DNA of 64,000 bases from Aeriscardovia sp. (GTDB lineage: Bacteria > Actinomycetota > Actinomycetes > Actinomycetales > Bifidobacteriaceae): positions 1-64,000 of the forward strand of contig JAFYHY010000029.1 of the NCBI GenBank assembly GCA_017538895.1. Direction: 5' to 3'. The notes below the pieces were generated by a model. It saw only the letters and a list, made by a program, of their open reading frames with translations. It made no database searches and was not told the origin of the DNA. Of this stretch, positions 1 to 64,000 are shown in pieces (positions within the stretch are counted from its first letter, which is position 1; each line of letters begins with the position of its first letter). The position numbers and the translations under genes were made by a program.

Positions 1-370
1 CAGACGGCAACCCCTCAAGAGCAGCCTTCAAATCCCCCGTTGCTTTAAACGGAACAACAATCTGTTCACCATCCGATACCCTCGCATCTTTATTAAAATG
101 AAACGTTACCTTCACCGTAGCATTAGGAGGAACAACACCCATATACGTACTATCACCAAAGGAAGTATTAGTAAGTGAATTGGTCACTGAATCAATCGTG
201 ACACTACCAAGAGTTCCAATGTTAACTATTGTAGATATGGTAGTTAATCCAAGATGATTATCTTCTACATGATGTGCAGGCACTGTCACAGCAAAAGCTG
301 TTCCAGTACCAATAAACATCGCAACACCAGCGGCAATAGCTATCGGCGTTTTCCATTTCTTCTTTTGCAT
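1..370 (-). CDS. Secreted or surface protein, N-terminal part only
   Basis: The reading frame is open from an ATG at 370 to the window edge, giving about 123 residues. The N-terminus has a lysine-rich start (MQKKKWK), a hydrophobic stretch and an AFA-type signal peptidase site near residue 27, so export is likely. An AGGA-type ribosome binding site precedes the ATG. The mature part is rich in Thr, Val, Ser and Asn with beta-strand-like alternation, as in Ig-like or surface-anchored proteins. I do not recognise a family. A class E sortase is encoded in this window, but the C-terminus that would show a sorting signal is outside it. Confidence 0.7.
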   Translation of the reverse strand, partial: MQKKKWKTPIAIAAGVAMFIGTGTAFAVTVPAHHVEDNHLGLTTISTIVNIGTLGSVTIDSVTNSLTNTSFGDSTYMGVVPPNATVKVTFHFNKDARVSDGEQIVVPFKATGDLKAALEGLPS

Positions 371-867
371 AGTACAGATTCCTATATCCTCTATTTTTCG
401 GAATTCTCAGCATTCTCACAGATTTTTAGAATTTTTACTGAAATCTAAGTATATACTCAATGTATAACAAAAGTTTCATATTTTTCTAGTGTCAAATACT
501 AAATATATAGTAAAAAGATCCTCATTATAAATTCATCTGAATGAAATATTTCTACATATCTATTGGTAGCGATGGACGTTCATTATGAACAATCATCTAT
601 CAAATTTTGCCTCTTATGATATGAATAAGGCTGCCGATAATAGTGGTGCATATGATCGGCAGCCTTATGAGAAGGAGAAGGAAGCAATATATAAAATACG
701 TTTGAGTACCGCTCTCAAACAAAAACATGCTTACTGATTTTTTCTTCAATCAGTGATTTTTAGTATACAAACTGATCTTGCATATAAAACGAAGAGTTTC
801 TTTAAATATTCTGGATATTTTGTAGTAATTATGTAATTACAATCCGGATAGTAGCTGACAAAATAAA
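371..867. other. Intergenic region with inverted repeats, no gene seen
   Basis: No convincing coding frame is visible. It should contain the promoter of the secreted-protein gene (leftward) and the 3' untranslated region of the first MFS gene. The strongest structure is the 14-bp inverted repeat at 625-668. A short hairpin, ACTGAT/ATCAGT at about 733-754, is followed by a T-run on the plus strand. The rest is AT-rich without a recognisable motif. Confidence 0.6.
625..668. repeat. 14-bp inverted repeat, possible terminator
   Basis: Perfect arms at 625-638 and 655-668 (core AAGGCTGCCGAT) flank a 16-nt loop. There is no clear T-run on either side, so it may be a terminator for the leftward MFS gene or another structured element. 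It lies between a gene reading leftward and the end of the MFS array. Confidence 0.5.
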
Positions 868-2283
868 TCACTTTTCCATATTATTCTCCCCTACCGTTAC
901 ATCATGAATATGACGATGTAAGATCACCATTAAGACAAAAGCCGCAACAGAAACTGCCGCCATAATCAAAAACACATTCGACGTTAAAAACGCAGCGGCT
1001 TGCGCCTGACGTGGTAACAAGCCGCTATACACCATACCATGTTCTCCTAACGCTGGTACAAGCATCAACGCAGAATAAACCGCCATACCAATTGCACTAG
1101 TCGTGTTCAATGTTAATTCGCATAACCCCAAACCTCGACCACGTTCAGAGACAGGTAATGTTGACGTCGCTATATCATATAACGGCGAATATGCTGCAAT
1201 CGACCCAAAGTTATATAAACAAGCCCACACCGTCAGCAACATAAAACTCGTATGCACACATACAGCAGATAATATGAAACCAATTATCATCGCAGCAGCC
1301 GACCACATAATCACTGTCCACCGGCCAAACCGATTTACTAAACGACCCGATACAGCTCCCATCACTGCAGTCAAAATATATACGACAGCCAAATAGAAAG
1401 AAATCGTTAGCAAGCTTAATCCATATATCTTCTCACCAATCACCCGGTAAATCGGAATCGTCGCATAACTAAAGAAATTAAACACAGTGATGATGAGAAC
1501 AACACCCATATAAGAACGGTTATGAAGAAAAGCACGGCTAAAGAATGGGCGCTCAGCATGATGAATATGCCAGAGGAATAAAATAGCACATACGATAATC
1601 GTAATTACCCACCACCAATTTGGGTAATCAAAGAAAACCGTAATACATCCTGTCATAATAGCAAAAACAAACATTCCCCAATAATCCACCTCATGCAAAC
1701 GGCCTCTAGCATGAGGAAGACGCATCACAAAAGGAAAACATACTAACGCACATAATGGGATTGCAAATAAATAATGCCAAGGAACACGAGTAATTAAGCC
1801 ACCAGCAAGTACCCCGAACACGCAAGCAGCACTGTATACTGCACCAAACAAACCAATAGCTATAGCTTTACTACGTGCCAATAAATATTTCACTGATAAA
1901 ACTAAATACACACTACCGGCAGCCTGAGCACCCGCTACCTGCAATAAACGAGCCACGAGAATACACCAAAATGAATGGTATCCAATTACACCAAGAATAG
2001 ACCCAACACCTAAACAGCATAAACCAATGACCGTCATACGACGCGGTGACATAAAATCACATAATGCATCATATAGAAGACTTAAAACAGCAAGAAGCAC
2101 ACTTGGAATTGTGCTTAATAAAGCAGCACCTGCGTGAAATCCTAACGAGTTTCCGATTGATTGGTACACCAAATTAAAAGCTTCCAACATAATGTTGCCT
2201 AATAAATAGATAACCAGAAGAGCAGGTAATGCTTTCTGAAGAGAAGCACAAGTACGGTCATCAGCGATACTACGATCAATCAT
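868..2283 (-). CDS. MFS permease (DHA2-like), array copy 1
   Basis: A 471-residue integral membrane protein of the major facilitator superfamily with about 12-14 predicted hydrophobic segments. Family marks are a loop after TM2 reading DALCDFMSPRR (motif A position), an R-LLQVAGAQAAG helix and a GVLAGG motif C-like helix, which resemble the DHA2 drug:proton antiporters. The substrate cannot be read from the sequence. It is the most divergent and last of five same-strand paralogues (868-8934). An AAGGA ribosome binding site lies about 12 nt before the ATG. A 46-bp perfect palindrome separates it from copy 2, so it may be transcribed partly independently. The tail ends in a short basic and acidic cytoplasmic segment. 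Confidence 0.85.
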   Translation of the reverse strand: MIDRSIADDRTCASLQKALPALLVIYLLGNIMLEAFNLVYQSIGNSLGFHAGAALLSTIPSVLLAVLSLLYDALCDFMSPRRMTVIGLCCLGVGSILGVIGYHSFWCILVARLLQVAGAQAAGSVYLVLSVKYLLARSKAIAIGLFGAVYSAACVFGVLAGGLITRVPWHYLFAIPLCALVCFPFVMRLPHARGRLHEVDYWGMFVFAIMTGCITVFFDYPNWWWVITIIVCAILFLWHIHHAERPFFSRAFLHNRSYMGVVLIITVFNFFSYATIPIYRVIGEKIYGLSLLTISFYLAVVYILTAVMGAVSGRLVNRFGRWTVIMWSAAAMIIGFILSAVCVHTSFMLLTVWACLYNFGSIAAYSPLYDIATSTLPVSERGRGLGLCELTLNTTSAIGMAVYSALMLVPALGEHGMVYSGLLPRQAQAAAFLTSNVFLIMAAVSVAAFVLMVILHRHIHDVTVGENNMEK

Positions 2284-2373
2284 GAGTATCTGAATCCTTT
2301 CATTCGTGGTCAGCTTTTATTGTATGAAGAATACAAAAATTCCTACCATAATATGCACAGCCTGTATCTCTTC

Positions 2374-2419
2374 TGAATGCACAAAGCCGAGAGACATGTC
2401 TCTCGGCTTTGTGCATTCA
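2374..2419. repeat. 46-bp perfect palindrome between MFS genes
   Basis: Positions 2374-2396 are the exact reverse complement of 2397-2419, with no spacer; the core is CCGAGAGACATGTCTCTCGG. It lies 53 bp after the stop of MFS copy 2 and about 90 bp before the start of copy 1. A hairpin would need to open a few central bases. No T-run follows on the minus strand, so it is either an unusual terminator or a processing or protein-binding site. Confidence 0.8.
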
Positions 2420-2472
2420 CTATACAGAATAACTGATATCCAGAATGATAGATTAAGATGATGTCATTTTAC

Positions 2473-3906
2473 CTATTGTGTTTTCTTTTCTGTTGCTGTA
2501 ATTAAACGACGAGAAGCAATGATAATAATAACAGTCACCAAACCCACAGCTGCCATGATCCAGAACATGTTAGAAGTAGAAATGGCCGATGATCCAGTTA
2601 CACCGAATAATCCACGAAGTCCGAAATGAGGGTTATCAATAATCGCACTATAAACAGCAATACCAATTGCTGGAGCAGTATTAACAGTTAAATCACAAAT
2701 ACCAATACTACGACCACCCTCTGCTTGCTGAACTGCTGCAGAAGCACCGTCATAAATTGGCGTATAAATAGCTGTCCAACCACCAACAATCAAGATATTC
2801 AGAATAGTAAGGAACCAGAAGCTAGATTGAATAAACAAAGCAGAGAAAATAAAGCCGATTACAATAGCACTCTCTGAAATCAGAATTGTCTTCCAGCGAC
2901 CAAGCTTGTTCACAATTGGTCCAGAAACAATACCAATAATCATAGCAATTATATTTACTAAAGTTAAGCAATCAGATACTTGTTGTAAGGACATGTGGAA
3001 GATACCTTCACCAATAACCTGATAAATTGGTGTAGCGGCATATTCAAAGAAGAAGCCGATGCAAAGAATCAAAATGAATACCATGTAAGACTTGTTCTTT
3101 AAGAAAGCAACAGTAATAAATGGATTGCTTCCATGAATGATATAGAACGTAAATACAATCACGAGAGCAGCAAAAACAATAATGAGCCACCAGAAGTTCA
3201 TAAAGGAGAAGTACACTGCAACACAGGCTGCAATCAAAGCGAAGACAAAGATACCGAAGATATCTACTTTCTCCCCTTTGCCAGACACATCTGGTGTATC
3301 ACGAATCAAGATTGGGAACACAATAATGGACAACGTAGGGATCAACAACAACCAACGCCATGGAATATTATTAATCCAACCGCCAGCAAATACGCCTAAT
3401 GCTGCTGCAAGATAGTATGCCGCATTAAACAAACCAAGATAAATAGCTTTTTCCTTTGCAGTCAGGTATTTTACTGTCATAACAAGGAAAACACTACCAG
3501 CGACTTGTGCTCCAGCAACCTGAATAGCTCGAACAATGAGCACTACCCAGAAGGATAAGGAGAAACAAAAACCAACCACACTAGATATAATCAGTGCTCC
3601 AACACCCCACAGAACCATACGCTTTGGTGAAATAAAATCACATAATGTTTCATACATCATGCACACCACAGCAAGAATAATTCCCGGTAATGTACTTAAT
3701 AATGAAGCTGATCCTGCTGAAACATGCAATGCAGTTCCAATATTCGAATACACTAGATTAAAGCACTGAATCATGAGTGTGCCTAAAACAAAGACAAATA
3801 AAAGCCCAGGAAGGGATTTCTTTGTTTTCGCACGCTCCTCTTCAAAATCAGACACTCCTAATACAGTTTTTTTACGTCGGTTTTCTGCAGACGACATAGA
3901 CGACAT
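2473..3906 (-). CDS. MFS permease (DHA2-like), array copy 2
   Basis: A 477-residue MFS permease, closest within the array to copy 5 (7534-8934); both share KTKKSLP near the N-terminus and the MIQCFNLVY helix. It carries the array's signature loop (CDFISPKR), the VAGAQVAGSVFLVM helix and GVFAGG motif C. AAGGA lies 8 nt before the ATG at 3906. Only 33 bp separate it from the upstream copy 3, so the two are probably cotranscribed. The transported compound is unknown; export of amphipathic or toxic compounds is a family-based guess. Confidence 0.85.
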   Translation of the reverse strand: MSSMSSAENRRKKTVLGVSDFEEERAKTKKSLPGLLFVFVLGTLMIQCFNLVYSNIGTALHVSAGSASLLSTLPGIILAVVCMMYETLCDFISPKRMVLWGVGALIISSVVGFCFSLSFWVVLIVRAIQVAGAQVAGSVFLVMTVKYLTAKEKAIYLGLFNAAYYLAAALGVFAGGWINNIPWRWLLLIPTLSIIVFPILIRDTPDVSGKGEKVDIFGIFVFALIAACVAVYFSFMNFWWLIIVFAALVIVFTFYIIHGSNPFITVAFLKNKSYMVFILILCIGFFFEYAATPIYQVIGEGIFHMSLQQVSDCLTLVNIIAMIIGIVSGPIVNKLGRWKTILISESAIVIGFIFSALFIQSSFWFLTILNILIVGGWTAIYTPIYDGASAAVQQAEGGRSIGICDLTVNTAPAIGIAVYSAIIDNPHFGLRGLFGVTGSSAISTSNMFWIMAAVGLVTVIIIIASRRLITATEKKTQ

Positions 3907-3939
3907 ATTTTATTCCTTAATGACTACTAAATAACTAAA

Positions 3940-5526
3940 TCAGATATTTGAATCAGCAAGCTGACGAATCATACGAGCCTCAGCACGCTTAATTGGCTTA
4001 CGCAACAAGACAACAATAATCAAAGCCAACACAGCAGTCATACACATAATCCAGAACATATTAGAGGTACGTGTCGCATTAACACCCTCAATATGAATAC
4101 CCAACCACGCATGATCCTTCAACTCATGACGATCCATTAAGAAACTGTAGGCTGCAATACCAATTGATGGCGCAGTATTCATCATGACATGCGCAACACC
4201 AATACCACGACCACGTTCAGAAACCTGTAATGCGTCAGCCGTTAAATCATAAATTGGTGTATAGATTAATGTTAAACCAGCTTCATATACAATAGCAAAA
4301 ATGCTGAGAAGAATGAATGATGTTTTCAAGAACAGTGCCGATAAAGCGAAACCAATAACCATCAAAGCAGCAGAAATCAGAATAGTGTTATAACGGCCAA
4401 TACGAGTCATCAGTGGTCCAGAAACAAAGGACAAGATCATGCAAGCAATATAAATGATCATAAGGTAGATACTAATCTCCTGCAAATCCATATGATACAC
4501 ATGCTTACCAATCACTTTATAAATCGGAATAGCACCATACTGGAAGAAGAAGCCAACAAACAAAGTCACCATAATACCCATGAAAGCACCATTGTGCATA
4601 AATTCACGAGAGAGAAATGGATTCTTACCAAAGTGGACATAGAATCCAAAAACCACCATCAAGACTGCAAAAGCAACGAGAAGCCACCAGTAGGCATATG
4701 TGAAGTAAATAGTAATTGCAGCTGCTGCAGCAACGAAAACAGTGATACCAAAGGTATCAAAACTATCATGCTGACCCTTCAAACGAGGAACATCATGAGC
4801 AATAATTGGTAATAAAAGAATAGATAATGCTGGAATTAATAGCAACCATTTCCAAGGAATAAAGGAAATCGTTCCACCAAACAACATGCCTAATGCAACA
4901 GAAATATAGTATACAGCATTATTAACACCGATATATAATGCCTTTTCCTTTGGTGATAAATATTTCACCATAATGACAAGGACAACAGATGCATGAACCG
5001 CAAGAGTCTGCAAAATACGTGCGATCAAAACACACCAGAAATTACCAGAGCATACAAAACCGAAAATAGAAGACGCTGTTAGTAAACAAACACCCCAAAT
5101 GATGATAGTACGAGGAGAAATATAATCACACAGGGTATCATACAACATACAAATTGCAGCAAGTGCAACACCTGGAATGGAAACAAGCAGTGATGAAGTT
5201 GACGCAGAGACATGTAAAGATGCTCCAACATTTTGGTAGACCAGGTTAAAGGATTGGAAGACAACGTGACCAAGAATGGTCAATAAAAAAAGCGCCGGCA
5301 AAGCAATCTTTACTTTGCGGCGCTGTTGTAGAAAGGCTTGTTTAGCGGATTCGGATATAGCATTTTTGATGTTACCGTTATTATCGATCATGGCCTCAGC
5401 AGCAAGATCGGCATCATGGGAGATGACATCGACCTCTGATCTGATTTCAGGAGCAAGATTAACGGAATCTCGCTCTATAGTAGACAAACTGATAGCGGTG
5501 TCATGTCGAGTGTCTGATGACGACAT
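3940..5526 (-). CDS. MFS permease (DHA2-like), array copy 3
   Basis: A 528-residue MFS permease with a long hydrophilic N-terminus of about 75 residues (Asp/Ser-rich, then KQAFLQQRRKVK) before the first membrane segment. GGAGG lies 6 nt before the ATG. It is a near-twin of copy 4 (5765-7330): long blocks of the two genes are identical or nearly so at the DNA level at a constant 1,828-bp offset, while the N- and C-terminal ends differ. The signature loop reads CDYISPRTI. Function is inferred only at family level (proton-coupled export). The duplication suggests recent amplification or gene conversion. Confidence 0.85.
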   Translation of the reverse strand: MSSSDTRHDTAISLSTIERDSVNLAPEIRSEVDVISHDADLAAEAMIDNNGNIKNAISESAKQAFLQQRRKVKIALPALFLLTILGHVVFQSFNLVYQNVGASLHVSASTSSLLVSIPGVALAAICMLYDTLCDYISPRTIIIWGVCLLTASSIFGFVCSGNFWCVLIARILQTLAVHASVVLVIMVKYLSPKEKALYIGVNNAVYYISVALGMLFGGTISFIPWKWLLLIPALSILLLPIIAHDVPRLKGQHDSFDTFGITVFVAAAAAITIYFTYAYWWLLVAFAVLMVVFGFYVHFGKNPFLSREFMHNGAFMGIMVTLFVGFFFQYGAIPIYKVIGKHVYHMDLQEISIYLMIIYIACMILSFVSGPLMTRIGRYNTILISAALMVIGFALSALFLKTSFILLSIFAIVYEAGLTLIYTPIYDLTADALQVSERGRGIGVAHVMMNTAPSIGIAAYSFLMDRHELKDHAWLGIHIEGVNATRTSNMFWIMCMTAVLALIIVVLLRKPIKRAEARMIRQLADSNI

Positions 5527-5687
5527 AGAGGACCTCCAGAAAAAAATAACAAGACGCCCCCAGATACAATTAAAAGGAAAATAAATAAGGACGTTTATTT
5601 ATACTAGATGGTAATCTGTACAACTAATGAAATTCTCAGTTTTTGTGTGTTGCATTGCTGGTAATACCTCTGCGAAAGAAAAGAGAT

Positions 5688-5732
5688 ATGAATGGGTGAT
5701 CTTTTTCACCCATTCATGATGAAAAGATCACC
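5688..5732. terminator. Two overlapping, mutually exclusive hairpins
   Basis: Arms 5688-5699/5706-5717 (ATGAATGGGTGA) form one stem. Arms 5695-5705/5722-5732 (GGTGATCTTTT) form a second that shares bases with the first. The element lies between MFS copy 4 (upstream on the minus strand) and copy 3. It could be a terminator, or an attenuator that lets the upstream and downstream halves of the array be expressed at different levels. Confidence 0.55.
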
Positions 5733-5764
5733 TACTGCAAACAATATTCGTTATATAGTATGTT

Positions 5765-7330
5765 TTACTTTTGTACAAAGGTTACAATTTTTGCAAGGCT
5801 TTTTTCTTCAGCCCATTTGATTGGGCGACGTAAAATAAGAACAATGATCAAGGCTAAAACAGCTGAGATAAACATAACCCAGAAAATGTTTGAGGTACAG
5901 ATAGCATCCTTACTGTGAATATCAAGGCCGAGCCATGCATGATGATCCATCGATGGTAAAACTCGCATAAAACTGTAGGCTGCAATACCAATTGATGGCG
6001 CAGTATTCATCACAATATTGGCAATGCCAATGCCACGACCACGTTGTTCAAGCGGAAGCGCATCAGACGCGAGATCCATGATTGGCGTGTAAATGAAAGC
6101 CATGCCAGCTTCGTAAACAATTGCAAAAATCGTGAGAATCACGAATGATGATTGTAAGTACACTGCTGATAAAGCGAAACCAATAACCATCAAGATAACG
6201 GACAGAACTATCATATTATAGCGTCCTATATGGTTCATCAGTGGTCCAGAAACAAAGGACAAGATCATGCAAGCAATATAAATGATCATAAGGTAGATAC
6301 TAATCTCCTGCAAATCCATATGATACACATGCTTACCAATCACTTTATAAATCGGAATAGCGGCATATTCAAAGAAGAAGCCAACAAACAAAGTCACCAT
6401 AATACCCATGAAAGCACCATTGTGCATAAATTCACGAGATAAGAATGGTTTTTTTCCAAAGCGAACGTAGAAGGAAAAAATAATCATAGAAACCGCGAAA
6501 ACAAGAAGTAGCCACCAATTTGGGAAGGTGAAATAGATCGTTAATGCAGTAGCACCAGCAACGAAAACAGTGATACCAAAGGTATCAAAACTATCATGCT
6601 GACCCTTCAAACGAGGAACACCTCGCATTAGGATTGGAAGAAGAAAGACAGATAATGCTGGAATTAATAGCAACCATTTCCAAGGAATAAAGGAAATCGT
6701 TCCACCAAACAACATGCCTAATGCAACAGAAATATAGTAAATAGCATTATTAACGCCAATATAAATAGACTTCTCTTTTGGTGATAAATATTTCACCATA
6801 ATGACAAGGACAACAGATGCATGAACCGCAAGAGTCTGCAAAATACGTGCGATCAAAACACACCAGAAATTACCAGAGCATACAAAACCGAAAATAGAAG
6901 ACGCTGTCAGTAAACAAACACCCCAAATGATGATAGTACGAGGAGAAATATAATCACACAGGGTATCATACAACATACAAATTGCAGCAATCGCTACACC
7001 TGGTAAAGAAACTAACAGAGAAGACGCTGCTGACATATGAAGGGCGTCACCAACATTTTGGTAGACCAGGTTAAAGGACTGGAAGACAACGTGACCAAGA
7101 ATAGTCAATAAAAAAAGCGCCGGCAAAGTTACCTTAACCTTACGGCGCTGCTTCATAAATTCTTCTTTGCTAGTACGATTAGCCCATGATGCATCTATAG
7201 AATCAGCATCGTGTGTAACAACACTCACATCAGAAATAATCTTAGTCGCGATTTGTTCGGATGATTTAAGTGAATCTGTGTCTGAAGAACTACAGTCAAA
7301 TGATTGTGGCTGTTGGTTATCTTCTGGCAT
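5765..7330 (-). CDS. MFS permease (DHA2-like), array copy 4
   Basis: A 521-residue MFS permease, near-identical in its central part to copy 3. I place the start at the ATG at 7330 because AGAGGTG lies about 7 nt upstream; a GTG at 7339 is inside that ribosome binding site. The N-terminus is a Ser/Asp-rich cytoplasmic tail (about 70 residues), followed by KQRRKVKVTLPALFL and the membrane domain with CDYISPRTI. Differences from copy 3 concentrate in the N-terminal tail, in the middle around residue 270 and in the last third. The substrate is unknown. Confidence 0.85.
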   Translation of the reverse strand: MPEDNQQPQSFDCSSSDTDSLKSSEQIATKIISDVSVVTHDADSIDASWANRTSKEEFMKQRRKVKVTLPALFLLTILGHVVFQSFNLVYQNVGDALHMSAASSLLVSLPGVAIAAICMLYDTLCDYISPRTIIIWGVCLLTASSIFGFVCSGNFWCVLIARILQTLAVHASVVLVIMVKYLSPKEKSIYIGVNNAIYYISVALGMLFGGTISFIPWKWLLLIPALSVFLLPILMRGVPRLKGQHDSFDTFGITVFVAGATALTIYFTFPNWWLLLVFAVSMIIFSFYVRFGKKPFLSREFMHNGAFMGIMVTLFVGFFFEYAAIPIYKVIGKHVYHMDLQEISIYLMIIYIACMILSFVSGPLMNHIGRYNMIVLSVILMVIGFALSAVYLQSSFVILTIFAIVYEAGMAFIYTPIMDLASDALPLEQRGRGIGIANIVMNTAPSIGIAAYSFMRVLPSMDHHAWLGLDIHSKDAICTSNIFWVMFISAVLALIIVLILRRPIKWAEEKSLAKIVTFVQK

Positions 7331-7533
7331 AAAGAACACCTCTTTCAGGTCAGCAGCGGTGGTGTGAATCTCTAATCACCATAGGAAGGAAAAGAGCAAA
7401 AGAAACGCAGATAAATTGAGAAAAATTTACCATGCGCTTCTTTATTTATTATGATTGCATTTTTCTGTTATTGTTTAGTTTTTTATTTTTTTACTTCGTA
7501 TTCTCTACAGTTTCCAAAGGAACCGCTGGTATA

Positions 7534-8934
7534 TCATTTTTTAACGATTGCTTTTCGAAAAATGAAAGTAAGAATTAAAGCAACAAGTGAGAAAGCGGCC
7601 ATAACCCAAAACATATTTGAAGACCCTATAGCGACGCCAGAGATCCCAAACAAACCATGCTTAAGGAATTGAGGATTAGCAAGGCACGCGTTGTACATCG
7701 CCATACCAATTGATGAGGTAACGTTTAACGTTAAATCACAAATACCGATAGCACGACCGTTTTCAGATTCTGGTACTGCTGCAGCTGCTGCATCATAAAT
7801 TGGTGTATATACTACTGTGATACCTGCCATAAAGATGCAGGCCATGACCGTTAGAAGCCAGAAACTGGCATGAATAAACAGTGCCGACGCAACAAATCCA
7901 ATTACCATAGCAATACCGGACCAAATCATTGTACCATATCGACCTAATTGATGGACAATTGGACCAGAGAAAATACCAACAATTGCAGACACTAAATTAA
8001 CTGCAGTTAAACACCACGACACAACAAGTAATGAGATATGATCATTATCACCAATGACCTGATAAATCGGTGTGGTCGCATAGTTGAACAGATAGAACAG
8101 GACAAGCAGAAGCCACACGCCCATGAAAGCACTGTTCTTCACAAGCTTTGATGTAATGAATGGGTTTTGACCTTTGGCAACATACGCAACAAAAATAACG
8201 CCAACAAGGACAATAGCAATAACAAGTTCCCAACTTGGATAAGAAAAAACAATCGCAATTAAGAGAGCGAAAATAGCAAAAATGATGATGCCGATAACAT
8301 CAATCTTTGAGCCCTTAATACTAATATCTGGCGTATCTCGAATGATCCATGGGACGACAAACAGAGAGAAAGTCGGAATGAGGAAGAGAAATTTCCAAGG
8401 AATATTAGTAATCCAACCGCCAGCGAAAACACCTAATGCTGCTGCTAAGTAGTACACAGCATTAAAGACACCAATATAAATGGCTTTTTCACGGTTAGTA
8501 AGATATTTCACCGTCATGACAAGGAAGACACTACCTGTTACTTGGCCGCCTGCAACTTGAATCATACGTGCAACAAGAACGAGCCAGAAGTTTGTTGCGG
8601 CGAAGAATCCAAGTAATGATCCAAGAACAAGTGCGCTCACACCCCACAAGGTCATTTTCTTTGGGGAAATGTAGTCACAGAGGGTGTCATAGAGCATGCA
8701 TACGACGCCGAGAATAATGCCAGGCACTGTACTCAATAGGGCTGAGGTATTGGCTGACATGTGCATGGATTCACCAATGTTAGCATACACTAAGTTAAAG
8801 CATTGAATCATCAATGTTGCTAATGTAAAAACAATTAATAATGCAGGAAGCGATTTTTTCGTTTTGAAACGATTCATCTCGAATTCTTGCGACGATGATG
8901 TTGATAAGACATCTTGATGTATCTCATCGTTCAT
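7534..8934 (-). CDS. MFS permease (DHA2-like), array copy 5 (first gene)
   Basis: A 466-residue MFS permease and the promoter-proximal member of the minus-strand array. AGAGGT lies about 9 nt before the ATG. It has a short N-terminal tail, then KTKKSLPALL, the CDYISPKK loop, VAGGQVTGSVFLVM and GVFAGG. It resembles copy 2 more than its neighbour copy 4, so similarity across the array runs A-B-B'-A'-C. The 194-bp gap to copy 4 is AT-rich with no obvious hairpin. The substrate is unknown. Confidence 0.85.
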   Translation of the reverse strand: MNDEIHQDVLSTSSSQEFEMNRFKTKKSLPALLIVFTLATLMIQCFNLVYANIGESMHMSANTSALLSTVPGIILGVVCMLYDTLCDYISPKKMTLWGVSALVLGSLLGFFAATNFWLVLVARMIQVAGGQVTGSVFLVMTVKYLTNREKAIYIGVFNAVYYLAAALGVFAGGWITNIPWKFLFLIPTFSLFVVPWIIRDTPDISIKGSKIDVIGIIIFAIFALLIAIVFSYPSWELVIAIVLVGVIFVAYVAKGQNPFITSKLVKNSAFMGVWLLLVLFYLFNYATTPIYQVIGDNDHISLLVVSWCLTAVNLVSAIVGIFSGPIVHQLGRYGTMIWSGIAMVIGFVASALFIHASFWLLTVMACIFMAGITVVYTPIYDAAAAAVPESENGRAIGICDLTLNVTSSIGMAMYNACLANPQFLKHGLFGISGVAIGSSNMFWVMAAFSLVALILTFIFRKAIVKK

Positions 8935-9354
8935 TTACTACTACCTCTTTGTAACAGCTTAACGACATTAACATTATCTTTTCCTTTACTGTCAGTCATG
9001 AAATGAGATGACTGACAAAATCCGTGATGACAATTTCACCTGGAGAATTCCAATGGTCTGTTGACGAAAGCCTGTTTTATCTCGGTTGCTGATGCTCGAC
9101 CATATATGTCTCGCATATATGAGGTGTCAGAAGAACACTTCTCCTCTGGCTTTGTTAATCGAGTTCTTATTTTGTTTAGTCATTTAACAAAATAGTTTAT
9201 TTTGCTTCATTACAAAACAATAAAACGCTTTTCTTTACTATTTACCCATCGATTTTTCACGGATATAGTACTCATTATATGAAAGACAACAAGGGGGGAG
9301 TCTCCAAGAAACTGGAGACTCCCCCCCTTGTTGTATGCGCTGAGTAAGAAAAAC
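8935..9354. other. Intergenic region upstream of the MFS array
   Basis: The stretch should hold the promoter of the five-gene MFS array and the terminator of the OPA permease (9286-9334). An inverted repeat TGTCAGTCAT/ATGACTGACA at 8990-9017 lies about 55 bp before the array's first start codon and lacks a T-tail, so it is a candidate operator. A second short palindrome, CATATATG-N5-CATATATG, lies near 9100-9120. A roughly 45-codon open frame on the minus strand here has no start signal and resembles nothing I know. Confidence 0.5.
9286..9334 (-). terminator. Strong hairpin terminator after the OPA permease
   Basis: A roughly 20-bp stem with a G6 run on one side and a C7 run on the other (one bulge) and a 6-nt loop lies just past the stop of the leftward permease gene. 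On the minus strand it is followed by a short T-rich stretch (TTGTCTTTC). Confidence 0.8.
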
Positions 9355-10863
9355 TCACGATGTTAATCCTGATGACCCATCAGGAGAGTCGTCAGTTACT
9401 GTAGTTTTTGCAGCATTACGAGCAGCTTGGTTGCTTGCAATGCCAGCAGTAGCTGCAGCAAGAACAGATTCACGTGCATGTTCTGGATCTTCCAAAGCAG
9501 CCTTTTGCTCAGCTGGAAGCTCGTTAGCACGCTGTTCCATCTTGACAATGCTGCGTTCGCGAATGACCAAGTAAATCACGATGATCAAGCACAAGCCTGC
9601 TGCACAGTACAGGACTGTGCCGCATGCATCCCAACCAAACTTGGTAACCAAAGCACCAATCAATGCGGTAGCAATTGTTTCACCAAAAATGTACTGGAAG
9701 AATCCCATAAAACCAGTGGAAAGACCAACAGCATACTTTGGAACAGCTTCGTTGACCATTAAGCCGACAAGATCCAATGGCGCGTAAATGCAGCCACCAG
9801 CGACGAAGAGTGCAACGAGGATAACGGTCTTATTTGGGCTATTAAAGTAGAAGACCAAAGCAATGATCATGACAACAGTCAACCAAAGAGTGACTAATGC
9901 ACGACGGCCCTTTAACAAATCAGAAACGAAACCGAAGAAGATAACGGATGGAATCAAAGAAATTTCCCAGTAGCCGACGATCCACTTTGCCATGTTGACA
10001 CTGAATCCGTGAGCTGGAAGATAGCTTGGGATCCAGGAAAGAATACCGTAACGGACGATATAGAAGCTCATGGAAGCAAGTGAGACGGCCCAGACCATCT
10101 TATTGCATACAACATCGTGAATGAAGACATCCCACAAAGACTTTTGTGTAACAGAACCAGCGGTGGTGGTACCTTTTTCGCTGACCTCAACCATATCGGA
10201 GTATGTATTGATATCTGGAAGACCGTAAGCTTCCGGACGATCCGAATTGATCAAAAGCATTAAGGTAGCAATAATTGCTGCGAAGACGGAAGCGGTGATG
10301 AAGACCGCTGTCAAAGAACCAGAGAACCATGCCGTTGCAGCCTCAATGGAAACGACGCAGAAGAAAGCACCGAAGTTATGTGCTGCTGACCATACTGCGT
10401 ATGAGGTACCACGTGATTTCTTCGAGAACCACAAACTAATTTCTCGTTGGCAAACTGGTGCACCGATTGCCTGTGAGACAGACAAGATAAGCATCAGAAT
10501 CAACATAACGTAGAAGTTGCGGTTCCATGCAAACAGTAAGTTCATAACGCAGGAAGCGTATAAACCAAATGCAACGAAGCGTGGTCCGTGGACACGATCG
10601 GCAATAAATCCCATGAAAAGCTTGGCGATACCGTAGCCAATACCGAACATGGATAAGATAAGACCGATCTGAGCAATGCTGAATCCATATTCATGACGAA
10701 TTGGGACCTGTTCATCCTGAACGATCTGACGAATGATGTAGTAACCTGCGTAGGTCATGCATGTTGCGATAAGAACGCCTGTTTGACGTTTCTTATACTC
10801 ATGCTTCACACGAGCTTGCGGCACCTTTACCGTGGCAGTCGCTGGTGAGCTAAAGAATGACAT
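9355..10863 (-). CDS. OPA-family MFS permease (GlpT/UhpT-like)
   Basis: A 502-residue, 12-TM permease of the organophosphate:phosphate antiporter branch of MFS. Supporting marks are YYIIRQIVQ at TM1, YGIAKLFMGFIADR with the following GPRF (compare the family's YG-SKF-G-SDR-NPR), and a WSAAHNFGAF helix matching the W-x-x-HN-G signature. Members exchange glycerol-3-phosphate, hexose phosphates or related anions for phosphate; the substrate here is not determined. I choose the ATG at 10863 because AAGGA lies 8 nt upstream; an ATG at 10890 has no good ribosome site. The C-terminus has an unusual Ala-rich and acidic tail of about 60 residues. Confidence 0.8.
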   Translation of the reverse strand: MSFFSSPATATVKVPQARVKHEYKKRQTGVLIATCMTYAGYYIIRQIVQDEQVPIRHEYGFSIAQIGLILSMFGIGYGIAKLFMGFIADRVHGPRFVAFGLYASCVMNLLFAWNRNFYVMLILMLILSVSQAIGAPVCQREISLWFSKKSRGTSYAVWSAAHNFGAFFCVVSIEAATAWFSGSLTAVFITASVFAAIIATLMLLINSDRPEAYGLPDINTYSDMVEVSEKGTTTAGSVTQKSLWDVFIHDVVCNKMVWAVSLASMSFYIVRYGILSWIPSYLPAHGFSVNMAKWIVGYWEISLIPSVIFFGFVSDLLKGRRALVTLWLTVVMIIALVFYFNSPNKTVILVALFVAGGCIYAPLDLVGLMVNEAVPKYAVGLSTGFMGFFQYIFGETIATALIGALVTKFGWDACGTVLYCAAGLCLIIVIYLVIRERSIVKMEQRANELPAEQKAALEDPEHARESVLAAATAGIASNQAARNAAKTTVTDDSPDGSSGLTS

Positions 10864-10999
10864 TGCCCTATCCTTTTCTCCATAAGTCATTGCCTACATA
10901 GGCTTTCATTTCATCATCAAAACAGCCTTATATTATTAATTCATTTTATATATTCACTATTTACACACATTTTGAGGGGTTTTATAGCGATTATGAACG

Positions 11000-12031
11000 C
11001 TAATCAGAATGACCAGGCAACGTAATCGCATCAATAGCATTCAACTCATCAGGAGTAAACGGTGCAGACGCTACCGCAGCAACATCACTATGAATCTGCT
11101 CTGGTCGAGACGCACCAATCAACACAGAAGAAATCTCCGAATGAGATAAAATCCACGCTAAACTCATCTGTGCTAAACTCTGTCCACGATGACGAGCAAT
11201 CGCTGTTAATGCACGAATCTGCGACACCCTCTCTGCAGTCAAATCAGACTGCTTCAAAAAAGGTGACTTCCGTGCAATACGCGAATCATCAGGAATACCA
11301 TTCATATACCGATCAGTTAACAACCCCTGCGCTAATGGAGAAAAAGCAATAAGACCAATACCAGCCTGATGGGCAGCAACTAATAATCCCTCAGTTTCCA
11401 CGCGACGATTCAATAAACTATAACGAATTTGCTCCACAACAAACGGAACATGACGTTCCACTAATAAAGGAACAATCATCATTAACTGCTCTGGATCATA
11501 TTTCGATAAACCAATATATAAAGCTTTTCCAGAAAGAACAATCTGCTCCAACGCAGACACCGTTTCTTCAACTGGCGTATGAGGATCAGGACGATGATGA
11601 TAAAAAATATCAACATAATCCAACTGCAAACGATGTAACGACTGATCTAAACTCGCAATCAAATGCTTACGAGAACCCCAATTACCATATGGCCCCTCCC
11701 ACATCGGATGACCAGCCTTCGTCGCAATCAACAACTCATCACGATACCGTTTCAAATCAGTTGCCAAAATACGACCTAAATTTTCTTCTGCCGCACCAGG
11801 CTCGGGACCATAATTATTCGCACAATCAAAATACGTGATCCCTGAATCAAAAGCTTTTCGCACCAATCGTTTCATCGAAAAAATATCACGATCAGACCCA
11901 AAATTATGCCACGTGCCAAAAGAAACTTCCGGAAGTAACAACCCTGAATGACCACAGACACGATACGGCATATGGCCATCATATCGAGCAGCAGATGCAC
12001 GATATTCATTCATCATATTTTCCATCATCAT
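11000..12031 (-). CDS. Aldo/keto reductase, YghZ-like
   Basis: A 343-residue NADPH-dependent oxidoreductase with the AKR TIM-barrel landmarks: FDCANNYG (catalytic Asp and Tyr), ATKAGHPMW (catalytic Lys), the YHHRPDPHTPVEET strand with catalytic His, and the C-terminal SSVLIGASRPEQ cofactor-binding segment. The YGPEPGAAEENLGRI segment fits the YghZ/Kv-beta subgroup; E. coli YghZ reduces L-glyceraldehyde 3-phosphate and methylglyoxal. The start is uncertain: three Met codons at 12031 and two more at 12013-12016 are possible, and none has a strong ribosome site. It is divergent from the YhgE gene at 12197. Confidence 0.85.
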   Translation of the reverse strand: MMMENMMNEYRASAARYDGHMPYRVCGHSGLLLPEVSFGTWHNFGSDRDIFSMKRLVRKAFDSGITYFDCANNYGPEPGAAEENLGRILATDLKRYRDELLIATKAGHPMWEGPYGNWGSRKHLIASLDQSLHRLQLDYVDIFYHHRPDPHTPVEETVSALEQIVLSGKALYIGLSKYDPEQLMMIVPLLVERHVPFVVEQIRYSLLNRRVETEGLLVAAHQAGIGLIAFSPLAQGLLTDRYMNGIPDDSRIARKSPFLKQSDLTAERVSQIRALTAIARHRGQSLAQMSLAWILSHSEISSVLIGASRPEQIHSDVAAVASAPFTPDELNAIDAITLPGHSD

Positions 12032-12196
12032 GATGTCAGAATACCCACATCATCAAAAGAAGACGCCCCTATTCCATTCCTTCTCTCGAAAAAGAAACAC
12101 ATATAATAATTAGTACGTAAAACAAGAGTTAAACAGTAAAATCATGATCATACACATAACATGATCAATACTCATATACAATCCTGGGGGTTATGA

Positions 12197-14746
12197 GTGA
12201 GAACCATTTGGAAAATTTATAAACGAGATCTCAAACGTCTTGTTGCCAACGCACAATCCTGTTTAGTTCTCATCGTTCTCCTCTTCCTCCCCTCCTTCTA
12301 TGCATGGTTCAGTACCGTCGCCTACATGGATCCATACAGCAATACCAGCAACCTCCCTATCGCTGTCGTGAATAATGATCAGACAGTCCACTCCCCTACC
12401 TTAGGAACCATGAACGTCGGCGACATGATCCAATCAGAACTGGAAAATAACCACCAATTAAAATGGACTTTCACCTCCTCACAGCAAGCTATACAAGGCG
12501 TTCAATCTGGCCACTATTATGCTGCCATCATCATCCCATCAACCTTTACACAGCATCTCGTTGACCTCACACACATCGGACAAAATTCACTATCAGAACG
12601 TCCAACCATCGAATATTACGTCAATGAAGAAATCAACCCAGTCACTCCAAAAATCATGCAAGTAGGAGTCAATACCGTTCAAAGTGATATCAATTCCAAT
12701 ATCACAGGAACCATTTCTAAAATCATTGCCGAGCGTCTTCAAACATCAACACAACAAGCATTATCCGCTGTACACACCTCAAGCAGCCAAGCTCTTACCG
12801 ATATCGCTAACGCACAATCCACACTCACCTCAGCACAAAATTCACTATCATCATTAACGCAAAATATTAATCACACCAAAGCGCAACTCACAGCATCACA
12901 ACAATCACTACACGCTCTCCAGAGAAACATTCTCCAAGCTACAAACACTCTTCAATCAAACAACAATCTCATTGAACAGGCTCAAACAAATATCGGCAAC
13001 TTCCAAACAAAAGTCTCTGCAGCGCTCTCTCAAGCAACTCACTTCGCTACACAAGCAAAACAGCAATTCACTACCATCCTCGGATCAACAACCCAATCAA
13101 GCCTCCACGCACAAGGACAACTCAGCTCCCTCCTCGGTCAAGCACAGGAAGCTGAAAACAATGCTCTCAACCTCCTCAACCAGCTCAAAGCATTCCAAAC
13201 AACCTACCCAGATCTTGATAACCTCACCACACCACTAATCACACAATTCACCACACTCACTAATCAAGCCACCCATACCCTCGAAGCAACACAAACCAAT
13301 CTGACAAATCTGTCACACCTCTCTGCAACTACACTCGCAGCGAGTGCCAGCGTGCAATCTGCGTCAGCATCAGCATTGCAGCAGGCACAAAATGTTGTCA
13401 CACAGTTGGTTGTTGGTACTCTTCCGTTAGCAGAGAATGGTTTGTCTTCTCTTGCGGCTGCGAATGCTACTGTTCAGGGACAGTTGATGAGTGTGGATAC
13501 TCAGGTGTCTCAAGTCATTGCTTTGCTCTCTCATTTAGGGAGTATGTTGGGTTCATTACAATTGACATTGTCTGTAACGAACCATCAGTTATCGGGGTTG
13601 GATGATGATTTGTCTCATTTAGCGACTGATATTGGGTCAATTAGTAGTTCTGAGGCAGTAAAGCAAGTGAGTCGTATGTTGGGTTTGAATTCGACCGATA
13701 TTGCTGGTTTTATGGCAACGCCTGCGTTATTGTCTGATCATGTTTTATTCCCTATTAAAACGTATGGGTCAGCGGTGTCTCCATTGTTTACGTCGTTAGC
13801 GTTATGGATTGGCGCTTTCATGCTGGTAGTGATGTATCGCATTGAAGTGGATGATCATCAAATTGGTAAAATTCGTGTCCATGAGGGGTATTTAGGTCGT
13901 TTATTCTTATTTACAACAGTAGGGATTGTACAGAGTCTTGTGGTGACGACTGGTAATTTGTTGATTGGTGTTCATATTAAGGTATTGTGGGCGTTCTATC
14001 TAGCGACGTTCTGGGAAGCTATTATTTTTAATAGTATTATTTTCATGTTAGCGACCTGTTTCCAACTCATTGGGAAAGGGTTGATTATTATTCTGATCAT
14101 GGTACAGATTCCAGGTGCTGGAGGCATGTATCCGATTCAGATGATGCCAGCTTTCTACCGGTGGATTTACCCAATTCTTCCGTTCACGTATGGTATCGGT
14201 ATGATGCGTGAAGCAGTTGGCGGCATGTATGGTGGAATCTATTGGTGGGATATGTTGCATCTCACTATTTTTGGCACTATTGCTTATCTGATTGGTTTAT
14301 GGGTTCGCCCGCATCTGTTTGATTTGCATTTGATGATTGATAAGAAATTAACAGAAACTGATTTCTTTGTCACTGAAGAAGGTAATTTACCTCATCGTCG
14401 TGTTCCATTGTTATCAATGATTCGTGCTTTAGCTGAAGGTCCAACGTATCGTGATCGTATTCTTCGTCGTGCGGCACGATTCGAAGCACACTATAAGCAA
14501 TTCCTGACCATTGGTATCACCTTAATGTATTTGCTGCCTCTTGTACCGTTAATTCTTATGTTCACTACATTGGATTCGCGACTCTTTATGCTTGCTTTAT
14601 GGGTGATCGCGCTCTGTCTTTCCTTTAGTTTCGTCATTATCATTGAGTATCTCCATCAATACATGGTGCATGGGCTCAATATTACGGATATGAGCGATCG
14701 AGAACTGCGTACAACACTATTGAAAAATAACGTACAACACTATTGA
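12197..14746 (+). CDS. YhgE/Pip-type membrane protein, first of a pair
   Basis: An 849-residue protein with a start at GTG 12197, five G's 6 nt upstream. Layout: cytoplasmic basic N-terminus and TM at about 15-38; the YhgE/Pip N-terminal domain with PIAVVNNDQ and YYAAIIIPS; a long Ser/Thr/Gln-rich extracytoplasmic helical region (about 190-510); then a cluster of TMs from about 530 and a cytoplasmic segment before two last TMs near the C-terminus. The family includes the phage-receptor-like Pip proteins and the YueB/EsaA proteins of type VII secretion, and belongs to the ABC-2 permease fold. No ESX genes are nearby. The extreme C-terminus has been altered by a 23-bp tandem duplication. Leu codons change from mainly CTC to TTG/TTA part way through the gene. 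Confidence 0.85.
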   Translation: MRTIWKIYKRDLKRLVANAQSCLVLIVLLFLPSFYAWFSTVAYMDPYSNTSNLPIAVVNNDQTVHSPTLGTMNVGDMIQSELENNHQLKWTFTSSQQAIQGVQSGHYYAAIIIPSTFTQHLVDLTHIGQNSLSERPTIEYYVNEEINPVTPKIMQVGVNTVQSDINSNITGTISKIIAERLQTSTQQALSAVHTSSSQALTDIANAQSTLTSAQNSLSSLTQNINHTKAQLTASQQSLHALQRNILQATNTLQSNNNLIEQAQTNIGNFQTKVSAALSQATHFATQAKQQFTTILGSTTQSSLHAQGQLSSLLGQAQEAENNALNLLNQLKAFQTTYPDLDNLTTPLITQFTTLTNQATHTLEATQTNLTNLSHLSATTLAASASVQSASASALQQAQNVVTQLVVGTLPLAENGLSSLAAANATVQGQLMSVDTQVSQVIALLSHLGSMLGSLQLTLSVTNHQLSGLDDDLSHLATDIGSISSSEAVKQVSRMLGLNSTDIAGFMATPALLSDHVLFPIKTYGSAVSPLFTSLALWIGAFMLVVMYRIEVDDHQIGKIRVHEGYLGRLFLFTTVGIVQSLVVTTGNLLIGVHIKVLWAFYLATFWEAIIFNSIIFMLATCFQLIGKGLIIILIMVQIPGAGGMYPIQMMPAFYRWIYPILPFTYGIGMMREAVGGMYGGIYWWDMLHLTIFGTIAYLIGLWVRPHLFDLHLMIDKKLTETDFFVTEEGNLPHRRVPLLSMIRALAEGPTYRDRILRRAARFEAHYKQFLTIGITLMYLLPLVPLILMFTTLDSRLFMLALWVIALCLSFSFVIIIEYLHQYMVHGLNITDMSDRELRTTLLKNNVQHY

Positions 14747-14753
14747 AAAATAA
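14708..14753 (+). repeat. 23-bp tandem duplication at the gene end
   Basis: Positions 14708-14730 and 14731-14753 are identical. The first copy is coding; the second shifts the reading frame and supplies the TGA at 14744-14746. Without the second copy the gene would end RTTLLKNKR and stop in the ribosome-binding region of the next gene; with it the protein ends RTTLLKNNVQHY. Confidence 0.9.
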
Positions 14754-14767
14754 GAGGTGATTTACTA

Positions 14768-17230
14768 ATGACTCCGCATAATGATCGTTCTTCTCATGAT
14801 CAATCACCAGAATCTTATTTTCTTTCAGGAGCTTTCGCACCACACGAAACACAAAAGAATAAAACCACAAAGTCACCGCAACATGAATTGTTCACACAAC
14901 GAAAACCAACAGGGAACAGAGCACAAACTATCCGTACAATTGCTTCTACTGTGCCAGCATCTGTCACACACTTCATTAAACAGCCAACTGATTTCTCTCA
15001 TTATCGACCATGGATGAACCCATGGATTCTCTTCTGGAGAGATTTACGATCAGTCATTACCAACTCAATTGGATTAATTATCTTGTTAGGACTCATCATT
15101 GTCCCATCACTGTATACATGGTTCAATGTTGGTGGTGAAATGAATCTTTACGCACACACTAGTAGCCTCGAAGTCGCTATCGCTAACACAGATCAAGGAT
15201 ATCAATCGTCACTCATTCCTGTACGCATCGATATCGGTGAAACTTTATCGGATGATCTCCGTAACAACAAGAATTTCGATTGGCAATTCACTACCGAACA
15301 GCAAGCAATTAATGGTGTCAAAGATGGAACCTACTATGCGGCAATCATCATCCCATCAAACTTTAGCGCAACCATGATGACCCTTTTCTCACAAAAAGTG
15401 AAACATGCGGAACTCGACTACTATACCAATGAAAAACTCAATCCTATCGCACCAAAACTCATTACAGAAGGTGCTGACGATGTACGCACTGACGTGAATA
15501 CTATTTTCACGAAAGCAATCACAACTATTGGTCTTGGATTGGCTGAAACCTTAGGCCATTACATGGATTCCACGAATGCATCACTCGCCTTAAATAACCT
15601 TGATACCAATCTCTCTACGTTCGCACAACAATTAACAGCCGCTGGAACATTATTAGGATCCTATCAATCTATTATCCAATCAGCACAAAATCTTGCGTCA
15701 ACAGCCAGCTCACTCTTAACCCCATCTGGAACTTTGAAAACAGATGCCCAAAACACGCGTTCGACAGCAGTGGACACTATTCAAAAAGCTGCCACACAAG
15801 TCAATAACACCAGTACCACTATTAGCCAAGCATTAGCAGACGGGAGCAAAGCCTTCCAAACTCTTGCTTCAGCAATCCAAAAAGTAAATACCAACGTACA
15901 AGATTCATCTCACGATTCAGCACAACAAGTACAGGATATTATTCACCAAGTGGAAGCCCTACGCGAACGCTATCAATCCGTACAGCAAGCAGTCACCACC
16001 GCAGAAAAGAATCTACCAACAACAAGCACATTCTCTAGTGAGGAGCAAGCAGTGACCGCATTAAAAGCAAAACTTGCTGGCGTTGCTGCAGCCTTATCGA
16101 ATGCCGTGTTAACGCTTCAAACAACTGAAAATGGATTACAGTCTATTGCCTCATCATTATCATTAGCACCACAATCAGCTGACGCATTACAGCAGAAAGT
16201 AACTTCTGATTTACAGTCTGCTGAAGCAGCATTAAGCACCGTGCAACACTCCTTCGGACAATCATTAGTACAACAGTTAACGCAGCTTGCTGCAAACGCG
16301 CAGCAAGTAGGTGATCTCACTATCTCTACCGTAACAATGCTTAATACCATCGCTTCGCAAGCATCCTCATCAACACAACACGTATCACAACAATTAGGTC
16401 ACTTATCACAGACGCTTCTCCATACGCAGACCAATATTGATCATGCCGCACAACAATTAACTAACTTATCGAATGAGTTACATCAAGCATTAAAGAATAA
16501 GGATATGGCTCAGGTGAAAGCATTATTATCAGAATCACCGTCTACCCTATCTAATTTGATTACGTCACCAGTAAAGATTAATCAGCATAGTATTTATCCT
16601 GTTGCTAACTTTGGTAACGCGATTGGACCATTTTATGCAGTTCTTGCTATGTGGATTGGGTGCGTTCTTGATATTGTCGCGATTAAACCACGATATTCAC
16701 TCCATAAAACACGTGGATTATCAGGCATTAAACCTCGTCATCTTTATTTTGGACGCCAAATTGCAATTACGTTTATTTCTCTCTTACAATGCCTTCTAAT
16801 TGCTGCAGGATGTTTATTCTATCTTCGTATGCAAATGGTACGACCATGGATGTTCTTACTGTTATCCTGTGTCTGCGCTCTTGTGTTTTCAACAATTACC
16901 TATTCATTGATGTCGTTCGGTAATGCAGGAAAAATGATCGCAGAATTATTGTTAATTCTGCAAATCACTGCTGCAGGAGGGACCTATCCCGTTGAAGTGA
17001 TGCCAAAGTTTTACCAAATTTTGTCGCGTTTTCTACCAGCAACTCATGCGATTACAGCAATGCGTTATTGTGTGGGAGGATTCTATGGTTGGGATTATTG
17101 GAAACAACTCTTGTATTTGTTGAGTTTTATTATCCCATCCGCTTTTATCATCATTGTTCTTCATAAACCATTCCGAACATTGGTGAAGCGTTTTACTGAA
17201 AAAACAGAAAAAGCAGGATTAATTATTTGA
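14768..17230 (+). CDS. YhgE/Pip-type membrane protein, second of a pair
   Basis: An 820-residue paralogue of the preceding gene, starting 21 bp after its stop with AGAGGTGA 8 nt before the ATG, so the two form an operon. It has an N-terminal cytoplasmic extension of about 85 residues, TM at about 95-118, the family segment EVAIANTDQ and YYAAIIIPSNF, a long helical Gln/Ser/Thr-rich exterior region (about 270-600), five or six C-terminal TMs and a basic tail. Pairs of YhgE proteins commonly sit together, which fits a heteromeric ABC-2-like membrane complex, but no ATPase is adjacent. The 3' end overlaps the convergent tadA gene by 12 bp. Confidence 0.85.
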   Translation: MTPHNDRSSHDQSPESYFLSGAFAPHETQKNKTTKSPQHELFTQRKPTGNRAQTIRTIASTVPASVTHFIKQPTDFSHYRPWMNPWILFWRDLRSVITNSIGLIILLGLIIVPSLYTWFNVGGEMNLYAHTSSLEVAIANTDQGYQSSLIPVRIDIGETLSDDLRNNKNFDWQFTTEQQAINGVKDGTYYAAIIIPSNFSATMMTLFSQKVKHAELDYYTNEKLNPIAPKLITEGADDVRTDVNTIFTKAITTIGLGLAETLGHYMDSTNASLALNNLDTNLSTFAQQLTAAGTLLGSYQSIIQSAQNLASTASSLLTPSGTLKTDAQNTRSTAVDTIQKAATQVNNTSTTISQALADGSKAFQTLASAIQKVNTNVQDSSHDSAQQVQDIIHQVEALRERYQSVQQAVTTAEKNLPTTSTFSSEEQAVTALKAKLAGVAAALSNAVLTLQTTENGLQSIASSLSLAPQSADALQQKVTSDLQSAEAALSTVQHSFGQSLVQQLTQLAANAQQVGDLTISTVTMLNTIASQASSSTQHVSQQLGHLSQTLLHTQTNIDHAAQQLTNLSNELHQALKNKDMAQVKALLSESPSTLSNLITSPVKINQHSIYPVANFGNAIGPFYAVLAMWIGCVLDIVAIKPRYSLHKTRGLSGIKPRHLYFGRQIAITFISLLQCLLIAAGCLFYLRMQMVRPWMFLLLSCVCALVFSTITYSLMSFGNAGKMIAELLLILQITAAGGTYPVEVMPKFYQILSRFLPATHAITAMRYCVGGFYGWDYWKQLLYLLSFIIPSAFIIIVLHKPFRTLVKRFTEKTEKAGLII

Positions 17231-17698
17231 CCGTTGCTGATGGAAGAAGCGCGTCAGTAATGCAAGGCATTCTTTTTCATTAATACCACCAATGATTTCT
17301 GGGAACGCCCCCGCATGAGGGTCACGAGGAATGTCCCATACTGAACCACATGCCCCCATTTTGTCATCCCAGGCGCCAAAAATGATACGCCCGATATGGG
17401 CCATCACTGCTGCTCCAGCACACATTGGGCATGGTTCTAACGTAACCGCTAAAGTACATGAACTCAAATTCCATGTTCCTAACGTGCGCGCAGCTTGCTG
17501 TAACGCGCATACTTCAGCATGTGCTAATGGGTCTGTTGTTGCTTCACGCGTATTCACACCATACCCAATAATATGATGGTCCTTATCAGCAATAAGAGCT
17601 CCAATTGGTATCTCATCCGGTTGAGAATACTGCAGCGCATAACAATACGCTTGATGCACTAATTGCTGATTCTCCTCAATAGTCCACGCATCACTCAT
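17219..17698 (-). CDS. tadA: tRNA-specific adenosine deaminase
   Basis: A 159-residue cytidine-deaminase-fold enzyme. The zinc site is visible as HAE (about residues 61-63) and PCPMC (about 90-94), and the active-site surroundings ([23 protein letters not shown]) match TadA, which converts A34 of tRNA-Arg(ACG) to inosine. A guanine or cytosine deaminase is less likely. No ribosome site precedes the ATG, but a -10-like TATGAT (17705-17710) sits 6 nt upstream, so a leaderless mRNA is possible. It is divergent from upp across about 60 bp. Confidence 0.85.
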
Positions 17699-17761
17699 AT
17701 GTTCATCATAGAATGGCCTACTTATGAAAAGGAGGGGTATAAGACACAGTATGATGGAAGT

Positions 17762-18409
17762 ATGAGTATGCAGCTACATGTTGTCGATCATCCTTTAGTC
17801 GAGCATAAGCTCACTATTTTACGAAAAACATCTACTCCATCTAATATTTTCCGTGAACTCATTAGTGAACTAGTGACTCTTGAAGCATATGAGGCAACTC
17901 GTGGTCTCACTACTGAATCCTGCGAGATCACCACACCAGTCGCGCCAACGACTGGCCATATTTTAACCAAGAATCCTCGTCCAATGGTTATCCCAATTCT
18001 CCGCGCTGGTTTAGGCATGCTTGATGGCATGATGCGCCTTATGCCAACCGCAGAAGTAGGATTCCTTGGCATGAAACGTGATGAAGAAACACTCGACATC
18101 ATTACCTATGCACAACGTCTTCCTGAAGATTTAACTGGACGTCAATGCTTTATCCTGGACCCAATGCTCGCAACAGGTGGTACCTTAATTACAGCCATCA
18201 ATTATCTAGCTGAACGTGGTGCACGTAACATTATAGCTATCGATATCATTGCTGCACCAGAAGGTCTTGAAAAACTCCGTCATACCATCGACCCATCTAT
18301 TGACTTCGATGTTGTTGTTGCTGGCATTGATGATCATCTCAACGAGCAGGGATACATTGTCCCAGGATTAGGTGATGCAGGTGATCGTCTCTATGGTGTT
18401 GTAGATTAA
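17762..18409 (+). CDS. upp: Uracil phosphoribosyltransferase
   Basis: A 215-residue pyrimidine-salvage enzyme making UMP from uracil and PRPP. Family landmarks are [12 protein letters not shown] at the N-terminus, [12 protein letters not shown], the PRPP loop [11 protein letters not shown] and the uracil-binding C-terminus [15 protein letters not shown]. The frame is open further upstream, but homology begins at [17 protein letters not shown], so I place the start at 17762 (17768 is also possible). AGGAGGGG lies too far upstream (about 24 nt) to serve it; TATAAG at 17738-17743 may be a -10 giving a very short leader. A rho-independent terminator follows. Confidence 0.9.
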
Positions 18410-18430
18410 TCTACTTCATGATTAATAGAG

Positions 18431-18480
18431 AAAGAGGAATGGGGTCGATGATCGGCTTTGCATTCCTCTTTTCTATTTTC
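18431..18480 (+). terminator. Rho-independent terminator after upp
   Basis: An 11-bp perfect stem (AAAGAGGAATG, 18431-18441, with 18461-18471) is followed by TTTTCTATTTTC. Confidence 0.85.
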
Positions 18481-18520
18481 ATTCATTAAAAGAAAATGCA
18501 CTCCATTATCAAGGACAAAT

Positions 18521-19213
18521 ATGAAAAACTCATCATATGATGATAGACAAAAAAATCAGGATATTATTGATGCTGTTTCGCGTCGTATGACAACTAAAAG
18601 TGATATCAATGCGTCAGTTCTTCCACGTGTTGTTTCTTGTGATCAAAAATATCAGTGTGCAATTTTTACTATTTTAGATAAACATCTCGCATTACAACGG
18701 ACCGATGGTGAAGAAATCATCATTGACCGTAATATCGTTGTTCATCCTCATGGCGCCATCATCTTGCTACATGATATTTCCGATGATGAGAATGGTTGCA
18801 CTCGAGATCGTTATCTTGTTGAACGTGAATATCGTGTTGGTCCTGGAGCCTATGTTTTCGGCTTAGCCGCAGGCCTTGTTGAACCAAACGAACAACCATT
18901 AGACGCAGCATTCCGTGAAGCTCAAGAAGAAACAGGAGTTGTCATCGATCGTTCTGATCAGGATGCATACTCTATTGATTATTGTGGCGATTATTATGCG
19001 TCAGAAGGTATGACTGACGAATGCGCTTCTGTTTTCATTATTCATGCAAAGAAATGGGTACAAGGTGATGTTCACTTTGATCCTGATGAATATATCGAAA
19101 CCGCATGGGTGAGTTGGGATGAACTCACCGCATTACCAATTCAAAATGCAAGCTCACAACTAGCAGTCAGGTACGAGGAAATCCGCCGCCTTCGCAACGG
19201 ACTCCCAGCCTGA
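18521..19213 (+). CDS. Nudix hydrolase, ADP-ribose pyrophosphatase-like
   Basis: A 230-residue protein with a complete Nudix box, GLVEPNEQPLDAAFREAQEETG (about residues 130-150, written here by its key residues G, E, REAQEE, G), and a C-terminal half typical of ADP-sugar pyrophosphatases (YYASEGMTDE). It probably hydrolyses ADP-ribose or a related nucleoside diphosphate derivative. The start at 18521 is chosen because AAGGA lies 5 nt upstream. Its stop is 2 bp from the convergent hspR stop, with no terminator between them. Confidence 0.8.
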   Translation: MKNSSYDDRQKNQDIIDAVSRRMTTKSDINASVLPRVVSCDQKYQCAIFTILDKHLALQRTDGEEIIIDRNIVVHPHGAIILLHDISDDENGCTRDRYLVEREYRVGPGAYVFGLAAGLVEPNEQPLDAAFREAQEETGVVIDRSDQDAYSIDYCGDYYASEGMTDECASVFIIHAKKWVQGDVHFDPDEYIETAWVSWDELTALPIQNASSQLAVRYEEIRRLRNGLPA

Positions 19214-19215
19214 TT

Positions 19216-19752
19216 TTATCGAGCAGTAATTTCCAAGCACTGATACAGTTGACGTCGCCACAGATCAGGTGTGTCCACATCATACGTTGATTGTGTCAGT
19301 GTTCCCGGATCATCAATATTAACGGCTTGTATAAATTCAATCACTTCTCCATCAGAATGTGCAGCAAAGACACTAGACCGTTGAGGAGCTCGTAATCGTT
19401 TCACTTGTCGTTTTAATTGACGATTCTCTTCCATCAGATGAAGAATACGAGCAATACCCGCAATATTGATAGCTTCCACTTGACTCATATATTGTGTTTG
19501 TAAAATCAAGTAGATATCACGAAGAGAATAGCGACGTGCTCCACCTTCTGTTCGTTGCGGAACAATTAACCCTAAACGATCATACTGACGCAACGTTTGA
19601 GGATGAATATTTACCATCTCAGCAGTCTTACCAACTGCAAAGACAGGAGCATCAAGGTTATATCCTAACCGTTCTGCATCAGCTAATGTACGATGACCAG
19701 CGACAATTTGTTGTGCACATTGCTGATAAGCTTGCCGATATTCATTCCGCAT
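19216..19752 (-). CDS. hspR: Heat-shock repressor HspR (MerR family)
   Basis: A 178-residue MerR-type regulator: winged-helix segment at about residues 34-105 with VGKTAEMVNIHPQTLRQYD and GGARRYSLRDI, then a coiled coil (ENRQLKRQVKRLR). In actinobacteria HspR binds HAIR inverted repeats with DnaK as corepressor and represses dnaK and clpB. Here it is the last gene of dnaK-grpE-dnaJ-hspR, 15 bp after dnaJ, and HAIR sites are present upstream of dnaK (23526-23546) and clpB (26833-26853), which makes an autoregulatory loop very likely. Confidence 0.95.
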   Translation of the reverse strand: MRNEYRQAYQQCAQQIVAGHRTLADAERLGYNLDAPVFAVGKTAEMVNIHPQTLRQYDRLGLIVPQRTEGGARRYSLRDIYLILQTQYMSQVEAINIAGIARILHLMEENRQLKRQVKRLRAPQRSSVFAAHSDGEVIEFIQAVNIDDPGTLTQSTYDVDTPDLWRRQLYQCLEITAR

Positions 19753-19767
19753 TATCTGTACTATCCT

Positions 19768-20772
19768 TTACTTATCTTGTAACCGTTGTTTAGCCAATTC
19801 ATCTGTTAACTTAGATGTTGCCTCATCAAAATCACGAATATACTTTTTCGCGCCTAATGGTACTCGTTTAGGTAAGTGAATCTCAACGGTCAATAACAAA
19901 TCACCAGTCGTGGATTTCGCATGAACACCATGTCCAGAGACACGAAGTACCGTACCACTGGATGTATTAGATGGAACATGAACAGACACTGGGTTTCCTT
20001 CAATATCGGAAACCTGAAGGTCTGCACCAAATGCAGCTTCTTTAATGGTCACAGGCAATGTACGCTGTAAGTTATATCCATGCATGGTGAAGAGTGGATC
20101 TTCAGCAACAGACACCTTCAGATACAAGTCACCGGCTTCACCGCCCGCATATCCAGCATGACCTTTCTTTGGAATCTTTATGGTTTGACCATTCGATACA
20201 CCTGCTGGAACATGTGTCTTAAAACTTGATCCAGCAACACGGAGAGAAACGGTTGCTCCTTTGACTGCTTGACGGAAAGTTAACGATACAGAGGAATGGA
20301 TATCTTTTCCTTTTTCAGGTTGCGTTGCCTGCTGTTCTGGTGATGCAGTGAATCCTGCTTGACGACGGAAACCATGTTGCATGCCGCCACTAGCAAATTG
20401 AGAGAAAAGATCCGAAAAACCAGTACCAGAGAAACGAGTTCCTTCTTGTGCATTACCGAACATTGATCCAAACAGATCAGAAAAATCTCCAGTATTAAAT
20501 CCTGAGGCACTAGAACCGCCAGTAAACCGTGCTCCACCAGCACCAAAGGAACGAATTGCATCATATTTACGACGCTGTTCCTCATTACTCAAAACATCAT
20601 ATGCTTCAGAAATATCTTTAAATTTTTCTGCAGCATCGGCAGCATGATTCAGATCAGGATGATATTTACGTGCCAACTTTCGGTATGCTTTTGCAATTTC
20701 ATCGTACGTTGCTTCTTTAGTGACGCCTAATGTTTTATAAAAATCTTTTGTTAACCATTCATTTTCCGCCAT
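19768..20772 (-). CDS. dnaJ: DnaJ-family cochaperone without zinc finger
   Basis: A 334-residue J-protein: J domain at about 9-75 with HPD at 38-40, Gly/Phe-rich linker (about 75-135), then two C-terminal peptide-binding domains. It contains no Cys, so the CxxCxGxG zinc repeats of type I DnaJ are absent; it is a type II (CbpA/DnaJ2-like) protein. It stimulates DnaK ATPase and delivers substrates. It is the third gene of the operon; a hairpin with T-run lies between grpE and this gene, so its level may be set lower than DnaK/GrpE. Confidence 0.9.
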   Translation of the reverse strand: MAENEWLTKDFYKTLGVTKEATYDEIAKAYRKLARKYHPDLNHAADAAEKFKDISEAYDVLSNEEQRRKYDAIRSFGAGGARFTGGSSASGFNTGDFSDLFGSMFGNAQEGTRFSGTGFSDLFSQFASGGMQHGFRRQAGFTASPEQQATQPEKGKDIHSSVSLTFRQAVKGATVSLRVAGSSFKTHVPAGVSNGQTIKIPKKGHAGYAGGEAGDLYLKVSVAEDPLFTMHGYNLQRTLPVTIKEAAFGADLQVSDIEGNPVSVHVPSNTSSGTVLRVSGHGVHAKSTTGDLLLTVEIHLPKRVPLGAKKYIRDFDEATSKLTDELAKQRLQDK

Positions 20773-20796
20773 TATGTTTCCCTTCTCGCTTGTATA

Positions 20797-20860
20797 ACTA
20801 AAAACGCCGCCTCATCCTGAGATACAGCATGTACTGTCTTCCCTTGATGACGCGGCGTTG
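20797..20860 (-). terminator. Internal hairpin terminator between grpE and dnaJ
   Basis: Arms 20803-20815 and 20847-20859 (GC-rich core CGCCGC) form a stem on the minus-strand transcript, and TTTTTAG follows at the dnaJ side. It lies inside the dnaK operon, so it probably acts as a partial terminator. Confidence 0.75.
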
Positions 20861-20890
20861 TTTAGATCTTTTTGCTAATGCTTCTGCACA

Positions 20891-21574
20891 TTACTCATGA
20901 GAAGAATCTTTCACATCTGTAGCGGTGTCATTAGCTTCATTCGCTTCATCTGAAGAAGCTTCTGCTGTTGTTTCTGGTTCTATAGGGGATGCAACAACGA
21001 CGCGTGCGGCACGAACAATACGATCGCCAATCATGTATCCTGATTCCACTACAGCGTCGATCACTGTAGAAGTCACTGTAGGATCCGGATGATGCATAAT
21101 CGCTTCATGCTTCATTGGATCAAACTCTTCACCTTTTACACCAAATTTCTTTACTTGGAACTTTGAGAAAGCGCGATCAAGCTGTTTTTGTACTGCTTTG
21201 AGATCATCTGTCATCTTACCGTGATCGTTAATGCGATCTAAGTCGTCAAGAGCTGGCAAAAGAGTTTTCAAAACATCTTGAACGCCGAAAGCGCGATATT
21301 GATCTTTTTCTTTTGCAGTGCGGTTACGGTAATTAACAAAGTCAGCACGTTCACGTTGCAAAGCATCGAGATAATCAGCAGCTTCTTTCTTTGCTTTCTG
21401 TAAATCTTCCTGAAGTTGAGCAGTTGCTGTCTCGTCAGGTGATACTTCTGGTTCTTGTGTCTCTGTAGAAGTATTAGTCGAGTCAGAGGATTCAGCTGAT
21501 GATGCTGCTGTTGCAGCAGCATTCAGCTCATCGTCTGGAGAATCGACAGGGATTTCGTCAGCAAACATGCTCAC
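20891..21574 (-). CDS. grpE: Nucleotide exchange factor GrpE
   Basis: A 227-residue protein: acidic disordered N-terminus (about 1-50), long coiled coil (about 50-110, [20 protein letters not shown]), then the beta domain with the family pattern [15 protein letters not shown] near residues 180-195. It releases ADP from DnaK. The GTG start at 21574 overlaps the dnaK stop by 4 bp; an ATG at 21568 is an alternative. Translational coupling with dnaK is likely. Confidence 0.93.
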
Positions 21575-23430
21575 TCATCTTTCTTTTCATCATCATCAAC
21601 AACTTGTGCGTCGACAACATCATCATCTGCTGAAGATTGTGCGTTGGCGCTGTCAGTAGTGGTGCCTGCTGCAGTTTGATCCTTGTATAAGGCTTCGCCA
21701 ATCTTCTGAGCGGATGTCATTAAATCATTTTGAGCGGTCTTAATCTTTTCAATGTCATCACCCTTCAAAGCTTCCTTCAAAGCGTTTACTTTGTTAGTTA
21801 CTTCGGTAGCAATATCAGCAGAGACCTTGTCTTTGTTATCGTTCACAAGCTTTTCAGTTGAGTAAGCAAAAGCTTCAGCTTGGTTACGTGTATCTGCATC
21901 TTCACGACGCTTCTTATCATCAGCTTCATGCTCTTGGGCTTCCTTGACCATGCGATCAATTTCGTCCTTTGGCAATGAGGATCCTCCGGTAATGGTCATG
22001 GACTGTTCCTTACCAGTTCCTTGATCTTTTGCAGAGACATGGACGATACCGTTAGCATCGATATCGAAAGTAACTTCGATCTTTGGAATACCGCGTGGAG
22101 CTGGAGCAATACCTGTTAATTCGAAGGTGCCTAATGGCTTATTGTCACGTGCGAATTCACGTTCTCCCTGGTAGACCTGGATCAAAACGCTTGGCTGATT
22201 ATCTTCTGCTGTGGAGAAGACTTCAGAACGCTTTGTTGGGATAGCAGTGTTGCGTTCAATAAGCTTAGTCATAATACCGCCCTTGGTTTCAATACCAAGG
22301 CTCAATGGTGTGACATCAATCAAGAGGACGTCTTTACGGTCACCCTTGATGACGCCAGACTGGATTGCAGCGCCGACAGCGACAACTTCATCTGGGTTCA
22401 CAGATTGGTTTGCTTCTTTGCCACCGGTGAGTTCCTTAGCGAGTGCTTTAACTGCTGGCATACGTGTGGAGCCGCCAACGAGGATGACGTGATCGATTTG
22501 TGATACGGAGACTCCGGCGTCGGCAAGGACCTGGTTAAATGGCTTGCGGCAACGGTCGAGAAGATCGCGAGTCATTTCTTCGAAGTGAGCGCGGGTCAAG
22601 CTTTCGTCAAGGTGGACTGGTTGTCCGTCTTGAGTCATTGCAAGATACTGCATAGAGATGTTGGTTTCTGTTGCAGTGGAGAGTTCCTTCTTTGCTTGTT
22701 CAGCTGCTTCCTTGAGGCGTTGAAGAGCAATCTTATCGTGGCTGAGGTCAACACCGTACTTGTTCTTGACGACGTCGACAAGCCAATCGATAATGCGTTG
22801 ATCCCAATCGTCGCCACCGAGGTGGTTGTCACCGTTGGTTGCTTCAACTTGGATGGTGGAGAATCCGTCGTCATCCTTACCGATTTCGAGGAGGCTGACA
22901 TCGAAGGTGCCGCCGCCAAGATCGAAGACGAGGATGCGTTCGTCTTCTTTACCTTTTTCGAGACCGTAAGCGAGTGCTGCTGCGGTTGGTTCGTTGATGA
23001 TACGGAGGACGTTTAAGCCAGCGATCTTTCCAGCGTCTTTTGTAGCTTGGCGTTGTGCGTCGTTGAAGTATGCTGGGCAGGTGATGACTGCGTCGGTTAC
23101 TGGTTCACCGAGATATGCTTCTGCATCTCTCTTCAGTTTCATGAGAACTTGTGCTGAGATCTCTTGTGGTGTCCATTTCTTGCCGTCAATGGTGGTTGTC
23201 CATTCGGAGCCCATGTGGCGTTTGACGGAGGAAATGGTGCGGTCGACGTTGGTGACAGCCTGACGTTTTGCAACGTCGCCAACGAGGATGTCTCCGTTCT
23301 TAGCGAAAGCGACAACGGATGGTGTGGTGCGTTGTCCTTCTGCATTAACAATGACTGTGGATTGTCCACCTTCGAGGGTGGCAATGCAGGAGTTTGTTGT
23401 TCCAAGATCAATGCCTACTGCGCGTCCCAT
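21571..23430 (-). CDS. dnaK: Hsp70 chaperone DnaK
   Basis: A 619-residue Hsp70: ATPase domain (1 to about 370) with [22 protein letters not shown] and [11 protein letters not shown]; substrate-binding domain (about 370-490) and helical lid; acidic C-terminus (DDEKKDE). It is the first gene of the operon with grpE, dnaJ and hspR. A HAIR operator lies about 95 bp upstream. G+C is higher and codon use more biased than in neighbours, as expected for a highly expressed gene; this also explains several long antisense open frames that I leave out. Confidence 0.98.
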
Positions 23431-23525
23431 ATGAGACTCCTTTCATGGTGTTAGTGAACACTAGCTCGCTAACAAAGCTCTAAAATCTTTCGCTCTCTGT
23501 TTAGCTTTTGCTATAAAGTCTAAAA

Positions 23526-23546
23526 CTTGAGCCTACTTAACTCAAC
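23526..23546 (-). promoter_or_regulatory. HAIR operator (HspR site) upstream of dnaK
   Basis: CTTGAGC-N7-ACTCAAC matches the actinobacterial HAIR consensus CTTGAGT-N7-ACTCAAG at 12 of 14 arm positions. On the minus strand the arm contains TTGAGT, which could be the -35, with a possible -10 TAGACT 17 nt downstream, so HspR binding would cover the promoter. It overlaps the 3' end of the frameshifted upstream gene. Confidence 0.85.
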
Positions 23547-23986
23547 TTCTTATTTTGTAGAATATTCCCAAATTCCGAAAAAAAACTGAAAATTTCTCAA
23601 AAATTCTGTTATCACCACAAAACTGGGCCAGATCCTGTTTCTTGAGCTTTCGCCATGCATAAATATTGCGAACTTGATCATCAAGGATGACACCTAATAC
23701 CGCTGCGTCATCATAACGTTGTGCTAACTTTTTTGCGTTAGGACCAAAATCACGCAACAAGTAATTCATATCATCTTCATTAACATCGATAACAATACGA
23801 TCCTCATCACAGTCACCTAAAATATGCAACGCGTGATGATCACAGTCATCTTCGAGGAGCCTGACATAACTGATACGTACGGAAGCTAAATGATGAACAC
23901 CGTGGAACATTACGAACAAGAACTTCATGTATTCCGCCAAGATCATCAATACGATCTGCTGTCTCTACTAGTACGGGAATTTCCAT
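23542..23986 (-). pseudogene. Conserved-looking small gene with a single-base frameshift
   Basis: A start ATG at 23986 has a strong AAGGAGG 5-6 nt upstream and reads MEIPVLVETADRIDDLGG before running into an early stop. The downstream part, with protein-like acidic sequence (GDCDEDRIVIDVNEDD, LLRDFGPNAKK, LDDQVRNIYAWRKLKKQD), is in another frame and lacks a ribosome site. Removing one of the two G's at 23904-23905 joins both into one protein of about 147 residues, passing through RNVHGVHHLASVRISYVRLL. I do not recognise the family. It could be a genuine frameshift, a sequencing error or, less likely, programmed frameshifting. The gene ends on the dnaK HAIR site. Confidence 0.65.
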
Positions 23987-24097
23987 GACTTCCTCCTTCT
24001 CATCTCAGATTGTCGCGTTTAGAACATCATCTTAGATACTAAATCATCTTTTTATTTTATCTATTTTCTAATCGAATTAGTCGATATCTATAAGAGA

Positions 24098-24135
24098 AAT
24101 GGGACGATTATTGCGCTTACAATAACCGTCCCATT
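24098..24135 (-). terminator. Hairpin terminator after clpB
   Basis: A 16-bp stem (24098-24113 with 24120-24135; one position is a G-U pair in the minus-strand RNA), with a 6-nt loop, lies 22 bp past the clpB stop. Confidence 0.75.
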
Positions 24136-24156
24136 CAATACCGCTACAGAATGCAT

Positions 24157-26766
24157 TCACTTCGTATAAGTGTTACTTTTTGCTTGAAGAGTGAGGTGTT
24201 CAGACCCCTCATGATAGTCAACAACCACTGTCTCTCCATCATGGATTGATCCTGCAAGTAATAATCGTGCTAACTGATCTCCTACTTCAGTCTGTACCAA
24301 ACGACGTAATGGACGTGCACCATAAGCTGGATCATATCCACGATCAGCAAGCCATGTTTTCGCTTCATCAGTTACGGTGAGAATAATACGACGATCAGCT
24401 AAGCGCTGTGCGACTTGTTTCACTTGAATATCAACAATTTCATCTAATTCATCTCGTGTTAATGGATCGAAAATAATCAAGTCATCAAGACGATTAATAA
24501 ATTCAGGACGGAAGCGAGCATGAACAGCATCCATGACAGCTTTCTTCTTTGCATCATCATCAAGATCATCTTGAATTAAGAATTCAGACCCCAAATTCGA
24601 TGTCATGATCAGAATAGTATTGCGGAAATCAACAGTACGACCCTGACCATCAGTCAAGCGTCCATCATCAAGAACTTGCAACAGCAGATCGAAGACTTCT
24701 GGATGTGCTTTTTCAACCTCATCAAATAGCACAACTGAGTATGGTCGACGACGGACAGCTTCCGTTAACTGTCCACCTTCCTCATAACCGATATAGCCAG
24801 GAGCAGCACCAATTAAACGTGAGACAGAAGCCTTTTCCATGTACTCACTCATGTCAATACGTACCATAGCATGCTCATCATCAAAGAGGAATGAAGCTAC
24901 AGCTTTTGCTAGTTCTGTTTTGCCAACACCCGTCGGACCAAGGAACATAAAACTCCCAGTCGGACGATTTGGATCAGCAATTCCAGCACGAGCACGACGG
25001 ACAGCATCAGATACTGCAGTAATTGCATTCTTCTGTCCAATGACATTTGTTCCTAAACTCTGTTCCATATGCAGAAGCTTTTGATCCTCTGATTCTGTGA
25101 GACGTCCCACAGGAATACCTGTCCATTCAGCAACGATCTGGGCAACTGATTCAGCATCGACATGATCAGGAACCATTGGATCGTGTGAGCTTTCCTGATT
25201 ATCCTGTTCTTGAGCCATATCAAGTTGCTTTTGCAATGTTGGAATTTCACCATAAAGAATGCGAGACGCCTGTTCAAGGTTGCCTTCACGTGTAGCCTTA
25301 TCAGCCTCAACACGCTTAGTATCTAACTGCGCACGCAAATCACCAATACGATTGCGTCCCGTTTTTTCAGCATTCCATCGTGCTTGTAATCCTGATAGTT
25401 TCTCTTGATCATTAGCTAATGTTTCAGTAATCTTCTCTAAACGTTCTTGAGATGCTGGATCTTCTGATTTTTTTAATTGCATCTGTTCCATTTGAAGACG
25501 AGTTACTTTACGTGTAAGCTCATCAATCTCTTCTGGTGAAGAATCAAGTTCCATACGAAGATGTGCTGCTGCTTCATCGACTAAATCAATTGCTTTATCA
25601 GGAAGTTGCCGTCCTGAAATATAGCGATTAGATAATGTTGCTGCTGCAACAAGGGCATCATCACCAATAGTAACTTTATGGTGTGCTTCATACCGTTGTT
25701 TCAAACCACGTAAGATAGCGATTGTATCTTCAACGCTTGGTTCACCGACAAATACTTGCTGGAATCGACGTTCAAGTGCTGGATCTTTCTCAATATTTTC
25801 GCGATATTCATCTAATGTGGTTGCACCGATTAAACGCAGTTCACCACGAGCAAGCATTGGTTTGAGCATATTTCCAGCATCCATAGATCCTTCTGCTGCA
25901 CCTGCACCAACGATAGTATGAATCTCATCGATAAAAGTGATAATTTGGCCATCACTCGACTTAATTTCATTGAGGACTGCTTTGAGCTTTTCTTCAAAGT
26001 CGCCACGATATTTTGAGCCAGCTACAATACTACTGAGATCTAATGAAACAAGCTTTTTACCTTGAAGCGTTGTTGGCACATCTCCCGCAACAATACGTTG
26101 TGCTAAACCTTCAACTACTGCCGTTTTGCCAACACCTGGTTCACCAATAAGAACTGGGTTATTTTTTGTACGACGGCTTAGAATTTGGATAACACGACGG
26201 ATTTCTTGATCTCTACCGACAACAGGGTCAAGTTTTCCATCGCGAGCACGTGCAGTTAAATCAGTTGAATATTTTTCTAATGACTTGTACGTACCTTCAG
26301 CATTTGGACTAGTCACGTGTTGTCCACCTCGAATTTGTGGTAATGAATGTCGTAATTGATCGCTAGTCACTCCAGCAGACGTCAAAATATCTTGAGCAGT
26401 ACTTTCTACCTCAGCCAAAGCAATAAGCAGATGTTCTGTTGATACATACTCATCTTCACATCGTTCCATCTCTTCTTGCGCTTTTTCTAAGACCATAGCT
26501 AATTGGCGACTTGCATTTGCCTGAGTTGTTGATCTTCCCGAAGCACTTGGTAATTTTGATAATGCAATACGCGTTTGCGTGCTGATAGTCTGTGGATCAG
26601 CTCCAATAGTTTTGAAAAGAGTACTGATAATTCCTCCGTCTTGACGAAGGAGGGAATCTAAAAGATGTAATGGTTCCACTTGTGGGTTGCCAGCTGCAGA
26701 AGCACTTTGTAGAGCGTCTCCAATAGCTTGTTGAGCCATCATTGTAAATTTGTTGTTTTCTGTCAT
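24157..26766 (-). CDS. clpB: Disaggregase ClpB (Hsp100)
   Basis: An 869-residue AAA+ protein: N domain (1 to about 145), NBD1 with GEPGVGKT near residue 205, coiled-coil M domain (about 395-525) and NBD2 with GPTGVGKT near 612. It works with DnaK to dissolve aggregates. I take the ATG at 26766 (MTENNKF) because AGAAGG lies 7 nt before it; upstream extension to 26820 would have no ribosome site and would run close to the promoter. The HAIR site at 26833-26853 puts it under HspR. It diverges from copY across about 160 bp that also holds the copper operator. Confidence 0.96.
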
Positions 26767-26832
26767 AGTCAAACCTTCTTTCTGACTAGTACAACAATGG
26801 TTACTACTTTTTATTCCCAAATAAAAGTAAAA

Positions 26833-26853
26833 GTTGAGTCTAGTATACTCAAC
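26833..26853 (-). promoter_or_regulatory. HAIR operator (HspR site) upstream of clpB
   Basis: GTTGAGT-N7-ACTCAAC is a perfectly symmetric HAIR element. As at dnaK, a TTGAGT -35-like hexamer lies within it on the minus strand. Its edge is 5 bp from the long copper-operator palindrome at 26858-26905. Confidence 0.88.
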
Positions 26854-26857
26854 TTTG

Positions 26858-26905
26858 ACTTTTATTTCTTATTGTCTACAATTGTAGACGATAAGAAATA
26901 AAAGT
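26858..26905. promoter_or_regulatory. CopY operator inside a 48-bp palindrome
   Basis: The centre, GTCTACAATTGTAGAC (26874-26889), contains TACAATTGTA (26877-26886), the cop box TACANNTGTA bound by CopY-type repressors. The symmetry extends to 24-nt arms (26858-26881 and 26882-26905) with one mismatched pair. It lies 22 bp upstream of copY and beside the clpB HAIR site. Confidence 0.85.
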
Positions 26906-26926
26906 AGTGTCAAAGGAATAAACACG

Positions 26927-27400
26927 ATGAAAACACTCTCAGAAGCCGAATGGAAACTCATGGCCCTCATTTGGTCATACCATGGTTCCTTTTATACACC
27001 ACAAATTCTTACTGACGCACTAGCACGATACCAATGGTCCCCCTCAACAGTCAAAACACTACTACATCGTTTAGTAGAAAAAGGATATCTCACGACAGAA
27101 TCTTCCTCATCCAATCGATGTTTCTTATATACAGTTATCGCTCAAGAACCCTCATCAATGAACGATCGAGCTGATAATGTCTTTAACAATTTCTGTAATC
27201 ATTGGAAAGGCCACGTTCTATATCACCTGATTCAAGAAACACCACTCACCATATCAGATATTGAATCTCTTCAAGAAGTTTTACAACACAAAAAAGAAAC
27301 AGCACCAACTACAATTCCTTGCACATGCGGAATATCACACTCGTGTTGCTGTTCCACTTCATGCACCTGTGGAGGCACTTACTGTGAAAAAGACGAATAA
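26927..27400 (+). CDS. copY: Copper-responsive repressor, CopY family
   Basis: A 157-residue BlaI/MecI-type winged-helix regulator: N-terminal DNA-binding domain (about 1-75, EWKLMALIW and SPSTVKTLLHRLVEKGYL) and a Cys-rich tail at 132-153 with eight Cys (CTC, CCC, CTC, C), an expansion of the usual CxCx4-5CxC metal site. In the CopY family zinc keeps the repressor on DNA and Cu(I) releases it. The cop box at 26877-26886 is its evident operator. AAAGGA lies 9 nt before the ATG. The 3' end overlaps copA by 17 bp. Confidence 0.88.
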   Translation: MKTLSEAEWKLMALIWSYHGSFYTPQILTDALARYQWSPSTVKTLLHRLVEKGYLTTESSSSNRCFLYTVIAQEPSSMNDRADNVFNNFCNHWKGHVLYHLIQETPLTISDIESLQEVLQHKKETAPTTIPCTCGISHSCCCSTSCTCGGTYCEKDE

Positions 27401-29669
27401 GACATCCCTATACCAAGAATATGATATTTCTGGCATGGTTTGCGCTTCTTGTGCGTTAACTATTGAGAAGACTGTATCACGCTTGCCTGGCATGACCCAA
27501 GCAACAGTTAATCTTGCAACAGAAAAAATGTCAGTGACCTATGATCCAACACAAGTCACACAAACTGATATTGAAACTACTGTCCATAATACTGGATATG
27601 GAGCACACCTCATCCAGGATTCACGGAAACAAGCTACAGAAAAAGAAGAACGCCAACAAAACGAACTACACACACTTTATCGTCGTTTCATCATCTCTCT
27701 TATTCTGACAGTACCGCTAATCTACATTGGCTTCTTTGGTATTCAAGGTGCACCATTACCGCCAGTATTTCAGCCTAAGTCCTCTCCGTTTTCCTTTGCA
27801 ATAGCACAAATTATCCTCTGTTTACCTGTTCTTTGTATTAATTGGTCTTATTTTACGACTGGATTTACTGCACTATTAAAAGGCCATCCTAATATGGATT
27901 CACTGGTTGCTTTAGGCGCAGGAATTGCTTGTTTAACAAGCTTAGGTGAAACGTGTTGCCTTTTATATATGCCAAGTTTAGTAACACATTTATGCTATGA
28001 GTCAGCCGCAACCATTGTGACACTCATTACTCTTGGTAAATATTGGGAACTTCGCGCTAAAGGGCAAGCATCGCATGCCATTTCTCATTTAATGACACTA
28101 GCTCCTGATACGGCTTGCGTCCTTCGTAACGATCATGAAGAACAAATTCCAACACAAGATATCCGCTGTGGTGATCAAATTCTTATTCGCCCAGGTGATC
28201 GCATTCCTGTTGATGGCATAGTCAGTGATGGTATCTCAACAGTAGATGAATCTTTACTCACCGGCGAATCATTACCAGTCAGTAAAAAAAGAGGTGAGAC
28301 CGTTATTGGTGGTTCTCTCAATCTGTCTGGTAGTTTTCAGATGACTGCAACCCGTTTAGGTGATGATACAGCCCTCAGTCATATGATTCATCTGGTTGAA
28401 GAAGCACAAGCATCAAAAGCACCAGTTTCACGTTTAGCCGATAAAATTGCAGGCATTTTTGTCCCAACAATTATCAGTATTGCTTTTGTTACTAGCCTTC
28501 TATGGATCATAGTAGGACATGCTCCTTGGACCACAGGTTTAATGATTGGCATTTCTATTCTTGTTGCTGCATGCCCATGCGCACTCGGTCTTGCTACGCC
28601 TACAGCAATTATGGTTGGCACAGGTCGTGGCGCTGAACAAGGAATTCTCGTTCGTTCAGGTGAAGCATTAGAAAATGCTAGCCGCGTAACAACAATTGCT
28701 TTTGATAAAACAGGAACCTTAACAACAGGTCATATAAAAGTTACACATGTATATCCTGAAAATTCGCAGCGTTCAGATCTCCTATCCCTAGCCGCAATTC
28801 TTGAACATGACAGTCATCATCCGTTAGCCACAGCATTCCAAGAAAGCTACCCTAATGATTTTTCCACCTCTACTCCTGTGACTCATTTCCAATCAATTAC
28901 TGGCAAAGGAATTTCCGCTGTCTATAAAAATCATACTTATTTCCTCGGCAACCAAACTCTTCTCACTGAGCAAAATATTCTAATTTCCGATACACTCCTT
29001 GACACTTGTTATCAAGAACAACAAAAAGGAGAAATATGCATCTTTCTTGCAGAAGATAATCACTGCCTCGGAGCTTTTACATTAGCTGATCCATTGAAAG
29101 ATGACAGCCAATCCACCCTCCTTTATCTCCAAGAGCATGGGTATAAAACAGTCATGTTAACCGGAGATAACGAGATCACTGCACAGGCCTTAGCACACAA
29201 TCTCGGTACAATAACAGTCTACAGTAATGTCTTACCTGATGAGAAAAAACAGATCATTGATGACCTTCAAAATCATGGTGAAGTGGTTGCAATGGTTGGC
29301 GATGGTATAAATGATGCACCAGCATTAGCAACTTCCACTGTAGGTATCGCGATTGGCACAGGATCAGATGTTGCACTTGATTCTGCTGATATTGTTTTAA
29401 AACGATCAGTCATGACTGACCTTCTTACAGCACTATCTCTGAGTAAAAAAACCATGACTAATATTCATGAAAATCTTGGATGGGCGCTCATCTATAATAT
29501 TATTATGGTTCCATTTGCTGCAGGACTCCCACTCTTATGGAACGGACCATTACTACACCCAAGCATTTCAGCAGCATGCATGGCATGCAGCTCAGTTATC
29601 GTTGTCCTTAATGCACTTCGTTTACGACACTGCCATTTAACTTTTCCTATTAATCAAATTGGTTTATGA
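27384..29669 (+). CDS. copA: Cu(I)-exporting P1B-type ATPase
   Basis: A 761-residue P-type ATPase: one heavy-metal-associated domain (about 12-75, GMVCASC near 17-23), eight TMs, TGES (near 293), CPCALGLATP (near 397), DKTGTLT (near 442), HHPLA nucleotide-binding His, and GDGINDAPAL (near 639). It pumps Cu(I) from the cytoplasm. The start is a GTG at 27384 with GGAGG 8 nt upstream inside copY; the open frame continues 41 codons further but without support. It is translationally coupled to copY and followed 15 bp later by copZ. Confidence 0.93.
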   Translation: MKKTNKTSLYQEYDISGMVCASCALTIEKTVSRLPGMTQATVNLATEKMSVTYDPTQVTQTDIETTVHNTGYGAHLIQDSRKQATEKEERQQNELHTLYRRFIISLILTVPLIYIGFFGIQGAPLPPVFQPKSSPFSFAIAQIILCLPVLCINWSYFTTGFTALLKGHPNMDSLVALGAGIACLTSLGETCCLLYMPSLVTHLCYESAATIVTLITLGKYWELRAKGQASHAISHLMTLAPDTACVLRNDHEEQIPTQDIRCGDQILIRPGDRIPVDGIVSDGISTVDESLLTGESLPVSKKRGETVIGGSLNLSGSFQMTATRLGDDTALSHMIHLVEEAQASKAPVSRLADKIAGIFVPTIISIAFVTSLLWIIVGHAPWTTGLMIGISILVAACPCALGLATPTAIMVGTGRGAEQGILVRSGEALENASRVTTIAFDKTGTLTTGHIKVTHVYPENSQRSDLLSLAAILEHDSHHPLATAFQESYPNDFSTSTPVTHFQSITGKGISAVYKNHTYFLGNQTLLTEQNILISDTLLDTCYQEQQKGEICIFLAEDNHCLGAFTLADPLKDDSQSTLLYLQEHGYKTVMLTGDNEITAQALAHNLGTITVYSNVLPDEKKQIIDDLQNHGEVVAMVGDGINDAPALATSTVGIAIGTGSDVALDSADIVLKRSVMTDLLTALSLSKKTMTNIHENLGWALIYNIIMVPFAAGLPLLWNGPLLHPSISAACMACSSVIVVLNALRLRHCHLTFPINQIGL

Positions 29670-29684
29670 AAGGAAAAACAACCT

Positions 29685-29885
29685 ATGGAAAAAGAATTTA
29701 TTATCACCGGGATGAAATGCCAAGGATGCGTCACCACAGTACATGACGCTCTTGCAGCAGTTCCTGGCGTCCAATCAGTATCTGTCAATCTAGAAGCACA
29801 GGAAGCTACTATTCAAGGAACCTTTGATACAACAGCTATTTTGAATAGCCTGCAAACAACTCCATACACAATAACTGAAAAGTAA
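29685..29885 (+). CDS. copZ: Copper chaperone CopZ
   Basis: A 66-residue single heavy-metal-associated domain with GMKCQGC at residues 9-15, the beta-alpha-beta-beta-alpha-beta length and VPGVQSVSVNLE typical of CopZ. It hands Cu(I) to CopA and CopY. It is the last gene of the copYAZ operon, with GAAAGGA before the ATG, followed by a bidirectional hairpin. Confidence 0.9.
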   Translation: MEKEFIITGMKCQGCVTTVHDALAAVPGVQSVSVNLEAQEATIQGTFDTTAILNSLQTTPYTITEK

Positions 29886-29889
29886 AAAT

Positions 29890-29956
29890 CCCACTATATA
29901 TATAAATATAGTGGGTGTCAGGGAAAGCATAGTGCTTTCCCTGACACCCACTATAT
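29890..29956. terminator. Bidirectional terminator with an alternative fold
   Basis: A perfect 24-bp stem (29906-29929 with 29933-29956, 3-nt loop) separates convergent copZ and the FAH gene. A second, competing hairpin pairs CCCACTATA at about 29890-29899 with TATAGTGGG at 29907-29915, using part of the first stem. Plus-strand tail TTATTTTC. Confidence 0.85.
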
Positions 29957-29970
29957 GTTATTTTCTCTCC

Positions 29971-30771
29971 TCATTGAGAAACAACAATGTTACGTAAAGA
30001 TCCTACTCCATCAATATGAACTACTGTTTCATTACCAATACGAAGAGCATTAGTTTCTGCTGGAGTTCCTGTCAAAATAATGTCTCCAGGTAGCAAAGTA
30101 GCGAATGATGAAATATAAGAAATTTGTTGCGCTGCCGAATATAGCAGATCAGCTGTAGTACCACATGCTGACGTAATAGTTTCGCCATTAATGCTCAAGG
30201 AAATATTAGTATTCTCTGGATCTAGATGTGTTTGAATCCATGGTCCGACAGGAGTCGACGTATCAAATCCATGTGCTCGTACACTCGAATGATCCTGTTT
30301 TTCATTATCACGGGCACATAAATCGTTGGCACACATGTATCCTAGAACATGACTTAAGGCATCGCGTTCTGAAATATTTCTTGTTAAACGACCAATAACG
30401 ACAGCCAATGTCGGTCCATATGTAATATCTTGTGACCAATTAGGAAATACAATAGGATCATCAGGGCCACTAATTGATGAGGATGGTTTCATATAAATGT
30501 TCATCCCAGAACTTGTCAATGGTTCTAAAGAACCTTTATGCTGAGATGACCAATTGTTTTCAATGCCATAAATTTTAGAAGGAAGAAGTGGTGCTAATAG
30601 ACGGATACCATCACCGTCTAATGGATATCGTTCCCCAGTCGGTACAACCTGTTGTCCAGCAAAAGGATATCCAGACAAAACAACAAGATAATCTTTTCCA
30701 TCTTCGGTATCTTGCTGTACAAATGCATATTGTGGATGATCATTTCCATGAATAAATCGTGCAATTCTCAT
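29971..30771 (-). CDS. Fumarylacetoacetate hydrolase-family enzyme
   Basis: A 266-residue protein with the FAH C-terminal fold: YMKPSSSISGPDDPIVFP, GYMCANDLCARD (metal-site acidic residues) and GDIILTGTP. The family includes acylpyruvases, oxaloacetate decarboxylases and 2-keto-hydratases; the exact substrate is not predictable, but acylpyruvate or oxaloacetate repair is plausible. AAGGTGA precedes the ATG. It is the last gene of lplA-gluQ-yggS-FAH, 45 bp after yggS. Confidence 0.85.
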   Translation of the reverse strand: MRIARFIHGNDHPQYAFVQQDTEDGKDYLVVLSGYPFAGQQVVPTGERYPLDGDGIRLLAPLLPSKIYGIENNWSSQHKGSLEPLTSSGMNIYMKPSSSISGPDDPIVFPNWSQDITYGPTLAVVIGRLTRNISERDALSHVLGYMCANDLCARDNEKQDHSSVRAHGFDTSTPVGPWIQTHLDPENTNISLSINGETITSACGTTADLLYSAAQQISYISSFATLLPGDIILTGTPAETNALRIGNETVVHIDGVGSLRNIVVSQ

Positions 30772-30816
30772 ATATTCACCTTCATTGTGGTTGCTCTGAC
30801 AAATAAACCTAGTGTT

Positions 30817-31596
30817 CTATACAAAAAGACGTTCACCGAAGATAGCTGAACCAACACGAATTTCTGTGGCTCCTTCTGCAATTGCCAGCGGGAAATCATG
30901 CGTCATACCCATTGAAAGTTCTGTACATGATGCTACTTCTTCTCCACCAGTTTGAAGAAGTTTATCGCGAAGTTCTCGTAAAGAAGCAAAACTTCGTCGG
31001 ATTGGTTGTTCCTCTTCAACATGAGTGCCAATCGTCATTAATCCAATTAACTGGACTGATGGGATTTCAGCAATAGCACATGCTTCATCAAAAGCACGAG
31101 CAGGATCACATCCCGATTTGGATTTTTCATGAGATTCATTCACCTCAAGAAAAAGACGACATGGAGTATCATTTACTGCTGCCCATCGTTGAGCAATCTG
31201 TTGAGCTTGTTCTACTGAATCAACAGATTCAATAGCATCAACAAAAGGAATAACTTTATTGATCTTATTTTTTTGAAGTTGCCCAATTAAATGCGATTCA
31301 ACCGGAAGATGATTCTCTTCACACAGCTGACGCAAACGTGCAGCCTTAATTTGTACTTCTTGAGGACGATTTTCACCAATCAGTCGTGTTCCTGCTTGAA
31401 TAGTGGCCATAATCTCACCAATATCACGTGTTTTTGTTGCAACAAGAACACGAACACTGTTCTCTAAACGGCCAGCTGCACTTTCAGCCCTATGAACACG
31501 ATCAAAACATCGCAATGTGGCATCATGGATTTCTTGGATTCGTTCGCGAGAAATGACCTCGTTAACAAGATCTTTATGATCCAGATAATTAACCAT
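30817..31596 (-). CDS. yggS: YggS/PLPBP pyridoxal-phosphate homeostasis protein
   Basis: A 259-residue alanine-racemase-like barrel without the C-terminal domain. The PLP lysine is in VLVATKTRD; other landmarks are IGENRPQE, HLIGQLQKNK, and GLMTIG, with SMGMTHDFPLAIAEGATEIRVG near the end (compare SMGMS-D-AI--G-T-VR-G). It buffers PLP and amino/keto-acid pools and has no strong catalytic role. The ATG at 31596 is preferred, with GGGAGG about 6 nt upstream, over 31611. Confidence 0.9.
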   Translation of the reverse strand: MVNYLDHKDLVNEVISRERIQEIHDATLRCFDRVHRAESAAGRLENSVRVLVATKTRDIGEIMATIQAGTRLIGENRPQEVQIKAARLRQLCEENHLPVESHLIGQLQKNKINKVIPFVDAIESVDSVEQAQQIAQRWAAVNDTPCRLFLEVNESHEKSKSGCDPARAFDEACAIAEIPSVQLIGLMTIGTHVEEEQPIRRSFASLRELRDKLLQTGGEEVASCTELSMGMTHDFPLAIAEGATEIRVGSAIFGERLFV

Positions 31597-31638
31597 ACAT
31601 ACCTCCCTCATTCTTCTTATTGTGTCGTATTTTCTCTA

Positions 31639-32670
31639 TCACTTCCAAGATTTCCACCATGATAGGTCGAATACATTGCGATCTAAGTATCGATCTTTAC
31701 ATCCCCATCTGCTCTGACGAATAGCATCCCAAGAAAATGAAGAGCAACATTCTTGCGGAGTACATGGTACTGGTGTTTCGCTATCTTGACAACCCAAAAG
31801 CCATGCACAATATCCAATAATCTGTTGCGCTGTAACACCATTGTGACGCAATGTCTTAATATCTAAACTATGTTCTCTTTTTGCCAATCGATGTCCATCA
31901 AAAGATCTTAAAAGTGGTAAATGCCCATATATGATCTGATGATCATTGAAAGGTTGATTTTTCATTAAGCACGTATGAATCCATAATTGCGCTGCAGTTG
32001 ATCGTAGTAGATCATTTCCACGTACTACTTGTGTCACACCTTGCTGAAGATCATCCACAGTGACAGCCAATTGATACGCAATAATCCCATCACTCCGTTG
32101 AACAATCAGATCGCCAATCTGTTGAGCTAAATTCCAATATTGATCACCATACAATAAATCAGTGAAATGTACTTTATTCGAAGGACTATCGTGGGATGGC
32201 ATTGCTAATCGTAACGAATGCCGCTGCTGCGGTGCTGTTGAAGGCGACGACGCATAGTGACGGCATGTTCCTGGATAAATAATGAATCCGTCTGTTTCTT
32301 GCGGCGCTGACGCAGCTCGAAGTTCTCGTCGTGTGCAATAGCAAGGGAAGAGAAGGTGCTCTGTGTGATCATCAAAAGTTTGTGATTGTAATTGTTCTAT
32401 GGCTTGGTGATATAAGTCATAGCGTTGTGATTGATAAACTGGTTCTCCATCCCAAGTTAGTCCAAGCCAATCATAGTCGTCCATAATCCATTCATCTGCA
32501 TCTTTCACAGCTCGTGGTGTATCAATATCTTCGATACGTAGGATGATACGTGACTTTGACCCTGTAGAACGTGCAGCAAGCCATGTCCCTAGTGAAGAAA
32601 AAATATTTCCTAAATGCATATGCCCTGTTGGGCTTGGAGCAAAACGTCCAATCACTGGCTGTGTAGTCAT
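31639..32670 (-). CDS. gluQ: Glutamyl-Q tRNA(Asp) synthetase
   Basis: A 343-residue class I synthetase fragment: the GluRS-like catalytic core with FAPSPTGHMHLGN (HIGH position), RIEDIDTPR, a Cys cluster (CYCTRREL and a later TCRH) that fits the GluQ zinc site, and LAKREHS at the KMSKS position; no anticodon-binding domain. Such enzymes attach Glu to queuosine in tRNA-Asp, which would link it to tgt at 57734. The ATG at 32670 overlaps the lplA stop as ATGA, so translation is coupled; the frame's extra 53 upstream codons are the lplA end in another frame. Confidence 0.85.
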   Translation of the reverse strand: MTTQPVIGRFAPSPTGHMHLGNIFSSLGTWLAARSTGSKSRIILRIEDIDTPRAVKDADEWIMDDYDWLGLTWDGEPVYQSQRYDLYHQAIEQLQSQTFDDHTEHLLFPCYCTRRELRAASAPQETDGFIIYPGTCRHYASSPSTAPQQRHSLRLAMPSHDSPSNKVHFTDLLYGDQYWNLAQQIGDLIVQRSDGIIAYQLAVTVDDLQQGVTQVVRGNDLLRSTAAQLWIHTCLMKNQPFNDHQIIYGHLPLLRSFDGHRLAKREHSLDIKTLRHNGVTAQQIIGYCAWLLGCQDSETPVPCTPQECCSSFSWDAIRQSRWGCKDRYLDRNVFDLSWWKSWK

Positions 32671-33953
32671 GGAATTCGATAAGTCCATTGTTTGGTACTG
32701 TATTTTGTTCTGACTAATCGTTGCATTTCTGTCTGTACTGATATAGGTATATCGGTCAAATGAAAAATATGATGATGTGGGATCAGTGTTTGTGCACTGT
32801 TGACTAATTGCTGATTGATCATATTCCATGAGGGGATTCTCTTTCCTACCTTCTGGTAAAGTACGCTTAATGGTGCAACTCGTTTTTGTGCTGATTTCAC
32901 TGTTTTGTCAATGTATTTTTCATGATGTGATTGAAGAATACTACTAAATGCTGCTACTGATGCTTCATATGAGAGGGCAGTATGATGAAGCAGTGCGTTC
33001 TGTGAACCGTTTATCCATTGTATTGCTGCTGCTCCACCAACTTTCCCATAAGGTGATGAGAGATCATTAATTGGCTCGTGATAGAGTGGTACGCTACTGT
33101 GATCAAAACTATGAAAAACCCAGGAATCACAAAAAACGTATCTTTGTTCAGCTGTGAGAAAAGAGAAAACGGATGTTGGCAGTATAACGGAGTACAAGAG
33201 TGTTTTATGGGGTTCAATGATCATAGTTCCACCGCCAGTCATTCGTCGAACAATATGATATTTTTGTTCTACTGCCTTATGAATATTAATTTCGTGTGAG
33301 ACAGATTGGAATTTTCCAATGACAACTGCTGGAGTATAGCAAGACCAAAATCGGATTAGTGGTGGTAAAACTCCTGTAGCAACTGCGTATAAGCATGCTT
33401 CATCGAGAGCTAAATTTTCTTCAATTGATAAGGGGGATTTTTCTGCGTAAGAGGGCGGAATAAGAACGCATGATGGTAATGCAGTCCATCGTTGTACTGC
33501 TTCATCATACGAAATGATTGAAGTCCATGGAACAATTTGTTTTTGTGCTTCTGGCGATGATGGAAATGTGTGATCAAAAAGAGTACATATAGCACGAGCA
33601 CAGGCAATCACCGCACTCTGATAAAACTGGTGATCTGGGAAGAGAGCTGAGATCCGAGTTATATAGTGATCAAAAGTTTCTGAGGATGAAAAAGAAAGAC
33701 CAATGCAGTGTTGACCATATGTATTGAGATATTCTCCATCTTCATTCGCATCAAAATCGCCAGTAAACTGGATAGATTGTATAGTCCACCAGCCAGTAAT
33801 GAATGATACTGCTTGAAGATTAGCAGTAATGAGATGATAAGGGGATTGCTTATATGAGCCTAATGCACTCTTTACGTATAAAGTTGTAGTCTGTAATGAA
33901 TTAGTTTGATCCTGCATAATTCTATTGTGATTTATTTTCTTTACCTGTATCAT
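32667..33953 (-). CDS. lplA: Lipoate-protein ligase family protein, accessory domain apparently first
   Basis: A 428-residue protein. The catalytic LplA/biotin-ligase fold is in the C-terminal part (about 165-400): ENLALDEACL, PLIRFWSCYTPAVVIGKFQ, VRRMTGGGTM and NDLSSPYGKVGGAA with the conserved lysine. Before it (about 25-135) is a region with ITGWWTIQSIQFTGDFD that resembles the accessory domain normally found at the C-terminus of E. coli LplA or as separate archaeal LplB, suggesting a permuted order. It would charge lipoate onto acyltransferase or GcvH domains. No clear ribosome site distinguishes the ATG at 33953 from one at 33915. Confidence 0.72.
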   Translation of the reverse strand: MIQVKKINHNRIMQDQTNSLQTTTLYVKSALGSYKQSPYHLITANLQAVSFITGWWTIQSIQFTGDFDANEDGEYLNTYGQHCIGLSFSSSETFDHYITRISALFPDHQFYQSAVIACARAICTLFDHTFPSSPEAQKQIVPWTSIISYDEAVQRWTALPSCVLIPPSYAEKSPLSIEENLALDEACLYAVATGVLPPLIRFWSCYTPAVVIGKFQSVSHEINIHKAVEQKYHIVRRMTGGGTMIIEPHKTLLYSVILPTSVFSFLTAEQRYVFCDSWVFHSFDHSSVPLYHEPINDLSSPYGKVGGAAAIQWINGSQNALLHHTALSYEASVAAFSSILQSHHEKYIDKTVKSAQKRVAPLSVLYQKVGKRIPSWNMINQQLVNSAQTLIPHHHIFHLTDIPISVQTEMQRLVRTKYSTKQWTYRIP

Positions 33954-34122
33954 TTATGTCTTTTTGCTATTAGAATTATTTAGATTTCTTTTTATCTTGC
34001 AGTATACAAAAGTATCCTTTGTTAGCTGTTCACTCAGAGTATGTTCTTAGGCATGAGAGACAGCAATAATAACAAAACAGTGGTTCAAAGAAGAATTTTG
34101 CAGGAAAGTGTAATAAATCAAA

Positions 34123-35559
34123 ATGGCAACCGATCAAAAGTATACTATGATGACCGAGGCGCCGCTAGGACGCACAATTACACGATTGGCTATCCCGTCT
34201 ATCATTTCAAATGTTGTTGGCGTTGGATATAGCTTAATTGATGCTCTTTATGTAGGCCGTTTAGGCGCAGTTGCATCTGCAGCTGAAGGAGTTGTCATGC
34301 CTGTTATTGTCATTATTCAGGCTGTCGGTCTTCTTCTTGGCATTGGCGCAGGTAATTGTGCTTCTGTTGAATTAGGAAAGAAGAATATTAAACAAGCTGA
34401 GAAACTCATTTCTACCGCTTTCTTTGGTGATATTATTCTCGGCATTATTCTTGGTTCATTAGCTCTTACTTTTCAACTTCCTGTTGTTCATATGCTTGGT
34501 TCTACAGCATCGATTGACCCTCTTGCTGTAGCCTATATGAAACCATTATTGTGCGTAGCACCATTCTTCTGCGCTACATTCGTTCTCAATCCAGCATTAC
34601 GATTCCAAGGATATGCCAATGATTCAGCAATTGGTATGATTGCTGGCGTTGTTTTAAATGCTATTCTTGAACCAATCTTCATGTTCACTCTTCACGGTGG
34701 TGTTCTCGGTGCTGGTATCGCAACAGCAATCGCTCAAGTTGTTTCATTCTTCGTTATGCTATTCATGTATTTCAAGAAAGCAACTGCTCGTATCCATTTC
34801 TCAGATATTAGCTTTAGCAGAAAAGTATGGGGTAAAATCATTACTGTTGGATTCCCAAGCTTTATTCGTAATGGTTTATTTGCTGTTTCTTCTGATATTC
34901 TTAACGTCGTTGCTGCAGCGTATGGTGCTGTTGCGATTAGCGCAATGACAATTGTCGGACGCATTATTAACTTAGGAAATGTTGTTCAAGTCGGTATCGG
35001 ACAAGGATTCCAACCAGTTTGCGGATATAACTATGGAGCTAAAAAATTTAGCCGTGTTCGCCGCGGATATTGGCTTGTTGTTCGCGCATCACTCATTTTC
35101 CTGATCTGCGTATGTATCCTCGAATATATTTTTGCTCCACAAATTGTCAGCATTTTCATTAACAATAAACAAGTTATTTTCTATGGGACTATTGCTCTTC
35201 GATTTCAATGCTGCGCTTTCTGGTTAAACGCTTTTGTGGTTATGTCGAATATGATTCAGCAGAATCTCCAACATTCAGTAATTGCTTCTATTGTTGGTCT
35301 CGGTAACAACTGCATCTTCTTCCTCCCAGCGTTATTTATCTTCCCTCGTTTTTTCGATTTCAAAGGTATTGCTATGAGTCAGCCAATCGCAATGGTATGC
35401 ACTACATTAATGTGTATTCCACTGCAAGCGTATGTCCTTAAGAAACTGCGTCAAGATGAAAATCAATGGAAAGCTACACACCCTGATCAGATCGACGGCC
35501 TTTCTATAAATGAAGAAGTTAGTATCGAAGAAAGCAAAGAAGCCGAGGTGATGGATTAA
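34123..35559 (+). CDS. MATE-family multidrug exporter
   Basis: A 478-residue, 12-TM protein with MATE landmarks: GRTITRLAIPSIISNVV at the start, DALYVGRLG after TM1, GAGNCASVELGKKN, FQGYANDSAIGM, and in the second half GIGQGFQPVCGYNYGAK. It probably exports organic cations using Na+ or H+. It ends in an acidic tail. AGGAAAG lies about 14 nt before the ATG, rather distant. It diverges from lplA and stands alone; a long inverted repeat follows. Confidence 0.88.
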   Translation: MATDQKYTMMTEAPLGRTITRLAIPSIISNVVGVGYSLIDALYVGRLGAVASAAEGVVMPVIVIIQAVGLLLGIGAGNCASVELGKKNIKQAEKLISTAFFGDIILGIILGSLALTFQLPVVHMLGSTASIDPLAVAYMKPLLCVAPFFCATFVLNPALRFQGYANDSAIGMIAGVVLNAILEPIFMFTLHGGVLGAGIATAIAQVVSFFVMLFMYFKKATARIHFSDISFSRKVWGKIITVGFPSFIRNGLFAVSSDILNVVAAAYGAVAISAMTIVGRIINLGNVVQVGIGQGFQPVCGYNYGAKKFSRVRRGYWLVVRASLIFLICVCILEYIFAPQIVSIFINNKQVIFYGTIALRFQCCAFWLNAFVVMSNMIQQNLQHSVIASIVGLGNNCIFFLPALFIFPRFFDFKGIAMSQPIAMVCTTLMCIPLQAYVLKKLRQDENQWKATHPDQIDGLSINEEVSIEESKEAEVMD

Positions 35560-35574
35560 ACAGTTAAGACACTC

Positions 35575-35648
35575 ATAGGAATGAAAGAATGGTCCATACG
35601 TGAAAAATTCAGTTATGTTATGCCATCAACGCCTTCTTTCATTCCTAT
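35575..35648 (+). terminator. 15-bp inverted repeat after the MATE gene
   Basis: ATAGGAATGAAAGAA (35575-35589) pairs exactly with 35634-35648 across a 44-nt loop. No T-run follows. It could be a terminator or a leader structure of the fha operon, whose first start codon is 66 bp downstream. Confidence 0.5.
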
Positions 35649-35713
35649 ATTGGTATAACGTGTGAAATAGTTTATATTTGCAATTCCTTTTGCAGCAGAA
35701 AGCTGGAGGTATC

Positions 35714-36415
35714 ATGGGCATACTTGACCGTTTCGAGAAAAGCGTGGAACACGGCGTTAATGGAATGTTCTCGAAATTCGGCTCGAAAGATCTTCAGCCA
35801 GTTGACTTGTCAAGCGCGTTAGAGCGAGAGATCGATGCGCAGACAATGAAAGTTGGCCGTGACCGTACTGTCGCCCCAAATGAGTATCGTTTCGAGCTCT
35901 CAACACCAGATTTTGATCGTATTGAATCATGGGGTTCTGAAGCTCTAGCTAATGAATTAGCTGATAAGCTAACCAAATATGCGGAAACGCAACATTATGC
36001 TTTCGTTGGTCCAGTTGTTGTGATCTTTGAAGAGAACCTCGACCTCAACAAAGGTGATTTCCAACTCACCAGCGAATCAGTACAAGGTAACGCGGCCCCA
36101 GTGACAGACCACAGTGAATCCAAAGATTTCCCTGTACTAGAAATTTCAGGTCGTCAGTATTTATTGACTGCTATGAAAACTGTCATTGGCCGCGGTTCCA
36201 ACTGCGACATCGTTATTGATGATCCTGGTATTTCCCGTAAACATCTTGAAATTGATATTACTAAGAACGGTGTTATTGCACGTGATTTAGGATCTACCAA
36301 CGGTACTTACGTTGAAGGTCATCTTGTCCCTGCTGCTACACTGCTTGATGGAAATACTATTACTATTGGTCGTACACGCATTCTTTTCTGGGCATCCTCT
36401 GAGCCACGTGACTAA
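35714..36415 (+). CDS. fhaA: FhaA: DUF3662 and FHA-domain protein
   Basis: A 233-residue cytoplasmic protein: DUF3662 domain (about 1-115, MGILDRFEKSVEHGVNGMFSK) and C-terminal FHA domain (about 145-230) with VIGRGSNCDIVIDDPGISRKH and DLGSTNGTYV, which binds phosphothreonine. In mycobacteria FhaA binds the phosphorylated pseudokinase domain of MviN and slows wall synthesis. Here the linker between domains is short. GGAGG lies 4 nt before the ATG at 35714. First gene of the seven-gene signalling and cell-wall operon. Confidence 0.92.
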   Translation: MGILDRFEKSVEHGVNGMFSKFGSKDLQPVDLSSALEREIDAQTMKVGRDRTVAPNEYRFELSTPDFDRIESWGSEALANELADKLTKYAETQHYAFVGPVVVIFEENLDLNKGDFQLTSESVQGNAAPVTDHSESKDFPVLEISGRQYLLTAMKTVIGRGSNCDIVIDDPGISRKHLEIDITKNGVIARDLGSTNGTYVEGHLVPAATLLDGNTITIGRTRILFWASSEPRD

Positions 36416-36475
36416 GAACGTCAGACAAGAAAAGCTAACGAGATAGTTCAATCGCGCATACAGAGTTAGGACATC

Positions 36476-37084
36476 ATGACAGAGCTTACTTTCGCAATCC
36501 TGAAATACTGCTTCGTATGTGCGATTCTTTTATTTGCGTGGCTTGCGGTTCGATCTCTTTATCGAGATGTTGCTGAGTTTCTTCCAGCACGTGACCGCAC
36601 CCATGTAAAAAAAACTAAAACTCGTCAGCGTGTAGCAGTCCCTCAACAATCATCTACAGAGTCAGCTACGCATTCTGCAGCACCACGACATACAGCATCA
36701 ACGCGGTTAGATAATCCACCACATCCTGAGATGCCAAGTTTAGCATCGATTGTTACTAATACAGTCAATACGTCCTCGTCGCGTAGCTCAAAACCAACTC
36801 TTTTAGTTCTCATTGATGGACCTCGCGCTGGCGCCACTTTTCCTTTATCCACTCAGCCAATCACTTTAGGACGAAGTACAACAAACACTGTTGTATTGAA
36901 CGATGAATACGTTTCCTCTCATCATGCTCGCCTCTATCTTGATCCAAGAACAAAAGTATGGATGCTTGAGGATACAGGTTCAACTAACGGGACTTATGTC
37001 AATGAGTCACGTATCCTTGATGTCATTGCTCTTGAGGCACGCATCCCAGTTCGTATTGGTGCAACAACATTCGAATTGAGGTGA
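36476..37084 (+). CDS. fhaB: FhaB (FipA): membrane-anchored FHA protein
   Basis: A 202-residue protein: one TM at about 6-25, a Ser/Thr-rich linker (about 45-110) and an FHA domain (about 118-200) with TLGRSTTNTVVLNDEYVSSHH and DTGSTNGTYV. The linker is a likely target of PknA or PknB. Its start follows fhaA by 60 bp, and its stop abuts the pstP start region. Confidence 0.92.
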   Translation: MTELTFAILKYCFVCAILLFAWLAVRSLYRDVAEFLPARDRTHVKKTKTRQRVAVPQQSSTESATHSAAPRHTASTRLDNPPHPEMPSLASIVTNTVNTSSSRSSKPTLLVLIDGPRAGATFPLSTQPITLGRSTTNTVVLNDEYVSSHHARLYLDPRTKVWMLEDTGSTNGTYVNESRILDVIALEARIPVRIGATTFELR

Positions 37085-37089
37085 ACGGA

Positions 37090-38628
37090 ATGGCTGAGGC
37101 TCGTCTCCGCTTATCATCCACATTAGTCAGCGATATCGGTCATGTTCGTCATAATAATCAGGATTCTGGTTTCGCTGGTTCACGTATCATAGCCGTCGCT
37201 GACGGCATGGGTGGTCATGCTGGTGGTGATACCGCATCCACTGTCGCAATACGTACTCTCAGTCATCTTGAACGCGTACGTCAGCATCGTTCCAATATCG
37301 AGTCAGTTGCCATTACCTTAGAAAAATCTATTCTTGCTGCACATGATGCGATTGTTGGGAAAGCCAAAAAAGAACAACAATTATCAGGCATGGGTACTAC
37401 CGTCGATGCTGTTTGTTTGATAAGAAATTATTGGGTCCTAGCACATATTGGTGATTCACGTGCCTATCTCTTACGTAATGGACGTCTGATCCGTGCTACT
37501 AAAGACCATAGTTATGTTCAACATTTAATTGACACACATCGTATCACTTTAGCCGAAGCAAAAAATCATCCTCAACGTAGCGTTGTCATGCGTGTTTTAG
37601 GTGATTTTGATATCGACCCACATCCTGATATTTCTATTCGACAAGCTCAACCAGGAGATCGCTGGCTTTTATGCTCCGATGGGCTTTCAGGTCCATTAGA
37701 AGATGATACTATTCGTGAAATTCTCCTTGAAGAACGAGATCGCGAACAGTGCGCTCAAAAGTTAGTCAATGCTGCTCTCCGAGCAGGCAGCACTGATAAT
37801 GTAACTGCTGTTGTTGGTGATGCAACTCATATTGATTCTACGCTACGATCAAACACTAGTACTCTTCAAACACCATTAGTTGGTGGAGCTGCAGCCAATT
37901 CCTTACCAAGCATAGCGGATATAGTTCACCGTCCTGTTGTCTCTGCCCCGCACTTAAAAGAGGTAGCTTCACCAGCGCAAAAAGCTGCATTCTTATTAGC
38001 AGATATTCCACTTGATGAGGCTCCTAAAGAACAAGCGCCTCAACAACCTCCTGCAGGACTTAACTTACCTGGTATTAACCGTCTCGAACAAGGACAACAA
38101 ATTGCAGTACCAGTTATTGAGCATCCAGATGAAGCTGTTCCAGATACCGGTGAGATTCCAATTGTAACGAAATCAGATGGTTCCATTGAATCAGATCCAT
38201 CAACTTCTATTGTTACTGAAGCTATTTCACGTCAAAAAGAACAAGATGCGAAAAACCTTATGCATCAAAAGAAAAGAAAACGCATTCGCCATCTTCTAAT
38301 TGTTCTCCTCCTCTGTCTTGTTCTTGGCGGAGGTACTGGCTTCATCGCCCATTGGACTCAATCCCAATATTATTTAGGGGAATCAAATGGCTATGTAGCC
38401 ATTTACCAAGGCGTACCAACCAATATCTTCGGTATGTCATTAAGTCATGAAGTAAGTACCAGTACTGTTAAGGTTGCTAGCTTACCAGAAAGCTGGCAAC
38501 AGCAGCTATCGGATGGCATTAGCGCTGGATCCTATCAAATTGCGGAAGAACATATTAAAACCATAGAAAATCAAGCGCAATCATTAAAAAACCAATCCAC
38601 AACAGATGATGAAGGAGTGACAAAATGA
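37090..38628 (+). CDS. pstP: PstP: PP2C-type Ser/Thr phosphatase
   Basis: A 512-residue protein: PPM catalytic domain (about 1-240) with metal-binding and motif residues SDIGHVRHNNQDSG, VADGMGGHAGGD, GMGTTV, IGDSRAYLLR, SDGLSG and DNVTAVV; then a Pro/Glu-rich linker, TM at about 400-422 and a short external part of about 90 residues. It reverses PknA/PknB phosphorylation. I start at ATG 37090 because GAGGTGA is 5 nt upstream; a GTG at 37081 is embedded in that site. It overlaps rodA by 4 bp (ATGA). Confidence 0.94.
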   Translation: MAEARLRLSSTLVSDIGHVRHNNQDSGFAGSRIIAVADGMGGHAGGDTASTVAIRTLSHLERVRQHRSNIESVAITLEKSILAAHDAIVGKAKKEQQLSGMGTTVDAVCLIRNYWVLAHIGDSRAYLLRNGRLIRATKDHSYVQHLIDTHRITLAEAKNHPQRSVVMRVLGDFDIDPHPDISIRQAQPGDRWLLCSDGLSGPLEDDTIREILLEERDREQCAQKLVNAALRAGSTDNVTAVVGDATHIDSTLRSNTSTLQTPLVGGAAANSLPSIADIVHRPVVSAPHLKEVASPAQKAAFLLADIPLDEAPKEQAPQQPPAGLNLPGINRLEQGQQIAVPVIEHPDEAVPDTGEIPIVTKSDGSIESDPSTSIVTEAISRQKEQDAKNLMHQKKRKRIRHLLIVLLLCLVLGGGTGFIAHWTQSQYYLGESNGYVAIYQGVPTNIFGMSLSHEVSTSTVKVASLPESWQQQLSDGISAGSYQIAEEHIKTIENQAQSLKNQSTTDDEGVTK

Positions 38629-40391
38629 CTGATCCTAATGTCGAATCATCAGAAGCACCACAATCATTCCAACCATCTGACAGTTCACATCATTCAACTG
38701 ATGAACAGCAATTGTTATTGAGCGCGTTTGCTACAGGATCACCAACACAGACAACTGTCTCACCATCTGAGAAAACAGATAATGAGCATAGATCCCATAA
38801 AATACAAGATCTTTTAGGACGCTCATTTCTTCTTGCTTTTGCACTCTTACTGGGATTATTCCTTTTCTGGCAAATGATGATGCGAGTGCATGGGTCCATT
38901 CCACGAAATTATATTATTCTTGGTTTGCTTGATGCTGGATTGTGTATTGTTGTCCTTGTTTTGCTAAATCATCGGCTTCCTAAGAGCGCTAAATCGTTGA
39001 TGCCTATTTGTGTGCTGTTGTCGGATATTGGGATTGCAGAAATTACTCGTATTGATTATGAACAGATAAGTAATGGTGTTAATTCTGATATTGGTCTTCG
39101 TCAAATGGTGTGGTTTGCGTTTGCATTAGGTATTTCGGCACTGTTGATTGTTTTTTTGCATGATTATCGTTCGCTTCGCAAGATCTCGTATGCGTGTATG
39201 GCAATTGGTCTTGCTTTATTGATTTGTCCGATGATTCCTGGACTTGGTGAAGATATTAACGGTGCTCAAGTATGGATTCATATTGGCCCTTTTAGTTGTC
39301 AGCCATCAGAGTTTGCGAAACTATTCCTTGCTATTTTCTTTGCCGCGTATCTTTTTGATCGGCGTGACAGTCTTGCTGTTGGTGGCAAGGTTTTTATGAA
39401 AATTCGTTGGCCTCGGTTGCGTGATTTTGGGCCATTAGCAGCGGTATGGATTATTTCTATGCTTGTTCTCATTATGGAACATGATTTAGGAATTTCGCTG
39501 ATGCTTTTTGCGATGTATGTCGGTATGCTTTATGTCGCGTCTAATCGTAAGAGTTGGCTGCTTATTGGAGCTGTTGCCTTTATTATTGGTGTGATTCTGG
39601 CTGATCGTATCTTTCCTAACTTTGCTAACCGTGTCACCATTTGGTTAAATCCTTTTTCACAGGCTTTGTATGACAAATCCTATGGTGGGTCCTATCAAAT
39701 TGTTCAAGGGCTTTTTGGTTTAGCAGCGGGAGGTCTTTTTGGAATAGGTATGGGTGCTGGACATCCTACCATTACCCCATTTGCGAATTCAGATTTTATT
39801 TATGCTTCTCTAGGAGAAGAAACCGGTTTTGTTACCCTTGTTGTTCTTCTTATCTTGTATCTCACCATCATTGCTACTGGTTTTGTTGCTGCAATGCATG
39901 TTACTGATGGCTTTGGAAAGTTATTAGCCTCTGGTTTAGCTTTTTCAATGGCATTTCAAATTTTTACCATTGTTGGTGGTATTACTCTGGTGATCCCATT
40001 AACTGGTGTGACGTTACCGTATATTGCTGCAGGTGGGTCCAGTTTGATTGCAAATTGGATTCTTGCCATTCTTATTCTGATTATTGATAATGCGGCACAT
40101 GTTGGTCATGTGCCACAAGTCACCTGGCATGGATTTAAGCAAACACCGCGCACAGTTGGTGATGATACATCTGTTACTGATACGATGAGTCTTGAAGCTA
40201 TTAAGGAGTATGCTGAAGCACAAAAGAATGCTTCAGGACGTCATGGTGCGCATCGTGCTGTTGACAATGAGATAACCCATAGTACGTCATCTTCTCTCTC
40301 TGATGACAGCAGCACTAGTCTGATTCCTCAACTGGATTCTGAAAGTTCTGATTTTGATTTGACTGATTGGGAGAGTACACGTCATGAATAG
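38625..40391 (+). CDS. rodA: SEDS-family glycosyltransferase RodA/FtsW
   Basis: A 588-residue, 10-TM peptidoglycan polymerase. Family marks are GAQVWIHIGPFSCQPSEFAK, MEHDLGISLMLF (with the catalytic-loop Asp near it), YQIVQGLFGLAAGGLFGIGMG and FANSDFIYASLGEETGF. Both ends carry cytoplasmic extensions (about 60 and 90 residues, Ser/Thr/Asp-rich) that could be kinase targets. It would pair with a class B PBP; the next gene, its usual partner, looks catalytically dead. AAGGAG lies 8 nt before the ATG; overlaps pstP by 4 bp and pbpA by 8 bp. Confidence 0.93.
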   Translation: MTDPNVESSEAPQSFQPSDSSHHSTDEQQLLLSAFATGSPTQTTVSPSEKTDNEHRSHKIQDLLGRSFLLAFALLLGLFLFWQMMMRVHGSIPRNYIILGLLDAGLCIVVLVLLNHRLPKSAKSLMPICVLLSDIGIAEITRIDYEQISNGVNSDIGLRQMVWFAFALGISALLIVFLHDYRSLRKISYACMAIGLALLICPMIPGLGEDINGAQVWIHIGPFSCQPSEFAKLFLAIFFAAYLFDRRDSLAVGGKVFMKIRWPRLRDFGPLAAVWIISMLVLIMEHDLGISLMLFAMYVGMLYVASNRKSWLLIGAVAFIIGVILADRIFPNFANRVTIWLNPFSQALYDKSYGGSYQIVQGLFGLAAGGLFGIGMGAGHPTITPFANSDFIYASLGEETGFVTLVVLLILYLTIIATGFVAAMHVTDGFGKLLASGLAFSMAFQIFTIVGGITLVIPLTGVTLPYIAAGGSSLIANWILAILILIIDNAAHVGHVPQVTWHGFKQTPRTVGDDTSVTDTMSLEAIKEYAEAQKNASGRHGAHRAVDNEITHSTSSSLSDDSSTSLIPQLDSESSDFDLTDWESTRHE

Positions 40392-41850
40392 ATCATTACG
40401 CCAGCTTTTTATTGCTGTTATTACTCTCTTTGCCATTATCATTGCTTCAACATTATGGTGGACTGTTTTCGATGCTGAATCATTGAATAAAGATCCACGT
40501 AATACGCGAGCTTTTTATCATGAATTGAGTGAACCACGTGGCGAAATCCTTGCTGCCAATGGGACTGTTTTAGCTGAATCGGTTAAAGATAATGACACGT
40601 TTAAATATCAGCGTAAATATTCAAATGGTCCGCTTTATGCGCCTATTACTGGATTTTTCTCGGTAGCTACACGCGCTAATGTTGGTCTCGAGGCTTCTGA
40701 AAACCAGCTGTTAAGTGGTAATACTGATTCTCAATGGTTAGGTCGTGTTCGAAGTCTTTTCACTGGTCGAGAAGATAGTGGGGCTAGTGTAGAGACGTCT
40801 ATTCAAACTGCATTACAACAGCTTGGTGGAAAACTCTTAAATGGGGAAACTGGCGCCATTGTTGCTCTTGATCCGCATACAGGAAAGATTCTTACTCTTG
40901 TTGAATCACCAAGTTATGATCCTAATTTGCTAGCGACACATGATGTTGCACAAGCAAATTCCGTATATCAGACTTTGATTGATGAGTCGCCATCACCTCT
41001 GGTGGATAAGGCAACCAAGCAACGTTTTGCAGCATCATCAACATTTAATTTGATTACTGCGGCAGCAGCTCTCAGTACTGGACGATATACTGATTCAACG
41101 TCTATTCCAGCAACCTCAACGTATACTGTACCCGGCACAAATGATGTCATTACAAATGATATTTATTGGAGTGGGTACAGTACCACTAGTGCAATGAGTT
41201 TATCAAATGCGTTTGCGTATGGTTCAAGTACAGCATTCGCCCAACTTGGAAATGCTCTCGGGTATCAGACTCTTGCTGATGAAGCAGCAAAATTTGGGTT
41301 TGGATCGACTGTAACGATTGATGGGACACCATCAGTTGGTACACCAATGACTGCCCTACCATCAACCTTTACTACCGATCAAAGCGCTAATAGTGTTGCA
41401 CTTGCTGCTATCGGTCAAAGTGGTGTTGATGTTACTCCATTAGAAGAAGCCATGATGGTTTCAGCTGTTGCAGACCAAGGAACTATTATGAAACCAACCT
41501 TGGTGAATCGTATCCGTTCTGCGAACCTCACTCTTCTATCTCAGACAACGCCAACAGTGTTCGCAAAACCATTAACCTCTGCAGAAGCGACTTCACTCTC
41601 ATCAATGATGGCGTCACTTGTATCAACGCAAGCTCCAAATCTTGAACTACCAAATGCTAAAATTGCAGCTGTCACTGGGTCAAGTGTCAATATGTCCAAT
41701 ACTCAGAATTCGAATACATGGAGCGTAGGATTTGCTCCAGTCAATAATCCACAAATTGTTGTCTCCGTTTTCCTTGAGAATACGCATGGAACTGCAATAG
41801 AAACTGCAGCACCAATTATGCAACAAATGATGGAAGAGGCCCTGAAATGA
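40384..41850 (+). CDS. pbpA: PbpA-type transpeptidase-fold protein lacking catalytic motifs
   Basis: A 488-residue protein in the position of PbpA (FtsI-type PBP): TM at about 7-29, dimerisation-type region with SEPRGEILAANGTVLAES (about 49-66), and the transpeptidase fold from about 155 (GAIVALDPHTGKIL). At the SxxK site the sequence reads S219-T-F-N222, at SxN it reads S281-S-T283, and at KTGT it reads V430-T-G-S433. All three active-site motifs therefore lack key residues (Lys, Asn, Lys), though the surrounding fold (FNLITAAAAL, WSVGFAPVNNPQIVVSVF) is kept and the frame is intact. It may be a structural activator of RodA rather than an enzyme. Overlaps pknA by 4 bp. Confidence 0.85.
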   Translation: MNRSLRQLFIAVITLFAIIIASTLWWTVFDAESLNKDPRNTRAFYHELSEPRGEILAANGTVLAESVKDNDTFKYQRKYSNGPLYAPITGFFSVATRANVGLEASENQLLSGNTDSQWLGRVRSLFTGREDSGASVETSIQTALQQLGGKLLNGETGAIVALDPHTGKILTLVESPSYDPNLLATHDVAQANSVYQTLIDESPSPLVDKATKQRFAASSTFNLITAAAALSTGRYTDSTSIPATSTYTVPGTNDVITNDIYWSGYSTTSAMSLSNAFAYGSSTAFAQLGNALGYQTLADEAAKFGFGSTVTIDGTPSVGTPMTALPSTFTTDQSANSVALAAIGQSGVDVTPLEEAMMVSAVADQGTIMKPTLVNRIRSANLTLLSQTTPTVFAKPLTSAEATSLSSMMASLVSTQAPNLELPNAKIAAVTGSSVNMSNTQNSNTWSVGFAPVNNPQIVVSVFLENTHGTAIETAAPIMQQMMEEALK

Positions 41851-42839
41851 AGTTAATTGAGGGGCAAATTATTCATCGCCGTTATCGTCTTGATCAACGT
41901 ATCGCTAAAGGTGGTATGGGTGAAGTATGGCGCGCCTATGATTTAGAACTCAGTCGCGCTGTGGCTATTAAAGCTCTGCGCTCTGATCTGATTAATGATC
42001 ATAGCCGCATCGCCCGTCTTCGCACAGAAGCACATAATTCTGCTAATCTTGCTCACCCTAATATTGCTGCATTGTTCGAATACTATGAACATGATGGCAT
42101 TGGATTCCTAGTTATGGAGTATGTACCAAGTCCATCGCTTGCTCAGATTTATAAGACAGAAGGCCGTTTACCAGCGTCGCGCCTTATTCCGATTCTGATC
42201 CAAGTAGCTCGTGGACTTTATGTTGCACATTCACATGGTGTGATTCATCGTGATGTTAAGCCAGCTAATATTATGGTTTCTCAATCTAGTGAGGTAAAAA
42301 TCACTGACTTTGGTGTGAGTTATTCAGCAAACCAAGCACAAATTACCCAAGCTGGAATGGTAGTTGGAACAGCGCAATATATTTCTCCAGAACAAGCCCA
42401 AGGCCATCAAGCCACACCACAATCAGATATCTATTCTCTTGGTATTGTTGCTTATGAAGGACTTGCTGGGTATCGTCCATTTACTGGCGCTACACCCGTT
42501 GATATTGCTGCAGCGCAGGTGAATGACCCTGTACCACCATTACCAGATGATGTTAATCCTCGATTAGCAGCATATGTGATGCGTCTTTTGGAAAAGGAAC
42601 CTCGAAAACGTCCGCATGATGCTTTGGAAGTTTCACGTGATCTCAGTCGCTTAGAAAGAGAAGTTCTTGATGTCGAGACAGGATCTTTCCCCGTTATATC
42701 AGGAGGATCTCATGTTCGACGGATCAGTAGTACACCTCATCGCATGAAATATCATGTTCATTCACAGGCAAGTGAAGAGTATGATTTGTCGTCATATGAT
42801 GACCTATTGATTGATCATTCAGATTTTAGAGAGGAATAA
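41847..42839 (+). CDS. pknA: Ser/Thr protein kinase PknA
   Basis: A 330-residue Hanks-type kinase: kinase domain (about 8-265) with Gly loop IAKGGMGEVW, VAIKAL lysine, HRDVKPANIM catalytic loop, DFGVSY and GTAQYISPEQ; a short juxtamembrane-like tail follows and no TM is visible, unlike mycobacterial PknA, so it may be soluble. It probably phosphorylates division and wall proteins including the FHA proteins nearby. ATGA overlap with pbpA. Confidence 0.93.
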   Translation: MKLIEGQIIHRRYRLDQRIAKGGMGEVWRAYDLELSRAVAIKALRSDLINDHSRIARLRTEAHNSANLAHPNIAALFEYYEHDGIGFLVMEYVPSPSLAQIYKTEGRLPASRLIPILIQVARGLYVAHSHGVIHRDVKPANIMVSQSSEVKITDFGVSYSANQAQITQAGMVVGTAQYISPEQAQGHQATPQSDIYSLGIVAYEGLAGYRPFTGATPVDIAAAQVNDPVPPLPDDVNPRLAAYVMRLLEKEPRKRPHDALEVSRDLSRLEREVLDVETGSFPVISGGSHVRRISSTPHRMKYHVHSQASEEYDLSSYDDLLIDHSDFREE

Positions 42840-42847
42840 AGGTCAAG

Positions 42848-44962
42848 ATGAGTCAATATATTCCTAAGACACTTGCCCAAGGTCGATACCAGGTCGGGCA
42901 AACTGTCGGTCATGGTGGAATGGCCGAGGTACATCTTGGGACTGACACGCGATTAGGCCGCCAAGTTGCTATTAAAATTATGCGGTCTGATCTCGCTAAC
43001 GACCAGGTATTCCTTGCTCGTTTCCGTCGTGAAGCCCATTCAGTTGCACAATTGAATAACCCAAATATCGTTTCTATTTACGATACCGGTGAAGAAACCT
43101 TCACTGTCTCTAGCGGATCAACAGAAAAAGCTCCATACATTATTATGGAGTACGTTAAAGGTCAAACTCTTCGCGACATCATTAAAGAAAATGGTGCTTT
43201 AAGCCAACGCGATTCAGAACAAATCATCATTGGTGTTCTGAATGCGCTTGAATATTCGCATCGCATGGGCATTATTCACCGCGATATCAAACCAGGCAAT
43301 ATTATGATTAGCGACCAAGGCGTCGTTAAAGTCATGGATTTTGGTATTGCACGCGCTTTAGATGATTCCGCAACCACCATGACACAATCACAAGGTGTTG
43401 TTGGTACTGCTCAATATCTCTCTCCTGAACAGGCACGCGGAGAAACTGTTGATATGCGTTCTGACTTGTATTCAGCAGGATGCGTTCTCTATGAAATGTT
43501 GACTGGACGACCACCATTTACTGGCGACTCTCCTGTTGCAATCGCTTATCAACACGTATCACAGATCGCAACTCCTCCATCAGTGTTAGTCCCAGGCTTA
43601 CCTAAGATCTGGGATTCTATCATTGCAAAAGCAATGGCAAAAGATCGTCAGAATCGATATTCCACTGCTATTGAATTTAAGCGTGATATTACAGCAGTCA
43701 TGAATGGTGGTCATATTTCCGCTGAAGGATATAATCCACTCACTGATATTAATTGGAAGAAATCTGGATCTGAGACAATGACAATGCCTCAGACGTCAGC
43801 CACCATGCCTGTTACAGCGATTAGTCCTTCTTCACCAGCTCCAATTTCTGTTCCAGCTGTCTCAACAGCCACCAGTACTAATATTAGTGCTTATCCGGCA
43901 ACAACAGCTCTTGCCGATGAAGTAGAACCTAAAAAGCATCATCGTGCAGGATGGATCATTGTTGCTATTATCGCTATTATCGCTTTAGCAGGCGGAGGAT
44001 GGTACTTTATTAATCAAACCTCAACCGCTACCATTCCAACAATCACAGCTGGAATGTCTGCCGCTCAAGCAAAAACAGCGATCACTAATGCTGGTTTTAC
44101 TTTCCAAGAACAAAGCGACGGTAATACCGATAAGCCTAAAGGAACTTTCATTAAACAGAATCCAGCAGGCGGTACTTCTGCGGCCAAAGGAACAACTGTC
44201 ACTGTTTGGTTCTCCTCTGGCCCAGCATCATCAGTTATTCCTGATGTTGCTGGCATGACTGAATCTGAAGCAGAACAATTATTACAAGCATCTGGATTCA
44301 CCGTCAGCTCCGTCAACGTTGAGAATTCTTCTACTGTTGCACGTAACCATGTCACACGTACCGATCCTGTTGCTGGTTCATCTGAATCTGAAGGTTCCAG
44401 CGTCATTCTCTATATCTCTAGCGGTCAAATGATAATGCCATCTGTCACTGGTAAATCACAATCAGATGCTCAAACTGAATTACAGAAAAGCGGTTTTTCA
44501 ATTACTATTCAGCAACAAAGTAGTAGCACTGTAGCAAAAGGAAATGTTATCAGCACAAATCCAGCTGCTGGTACAACAGTTTCTCAAGGATCAATGGTTA
44601 CCATGATCGTTAGTAGTGGTCCGCAGCAAACAAATGTGCCTGCTGGTTTAAGCGGTCAAAGTGTTGCTACCGTTCGTAGTGCTCTTGAAGCTTTAGGATT
44701 GAAAATTACCGTTAATCCATCAAATGCTCAGGATAATTGGATAGTAAACTCGATTATTGGTCAAAATAATACTAATCTAACAAGTAATGGTGGAAGTGTT
44801 ACAGCTGGCTCTACAGTAACACTTACTGCTCAGCAACCTTCATCCTCTTCCAATCAGAGCATAACAAATTCCAATAGCTCCTCCAGTTCGCAGTCATCTA
44901 ATAGTTCATCGAATAGTTCCTCAACAGGATCGAATTCTTCGAATCATTCCTCAACTCAATAA
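42848..44962 (+). CDS. pknB: Ser/Thr protein kinase PknB with four PASTA domains
   Basis: A 704-residue receptor kinase: cytoplasmic kinase (about 10-280; GHGGMAEVHLG, VAIKIM, HRDIKPGNIM, DFGIARA, GTAQYLSPEQ), a juxtamembrane Ser/Thr-rich linker, TM at about 367-388, four PASTA repeats (about 394-660) that sense muropeptides or lipid II, and a Ser/Asn-rich tail of about 45 residues. The fourth PASTA is the most divergent. AAAGGT precedes the ATG. It is the last gene of the operon and is followed by a 24-bp perfect hairpin. Confidence 0.95.
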   Translation: MSQYIPKTLAQGRYQVGQTVGHGGMAEVHLGTDTRLGRQVAIKIMRSDLANDQVFLARFRREAHSVAQLNNPNIVSIYDTGEETFTVSSGSTEKAPYIIMEYVKGQTLRDIIKENGALSQRDSEQIIIGVLNALEYSHRMGIIHRDIKPGNIMISDQGVVKVMDFGIARALDDSATTMTQSQGVVGTAQYLSPEQARGETVDMRSDLYSAGCVLYEMLTGRPPFTGDSPVAIAYQHVSQIATPPSVLVPGLPKIWDSIIAKAMAKDRQNRYSTAIEFKRDITAVMNGGHISAEGYNPLTDINWKKSGSETMTMPQTSATMPVTAISPSSPAPISVPAVSTATSTNISAYPATTALADEVEPKKHHRAGWIIVAIIAIIALAGGGWYFINQTSTATIPTITAGMSAAQAKTAITNAGFTFQEQSDGNTDKPKGTFIKQNPAGGTSAAKGTTVTVWFSSGPASSVIPDVAGMTESEAEQLLQASGFTVSSVNVENSSTVARNHVTRTDPVAGSSESEGSSVILYISSGQMIMPSVTGKSQSDAQTELQKSGFSITIQQQSSSTVAKGNVISTNPAAGTTVSQGSMVTMIVSSGPQQTNVPAGLSGQSVATVRSALEALGLKITVNPSNAQDNWIVNSIIGQNNTNLTSNGGSVTAGSTVTLTAQQPSSSSNQSITNSNSSSSSQSSNSSSNSSSTGSNSSNHSSTQ

Positions 44963-44978
44963 AATTAGTAAGCATTAC

Positions 44979-45033
44979 TAAGAGTGGGGGCTGTACGAAC
45001 CATATATAGTGGTTCGTACAGCCCCCACTCTTA
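44979..45033 (+). terminator. 24-bp perfect hairpin after pknB
   Basis: Arms 44979-45002 and 45010-45033, 7-nt AT-rich loop (TATATAG). The tail on the plus strand is only weakly T-rich. Confidence 0.85.
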
Positions 45034-45297
45034 TACTCCTCTACTTCCGCTAGAAGTGCGTTTAATCCTTAATGAAAGTTTTTTACCTTTACTCTAGTTT
45101 TCTCTACTCTGAAAAGAATACTGATATATCTCTCAATTTATTTTTCTGCGCTTGAATATAAATATATGCAAGGATCAGTTACTTATTGGCTATTGGATAT
45201 GATTGTTATTTTTAGTGTTGGATGAGATATAAAAACTTGTCATTCATAGCGTGACATAAATACGATGCACGCATATAAGATATGAGCACATATAAAA

Positions 45298-45333
45298 AGT
45301 GTGGGGGTCTACATTTCTGTAGACCCCCACACT
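45298..45333 (-). terminator. 16-bp perfect hairpin after the sugar permease
   Basis: Arms 45298-45313 and 45318-45333 with a G5/C5 core and 4-nt loop; TTTTATAT follows on the minus strand. Confidence 0.88.
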
Positions 45334-45375
45334 AGTAAACACTAGTAATCTAATTCAATTATGCATCATATTGGA

Positions 45376-46764
45376 TTACTTAATTTCTTCTTCCTCGATC
45401 TGTTCAAGAGAACGACCACGGGTCTCCGGAACAAGCTTCTTAACGAAGAGGATAGAAAGAAGCGCGAAGGTAAAGAAGATTAAGAATGGAACTGCAATGT
45501 TGTTGTGTGATGCAGCAAGAATCATAGTGAAGAACTGAGAAACGATGAAATCACCAATCCAGTTTGCTGCGGAGCCAACAGAAGTTCCAACGCCACGTAC
45601 CTTTAATGGGAATATCTCGCTGATCATAATCCAGCAAATTGGACCCCAAGAAACTGCGAAGCCAATGATGAATATTGCAATAAAGATCATGGTGATAACT
45701 GCGGAGATCATGTTGCTGGTACCGAGGGTGAGGTTGAGGATGATGATAACAGCAAAGGCGATAGACATCACGATAGAACCGAAGATTAGCCATGTCTTAC
45801 GTCCGAACTTATCCATTAATCGTGTTGCGACGATAGTAGAGATAACGTTTACTGCACCGATACCAACGGAAATCCAGATTGCGTTAGAAGCATCGAAGTG
45901 GAATGATGCTTCAAAGATCTTTGGAGTGAAGTAAATAATAGCGTTAATACCGACTAACTGTTGGAAGAACATCAAGAGGATCGCAACGAGAACTGATTTT
46001 CCTGAAGTCTTGAAGAGCTCAGTAAAACTTCCTTGACCAGGATCGTGTGCTAAGACATCTTTAATATCTTGTAATTCAGCTTCAGCAGCAATAGCAGAAC
46101 GGTGTAAGCGAGTTGCGAGAACAGTCTTTGCTTCTTCGATTCGACCTTCCTTAACAAGGAAACGAGGTGATTCTGGAAGAATGATAGAGCCGATCATTAA
46201 GATAACAGCTGGAAGTAGTTCGGAACCGAACATCCAACGCCAATCAGCTAAACCAAGAATAGTGTGGTGTAAGAAAGCTAAGTTAATGAAGTAAGCAATT
46301 TCAATACCAATGGTGATCATTAATTGGAACATGGAAGCGACAGAACCACGGTGATTCTTATCAGCTAACTCTACTAAGTATGTAGGTGTCAATGATGAAG
46401 TTGCACCGATTGCGAATCCGAGAATAATACGGAAGGTGCACATGACGCCGTAAGCAGGCGCGAACATCAAACCAATACCGCCGATGATAAAGATAATTGC
46501 TGAGATAACAAACAATTTCTTACGACCGAATTTATCAGACAAACGTCCAACAGATAAAGCACCGATCATAGAACCAATCAAGACGGATGCAGTGATGAAG
46601 CCAAGTTGTGCGGCGTTGAGTCCCCAATCTTTCTGAACAATTGGGCCTGCTCCGGAAATAACACCGGTATCAAAACCAAAAAGTAAACCGCCTAACGCGC
46701 CAACAACATAAAGACCCCATGGCATTGGTGTCTTTTCTGGCACAGTAGATGATTCTATTGCCAT
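45376..46764 (-). CDS. Sugar porter-family MFS permease
   Basis: A 462-residue, 12-TM sugar:proton symporter of the XylE/GalP/GLUT type. Family signatures are GGLLFGFDTGVISGA (TM1), GRLSDKFGRKK after TM2, PESPRFLVKEGR between halves, QQLVGINAIIYF (TM7), DKFGRK repeated in the second half and VPETRGRSLEQIEEE at the end. The substrate is probably a hexose or pentose. AAGGGG lies 6 nt before the ATG at 46764. Stands alone between terminators. Confidence 0.92.
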   Translation of the reverse strand: MAIESSTVPEKTPMPWGLYVVGALGGLLFGFDTGVISGAGPIVQKDWGLNAAQLGFITASVLIGSMIGALSVGRLSDKFGRKKLFVISAIIFIIGGIGLMFAPAYGVMCTFRIILGFAIGATSSLTPTYLVELADKNHRGSVASMFQLMITIGIEIAYFINLAFLHHTILGLADWRWMFGSELLPAVILMIGSIILPESPRFLVKEGRIEEAKTVLATRLHRSAIAAEAELQDIKDVLAHDPGQGSFTELFKTSGKSVLVAILLMFFQQLVGINAIIYFTPKIFEASFHFDASNAIWISVGIGAVNVISTIVATRLMDKFGRKTWLIFGSIVMSIAFAVIIILNLTLGTSNMISAVITMIFIAIFIIGFAVSWGPICWIMISEIFPLKVRGVGTSVGSAANWIGDFIVSQFFTMILAASHNNIAVPFLIFFTFALLSILFVKKLVPETRGRSLEQIEEEEIK

Positions 46765-46862
46765 ATTTTTCCCCTTCGTAATGAACAAGTAACCGATCTC
46801 ATCTTTCCATATCAGTGAAAGAACCTCAGTAACAAAGTAATTAATTCACTGAACAAACAAAA

Positions 46863-46896
46863 GGGGGAAGGATCTTTTTAACAAAGATTTCTCCCT
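46863..46896 (-). terminator. Imperfect hairpin after the sortase gene
   Basis: Arms 46863-46877 and 46883-46896 pair with G-U and mismatched positions; the minus-strand RNA ends CCCCCTTTTGTTTG just after. It lies 28 bp past the sortase stop. Confidence 0.5.
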
Positions 46897-46923
46897 ATAA
46901 AATTCTCTTTAGAAAAGAATTAA

Positions 46924-48102
46924 TTAGTTTTGTACTGCTACATAGTTAGATGCATGACTGAGATAAGGTATATTCTCTGCTAACCATGGGTAACCCCAAT
47001 TAAACATGGCTAAAATAGCAATTATTAAAAGCAAGATTAGTAATACCCATCGAATCATCTCGACACCAGGCTGAATCTTCAGCAAGGCTGAGTATAACCC
47101 TGGTTCGGATTGTTTCTTTTTCTTACGTCGCTTTGTTTTTACATGACTAATGGATGTCTGACCCAAGGCATTTACATGACGACGATCAAAGGACGGCCAT
47201 CGCCATACCAATGCTGCTGCAAGAAAAATGACAATGTAAGCAGCAAGAATCCACCAAATCAGAGTTGATAATGGTGGAATATATTCACTCCATGCATTTG
47301 TATTTTCTGGGAAGCTTACAGTACCATTTGAATTCTGGGTCGCGAGTGCAGCTGGAATACCGTCCTTAACGTAGGCCCAATATTTGAAGGTAGCGTATGC
47401 TACCCAACGGTGTGTTGGAATGCCGTATCGTGGTGTGCATGTTGTTAAGGTGAGTAATCGTTCTGTTGGTTTTGCGCCTGGTTCATTGGGAACTGGAAGA
47501 ATAACTTCGGTGTCAGATGGTAAAACAATCTGTTTATTTTGATAGGAATAAACGTACCAATATTCATTAGTACGAATAATGATTTCATCACCTTTTTGTA
47601 GTTCAGCCACATCACCTAGTGGTGATCCGTATCCTTCACGGTGTCCTGCTATACCAACATTGCCGATGGCTCCGAACATTGGTGTTTGTGTATAATGTCC
47701 AACTCCGTGTCGGTTTAATTGTTCGAGTGTGGTGCCTTGGACGATTAGTCGTTTGTATTCATGGCTGAATCGTGGGATGTATAGTTCGCCGAGTACTTCA
47801 CCTGCATGACTTGGTTGCGGAAGAATTGGTGGATTTCCACTTTGTGGTTGAGCAATTTTATAGGATCCGGATTCTGTTTTTCCTGGAGTAACCCATGATG
47901 TAGAGGTAAATTGTTTATTCTGTTCTTGCTCTGAAACAACTCCAGTCCACCATAATTGCCAAATGATATAGAAGGCGCATAATACAGCTAGAGTTAGAAG
48001 AATCTCACCTAACACTCCGGCAATAATGCCGCTTTTAGAATAATGTTTGTGCGGCACTAGGCTCTGAGCTCGACCATCATCGCTCCTTTTATTTTGGACC
48101 AC
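46924..48102 (-). CDS. Class E sortase
   Basis: A 392-residue membrane transpeptidase: cytoplasmic N-terminus, TM at about 24-52, sortase domain with catalytic His154 (GIAGHREGYG), Cys222 (LTLTTCTP) and Arg232 (YGIPTHRW), then two further hydrophobic segments (about 279-305 and 350-370). Class E enzymes of high-GC Gram-positives attach proteins with LAxTG-like signals. No sortase substrate is next to it; the partial secreted protein at 1-370 is a possible but unproven one. Divergent from crgA. Confidence 0.88.
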   Translation of the reverse strand: MVQNKRSDDGRAQSLVPHKHYSKSGIIAGVLGEILLTLAVLCAFYIIWQLWWTGVVSEQEQNKQFTSTSWVTPGKTESGSYKIAQPQSGNPPILPQPSHAGEVLGELYIPRFSHEYKRLIVQGTTLEQLNRHGVGHYTQTPMFGAIGNVGIAGHREGYGSPLGDVAELQKGDEIIIRTNEYWYVYSYQNKQIVLPSDTEVILPVPNEPGAKPTERLLTLTTCTPRYGIPTHRWVAYATFKYWAYVKDGIPAALATQNSNGTVSFPENTNAWSEYIPPLSTLIWWILAAYIVIFLAAALVWRWPSFDRRHVNALGQTSISHVKTKRRKKKKQSEPGLYSALLKIQPGVEMIRWVLLILLLIIAILAMFNWGYPWLAENIPYLSHASNYVAVQN

Positions 48103-48243
48103 GCTGCCCTCCTATGCACTCTTAGAGATAACGTAATCGATTGTACTCAAAGGAGTCGCTTTTTTAATGGGTTGTTTTTCATATATAATTGGAAATTCGT
48201 ATGCTTTTGATTAACATTTTGTTATGTTTTGAGGGAGGGTCTC

Positions 48244-48681
48244 ATGACTCAAGATGACGATAAAGTCACTTCTGCGCTGCAATCAGACAGCAGTGAGATA
48301 ACGAGTGAACAATCTACCTCTTCTTCAGTAACAAACGGTACGTCAGCGGATGATCTTAATAATGCCTTTGATCTTGATAAAGTTGATGAACTTCTGAATA
48401 AAGATCCGAACTCTGAGGATTTGCCAAAAAGTCTTCAGCGTTTAATGAATCGTCAGCAGGATCAAACAAAGCGTGTTGAAAAAACAATTGCACAAGCTAA
48501 AACGAACCATCGTTGGTTTGTCCCTACATTTATTGTCCTGCTTGTTGTTGGTTTAGCATGGGTTGTGACTAATTACATTACTGCTGGCTCATATCCTATT
48601 CCAAAGATTGGTAATTGGAATCTTTTGATTGGATTTGCCATTATGCTTGTCGGCTTTATTATGACGATGTGGTGGAATTAA
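48244..48681 (+). CDS. crgA: Cell division protein CrgA
   Basis: A 145-residue protein: acidic Ser/Thr-rich N-terminus (about 1-75), then two TMs with the conserved short linker, RWFVPTFIVLLVVGLAWVVTNY and GNWNLLIGFAIMLVGFIMTMWW (key residues only). CrgA is an actinobacterial divisome membrane protein that interacts with FtsZ, FtsI and others. The ATG at 48244 has GGGAGGG about 5 nt upstream. The N-terminal extension is longer than in mycobacteria. It overlaps the convergent rhomboid gene by 4 bp. Confidence 0.9.
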   Translation: MTQDDDKVTSALQSDSSEITSEQSTSSSVTNGTSADDLNNAFDLDKVDELLNKDPNSEDLPKSLQRLMNRQQDQTKRVEKTIAQAKTNHRWFVPTFIVLLVVGLAWVVTNYITAGSYPIPKIGNWNLLIGFAIMLVGFIMTMWWN

Positions 48682-49421
48682 GCTAAATGACTCATTGGCA
48701 GAGCGAACTGATATCCCACAGCAAATAAACCATAGGTGAGAAGGATAAGCATTCCTACGTTCATGTTTATCCGATATATCTTTTGCTTTTTACGTGGTTG
48801 AAAAACGTATAAATTCTCGCATGCCATGAGAATGAAACCGATAATACATCCTCCAATATGTGATTGCCAGGCAATACCGCCGGCTAATAGTGGTTCTGCA
48901 AAAATAATAATTAATAAAATAATGAGTGATCGGATCTGGAACCCAAGTTTTCTATAGAGTACAAGAAGAGTTCCGCACAAACCTAATATGGCGCCTGACG
49001 CACCATATACTGATAGATAAATACCATTACTTCCAGCTGCGTATTTGCTCCATAGCATCATAGCAAAGTTACTGCCAATTCCTGATAAGAAATAGATGGC
49101 TAAATATTCAGCATGTCCAAGATATCGTTCAACAGTAGGCCCAATAAGCCATAACATCATCATGTTAAAAGTGAGATGCCAAATATTAGGAGCATGCAAG
49201 AATAATGATGTCACTGCAGTCCAAGGTTTTGTCACAAACAAGAAAGGTGTAAAAGCTCCGTTTGTGATAATAGTTGAGAAGAATGATGGAGCAATATAGT
49301 AACTGATCATTTCAAAAAGCCATATTGCAGTACAGGCAATGATAAGAAACCATGTTGCTACGGGCTTGTTCATACGCCATTGTTCACGAAGATAATTGAC
49401 ATAGTATTGATACTGTTTCAT
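48678..49421 (-). CDS. Rhomboid-family intramembrane serine protease
   Basis: A 247-residue, 6-7-TM protein. Landmarks are HLTFNMMMLWLIGP (the HxxxN segment), YGASGAILGL with the catalytic Ser near residue 147 and WQSHIGGCIIGF with the catalytic His near 187. It cleaves TM helices of unknown substrates. Placement next to crgA is common in actinobacteria. Converges on crgA with overlapping stops. Confidence 0.9.
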   Translation of the reverse strand: MKQYQYYVNYLREQWRMNKPVATWFLIIACTAIWLFEMISYYIAPSFFSTIITNGAFTPFLFVTKPWTAVTSLFLHAPNIWHLTFNMMMLWLIGPTVERYLGHAEYLAIYFLSGIGSNFAMMLWSKYAAGSNGIYLSVYGASGAILGLCGTLLVLYRKLGFQIRSLIILLIIIFAEPLLAGGIAWQSHIGGCIIGFILMACENLYVFQPRKKQKIYRINMNVGMLILLTYGLFAVGYQFALPMSHLA

Positions 49422-49567
49422 TATTCTTCCCTACTATCGTTAAATCTATAGGCATCACTGTAATATATCAATTAAAAGAGAAGAAAAATTTCGAGGAAAT
49501 CTTCCCAAAAACTCAGTAGAATCCGATAATATATGCCTAAGATATTGATTGAGAATAAGGAGTGATC

Positions 49568-49798
49568 ATGAAAAAGACATCAAAGTTTTGGAAAGTACTT
49601 TCTATCACCCTTGGCACTTTACTTGGCGGAGTAATTGCTTATTACATCTATAGGCAGCAAAACCCAAAGTACGATCCATGGGAGGAGCCATGGGAAAATA
49701 GTTCTTCCCCGATTGACCTTGGATTAGATAAAGATGAAAAACAATCATCTGATGATGATCAAGATGGTCAGTCCGGTAAGGAAACTCCTGAAGAGTGA
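49568..49798 (+). CDS. Small single-pass membrane protein, unknown function
   Basis: A 76-residue protein with a basic N-terminus, TM at about 8-28 (VLSITLGTLLGGVIAYYIY), a YDPWEEPWE motif and an acidic Ser/Asp-rich tail. The DPWxxPW motif just after a single TM recurs in short actinobacterial membrane proteins, though I cannot assign a name. AAGGAG lies 6 nt before the ATG at 49568. It is followed by a terminator. Confidence 0.75.
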   Translation: MKKTSKFWKVLSITLGTLLGGVIAYYIYRQQNPKYDPWEEPWENSSSPIDLGLDKDEKQSSDDDQDGQSGKETPEE

Positions 49799-49819
49799 TA
49801 TATTTTAATTTAAGTAAAT

Positions 49820-49868
49820 AACGATGTGAGGGTTCTCGTTTAGCGATGAATTTTCACATCGTTTTTTG
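49820..49868 (+). terminator. Rho-independent terminator
   Basis: 10-bp stem (AACGATGTGA, 49820-49829 with 49854-49863) directly followed by TTTTT. Confidence 0.8.
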
Positions 49869-49983
49869 TGTTTCTCTAGGGAGTTCTTTTTCTCCCTGCC
49901 GCTGTATCGAAGATAATAGAACTTATAGAAAATATTCCTAATAATCTCGGCATACTTCATGAGTTAGGTAAAAGAAGGTCATA

Positions 49984-52290
49984 ATGGAAGATAAACAACA
50001 TTCCAGGCTAAGCGTGTGTTTAAATTGCGGTAGAGAAAATCCTGTGGATGCAAAATTCTGTTCAATCTGCGGTTGGCCTCTTTTAGCAGACAATAATAAT
50101 ACACATGAAGAGCCGGATCTTGATAATGCTCTTCCACCATTACCACCACAAACTCTTGTAGATTCATCCCTTGAAACACAACCAATTAATATTGAACATC
50201 TTTCAGTAATTCGACCTCATCGTGATAGTAATGAAGAAGGCCTTCGCACACAAGAAACCACCATTTATACCGATGATAGTAATGCAGAAGATCCTTTTGT
50301 GAGCCACTCCCCATTTGATAGTTTTGTTGCAGAAAAAACTGAAGAAACAATACGTGTTCAACCAGCACCTCAACATTACTCACTGAATACTAATGATCAG
50401 GAAGAAACACTCACTGCATTTCCTCAAGTACAAAAAATAGTGTCAGCTGAGAGTAATCATGAATCTCAAGAAGTAAAAAATGATAGTATCAGCTTCGATA
50501 GCATGTTACTACCACAATTCACCACTGATCATTCTACTTCTACCAGTCCTGTAGATATGAAACAGGAAACAAATCCTGTGAAATCTCATGATCCACTTCA
50601 AGAGCCTATGCACAATACAGAAAGTTCTGTATTAGAAGCTATGCAAAATCCTGTGCAAGAGCCTCCTATAGTTAATTCTTCTTCCACTATCCTAAAGGAT
50701 AATGATACTAGTGCATCATCATCTGTAGAAGCTTCATCTATTGAATCAGTCTCAACTCCACCTTCTGAGCACGTATCTTCCTCGTTCTCTGACTCTTTCA
50801 GCACTCTTTTAAACCATCATTTTGATCTTTCACCTGATCTGACTATTCCTGATGTTTTAAGTATTAATACATTCCCAACCGTTGGTTCTCATTCAGAAGA
50901 CACCTCTATGCATGAGACTGCACCAGTAGCCTCTCAAAAACCCGATAATAGTAGTACACCAGAAGCAAAAACGTCTGTATCCCTATCAGATACGCCAATC
51001 ACTACTCAAAAGAAGATGACTGAGGAATCAGTATTAGCTTCTCATGTTGATACTGATAAAGTAGCATCAGATAAATTTGCAGATAACACAGTTGGTGAAT
51101 CAACAGAAATTATTTCTTACCTACAAAAGTCGTTTACGAATGATGATACTGCTACAGAACAAACTGAGATCATCCGCCCACTATTACTCGATGATGTTGA
51201 AACAAACATCCAACAAGCAGTAACTATCGCCCAAGCGTCTCATCATAATCACGCTAATGACGTATCATCATCTCAAGGAACGTCATCATCAGTTTCATTC
51301 GCTGATTCCAATACAGCTCCTGAAGACACTACGTCCTCATCTCCTTCTTCTGCTTATGAAAACACTCCTAACGTAGCTTTACCTGCCAAAGAAACAGCTA
51401 TTTTACCTCCACAACCAGCAGTACGTCATTCACATCATTCTGCTCGTAAGGCATCCTCACAAAAAACTCGGAATCCTCATCTTCAAGCAGCTCACGATTT
51501 CTTCCATTCTCCTGATACTACTGCTCGATCCACACGTAATGGGCAGAAAACAGCGTTAGCTGGCTCACTTACTGATAGTGCAAAGAACTTCTTCAGTGCA
51601 CCTGACACAGTGAATGCGGCTAAAGAAATTGCAGCCAAACGAACACCACATGAGAAGAGAAGAAATGCGATCATTTTGATCGTTGCAATTCTCATAGTTA
51701 TTGTTGCAAGCCTTTTCTTTGCTAAAGCTCAAGCACACAAATCTCATCAACAATATCAAGCGACTGTAGCCGCATCTACCTCACAAGCTTTCATATTGAA
51801 TCCAAACAATACACTGAACGAATCATTAGTATCAGAGAATCAAACAACCTATGCTAATAAGGATTATGGTTTCAGTTTTGCTATACCACAAAGCTTTACT
51901 CAAGTTTCTCCAACCATAGCTCATGCTACTAATACTGCTATTAATGCTGATGGTTCTAATGGCGTGCTTTATGCTGCGCCTGACAAAGCAATGCAAGTAG
52001 AAGCATGGTCACAACTGAATACAACGAATCAAACAGCTGCAACCTTATGTTCACAAGAGCAGCCGTCTGCTCAGCAATCAAAAAGCTACATTTATCAGCA
52101 AGGTATTCAATGCGTCGTCAGTTATAAGAAAGATGGTTTCATCTACTATAACGATGCATATATTAATCCTGGTACTAATGGGCGTGAGTATTTCTTAAAT
52201 ATTAAATATCTTGCCAGCAGCAATAATGTTGGCGGTAAACTAATTGATACAATTGTTGGCTCTTATCAGCCAGGTCCTGCACAGAATTAA
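49984..52290 (+). CDS. Zinc-ribbon, disordered, single-TM protein of unknown function
   Basis: A 768-residue protein with AGAAGGT before the ATG. Residues 11-30 form a zinc ribbon (CLNCGRENPVDAKFCSICG). Residues 35 to about 555 are a low-complexity Ser/Thr/Glu/Asp-rich stretch. A TM at about 560-582 (RNAIILIVAILIVIVASLFF) follows, then a Ser/Thr linker and an external domain of about 145 residues (YANKDYGFSFAIPQSF, two Cys that could pair). The topology is cytoplasmic head, outside tail. Function is unknown; phosphorylation of the long tail by PknA/PknB is a possibility. Next to the FemAB-type gene. Confidence 0.8.
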   Translation: MEDKQHSRLSVCLNCGRENPVDAKFCSICGWPLLADNNNTHEEPDLDNALPPLPPQTLVDSSLETQPINIEHLSVIRPHRDSNEEGLRTQETTIYTDDSNAEDPFVSHSPFDSFVAEKTEETIRVQPAPQHYSLNTNDQEETLTAFPQVQKIVSAESNHESQEVKNDSISFDSMLLPQFTTDHSTSTSPVDMKQETNPVKSHDPLQEPMHNTESSVLEAMQNPVQEPPIVNSSSTILKDNDTSASSSVEASSIESVSTPPSEHVSSSFSDSFSTLLNHHFDLSPDLTIPDVLSINTFPTVGSHSEDTSMHETAPVASQKPDNSSTPEAKTSVSLSDTPITTQKKMTEESVLASHVDTDKVASDKFADNTVGESTEIISYLQKSFTNDDTATEQTEIIRPLLLDDVETNIQQAVTIAQASHHNHANDVSSSQGTSSSVSFADSNTAPEDTTSSSPSSAYENTPNVALPAKETAILPPQPAVRHSHHSARKASSQKTRNPHLQAAHDFFHSPDTTARSTRNGQKTALAGSLTDSAKNFFSAPDTVNAAKEIAAKRTPHEKRRNAIILIVAILIVIVASLFFAKAQAHKSHQQYQATVAASTSQAFILNPNNTLNESLVSENQTTYANKDYGFSFAIPQSFTQVSPTIAHATNTAINADGSNGVLYAAPDKAMQVEAWSQLNTTNQTAATLCSQEQPSAQQSKSYIYQQGIQCVVSYKKDGFIYYNDAYINPGTNGREYFLNIKYLASSNNVGGKLIDTIVGSYQPGPAQN

Positions 52291-52363
52291 AATGCAGCAA
52301 GACAATACCCCCAATCGGATCATGTAATGTTTTTTATTAATAAGTGATCCAGGAAAGGAAATA

Positions 52364-53368
52364 ATGATTAGCATTCATGAGACTAATCGAGCCGCGTTTG
52401 ATGTTGCGGCAAAGCAATTAGGACTCACTCTTCCAATTGAACAAACGGCAGAATGGGTTCAATATCAGGCTGGTATCGATGGTCGTTCTCCATGGCGAGA
52501 AGATGAGGGAGGATGTTTCCTAATTCAACGCGATGGCGAAACAATTGCTTTCATTACATTTATTGATTTTGAAACTCATAAGTATCATTACCTTCGTTCC
52601 GCACATGGTCCAGTATGGGTGCATCAGCCAACACGGCAAGAGGAATCTGAAGTCATTGATGCATTATCAGATTTTGTTAAAAAAGCTGATAAGCATATTG
52701 TTTTCCTTCGTATGAGTTTATGGAATGACCTTGAGCAAAGTACAAAAACTTTGTCAATCGTTCCTTATGATCAAACTGTTGTTATTGATGTTACTGGCGG
52801 TGATGATGCTATTTTGACTCGTATGAAGAGTCGTGGACGTCGTGACGTCCGTAAAGCATTACGCGAATGTCTAGCAATCTGTGGTGATGAAACCAATAAG
52901 GCGATTCGTTCCTTTGCTGATTATTACAATGTCATGGTTGAAACGGGAAATCGTGATGGTTTCACCCCTGCTCCACTGAGTGATTATGAGGATATGATTC
53001 GTGCATTAGCTCCAGATCATGTTCGTGTTTTCGCTGCCCGTGTTGATGGTGTTGTGAGCGCATGGTCAATCGTGACGATTAATGATGATCATGCTGTTCG
53101 TTATTATGCAGCAATGCGTTCAGATGCTATGCGTATGCATATTACTGACAAATTGCTTTACGCTGAGTGCTGTGAGTTAGGTCGCCATGGAATCACCGCT
53201 TATGATCTTATGGGTATCGGTGATGACTTCGCACCAAGTCTTAAGGGTTTGAATGAATTCAAGACCAAGTTTACCCCAGAAATTACTCATGTAGCGCCAG
53301 ATCGTGATGTACCGCTTCATAAAGTTTTCTACACAACATTAGCTGCGGCTAAGAAATTAAAGAAGTAA
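52364..53368 (+). CDS. FemAB-family peptidoglycan-bridge aminoacyltransferase
   Basis: A 334-residue protein of two GNAT-like halves. FemABX-type features are QTAEWVQYQAG near the N-terminus, SRGRRDVRKALRE before the second domain, and the C-terminal YDLMGIGDDFAPSLKGLNEFKTKF (key residues), close to the family's G-D-----GL--FK--F. These enzymes add amino acids from tRNA to the stem-peptide Lys or Orn of lipid II. It lacks the long coiled-coil arm of staphylococcal FemA. GGAAAGGAAA precedes the ATG. Followed by a 22-bp perfect hairpin. Confidence 0.88.
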   Translation: MISIHETNRAAFDVAAKQLGLTLPIEQTAEWVQYQAGIDGRSPWREDEGGCFLIQRDGETIAFITFIDFETHKYHYLRSAHGPVWVHQPTRQEESEVIDALSDFVKKADKHIVFLRMSLWNDLEQSTKTLSIVPYDQTVVIDVTGGDDAILTRMKSRGRRDVRKALRECLAICGDETNKAIRSFADYYNVMVETGNRDGFTPAPLSDYEDMIRALAPDHVRVFAARVDGVVSAWSIVTINDDHAVRYYAAMRSDAMRMHITDKLLYAECCELGRHGITAYDLMGIGDDFAPSLKGLNEFKTKFTPEITHVAPDRDVPLHKVFYTTLAAAKKLKK

Positions 53369-53380
53369 GTGACAAAGTAA

Positions 53381-53427
53381 ATAGATAATGGGGGAAGAAA
53401 TAGTCTATTTCTTCCCCCATTATCTAT
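53381..53427. terminator. 22-bp perfect bidirectional hairpin
   Basis: Arms 53381-53402 and 53406-53427 with a 3-nt loop and a G5/C5 core, between the FemAB-type gene and the convergent HD pseudogene. Confidence 0.88.
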
Positions 53428-53441
53428 ACCTGAACAAATGA

Positions 53442-54029
53442 TTATTTTTTATCACCATCTAATCCACAGGCATGCGCATTGAGTTGCAGACCTTTAATAC
53501 ATCTTTCAATTGCTTCATCAAGAGTAATACCCATGAGAGTGCAACCATCAAGAATATGGTTACGATCAATTTTTGTTGCGAATTTCTCATTCTTAAACTT
53601 TTTCTCAATTGATGGTACTGTCGCATCTTATACAGAATGAGAAGGATACAGGAGACATACAGCATTAATTAAACCAGTTAATTCATCAACTGTGTAGAGA
53701 GTTTTTTCTAATAGTGATTGTGGTTCTTCACCAGTGAGAGATGGTTCGTGGCATTGCATCGCGTGAATCTATAAAGGGTCTATATGTTCTTCTTCCATAA
53801 TTTTCTTTGCCATAATGTAATGCTGGTCTGGATACATTTCATAATCAAGATCATGGAGCATTCCTACCACACCTCATACTTCAGGATCTTCATGATAGAC
53901 GGTAGCGAAGTATGCCATTGCTGATTGAACTTGACGAGCATGATATCGGAGTGCATCACCTTGTATATAACGAGTTAGTAAATGCCAAGCATCATCGTAC
54001 GATACTTTAATAAAGGGTGCTTCTATCAT
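53442..54029 (-). pseudogene. HD-domain phosphohydrolase-like gene with three in-frame stops
   Basis: Reading leftward from the ATG at 54029 (MIEAPFIKVSYDD), one frame runs 196 codons to a TAA at 53444 and gives an HD-superfamily protein: RYHARQVQSAMAYFA, GVVGMLHDLDYE, IHAMQCHEPS, ELTGLINAVCLLYPS. It is interrupted at 53874-53876 (TGA before GVVGMLHD), 53769-53771 (TAG before IHAM) and 53628-53630 (TAA before DATVPSIEKK). All three stops are in the same frame and no frameshift is needed. The family is a common small HD hydrolase of unknown substrate. Ribosome site weak (GAAG). It reads from near tRNA-Gly. Confidence 0.8.
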
Positions 54030-54079
54030 ATTCTCATGCTTCTTTGCATGAATATAAAAGAAAATGGATTCATCGCGAG

Positions 54080-54150
54080 AGCGGGCGACGAGAGTCGAAC
54101 TCGCCTCTAGAGCTTGGGAAGCTCTCATTCTACCGATGAACTACGCCCGC
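54080..54150 (-). tRNA. glyU: tRNA-Gly (anticodon CCC)
   Basis: The minus strand folds as a cloverleaf: acceptor GCGGGCG paired with CGCCCGC, D arm with GTTCATCGGTAGAA, anticodon stem AGAGC/GCTCT with loop TTCCCAA (anticodon CCC, reads GGG), and a T arm with GAGTTCGACTC. The discriminator is U. No CCA is encoded. Closest in form to E. coli glyU. Confidence 0.93.
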
Positions 54151-54210
54151 AGTTTCTATCGCTATGTTTAGGGAATCATGCATCTTTAGCATAGCACGAT
54201 TTTATTAAAA

Positions 54211-54248
54211 GAAAAGAAACTTGTTTCACGTGAAACAAGTTTCTTTTC
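54211..54248. promoter_or_regulatory. parS: parS centromere site within a 38-bp palindrome
   Basis: TGTTTCACGTGAAACA (54222-54237) is the perfect 16-bp ParB-binding consensus. The symmetry extends to 19-nt arms (54211-54229, 54230-54248), so it also forms a hairpin at the end of the leftward FprA-like gene, whose stop is 6 bp away, and could terminate it. parS sites cluster near oriC. Confidence 0.92.
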
Positions 54249-54254
54249 ACTGAT

Positions 54255-55691
54255 TTATTTACTTAAGCGACGCATGAGATCAGCATCAGTTACTTTAATG
54301 TGTGATCGTCCTGGAACATCTGTGCGAGAACGTTCATACGCGTCTAATTTCTTCCATCCATCAAAATCGGTGTACTGGATTCCCTTATTATGGAGAAAAT
54401 TCTGAATATCTTCCTCGGTTGACTCGCTAGCAGATCGTCCTTGTTGAGGATCTTTTTTACAGTCTTCGATGACATGTGTAATGGTTTCTAATGCGTCTGA
54501 CTTGGTTGATCCAATTAAGCCAACAGGACCACGCTTAGCCCAACCTGTAACATACACATTCTGGAGTTCTGTGCGCCCTTCATTATTTTGTAAGGTTAGA
54601 TGTTCATCATCATATGGAATGTCAGCTACATGAGCAGGCTGATATCCAATAGCAGAATATACTGCTTGAACTTCATACGTTGTATGTTGGTCGGTGAGTG
54701 TCATCTTGCCATCAGGTGTTACGTGCGTATGGTTCACTGTAATAGATTGAACGCTATTATTGCGTTCATTGATTTCTTGTGGGCTGCTGTAGAAATGGAA
54801 CCAATATCGGCGTGTTGCCTCGTTGCCGTCTTTGTCAACATCATGACCTGCTACACGACTATTTTCCGTCATCTCTTGCGCCATTTTACGAATGATTTCT
54901 AATTCGTCTAGCATTTGACGAGCTAATTTATCATTGCTTAATTGCTGTCGTGTAGCCTCATCAATTTGTTCAAAATCATTATCTGATACCATCAGTCGAA
55001 CACCACGAAGATTTTCTAACTCACGTAGTTCTTGAACAGAGAATTTTGCTTGTGCAGGACCACGTCTAACAAATAAATGTAAATCAGTAAGCTGATTATG
55101 CTGTAGCTTTTGGAGAACCTCTTGTGGAATATCGGTGTTCATCAGATCCTCAGGATTTTTTATAAGCATACGAGAAATATCCATTGCAACATTTCCACCC
55201 CCAATAACTGCGACAGATGATGCAGTTAATTGAGGGGTAGATGCTTGAGGATAACCGTCATACCATGCAACAAATTGTGCTGCACCAGTTACTTGAGGTA
55301 ACTGTGATCCTGGTATTCTCAAAGGATTATCATTAATAGCACCGGTTGCAAAGATGATGATGTCATAGAAACGACGTATATCTTCTAGAGTGATATTCAC
55401 TCCAAAATTAACGTTGCAGAAAAGATGTATTTGAGGATTAGCAATTGTTTTTTCTAATGCTCCAATAATCCATTTAATAGCAGGATGGTCAGGAGCAACA
55501 CCATAACGAACTAGTCCAAATGGTGCTGGTAATTTTTCAAAGATGTCAATTGAGGCTTCGATACCAATCTGTGAGTCATCGCTTTCTTCTGCTAATTTTC
55601 TGAGAAGAATATCTGATGCGTATACGCCGGCTGGACCGGCACCAATAACAGCAACCCTTAGCGGTCGCATTGTTGTATCACTTTTTCCCAT
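54255..55691 (-). CDS. fprA: Ferredoxin/flavodoxin-NADP+ reductase, FprA-like
   Basis: A 478-residue FAD protein of the adrenodoxin-reductase type: FAD motif VIGAGPAGVYAS, FEKLPAPFGLVRYGVAPDHP, NADP motif VIGGGNVAMDISRML and VYVTGWAKRGPVGLIGSTKSD near the end. It transfers electrons between NADPH and ferredoxin. No ribosome site is obvious before MGKSDTT at 55691. It shares its intergenic DNA with the htrA terminator and ends at the parS palindrome. Confidence 0.92.
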   Translation of the reverse strand: MGKSDTTMRPLRVAVIGAGPAGVYASDILLRKLAEESDDSQIGIEASIDIFEKLPAPFGLVRYGVAPDHPAIKWIIGALEKTIANPQIHLFCNVNFGVNITLEDIRRFYDIIIFATGAINDNPLRIPGSQLPQVTGAAQFVAWYDGYPQASTPQLTASSVAVIGGGNVAMDISRMLIKNPEDLMNTDIPQEVLQKLQHNQLTDLHLFVRRGPAQAKFSVQELRELENLRGVRLMVSDNDFEQIDEATRQQLSNDKLARQMLDELEIIRKMAQEMTENSRVAGHDVDKDGNEATRRYWFHFYSSPQEINERNNSVQSITVNHTHVTPDGKMTLTDQHTTYEVQAVYSAIGYQPAHVADIPYDDEHLTLQNNEGRTELQNVYVTGWAKRGPVGLIGSTKSDALETITHVIEDCKKDPQQGRSASESTEEDIQNFLHNKGIQYTDFDGWKKLDAYERSRTDVPGRSHIKVTDADLMRRLSK

Positions 55692-55719
55692 ATGTTTAGG
55701 GTATCGAATTCATGAGATG

Positions 55720-55755
55720 AAAAATGGCTCACTGTAATTTCAGTGAGCCATTTTT
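55720..55755 (-). terminator. 15-bp perfect hairpin after htrA
   Basis: Arms 55720-55734 and 55741-55755 (AAAATGGCTCACTG core) with a T-run at either end; it lies 22 bp past the htrA stop and just upstream of fprA. Confidence 0.85.
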
Positions 55756-55777
55756 TAATTTGGAATTTTCTGGTGCA

Positions 55778-57532
55778 TTAGAATAAACCGAATGGGTCAA
55801 GCAGGCCATAACTATTACGATTCTCATCATTATTAGAATTTGAGTTACCGTTTAGGTTTCCGTTTGTTGAACCGGAGTCTGAATTATTGCTGTTTCCTTG
55901 ATTGGTTTTCAGTGTTCCTGATAGTTGTTCTACTTTATTCAGGGTGCAGGTTAAATCAAGAATCTTGCCATCGCGGATGATGGTAATTTTAACTGTTTCT
56001 CCAACAGATGCTGCGCGAACATAACCCAGCAATGAGTACATGCTGCTGACAGTATTTCCATTGAATCCGATAATCACATCTCCTGCTCGTAGACCTGCTC
56101 GTGATCCTGGAGTATTTGAGAGGACAGAGACAACCTTGGCACCTGTTCGTGTGATATCACCTGCTTGTGCGGTACCGGTTGTAATGGTGATGCCTAGTTC
56201 AGCATGTGTTGCTTTGCCGTTGGTTAAGATCTCATTCGTGATTTTCTTGACTAAGTTTGATGGGATAGCGAAACCAATACCGATAGATCCTGATTGTGAT
56301 CCACTTTCTTCGGAGCTGCTTGAGGTTAATGTTGCGATGGATGAGTTAATTCCGATAACTTGTCCTGCAGCATCAAAGGTTGGGCCACCAGAATTACCTG
56401 GATTGATAGCAGAAGAAATTTGAACGGCATTTGTTACGATGTTACTGTCAGTTTCATCAGAAACTTCAACTGGACGGTTGAGAGCAGAAATAATACCTGT
56501 GGTGGCAGTGTTCTCGTAGCCTAATGGATTACCAATTGACATGACACGTTGGCCAACTGCAAGATCATTTGAGTTAGCGAATGTAACAGGCTGTAAATCA
56601 CTTGGAGCATTGATAAGATGAATGACTGCAAGATCTGTAGTTGGGTCAGTGCCAACAACTTTTGCAGCATACATATTGCCATTTAATAAGGTAACTTCGA
56701 TAGATTCTGCATCTTCAATAACGTGATCGTTAGTGACGATATCACCGTTCTTATTTAAGATTGCGCCTGATCCTTTTGCGATACCGTTACTGAGCTTGAC
56801 AGTAATGGATACGACTGAAGAAGCGACTTTCTTATTAATCGCTGTCCAGTCAGGAGCTTCTCCTCCAGTGACTGTTACTGTTCCAGATGATCCTGTTGCT
56901 GAAGCTAATGATGATGTTGATGCTTTTTCTGGAAGAACAACGAGTCCTCTATTAATGCAAATCCATCCCAATCCAAGAACAATAACTGCAGTAATCATGG
57001 CAGATACGATTGAAATGAGCCAAGGGTTCACTGCAGCTGATTTCTTCTTTTCTGGGGAATGATAGGGATTGTTGTTCACTGGCATAACTGGTGGATGTGG
57101 AGAGCCTGTTGACGACCCGCTGCTCACATTATTTTGCGAATTTAATCCAGATTGTGGTGCTTGATTATGCATAAATGGATTTGCTTTATGAACATTAAAT
57201 TGATTGGAAGCACCGTTATTATATGGGTTAAACCAATTATTTGGTACAGAGGAAGATGATTGTTCTGGCGATCCAAAAGGATACGCAGATTGAGGTAATG
57301 GTTGTGTCTCATCTTGATTTAGAGTTGCACCGTATGCATGAGGAACCTGTGAATATACTTGTGTTTGCTCATCTACAGGTATATGCTTCTCAATCTTTTC
57401 AGTATGTGTGCTATCTGGCGTACTATCAGATGATTTAACAGAATCTAATGGTGAAGTATCCGCAGCAGCACTCAGTTGCACATCTTGCTTGTTGTTAGAG
57501 TCAATCGGCTTATCGTCGTCTAGCTGAGCCAT
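55778..57532 (-). CDS. htrA: HtrA/DegP-type membrane serine protease
   Basis: A 584-residue protein: long Ser/Asn/Pro-rich cytoplasmic N-terminus (about 1-165), TM at about 172-195, trypsin-like domain with His (TNDHVIED, near 268), Asp (TTDLAVIHL, near 300) and Ser (NPGNSGGPTF, near 380), one PDZ domain (about 455-545) and a Gly/Asn/Ser-rich tail. It handles misfolded exported proteins. The start at 57532 is assumed; GGCAGGAGG lies just upstream. Single gene with its own terminator. Confidence 0.94.
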   Translation of the reverse strand: MAQLDDDKPIDSNNKQDVQLSAAADTSPLDSVKSSDSTPDSTHTEKIEKHIPVDEQTQVYSQVPHAYGATLNQDETQPLPQSAYPFGSPEQSSSSVPNNWFNPYNNGASNQFNVHKANPFMHNQAPQSGLNSQNNVSSGSSTGSPHPPVMPVNNNPYHSPEKKKSAAVNPWLISIVSAMITAVIVLGLGWICINRGLVVLPEKASTSSLASATGSSGTVTVTGGEAPDWTAINKKVASSVVSITVKLSNGIAKGSGAILNKNGDIVTNDHVIEDAESIEVTLLNGNMYAAKVVGTDPTTDLAVIHLINAPSDLQPVTFANSNDLAVGQRVMSIGNPLGYENTATTGIISALNRPVEVSDETDSNIVTNAVQISSAINPGNSGGPTFDAAGQVIGINSSIATLTSSSSEESGSQSGSIGIGFAIPSNLVKKITNEILTNGKATHAELGITITTGTAQAGDITRTGAKVVSVLSNTPGSRAGLRAGDVIIGFNGNTVSSMYSLLGYVRAASVGETVKITIIRDGKILDLTCTLNKVEQLSGTLKTNQGNSNNSDSGSTNGNLNGNSNSNNDENRNSYGLLDPFGLF

Positions 57533-57733
57533 CCTCCTGCCCTTCTTTGTCTGAAAGTCTCTTTTCTTTTACTCTACTAAGTTGAGCCTACCGCAAAGTA
57601 CTCATTAAAGAAAAATATCTTATTTTATTCTCCTTCTAGTTAAGCTTTTATTCCTTGCCAAATACTGAAAGCTTTATGAGAGAATAAAGGCTTTTTTACA
57701 TGAAATAAAGGAGCACACAGTACAGTAGGGATT

Positions 57734-59044
57734 ATGGCTTTAGACAATGAAGAATGCACAAATCAAACCTGTCATACGGATCATGTTCCGCTTGGTCGCA
57801 ACGCGTTTGGTTTTGAAATTATAACAGAATTACCAAATTCACCTCATGGTCTTGGAATTGGCGGACGACGCCATGGGCGTACTGGTATTATTCATACTCC
57901 ACATGGTGATATTCATACGCCAGCGTTCGTTCCTGTAGCGACGCAGGCAGCCATGAAAGGTGTCTTACCTGAACAAATTAAATCATTAGGTGCTCAATGC
58001 ATGCTTTCTAATGCATTCCACCTTTTTGAACGTCCAGGAGAAGATCTAATTGATCAATTTGGCGGTCTTGGAAAATTCATGAACTGGGATGGTCCAACCT
58101 ATACAGACTCTGGTGGATTCCAGGTTTTGTCTCTTGGTGCTGGATTTAAGAAAACTCTCGCAATGGACGTCACTGGATTAAAATCTGATGATGTTATTGC
58201 TGAGGGAAAAACACGTCATGCTTTCGTTGATGAAGATGGCGTGACTTTTAAATCCCCTCTCAATGGTTCTCTTCACCGTTTTTCTGCAGAAATTTCTATG
58301 GGCATTCAACATAAAATTGGTGCTGATATTATGTTCGCTTTCGACGAGTTAACAACATTAATGAATACTCGCCGTTACCAGGAAAATTCTGTAGAACGTA
58401 CATTCCGTTGGGCAAAACGTTGTGTTATTGAGCATCAACGCCTTACAGAAGAACGATCGGATAGACCATATCAAGCATTATTCGGTGTCGTACAAGGCGC
58501 TAATTATGAAGATCTCCGACGTCATGCGGCTTCTGAAATTGCAAGTCTTGACTTCGATGGTTTTGGTCTTGGTGGTGCTTTTGAGAAACGCATCATGGGA
58601 GAAATCTGCGCATGGATTTGCGATAGTCTTCCAGATAATAAGCCACGTCACGTTCTTGGTATTGCAGCCGTTGATGATATCTTCGCTGGAGTTGAAAACG
58701 GTGGCGATACCTTTGACTGTGTTGCGCCAGCACGTACAGGTCGCAATGGAGCTATCTACACTCGTCATGGGCGATACAATGTCATGCGTGCAGCATATCG
58801 AGAAGATTTTGGACCACTCGAAGAAGGATGCAACTGCTATACATGCACACATTATTCCCGTGCCTATGTTCATCATTTACTAAAATGTCATGAAATGAAT
58901 GGATCTACCCTAGCAACCATTCATAATGAATGCTTCTTCGTAAAGCTTCTTGATGATATTCGTGCTTCCATCGATGGACATTATTTCGATGAGTTCCGTG
59001 ATCAAACATTGCATGACTATTACATCAATGGGTCACGTGGATGA
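57734..59044 (+). CDS. tgt: tRNA-guanine transglycosylase
   Basis: A 436-residue TIM-barrel enzyme exchanging guanine-34 for a 7-deazaguanine in tRNAs with GUN anticodons. Landmarks are PAFVPVATQAAMKGV, MLSNAFHL, YTDSGGFQVLS (active-site Asp), VQGANYEDLR, GLGGAFEKR, DTFDCVAPAR (nucleophile Asp) and a zinc site CNCYTC with a later His. The loop after GLGG reads AFEKR where E. coli Tgt has LAVGE. No queuosine synthesis genes are in this window, so salvage of queuine or preQ1 is plausible. GluQ at 31639 would act on the product. Confidence 0.93.
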   Translation: MALDNEECTNQTCHTDHVPLGRNAFGFEIITELPNSPHGLGIGGRRHGRTGIIHTPHGDIHTPAFVPVATQAAMKGVLPEQIKSLGAQCMLSNAFHLFERPGEDLIDQFGGLGKFMNWDGPTYTDSGGFQVLSLGAGFKKTLAMDVTGLKSDDVIAEGKTRHAFVDEDGVTFKSPLNGSLHRFSAEISMGIQHKIGADIMFAFDELTTLMNTRRYQENSVERTFRWAKRCVIEHQRLTEERSDRPYQALFGVVQGANYEDLRRHAASEIASLDFDGFGLGGAFEKRIMGEICAWICDSLPDNKPRHVLGIAAVDDIFAGVENGGDTFDCVAPARTGRNGAIYTRHGRYNVMRAAYREDFGPLEEGCNCYTCTHYSRAYVHHLLKCHEMNGSTLATIHNECFFVKLLDDIRASIDGHYFDEFRDQTLHDYYINGSRG

Positions 59045-59060
59045 GTTGAGCCTTATAAAT

Positions 59061-59103
59061 AAAATTGGGGACATTGCAAGAGCAATATCCCCAATTATTT
59101 TTC
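59061..59103 (+). terminator. Rho-independent terminator after tgt
   Basis: Stem of about 15 bp (59063-59077 with 59082-59096, one mismatch, GGGG/CCCC core) followed by TATTTTTC. Confidence 0.82.
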
Positions 59104-59109
59104 TAAAAA

Positions 59110-59442
59110 TCATTCTGATTTCGGAGATTTAGATTTTGAAGCTAGCATAATCTTACGCATAGCATCTCCTGCTGATACGGAAGGCGTAGCTTTTATATCT
59201 TGGTTACTCGAGTTAGCCTCTTTTGCCTTTGCTGCTACTTCGGCAGCCCACTGCGCATACTCATCCATTTCACGGTCATGCTGAAACTTTTGATCAATCT
59301 CACGGAATGGATCTGATGCCTGATCTGTAGTCGGATCTTGAGAAAGTTCCTTCTGCAGTTCATCATAATCAGTATCGGTAGTGAGGTATTTGAGCTTGCG
59401 AGCGATACGTGTCTGCTTCGCCTTCTGACGTCCGCGGCCCAT
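59110..59442 (-). CDS. DUF3073-family protein
   Basis: A 110-residue, highly charged protein starting MGRGRQKAKQTRIARKLKYL, the signature of the actinobacterial DUF3073 family, followed by TDYDELQKEL and a longer helical, acidic C-terminal part with WAAEVAAKAKE. Function is unknown; the basic head suggests nucleic acid binding. AAGGAGG lies 5 nt before the ATG at 59442, so the apparent upstream extension (MQPETDEG) is not used. The gene converges on tgt. Confidence 0.88.
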   Translation of the reverse strand: MGRGRQKAKQTRIARKLKYLTTDTDYDELQKELSQDPTTDQASDPFREIDQKFQHDREMDEYAQWAAEVAAKAKEANSSNQDIKATPSVSAGDAMRKIMLASKSKSPKSE

Positions 59443-59657
59443 TCGACCTCCTTCGTCAGTCTCTGGTTGCATTACAACTACACGTTCTTTTCCATCAAAA
59501 TGAGAATACCACGATTTTCATGTCTTCTTTGTCTTTTACGATAAGAGAAATACAAAAGCGGCAAATCCGCCATTTTTAAGTTTTTCACCGTGCGGACCCT
59601 TCTCGCCATTCTGTGTTTGCTCCGGGTCTTATCGGCTTATGTGAGAAGAGGAGATTC

Positions 59658-60767
59658 ATGGCATCAGAGGAGATCCAGAAAACATCTCAAAACTATACAG
59701 ACGCAGGCAATGAAATGAGTGCCAGCTTCCTTGCAGCAAAAGAACGTTCTGCGCAAACTTTAGCGAAATTACATGAAAATCCAGCAGTATTTCGCATGTT
59801 AACTGGCGATCGACCAACAGGACGATTACACCTCGGCCATTATTTCGGTTCTATCCTCGAACGTGTTGCTATGCAAAATCTTGGTGTTAATACCAATATT
59901 ATTATTGCTGACTATCAGGTTATTACCGATCGTGATACAACTGATCATATTCAAGACAATGTTTTCAATATGGTTCTTGATTATCTTGCTGCAGGCATTG
60001 ATCCACACAAGACAATGATCTTTACTCACTCAGCTGTGGCAGCAGAAAATCAATTAATGCTTCCTTTCTTATCTCTTATCACAGAAGCAGAATTACTGAG
60101 AAATCCAACTGTTAAATCTGAAATGGAAGCTTCTGGACATTCCTTAACTGGATTACTCTTAACCTACCCCGTTCATCAAGCATGCGATATTTTATTCTGC
60201 AAAGCTAACGTTGTTCCAATTGGTAAGGATAATCTTCCACACATTGAAATTACACGTACTATTGCTCGTCGTTTTAACGATCGGTATGCTAAGAAGCATC
60301 GCATCTTCCCTGAGCCATCTGCTATTTTGTCTGAAGCGCCTGAAATTCCAGGTCTTGATGGACGCAAAATGAGTAAGTCATATGGCAACTCGATTATGCT
60401 TAGTGCCACTGCTGAAGAGACAGCAAAATTAATTAAGAAATCGCCAACCGATTCTGAACGTTTCATTACTTTTGATCCTCTGAATCGTCCTCAAGTTTCT
60501 GCATTACTCACAACAGCTGGTTTAGTAACAAAACGCCTACCAGAAGAGATTGCACAAGAAATTGGTAATGCTGGTGCTGGAGCATTAAAGAAGTATGTGA
60601 TTGATTCGGTTAATGATTTCCTTGCTCCACTCCGTGAACGTCGTGCAGAACTGGCACAAGATATGGATTACATTAAGGATGTGCTTCACGACGGAAACCG
60701 TCGTGCAAATGAAATTGCAAATGAAACACTCAATCAAGTACGTGACGCCATGGGTATGAAGTACTGA
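59658..60767 (+). CDS. trpS: Tryptophanyl-tRNA synthetase
   Basis: A 369-residue class Ic synthetase charging tRNA-Trp: HIGH motif in PTGRLHLGHYFGS (about residue 55-67), KMSKS in GRKMSKSYGN and a helical C-terminus. AGAGGAGA lies 4-5 nt before the ATG at 59658; the frame's earlier start at 59613 is not supported. It has an N-terminal extension of about 35 residues before homology. I found no T-box leader. It is followed 29 bp later by rlmB. Confidence 0.96.
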   Translation: MASEEIQKTSQNYTDAGNEMSASFLAAKERSAQTLAKLHENPAVFRMLTGDRPTGRLHLGHYFGSILERVAMQNLGVNTNIIIADYQVITDRDTTDHIQDNVFNMVLDYLAAGIDPHKTMIFTHSAVAAENQLMLPFLSLITEAELLRNPTVKSEMEASGHSLTGLLLTYPVHQACDILFCKANVVPIGKDNLPHIEITRTIARRFNDRYAKKHRIFPEPSAILSEAPEIPGLDGRKMSKSYGNSIMLSATAEETAKLIKKSPTDSERFITFDPLNRPQVSALLTTAGLVTKRLPEEIAQEIGNAGAGALKKYVIDSVNDFLAPLRERRAELAQDMDYIKDVLHDGNRRANEIANETLNQVRDAMGMKY

Positions 60768-60796
60768 CTTCTGTGAAGAAATGAGAGAATAAAGAA

Positions 60797-61768
60797 ATGA
60801 CAAATTCAACTGAAAAACGTGTAATCGGCTCTGGCGGTCGTCATCGCAAATCCCTTCGTGGTCATGGTCCAACACCAAAAGCTGAAGATCGTGTTTATCA
60901 CAAAGCGCATAAAGCTAAAGTAGCGCATGACCGTCGTATGGCTGCAGATCCTCGTGCTGCAGCACGTCGCCGTGCTGATAAACATGTTGCAAAAAATGAT
61001 GAAATTATTATTGGCCGTAACCCAATCCTCGAAGCTCTTCGTGCTAACGTTCCTTCTACAGAGCTTTATATTGCTACACGCCTAGAACAGGATGATCGTA
61101 CACGTGAAATTATTCGTCGTGCTGGTCAGACTGGTTTAAGTATTCTTGAAGCAGATCGTTTAGAACTAGATCGTATTGCTCGTTCTCATAATCATCAAGG
61201 TGTTGTACTAAAAACAAAACCTTATCAGTATGCTGATTTAGAAGAAGTCATCGATCGCGCAGAGAATGAGGCAAAAGCTCGTCGCGCAGCTCCACTATTT
61301 GTTGCTCTTGATGGTGTTACCGATGCTCAAAATCTTGGTGCAGTGATTCGTTCAGCAGCTGCTTTCAATGCTGATGGCATTATCCTCCCAGAGCGTCGTG
61401 CTGCCTCAGTAACAGCTGGCGCATGGAAGGTATCTGCAGGTGCTGCAGCTCATATGCCAGTTATCCGTGTTACCAACCTTAACCGTACAATCGATGACAT
61501 GCATCATCGTGGATATTATGTTATCGGTCTTGACGGTGACGGCACCAATGTTGTCGGTAAAACTGGTTTTGAAACCGACCCATTAATTATTGTTTTGGGC
61601 AGTGAAGGTAGCGGCATTAATCGCCTTACTCGCGAGAAATGCGATGTAATTGCAGGAATTCCAATTTCTCAACGTGTGGAATCCTTAAACGCTTCTGTTG
61701 CAGCTGGAATTGCAGTTTATGCAACAAGCCGTACACGTTCAGAAGCACGGACAGCAGCTCTCAACTAA
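60797..61768 (+). CDS. rlmB: 23S rRNA 2'-O-methyltransferase RlmB/TrmH family
   Basis: A 323-residue SPOUT enzyme: basic N-terminal extension (about 1-75, RGHGPTPKAEDR), substrate-binding domain (NPILEALRANVPSTELYI, HNHQGVVL) and the knotted domain with DGVTDAQNLGAVIRSAAAF, VLGSEGSGINRL and SQRVESLNASVAAGIAVYA. It methylates a guanosine ribose in 23S rRNA (G2251 in E. coli) using S-adenosylmethionine. The ribosome site is weak. Probably cotranscribed with trpS. Confidence 0.92.
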   Translation: MTNSTEKRVIGSGGRHRKSLRGHGPTPKAEDRVYHKAHKAKVAHDRRMAADPRAAARRRADKHVAKNDEIIIGRNPILEALRANVPSTELYIATRLEQDDRTREIIRRAGQTGLSILEADRLELDRIARSHNHQGVVLKTKPYQYADLEEVIDRAENEAKARRAAPLFVALDGVTDAQNLGAVIRSAAAFNADGIILPERRAASVTAGAWKVSAGAAAHMPVIRVTNLNRTIDDMHHRGYYVIGLDGDGTNVVGKTGFETDPLIIVLGSEGSGINRLTREKCDVIAGIPISQRVESLNASVAAGIAVYATSRTRSEARTAALN

Positions 61769-61775
61769 ACCTTTT

Positions 61776-61832
61776 AAAAATAAAGTTGTGGGGTATCTCT
61801 ATTACACAGAGATACCCCACAACTTTATTTTT
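61776..61832. terminator. 25-bp perfect bidirectional hairpin
   Basis: Arms 61776-61800 and 61808-61832, 7-nt loop, A-run and T-run at the two ends. It separates convergent rlmB and the ABC ATPase, and its last bases are within the ATPase stop codon. Confidence 0.92.
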
Positions 61833-62931
61833 ATTCCAGTCTTGAACCAGTCTGTTGAGAGAAGAAATGCAATTTTTGCATATCAATATCAACAAAAATA
61901 TTTTCTCCAATATGCTGTAATTGAGTTGGAGAAACACGAATCATCATTGCATTCATTGCAGAAGAATCATTTGACTGATACGTTCCATGAATATACCCAT
62001 CCGCACCAAGATTTTCTATAGATATTACTGTCATGCATATTGTTTCTTTGGTTTTTTCTGAAGCAATATGCATGTGTTCTGGACGGATGCCAAGAATCAC
62101 ATGTGTTTGTTTCTGCATAATAAGGTGTCGATATACCGTGTTTGGAAGCATGATTCTTCCGCCACCGATATAAGCTTCATGATCGTGGATGGATGCTTCC
62201 AATAAATTCATTGATGGTGATCCAATAAAGCTTGCTACAAATGAATTAAGCGGATGATTATATAAATCCATTGGCGTTCCGCATTGTTGTAAAACACCAT
62301 CTTTCATTACAGCGATTCTGTCTCCCATAGTTAATGCTTCTATTTGATCATGAGTCACATATAACGTTGTTGCGTGTAATTGATGCTGGAGCTGTGCTAT
62401 CTCAGTTCTCATTTGAACTCGTAGCTTGGCATCAAGATTGGATAGCGGTTCATCCATAAGGAAAACTTTAGGATCACGAACAATTGCTCTTCCCATCGCG
62501 ACACGTTGGCATTGACCGCCAGATAATGCAAAAGGTTTTCTCTCTAATAGATCAACTAGACCAAGGATTTTTGCTGCTTCGTTCACTTTTTTACGAATCT
62601 GGTCAGCTGGCATTTTTGCTATTTTGAGAGCAAATCCCATATTTTCTGCAACAGTTAAATATGGGTAGAGAGCATAATTCTGGAAAACCATCGCTACATC
62701 ACGATTTTTAGGAGGCATTGATGTCACATCACAGTTATCAATATAAATATGCCCTTTATTAACGGTTTCTAGTCCAGCTAACATACGTAGTGTTGTTGAT
62801 TTCCCACAACCTGAAGGACCAACAAGCACCATAAATTCACCATCATGAATATCTAATGTTAAATCATTCACAGATGGTTGAGGATTACCAGGATAACAGC
62901 GTGTTACATGATCATATCGTACTGTTGCCAT
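61831..62931 (-). CDS. ABC sugar-importer ATPase, UgpC/MsmK type
   Basis: A 366-residue ATPase: Walker A GPSGCGKST, Q-loop VFQNYALYP, signature LSGGQCQRVAMGRAI (key residues LSGGQ-QR), Walker B VFLMDEPLSNLDAK, His switch THDQ, and a C-terminal TOBE/regulatory region (from about 240). Such ATPases energise carbohydrate importers; no permease or binding-protein gene is adjacent, so it is probably a shared MsmK-like ATPase serving several importers. No clear ribosome site beyond AAAGGA before the ATG at 62931. Confidence 0.92.
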   Translation of the reverse strand: MATVRYDHVTRCYPGNPQPSVNDLTLDIHDGEFMVLVGPSGCGKSTTLRMLAGLETVNKGHIYIDNCDVTSMPPKNRDVAMVFQNYALYPYLTVAENMGFALKIAKMPADQIRKKVNEAAKILGLVDLLERKPFALSGGQCQRVAMGRAIVRDPKVFLMDEPLSNLDAKLRVQMRTEIAQLQHQLHATTLYVTHDQIEALTMGDRIAVMKDGVLQQCGTPMDLYNHPLNSFVASFIGSPSMNLLEASIHDHEAYIGGGRIMLPNTVYRHLIMQKQTHVILGIRPEHMHIASEKTKETICMTVISIENLGADGYIHGTYQSNDSSAMNAMMIRVSPTQLQHIGENIFVDIDMQKLHFFSQQTGSRLE

Positions 62932-63036
62932 TCCATATCCTTTCTAGGATTGTAATTGTCCTACGTGTTTGTGGAACTGGTTGAATAATCCTTACTTCGC
63001 CACACATAAGTTATGTGATATATACATAATAGAGAT

Positions 63037-64000
63037 ATGACTAGTTCCTTTTCCCCACTTCATTTAACTTCTGGAGAAACAATCCATGGTTATCTGCTTC
63101 TCCACCGTCTTGGTAAAGGAGCTATGGGAACAGTATGGAAGGTCATAGATCAATATGGCAATCAGTTTGCCATGAAAATCTTATTGAAAGATAATAGTGA
63201 GCAACAGTTTATTGCAGAATCACGTGCTACTGCACATGAGCGTTTTCAACGTGAAGCTCTTGCGTTAAGTAAAATACGACATCCTGGTGTTGCAGGCATT
63301 GTTGATATGGAATTAGATGATAATCCTGCTTTTATTGTTACTGAACTGATTAATGGTGAAAATCTGAATGATGATGTGATACATAATGGAGCGTATTCAG
63401 GAGAATATTTAACTATCCTAGCGGATCGTTTGGCATCTGCGATTGATGCTGTGCATCAGGCAGGCATTATTCATCGTGACATCAAGCCAACGAATATAAT
63501 GGTATCGTCACGTGGACCAGTTCTTGTTGATTTTGGTATTGCTATGGGCAATGGTGAACGCCATGTCACACGAACTGGATTAGTTATGGGCACACCAGGA
63601 TTTATCGCTCCAGAGATTGTGTCGAATGAAGTGGATGCGAATTCTCTCACTGATTGGTGGTCGTTTGCTTCTGTCCTTGCGTTTGCTGCAACAGGGCGTT
63701 CTGTTTTTGGAACGCATCCTATGCTTACAATCTTAGAACGAGAGATATCAGGAAATGCTGATTTACGTGGCTTATCTCCAACGCTTGCAACAGCATTCCG
63801 ACTGGCATTAGATCCTGATCGATCAAAACGCATGTCTACTCCGCAATTGCTCAAAATAATACATTCTGCATCTCGTGCAGCACAATATCAGGAGGTTACA
63901 ACGACGTTCCCTTTTGAGTTAAATGATGATATCCATACCCCTACTATGCCTCATAGCCCATCAAACCCACGTTTGCAATGGAGCACTCAGCAACCGGAAC
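63037..64000 (+). CDS. Ser/Thr protein kinase, N-terminal part only
   Basis: The frame is open from ATG 63037 to the window end (321 codons). It is a Hanks-type kinase: Gly loop LGKGAMGTVW, AMKIL lysine, HRDIKPTNIM catalytic loop, VDFGIAM and GTPGFIAPE. The region after about residue 280 is a polar linker, so a TM and external domain may follow. No ribosome site is visible; CATAAT at 63025-63030 could be a -10 for a leaderless mRNA. It is the third kinase in the window, outside the pkn cluster. Confidence 0.9.
   Translation, partial: MTSSFSPLHLTSGETIHGYLLLHRLGKGAMGTVWKVIDQYGNQFAMKILLKDNSEQQFIAESRATAHERFQREALALSKIRHPGVAGIVDMELDDNPAFIVTELINGENLNDDVIHNGAYSGEYLTILADRLASAIDAVHQAGIIHRDIKPTNIMVSSRGPVLVDFGIAMGNGERHVTRTGLVMGTPGFIAPEIVSNEVDANSLTDWWSFASVLAFAATGRSVFGTHPMLTILEREISGNADLRGLSPTLATAFRLALDPDRSKRMSTPQLLKIIHSASRAAQYQEVTTTFPFELNDDIHTPTMPHSPSNPRLQWSTQQPE

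Follow-up and report, generated by a model that had tools for sequence, protein, structure and literature searches.

A class B penicillin-binding protein with altered catalytic motifs appears to be retained as a RodA partner in two genera of Bifidobacteriaceae

The question raised by this locus is what a class B penicillin-binding protein (bPBP) does for the cell once its catalytic residues have been replaced. bPBPs activate their SEDS partners via the pedestal domain (PMC6207328, PMC10257715, PMC8078798), and whether these proteins have an essential role apart from cross-linking has so far been tested mainly with engineered mutants. The window, which is the whole 64,000-nucleotide stretch of Aeriscardovia sp. 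DNA that was analyzed, comes from a 1.41-Mb draft genome that is 96% complete and carries pbpA at 40384..41850 on the + strand. A sequence-only reading had proposed that the PbpA encoded there lost its active-site motifs and persists as a partner with a structural or regulatory role.

Frame 1 of pbpA is a single open frame of 488 amino acids, and the designation of its product as a bPBP pseudo-transpeptidase draws on the open frame, Pfam and an alignment with PDB sequences. The protein has the domains expected of the PbpA orthologue group of bPBPs, namely a membrane helix at the N-terminus (read off the sequence rather than called by a dedicated predictor), a pedestal/dimerization domain and a full transpeptidase domain. 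PBP_dimer_2 (PF21922) matched over the whole model with 99 bits against a cut-off of 27, as did Transpeptidase (PF00905) with 135 bits against a cut-off of 22.1 (model positions 1-299 of 299), and M. tuberculosis PbpA (3lo7/3un7) aligned with residues 35-487 at E ~1e-64. The membrane helix and pedestal half spans residues 1-155 (40384..40848, +), and the match to PF00905 covers 40852..41835 (+). Since an AlphaFold2 model of PbpA built from a five-sequence alignment had a mean pLDDT of only 36, it was kept out of arguments on the fold, and these draw on the sequence alignment with 3lo7. Sequences distantly resembling bPBPs were also found by tblastn with the window's PbpA in 43 phage records (MT836712, MT835478 and others), at about 24-27% identity to it among the matches listed.

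The frame and the operon position had been described as intact, and both descriptions were borne out. On the + strand the order is fhaA (FhaA_N and FHA domains) and fhaB (FHA domain) at 35678..37084, pstP (PP2C phosphatase, 37081..38628), rodA (SEDS glycan polymerase, 38625..40391), pbpA, pknA (Ser/Thr kinase, 41847..42839), the start of which overlaps the pbpA stop, and pknB (Ser/Thr kinase with PASTA repeats, 42848..44962); from fhaB onward the starts overlap or nearly abut. The order pstP-rodA-pbpA-pknA-pknB is the one known for mycobacteria. Downstream of the operon, on the - strand, are genes for a sortase (46924-48102) and a rhomboid protease (48678-49421).

The alignment with 3lo7/3un7 over residues 35-487 leaves no doubt where the catalytic motifs should lie, and the positions were set by M. 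tuberculosis PbpA together with 168 relatives that have intact motifs. As the sequence-only reading had it, the SxxK site reads STFN (residues 219-222, 41038..41049, +; TCA ACA TTT AAT) where M. tuberculosis PbpA has STFK, and the KTGT site reads VTGS (residues 430-433, 41671..41682, +) where the mycobacterial protein has KTGT. The SxN site had been read as SST, which sits one residue too late; the aligned triplet is GSS (residues 280-282, 41221..41229, +), corresponding to SCN in M. tuberculosis. The claim that all three motifs are lost thus holds in that every triad is altered, but it overstates the case in that the nucleophile Ser219 persists in the window species and SSN persists in two sister species. 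A genuine set of motifs elsewhere in the chain would have overturned the loss, and no second usable triad was found in PbpA: the sole SxxK is SLNK at residue 33, beside the membrane helix, the sole K/H-[STA]-G is HTG at residue 165, outside the active-site order, and K-[ST]-G is absent throughout the window's protein. Recoding does not explain the lost SxxK lysine, as its codon is AAT (Asn) in the window's pbpA and AAT/AAC or GAC in all nine of the altered genes described below.

To date the loss, as had been suggested, 88 PbpA sequences from 16 genera of Bifidobacteriaceae were aligned. S..K, S.N and K[ST]GT were intact in 79 of them, from 14 genera, and all three motifs were intact in 89 of 89 PbpA sequences from the rest of the class. 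The nine exceptions are exactly two genera, the window's own (g1; three of three species) and g12 (all six surveyed species with a PbpA match), and the SxxK lysine and the K[ST]G triad are absent from every one of them. The g1 species read STFN/GSS/VTGS (window), AVFD/SSN/VIGS and AVFN/SSN/VMGS, the last two (G010 and G024) having Ala at the nucleophile and retaining SSN at SxN. The six g12 proteins read STFN/SSS/SVMAQ and also retain Ser219. Four residues past the position aligned with KTG they have a Lys, and one larger alignment sets it on the motif column; since this displaced Lys is followed by Asp, K[ST]G is absent under either alignment.

All of the genomes are draft assemblies, and at least two are named MAGs. 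The other two g1 species match MAGs labelled 'Aeriscardovia sp.' (RGIG2325 from goat duodenum and RGIG6 from dairy cattle abomasum), and the neighboring genus g3, which includes 'uncultured Aeriscardovia', has a normal PbpA. The six g12 genomes are small (0.6-0.9 Mb) and 94-100% complete. The less complete genomes G003 (g4), G039 (g16) and G059 (g12), at 76-89%, gave no good match to PbpA; either the gene is truly absent from them or that part of the sequence is missing. Neither chance nor an error of assembly can account for the altered motifs, because the loss is common to nine independent genomes and absent from the other 79 members of the family and the 89 from the class, and the intact motifs of those 79 likewise dispose of a bPBP that is relaxed family-wide.

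Trees of RodA and PknA join g1 and g12 (FastTree SH 0.999; IQ-TREE 100/100), as does an unrooted tree of six division-cluster proteins (98/96). In AU tests with RodA and PknA, a grouping of g12 with g4, g5 and g9, which are deep genera, was not rejected (p=0.099), and a pairing of g1 with g3 that leaves g12 outside was rejected (p=0.032). Because both sets of trees group g1 with g12, the simplest reading, which we favor, is that the motifs would have been lost once, in the common ancestor of these two genera.

One role that such a protein may have kept is activation of RodA. We consider it likely that PbpA in g1 and g12 acts as a non-catalytic activator or scaffold for RodA, with cross-linking supplied in trans. 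Rates in the two halves of the protein, estimated with the topology fixed and 100 site bootstraps, are consistent with such a role. The transpeptidase/pedestal rate ratio was 1.82 in the altered clade versus 1.12 in intact genera, a ratio of ratios of 1.68 (95% 1.31-2.06), so that, measured against the pedestal half, the transpeptidase domain has sped up about 1.7-fold over expectation; the pedestal/RodA ratio itself is unchanged (0.89, 0.69-1.17). Of the residues that intact PbpA sequences conserve at 95% or more, g1 keeps 96% in the pedestal half but only 75% in the transpeptidase half, whereas intact control genera keep 92-100% and 92-99%, respectively. The corresponding figures for g12 are 77% and 65%; the pedestal has therefore drifted there too, which counts against an activator role.

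The transpeptidase domain of the altered clade is relaxed, yet its dN/dS is about 0.1. As it is still under purifying selection, the domain must have some role that the idea of a pure activator leaves unspecified. One alternative is that the inactive domain binds stem peptides unreactively and reports the status of the wall to RodA or to PknA/PknB. Such a sensor would account for a domain that is relaxed but constrained, and two kinases, a PP2C phosphatase and FHA proteins do share the pbpA operon; we nevertheless regard it as unlikely, as rodA, pbpA and pknA also adjoin in genera with an active PbpA. PbpA may also be under the control of the adjacent kinases, as the sequence-only reading suggested. 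If PbpA is instead a RodA activator or scaffold, the transpeptidase fold, being relaxed but not free, has probably been kept for a structural purpose, as a lid or a contact surface.

The remaining wall-synthesis machinery fits the proposal that cross-linking relies on another PBP. The window's genome encodes three proteins with a Transpeptidase domain, which are PbpA, FtsI (SIGK/SSN/KSGT) and one class A PBP (SAFK/SHN/KTGT), the latter two with intact motifs; a second bPBP, for which a check had been advised, is thus present. RodA retains QP[SC]EFAK and NSDFIY, which we take to hold residues implicated in SEDS polymerization, in all nine species with an altered PbpA; in the window these are QPSEFAK (E229, K232) and NSDFIY (D390).

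The set is smaller in g12. Its six genomes each encode only two Transpeptidase-domain proteins, the altered PbpA and a class A PBP (SSFK/SHN/KSGT), and RodA is the sole SEDS protein. The order of genes around pbpA is identical to that in the window, and the division clusters of three g12 genomes, G036 (L199), G012 (L200) and G025 (L201), are syntenic with that of g1 except that rsmH is followed by the next ORF with no ftsI in between, and murD by murG with no ftsW. Since the flanking genes abut, this is real gene loss and no assembly gap, and RodA and the altered PbpA are therefore the only SEDS-bPBP pair in g12. FtsZ is present. No YkuD L,D-transpeptidase was found in g12 and g1 has one or two YkuD proteins, so a general takeover by L,D-transpeptidases is rejected. 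An ORF of about 327 amino acids is also kept in the division cluster of the family and adjoins ftsI where that gene is present (L202:12759-13739, L203:8667-9662, L199:6580-7560); it had no Pfam match at E 0.01, and its position suggests that it is possibly a degenerate Mur-ligase-like protein.

Another alternative is that PbpA has lost its function and is on its way out, with nothing but its location among the kinase genes of the operon to retain it. The faster transpeptidase half and the long g12 branch would agree with decay, but the history of the genes makes it very unlikely. All nine altered genes are full-length open frames, none interrupted, and pairwise dN/dS between species that had already lost the motifs is 0.06-0.14 (NG86 and YN00); dS for these pairs ranges from 0.24 to about 1.5. 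These values indicate purifying selection after loss of the catalytic residues, as in a pseudoenzyme, and with the unbroken frames they rule out a pseudogene, in which frameshifts, stops and neutral rates are expected. Moreover, the pedestal half evolves normally relative to RodA, and genomes of 0.6-0.9 Mb shed ftsI, ftsW and YkuD proteins yet kept pbpA. Less probable still is acylation or hydrolysis through a rearranged site, using Ser219 with another base or the displaced lysine of g12; Ser219 is indeed retained in the window species and g12, and that lysine falls on the motif in one alignment, but Ala replaces the nucleophile in two of the g1 species, the SxxK lysine is Asn or Asp in all nine and the window's protein has no K-[ST]-G.

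The best explanation, judged from sequence comparisons, is that PbpA of g1 and g12 would be a natural pseudo-transpeptidase, and it appears to be a bPBP orthologue that fails as a catalyst yet keeps its partner role. The proposed retention as a partner gains support from the clade-wide loss, purifying selection, the unchanged pedestal rate, the relaxed transpeptidase domain, the intact RodA site and retention in g12 without ftsI and ftsW. PbpA would still use its membrane helix and pedestal domain to bind RodA and would license glycan polymerization by RodA allosterically, as bPBPs do, but would be unable to form an acyl-enzyme or to cross-link. The strands that RodA makes would then have to be cross-linked in trans, a task that would fall to FtsI, the class A PBP or both in the window's genus and to the only class A PBP in g12. 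We lean slightly towards a broader view, in which this lineage has permanently split its elongation synthase into RodA with a bPBP that never cross-links and a class A PBP that acts in trans, and in which the RodA/PbpA pair, FtsW and FtsI being absent, is the only SEDS system of g12. If that is the case, g12 cells would grow and divide with RodA, a pseudo-PBP and a single class A PBP.

A natural catalytically inactive bPBP kept by selection was not found in the open-access literature, where engineered or drug-inhibited ones were. A clade of gut-dwelling relatives of bifidobacteria in which the catalytic residues were removed and the protein kept would offer natural separation-of-function variants and show which partner surfaces RodA needs. 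Beta-lactams are also predicted to be unable to acylate such an elongation partner, and the set of wall-synthesis proteins suggested by the g12 genomes is unusually small.

Among known systems, M. tuberculosis PbpA with RodA is the closest in descent, being orthologous across residues 35-487, with its domains in matching order and its gene within pstP-rodA-pbpA-pknA-pknB, but its catalytic triads are intact and those of the window's PbpA are all altered. RodA-PBP2 of E. coli and T. thermophilus resembles the proposed pair in the mechanism suggested for it, in which the bPBP activates RodA allosterically by way of its pedestal (PMC6207328, PMC10257715), although there an active transpeptidase is coupled to polymerization. 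PBP3 and SpoVD of C. difficile are class B PBPs with catalysis-independent functions, and in that organism a class A PBP drives division without FtsW/FtsI, which resembles the set left in g12 (PMC12713402, PMC12154710); their wild types, however, are treated as catalytic and are inactive only as laboratory mutants. Losing bPBP transpeptidation is not always harmless. In its native background S. aureus cannot do without the transpeptidase activity of PBP1 itself (PMC9426605), and work on that protein and on E. coli indicates that the loss can do harm unless another PBP compensates (PMC9426605, PMC8078798). Such compensation is seen in B. subtilis, where catalytically inactivated PBP2B still supports division and PBP3 cross-links (PMC8078798, PMC12713402). 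Like the proposed PbpA, inactivated PBP2B is a non-cross-linking bPBP needed by its SEDS partner while another PBP transpeptidates, but it is engineered and belongs to the divisome, whereas PbpA of g1 and g12 is natural, fixed across two genera and paired with RodA.
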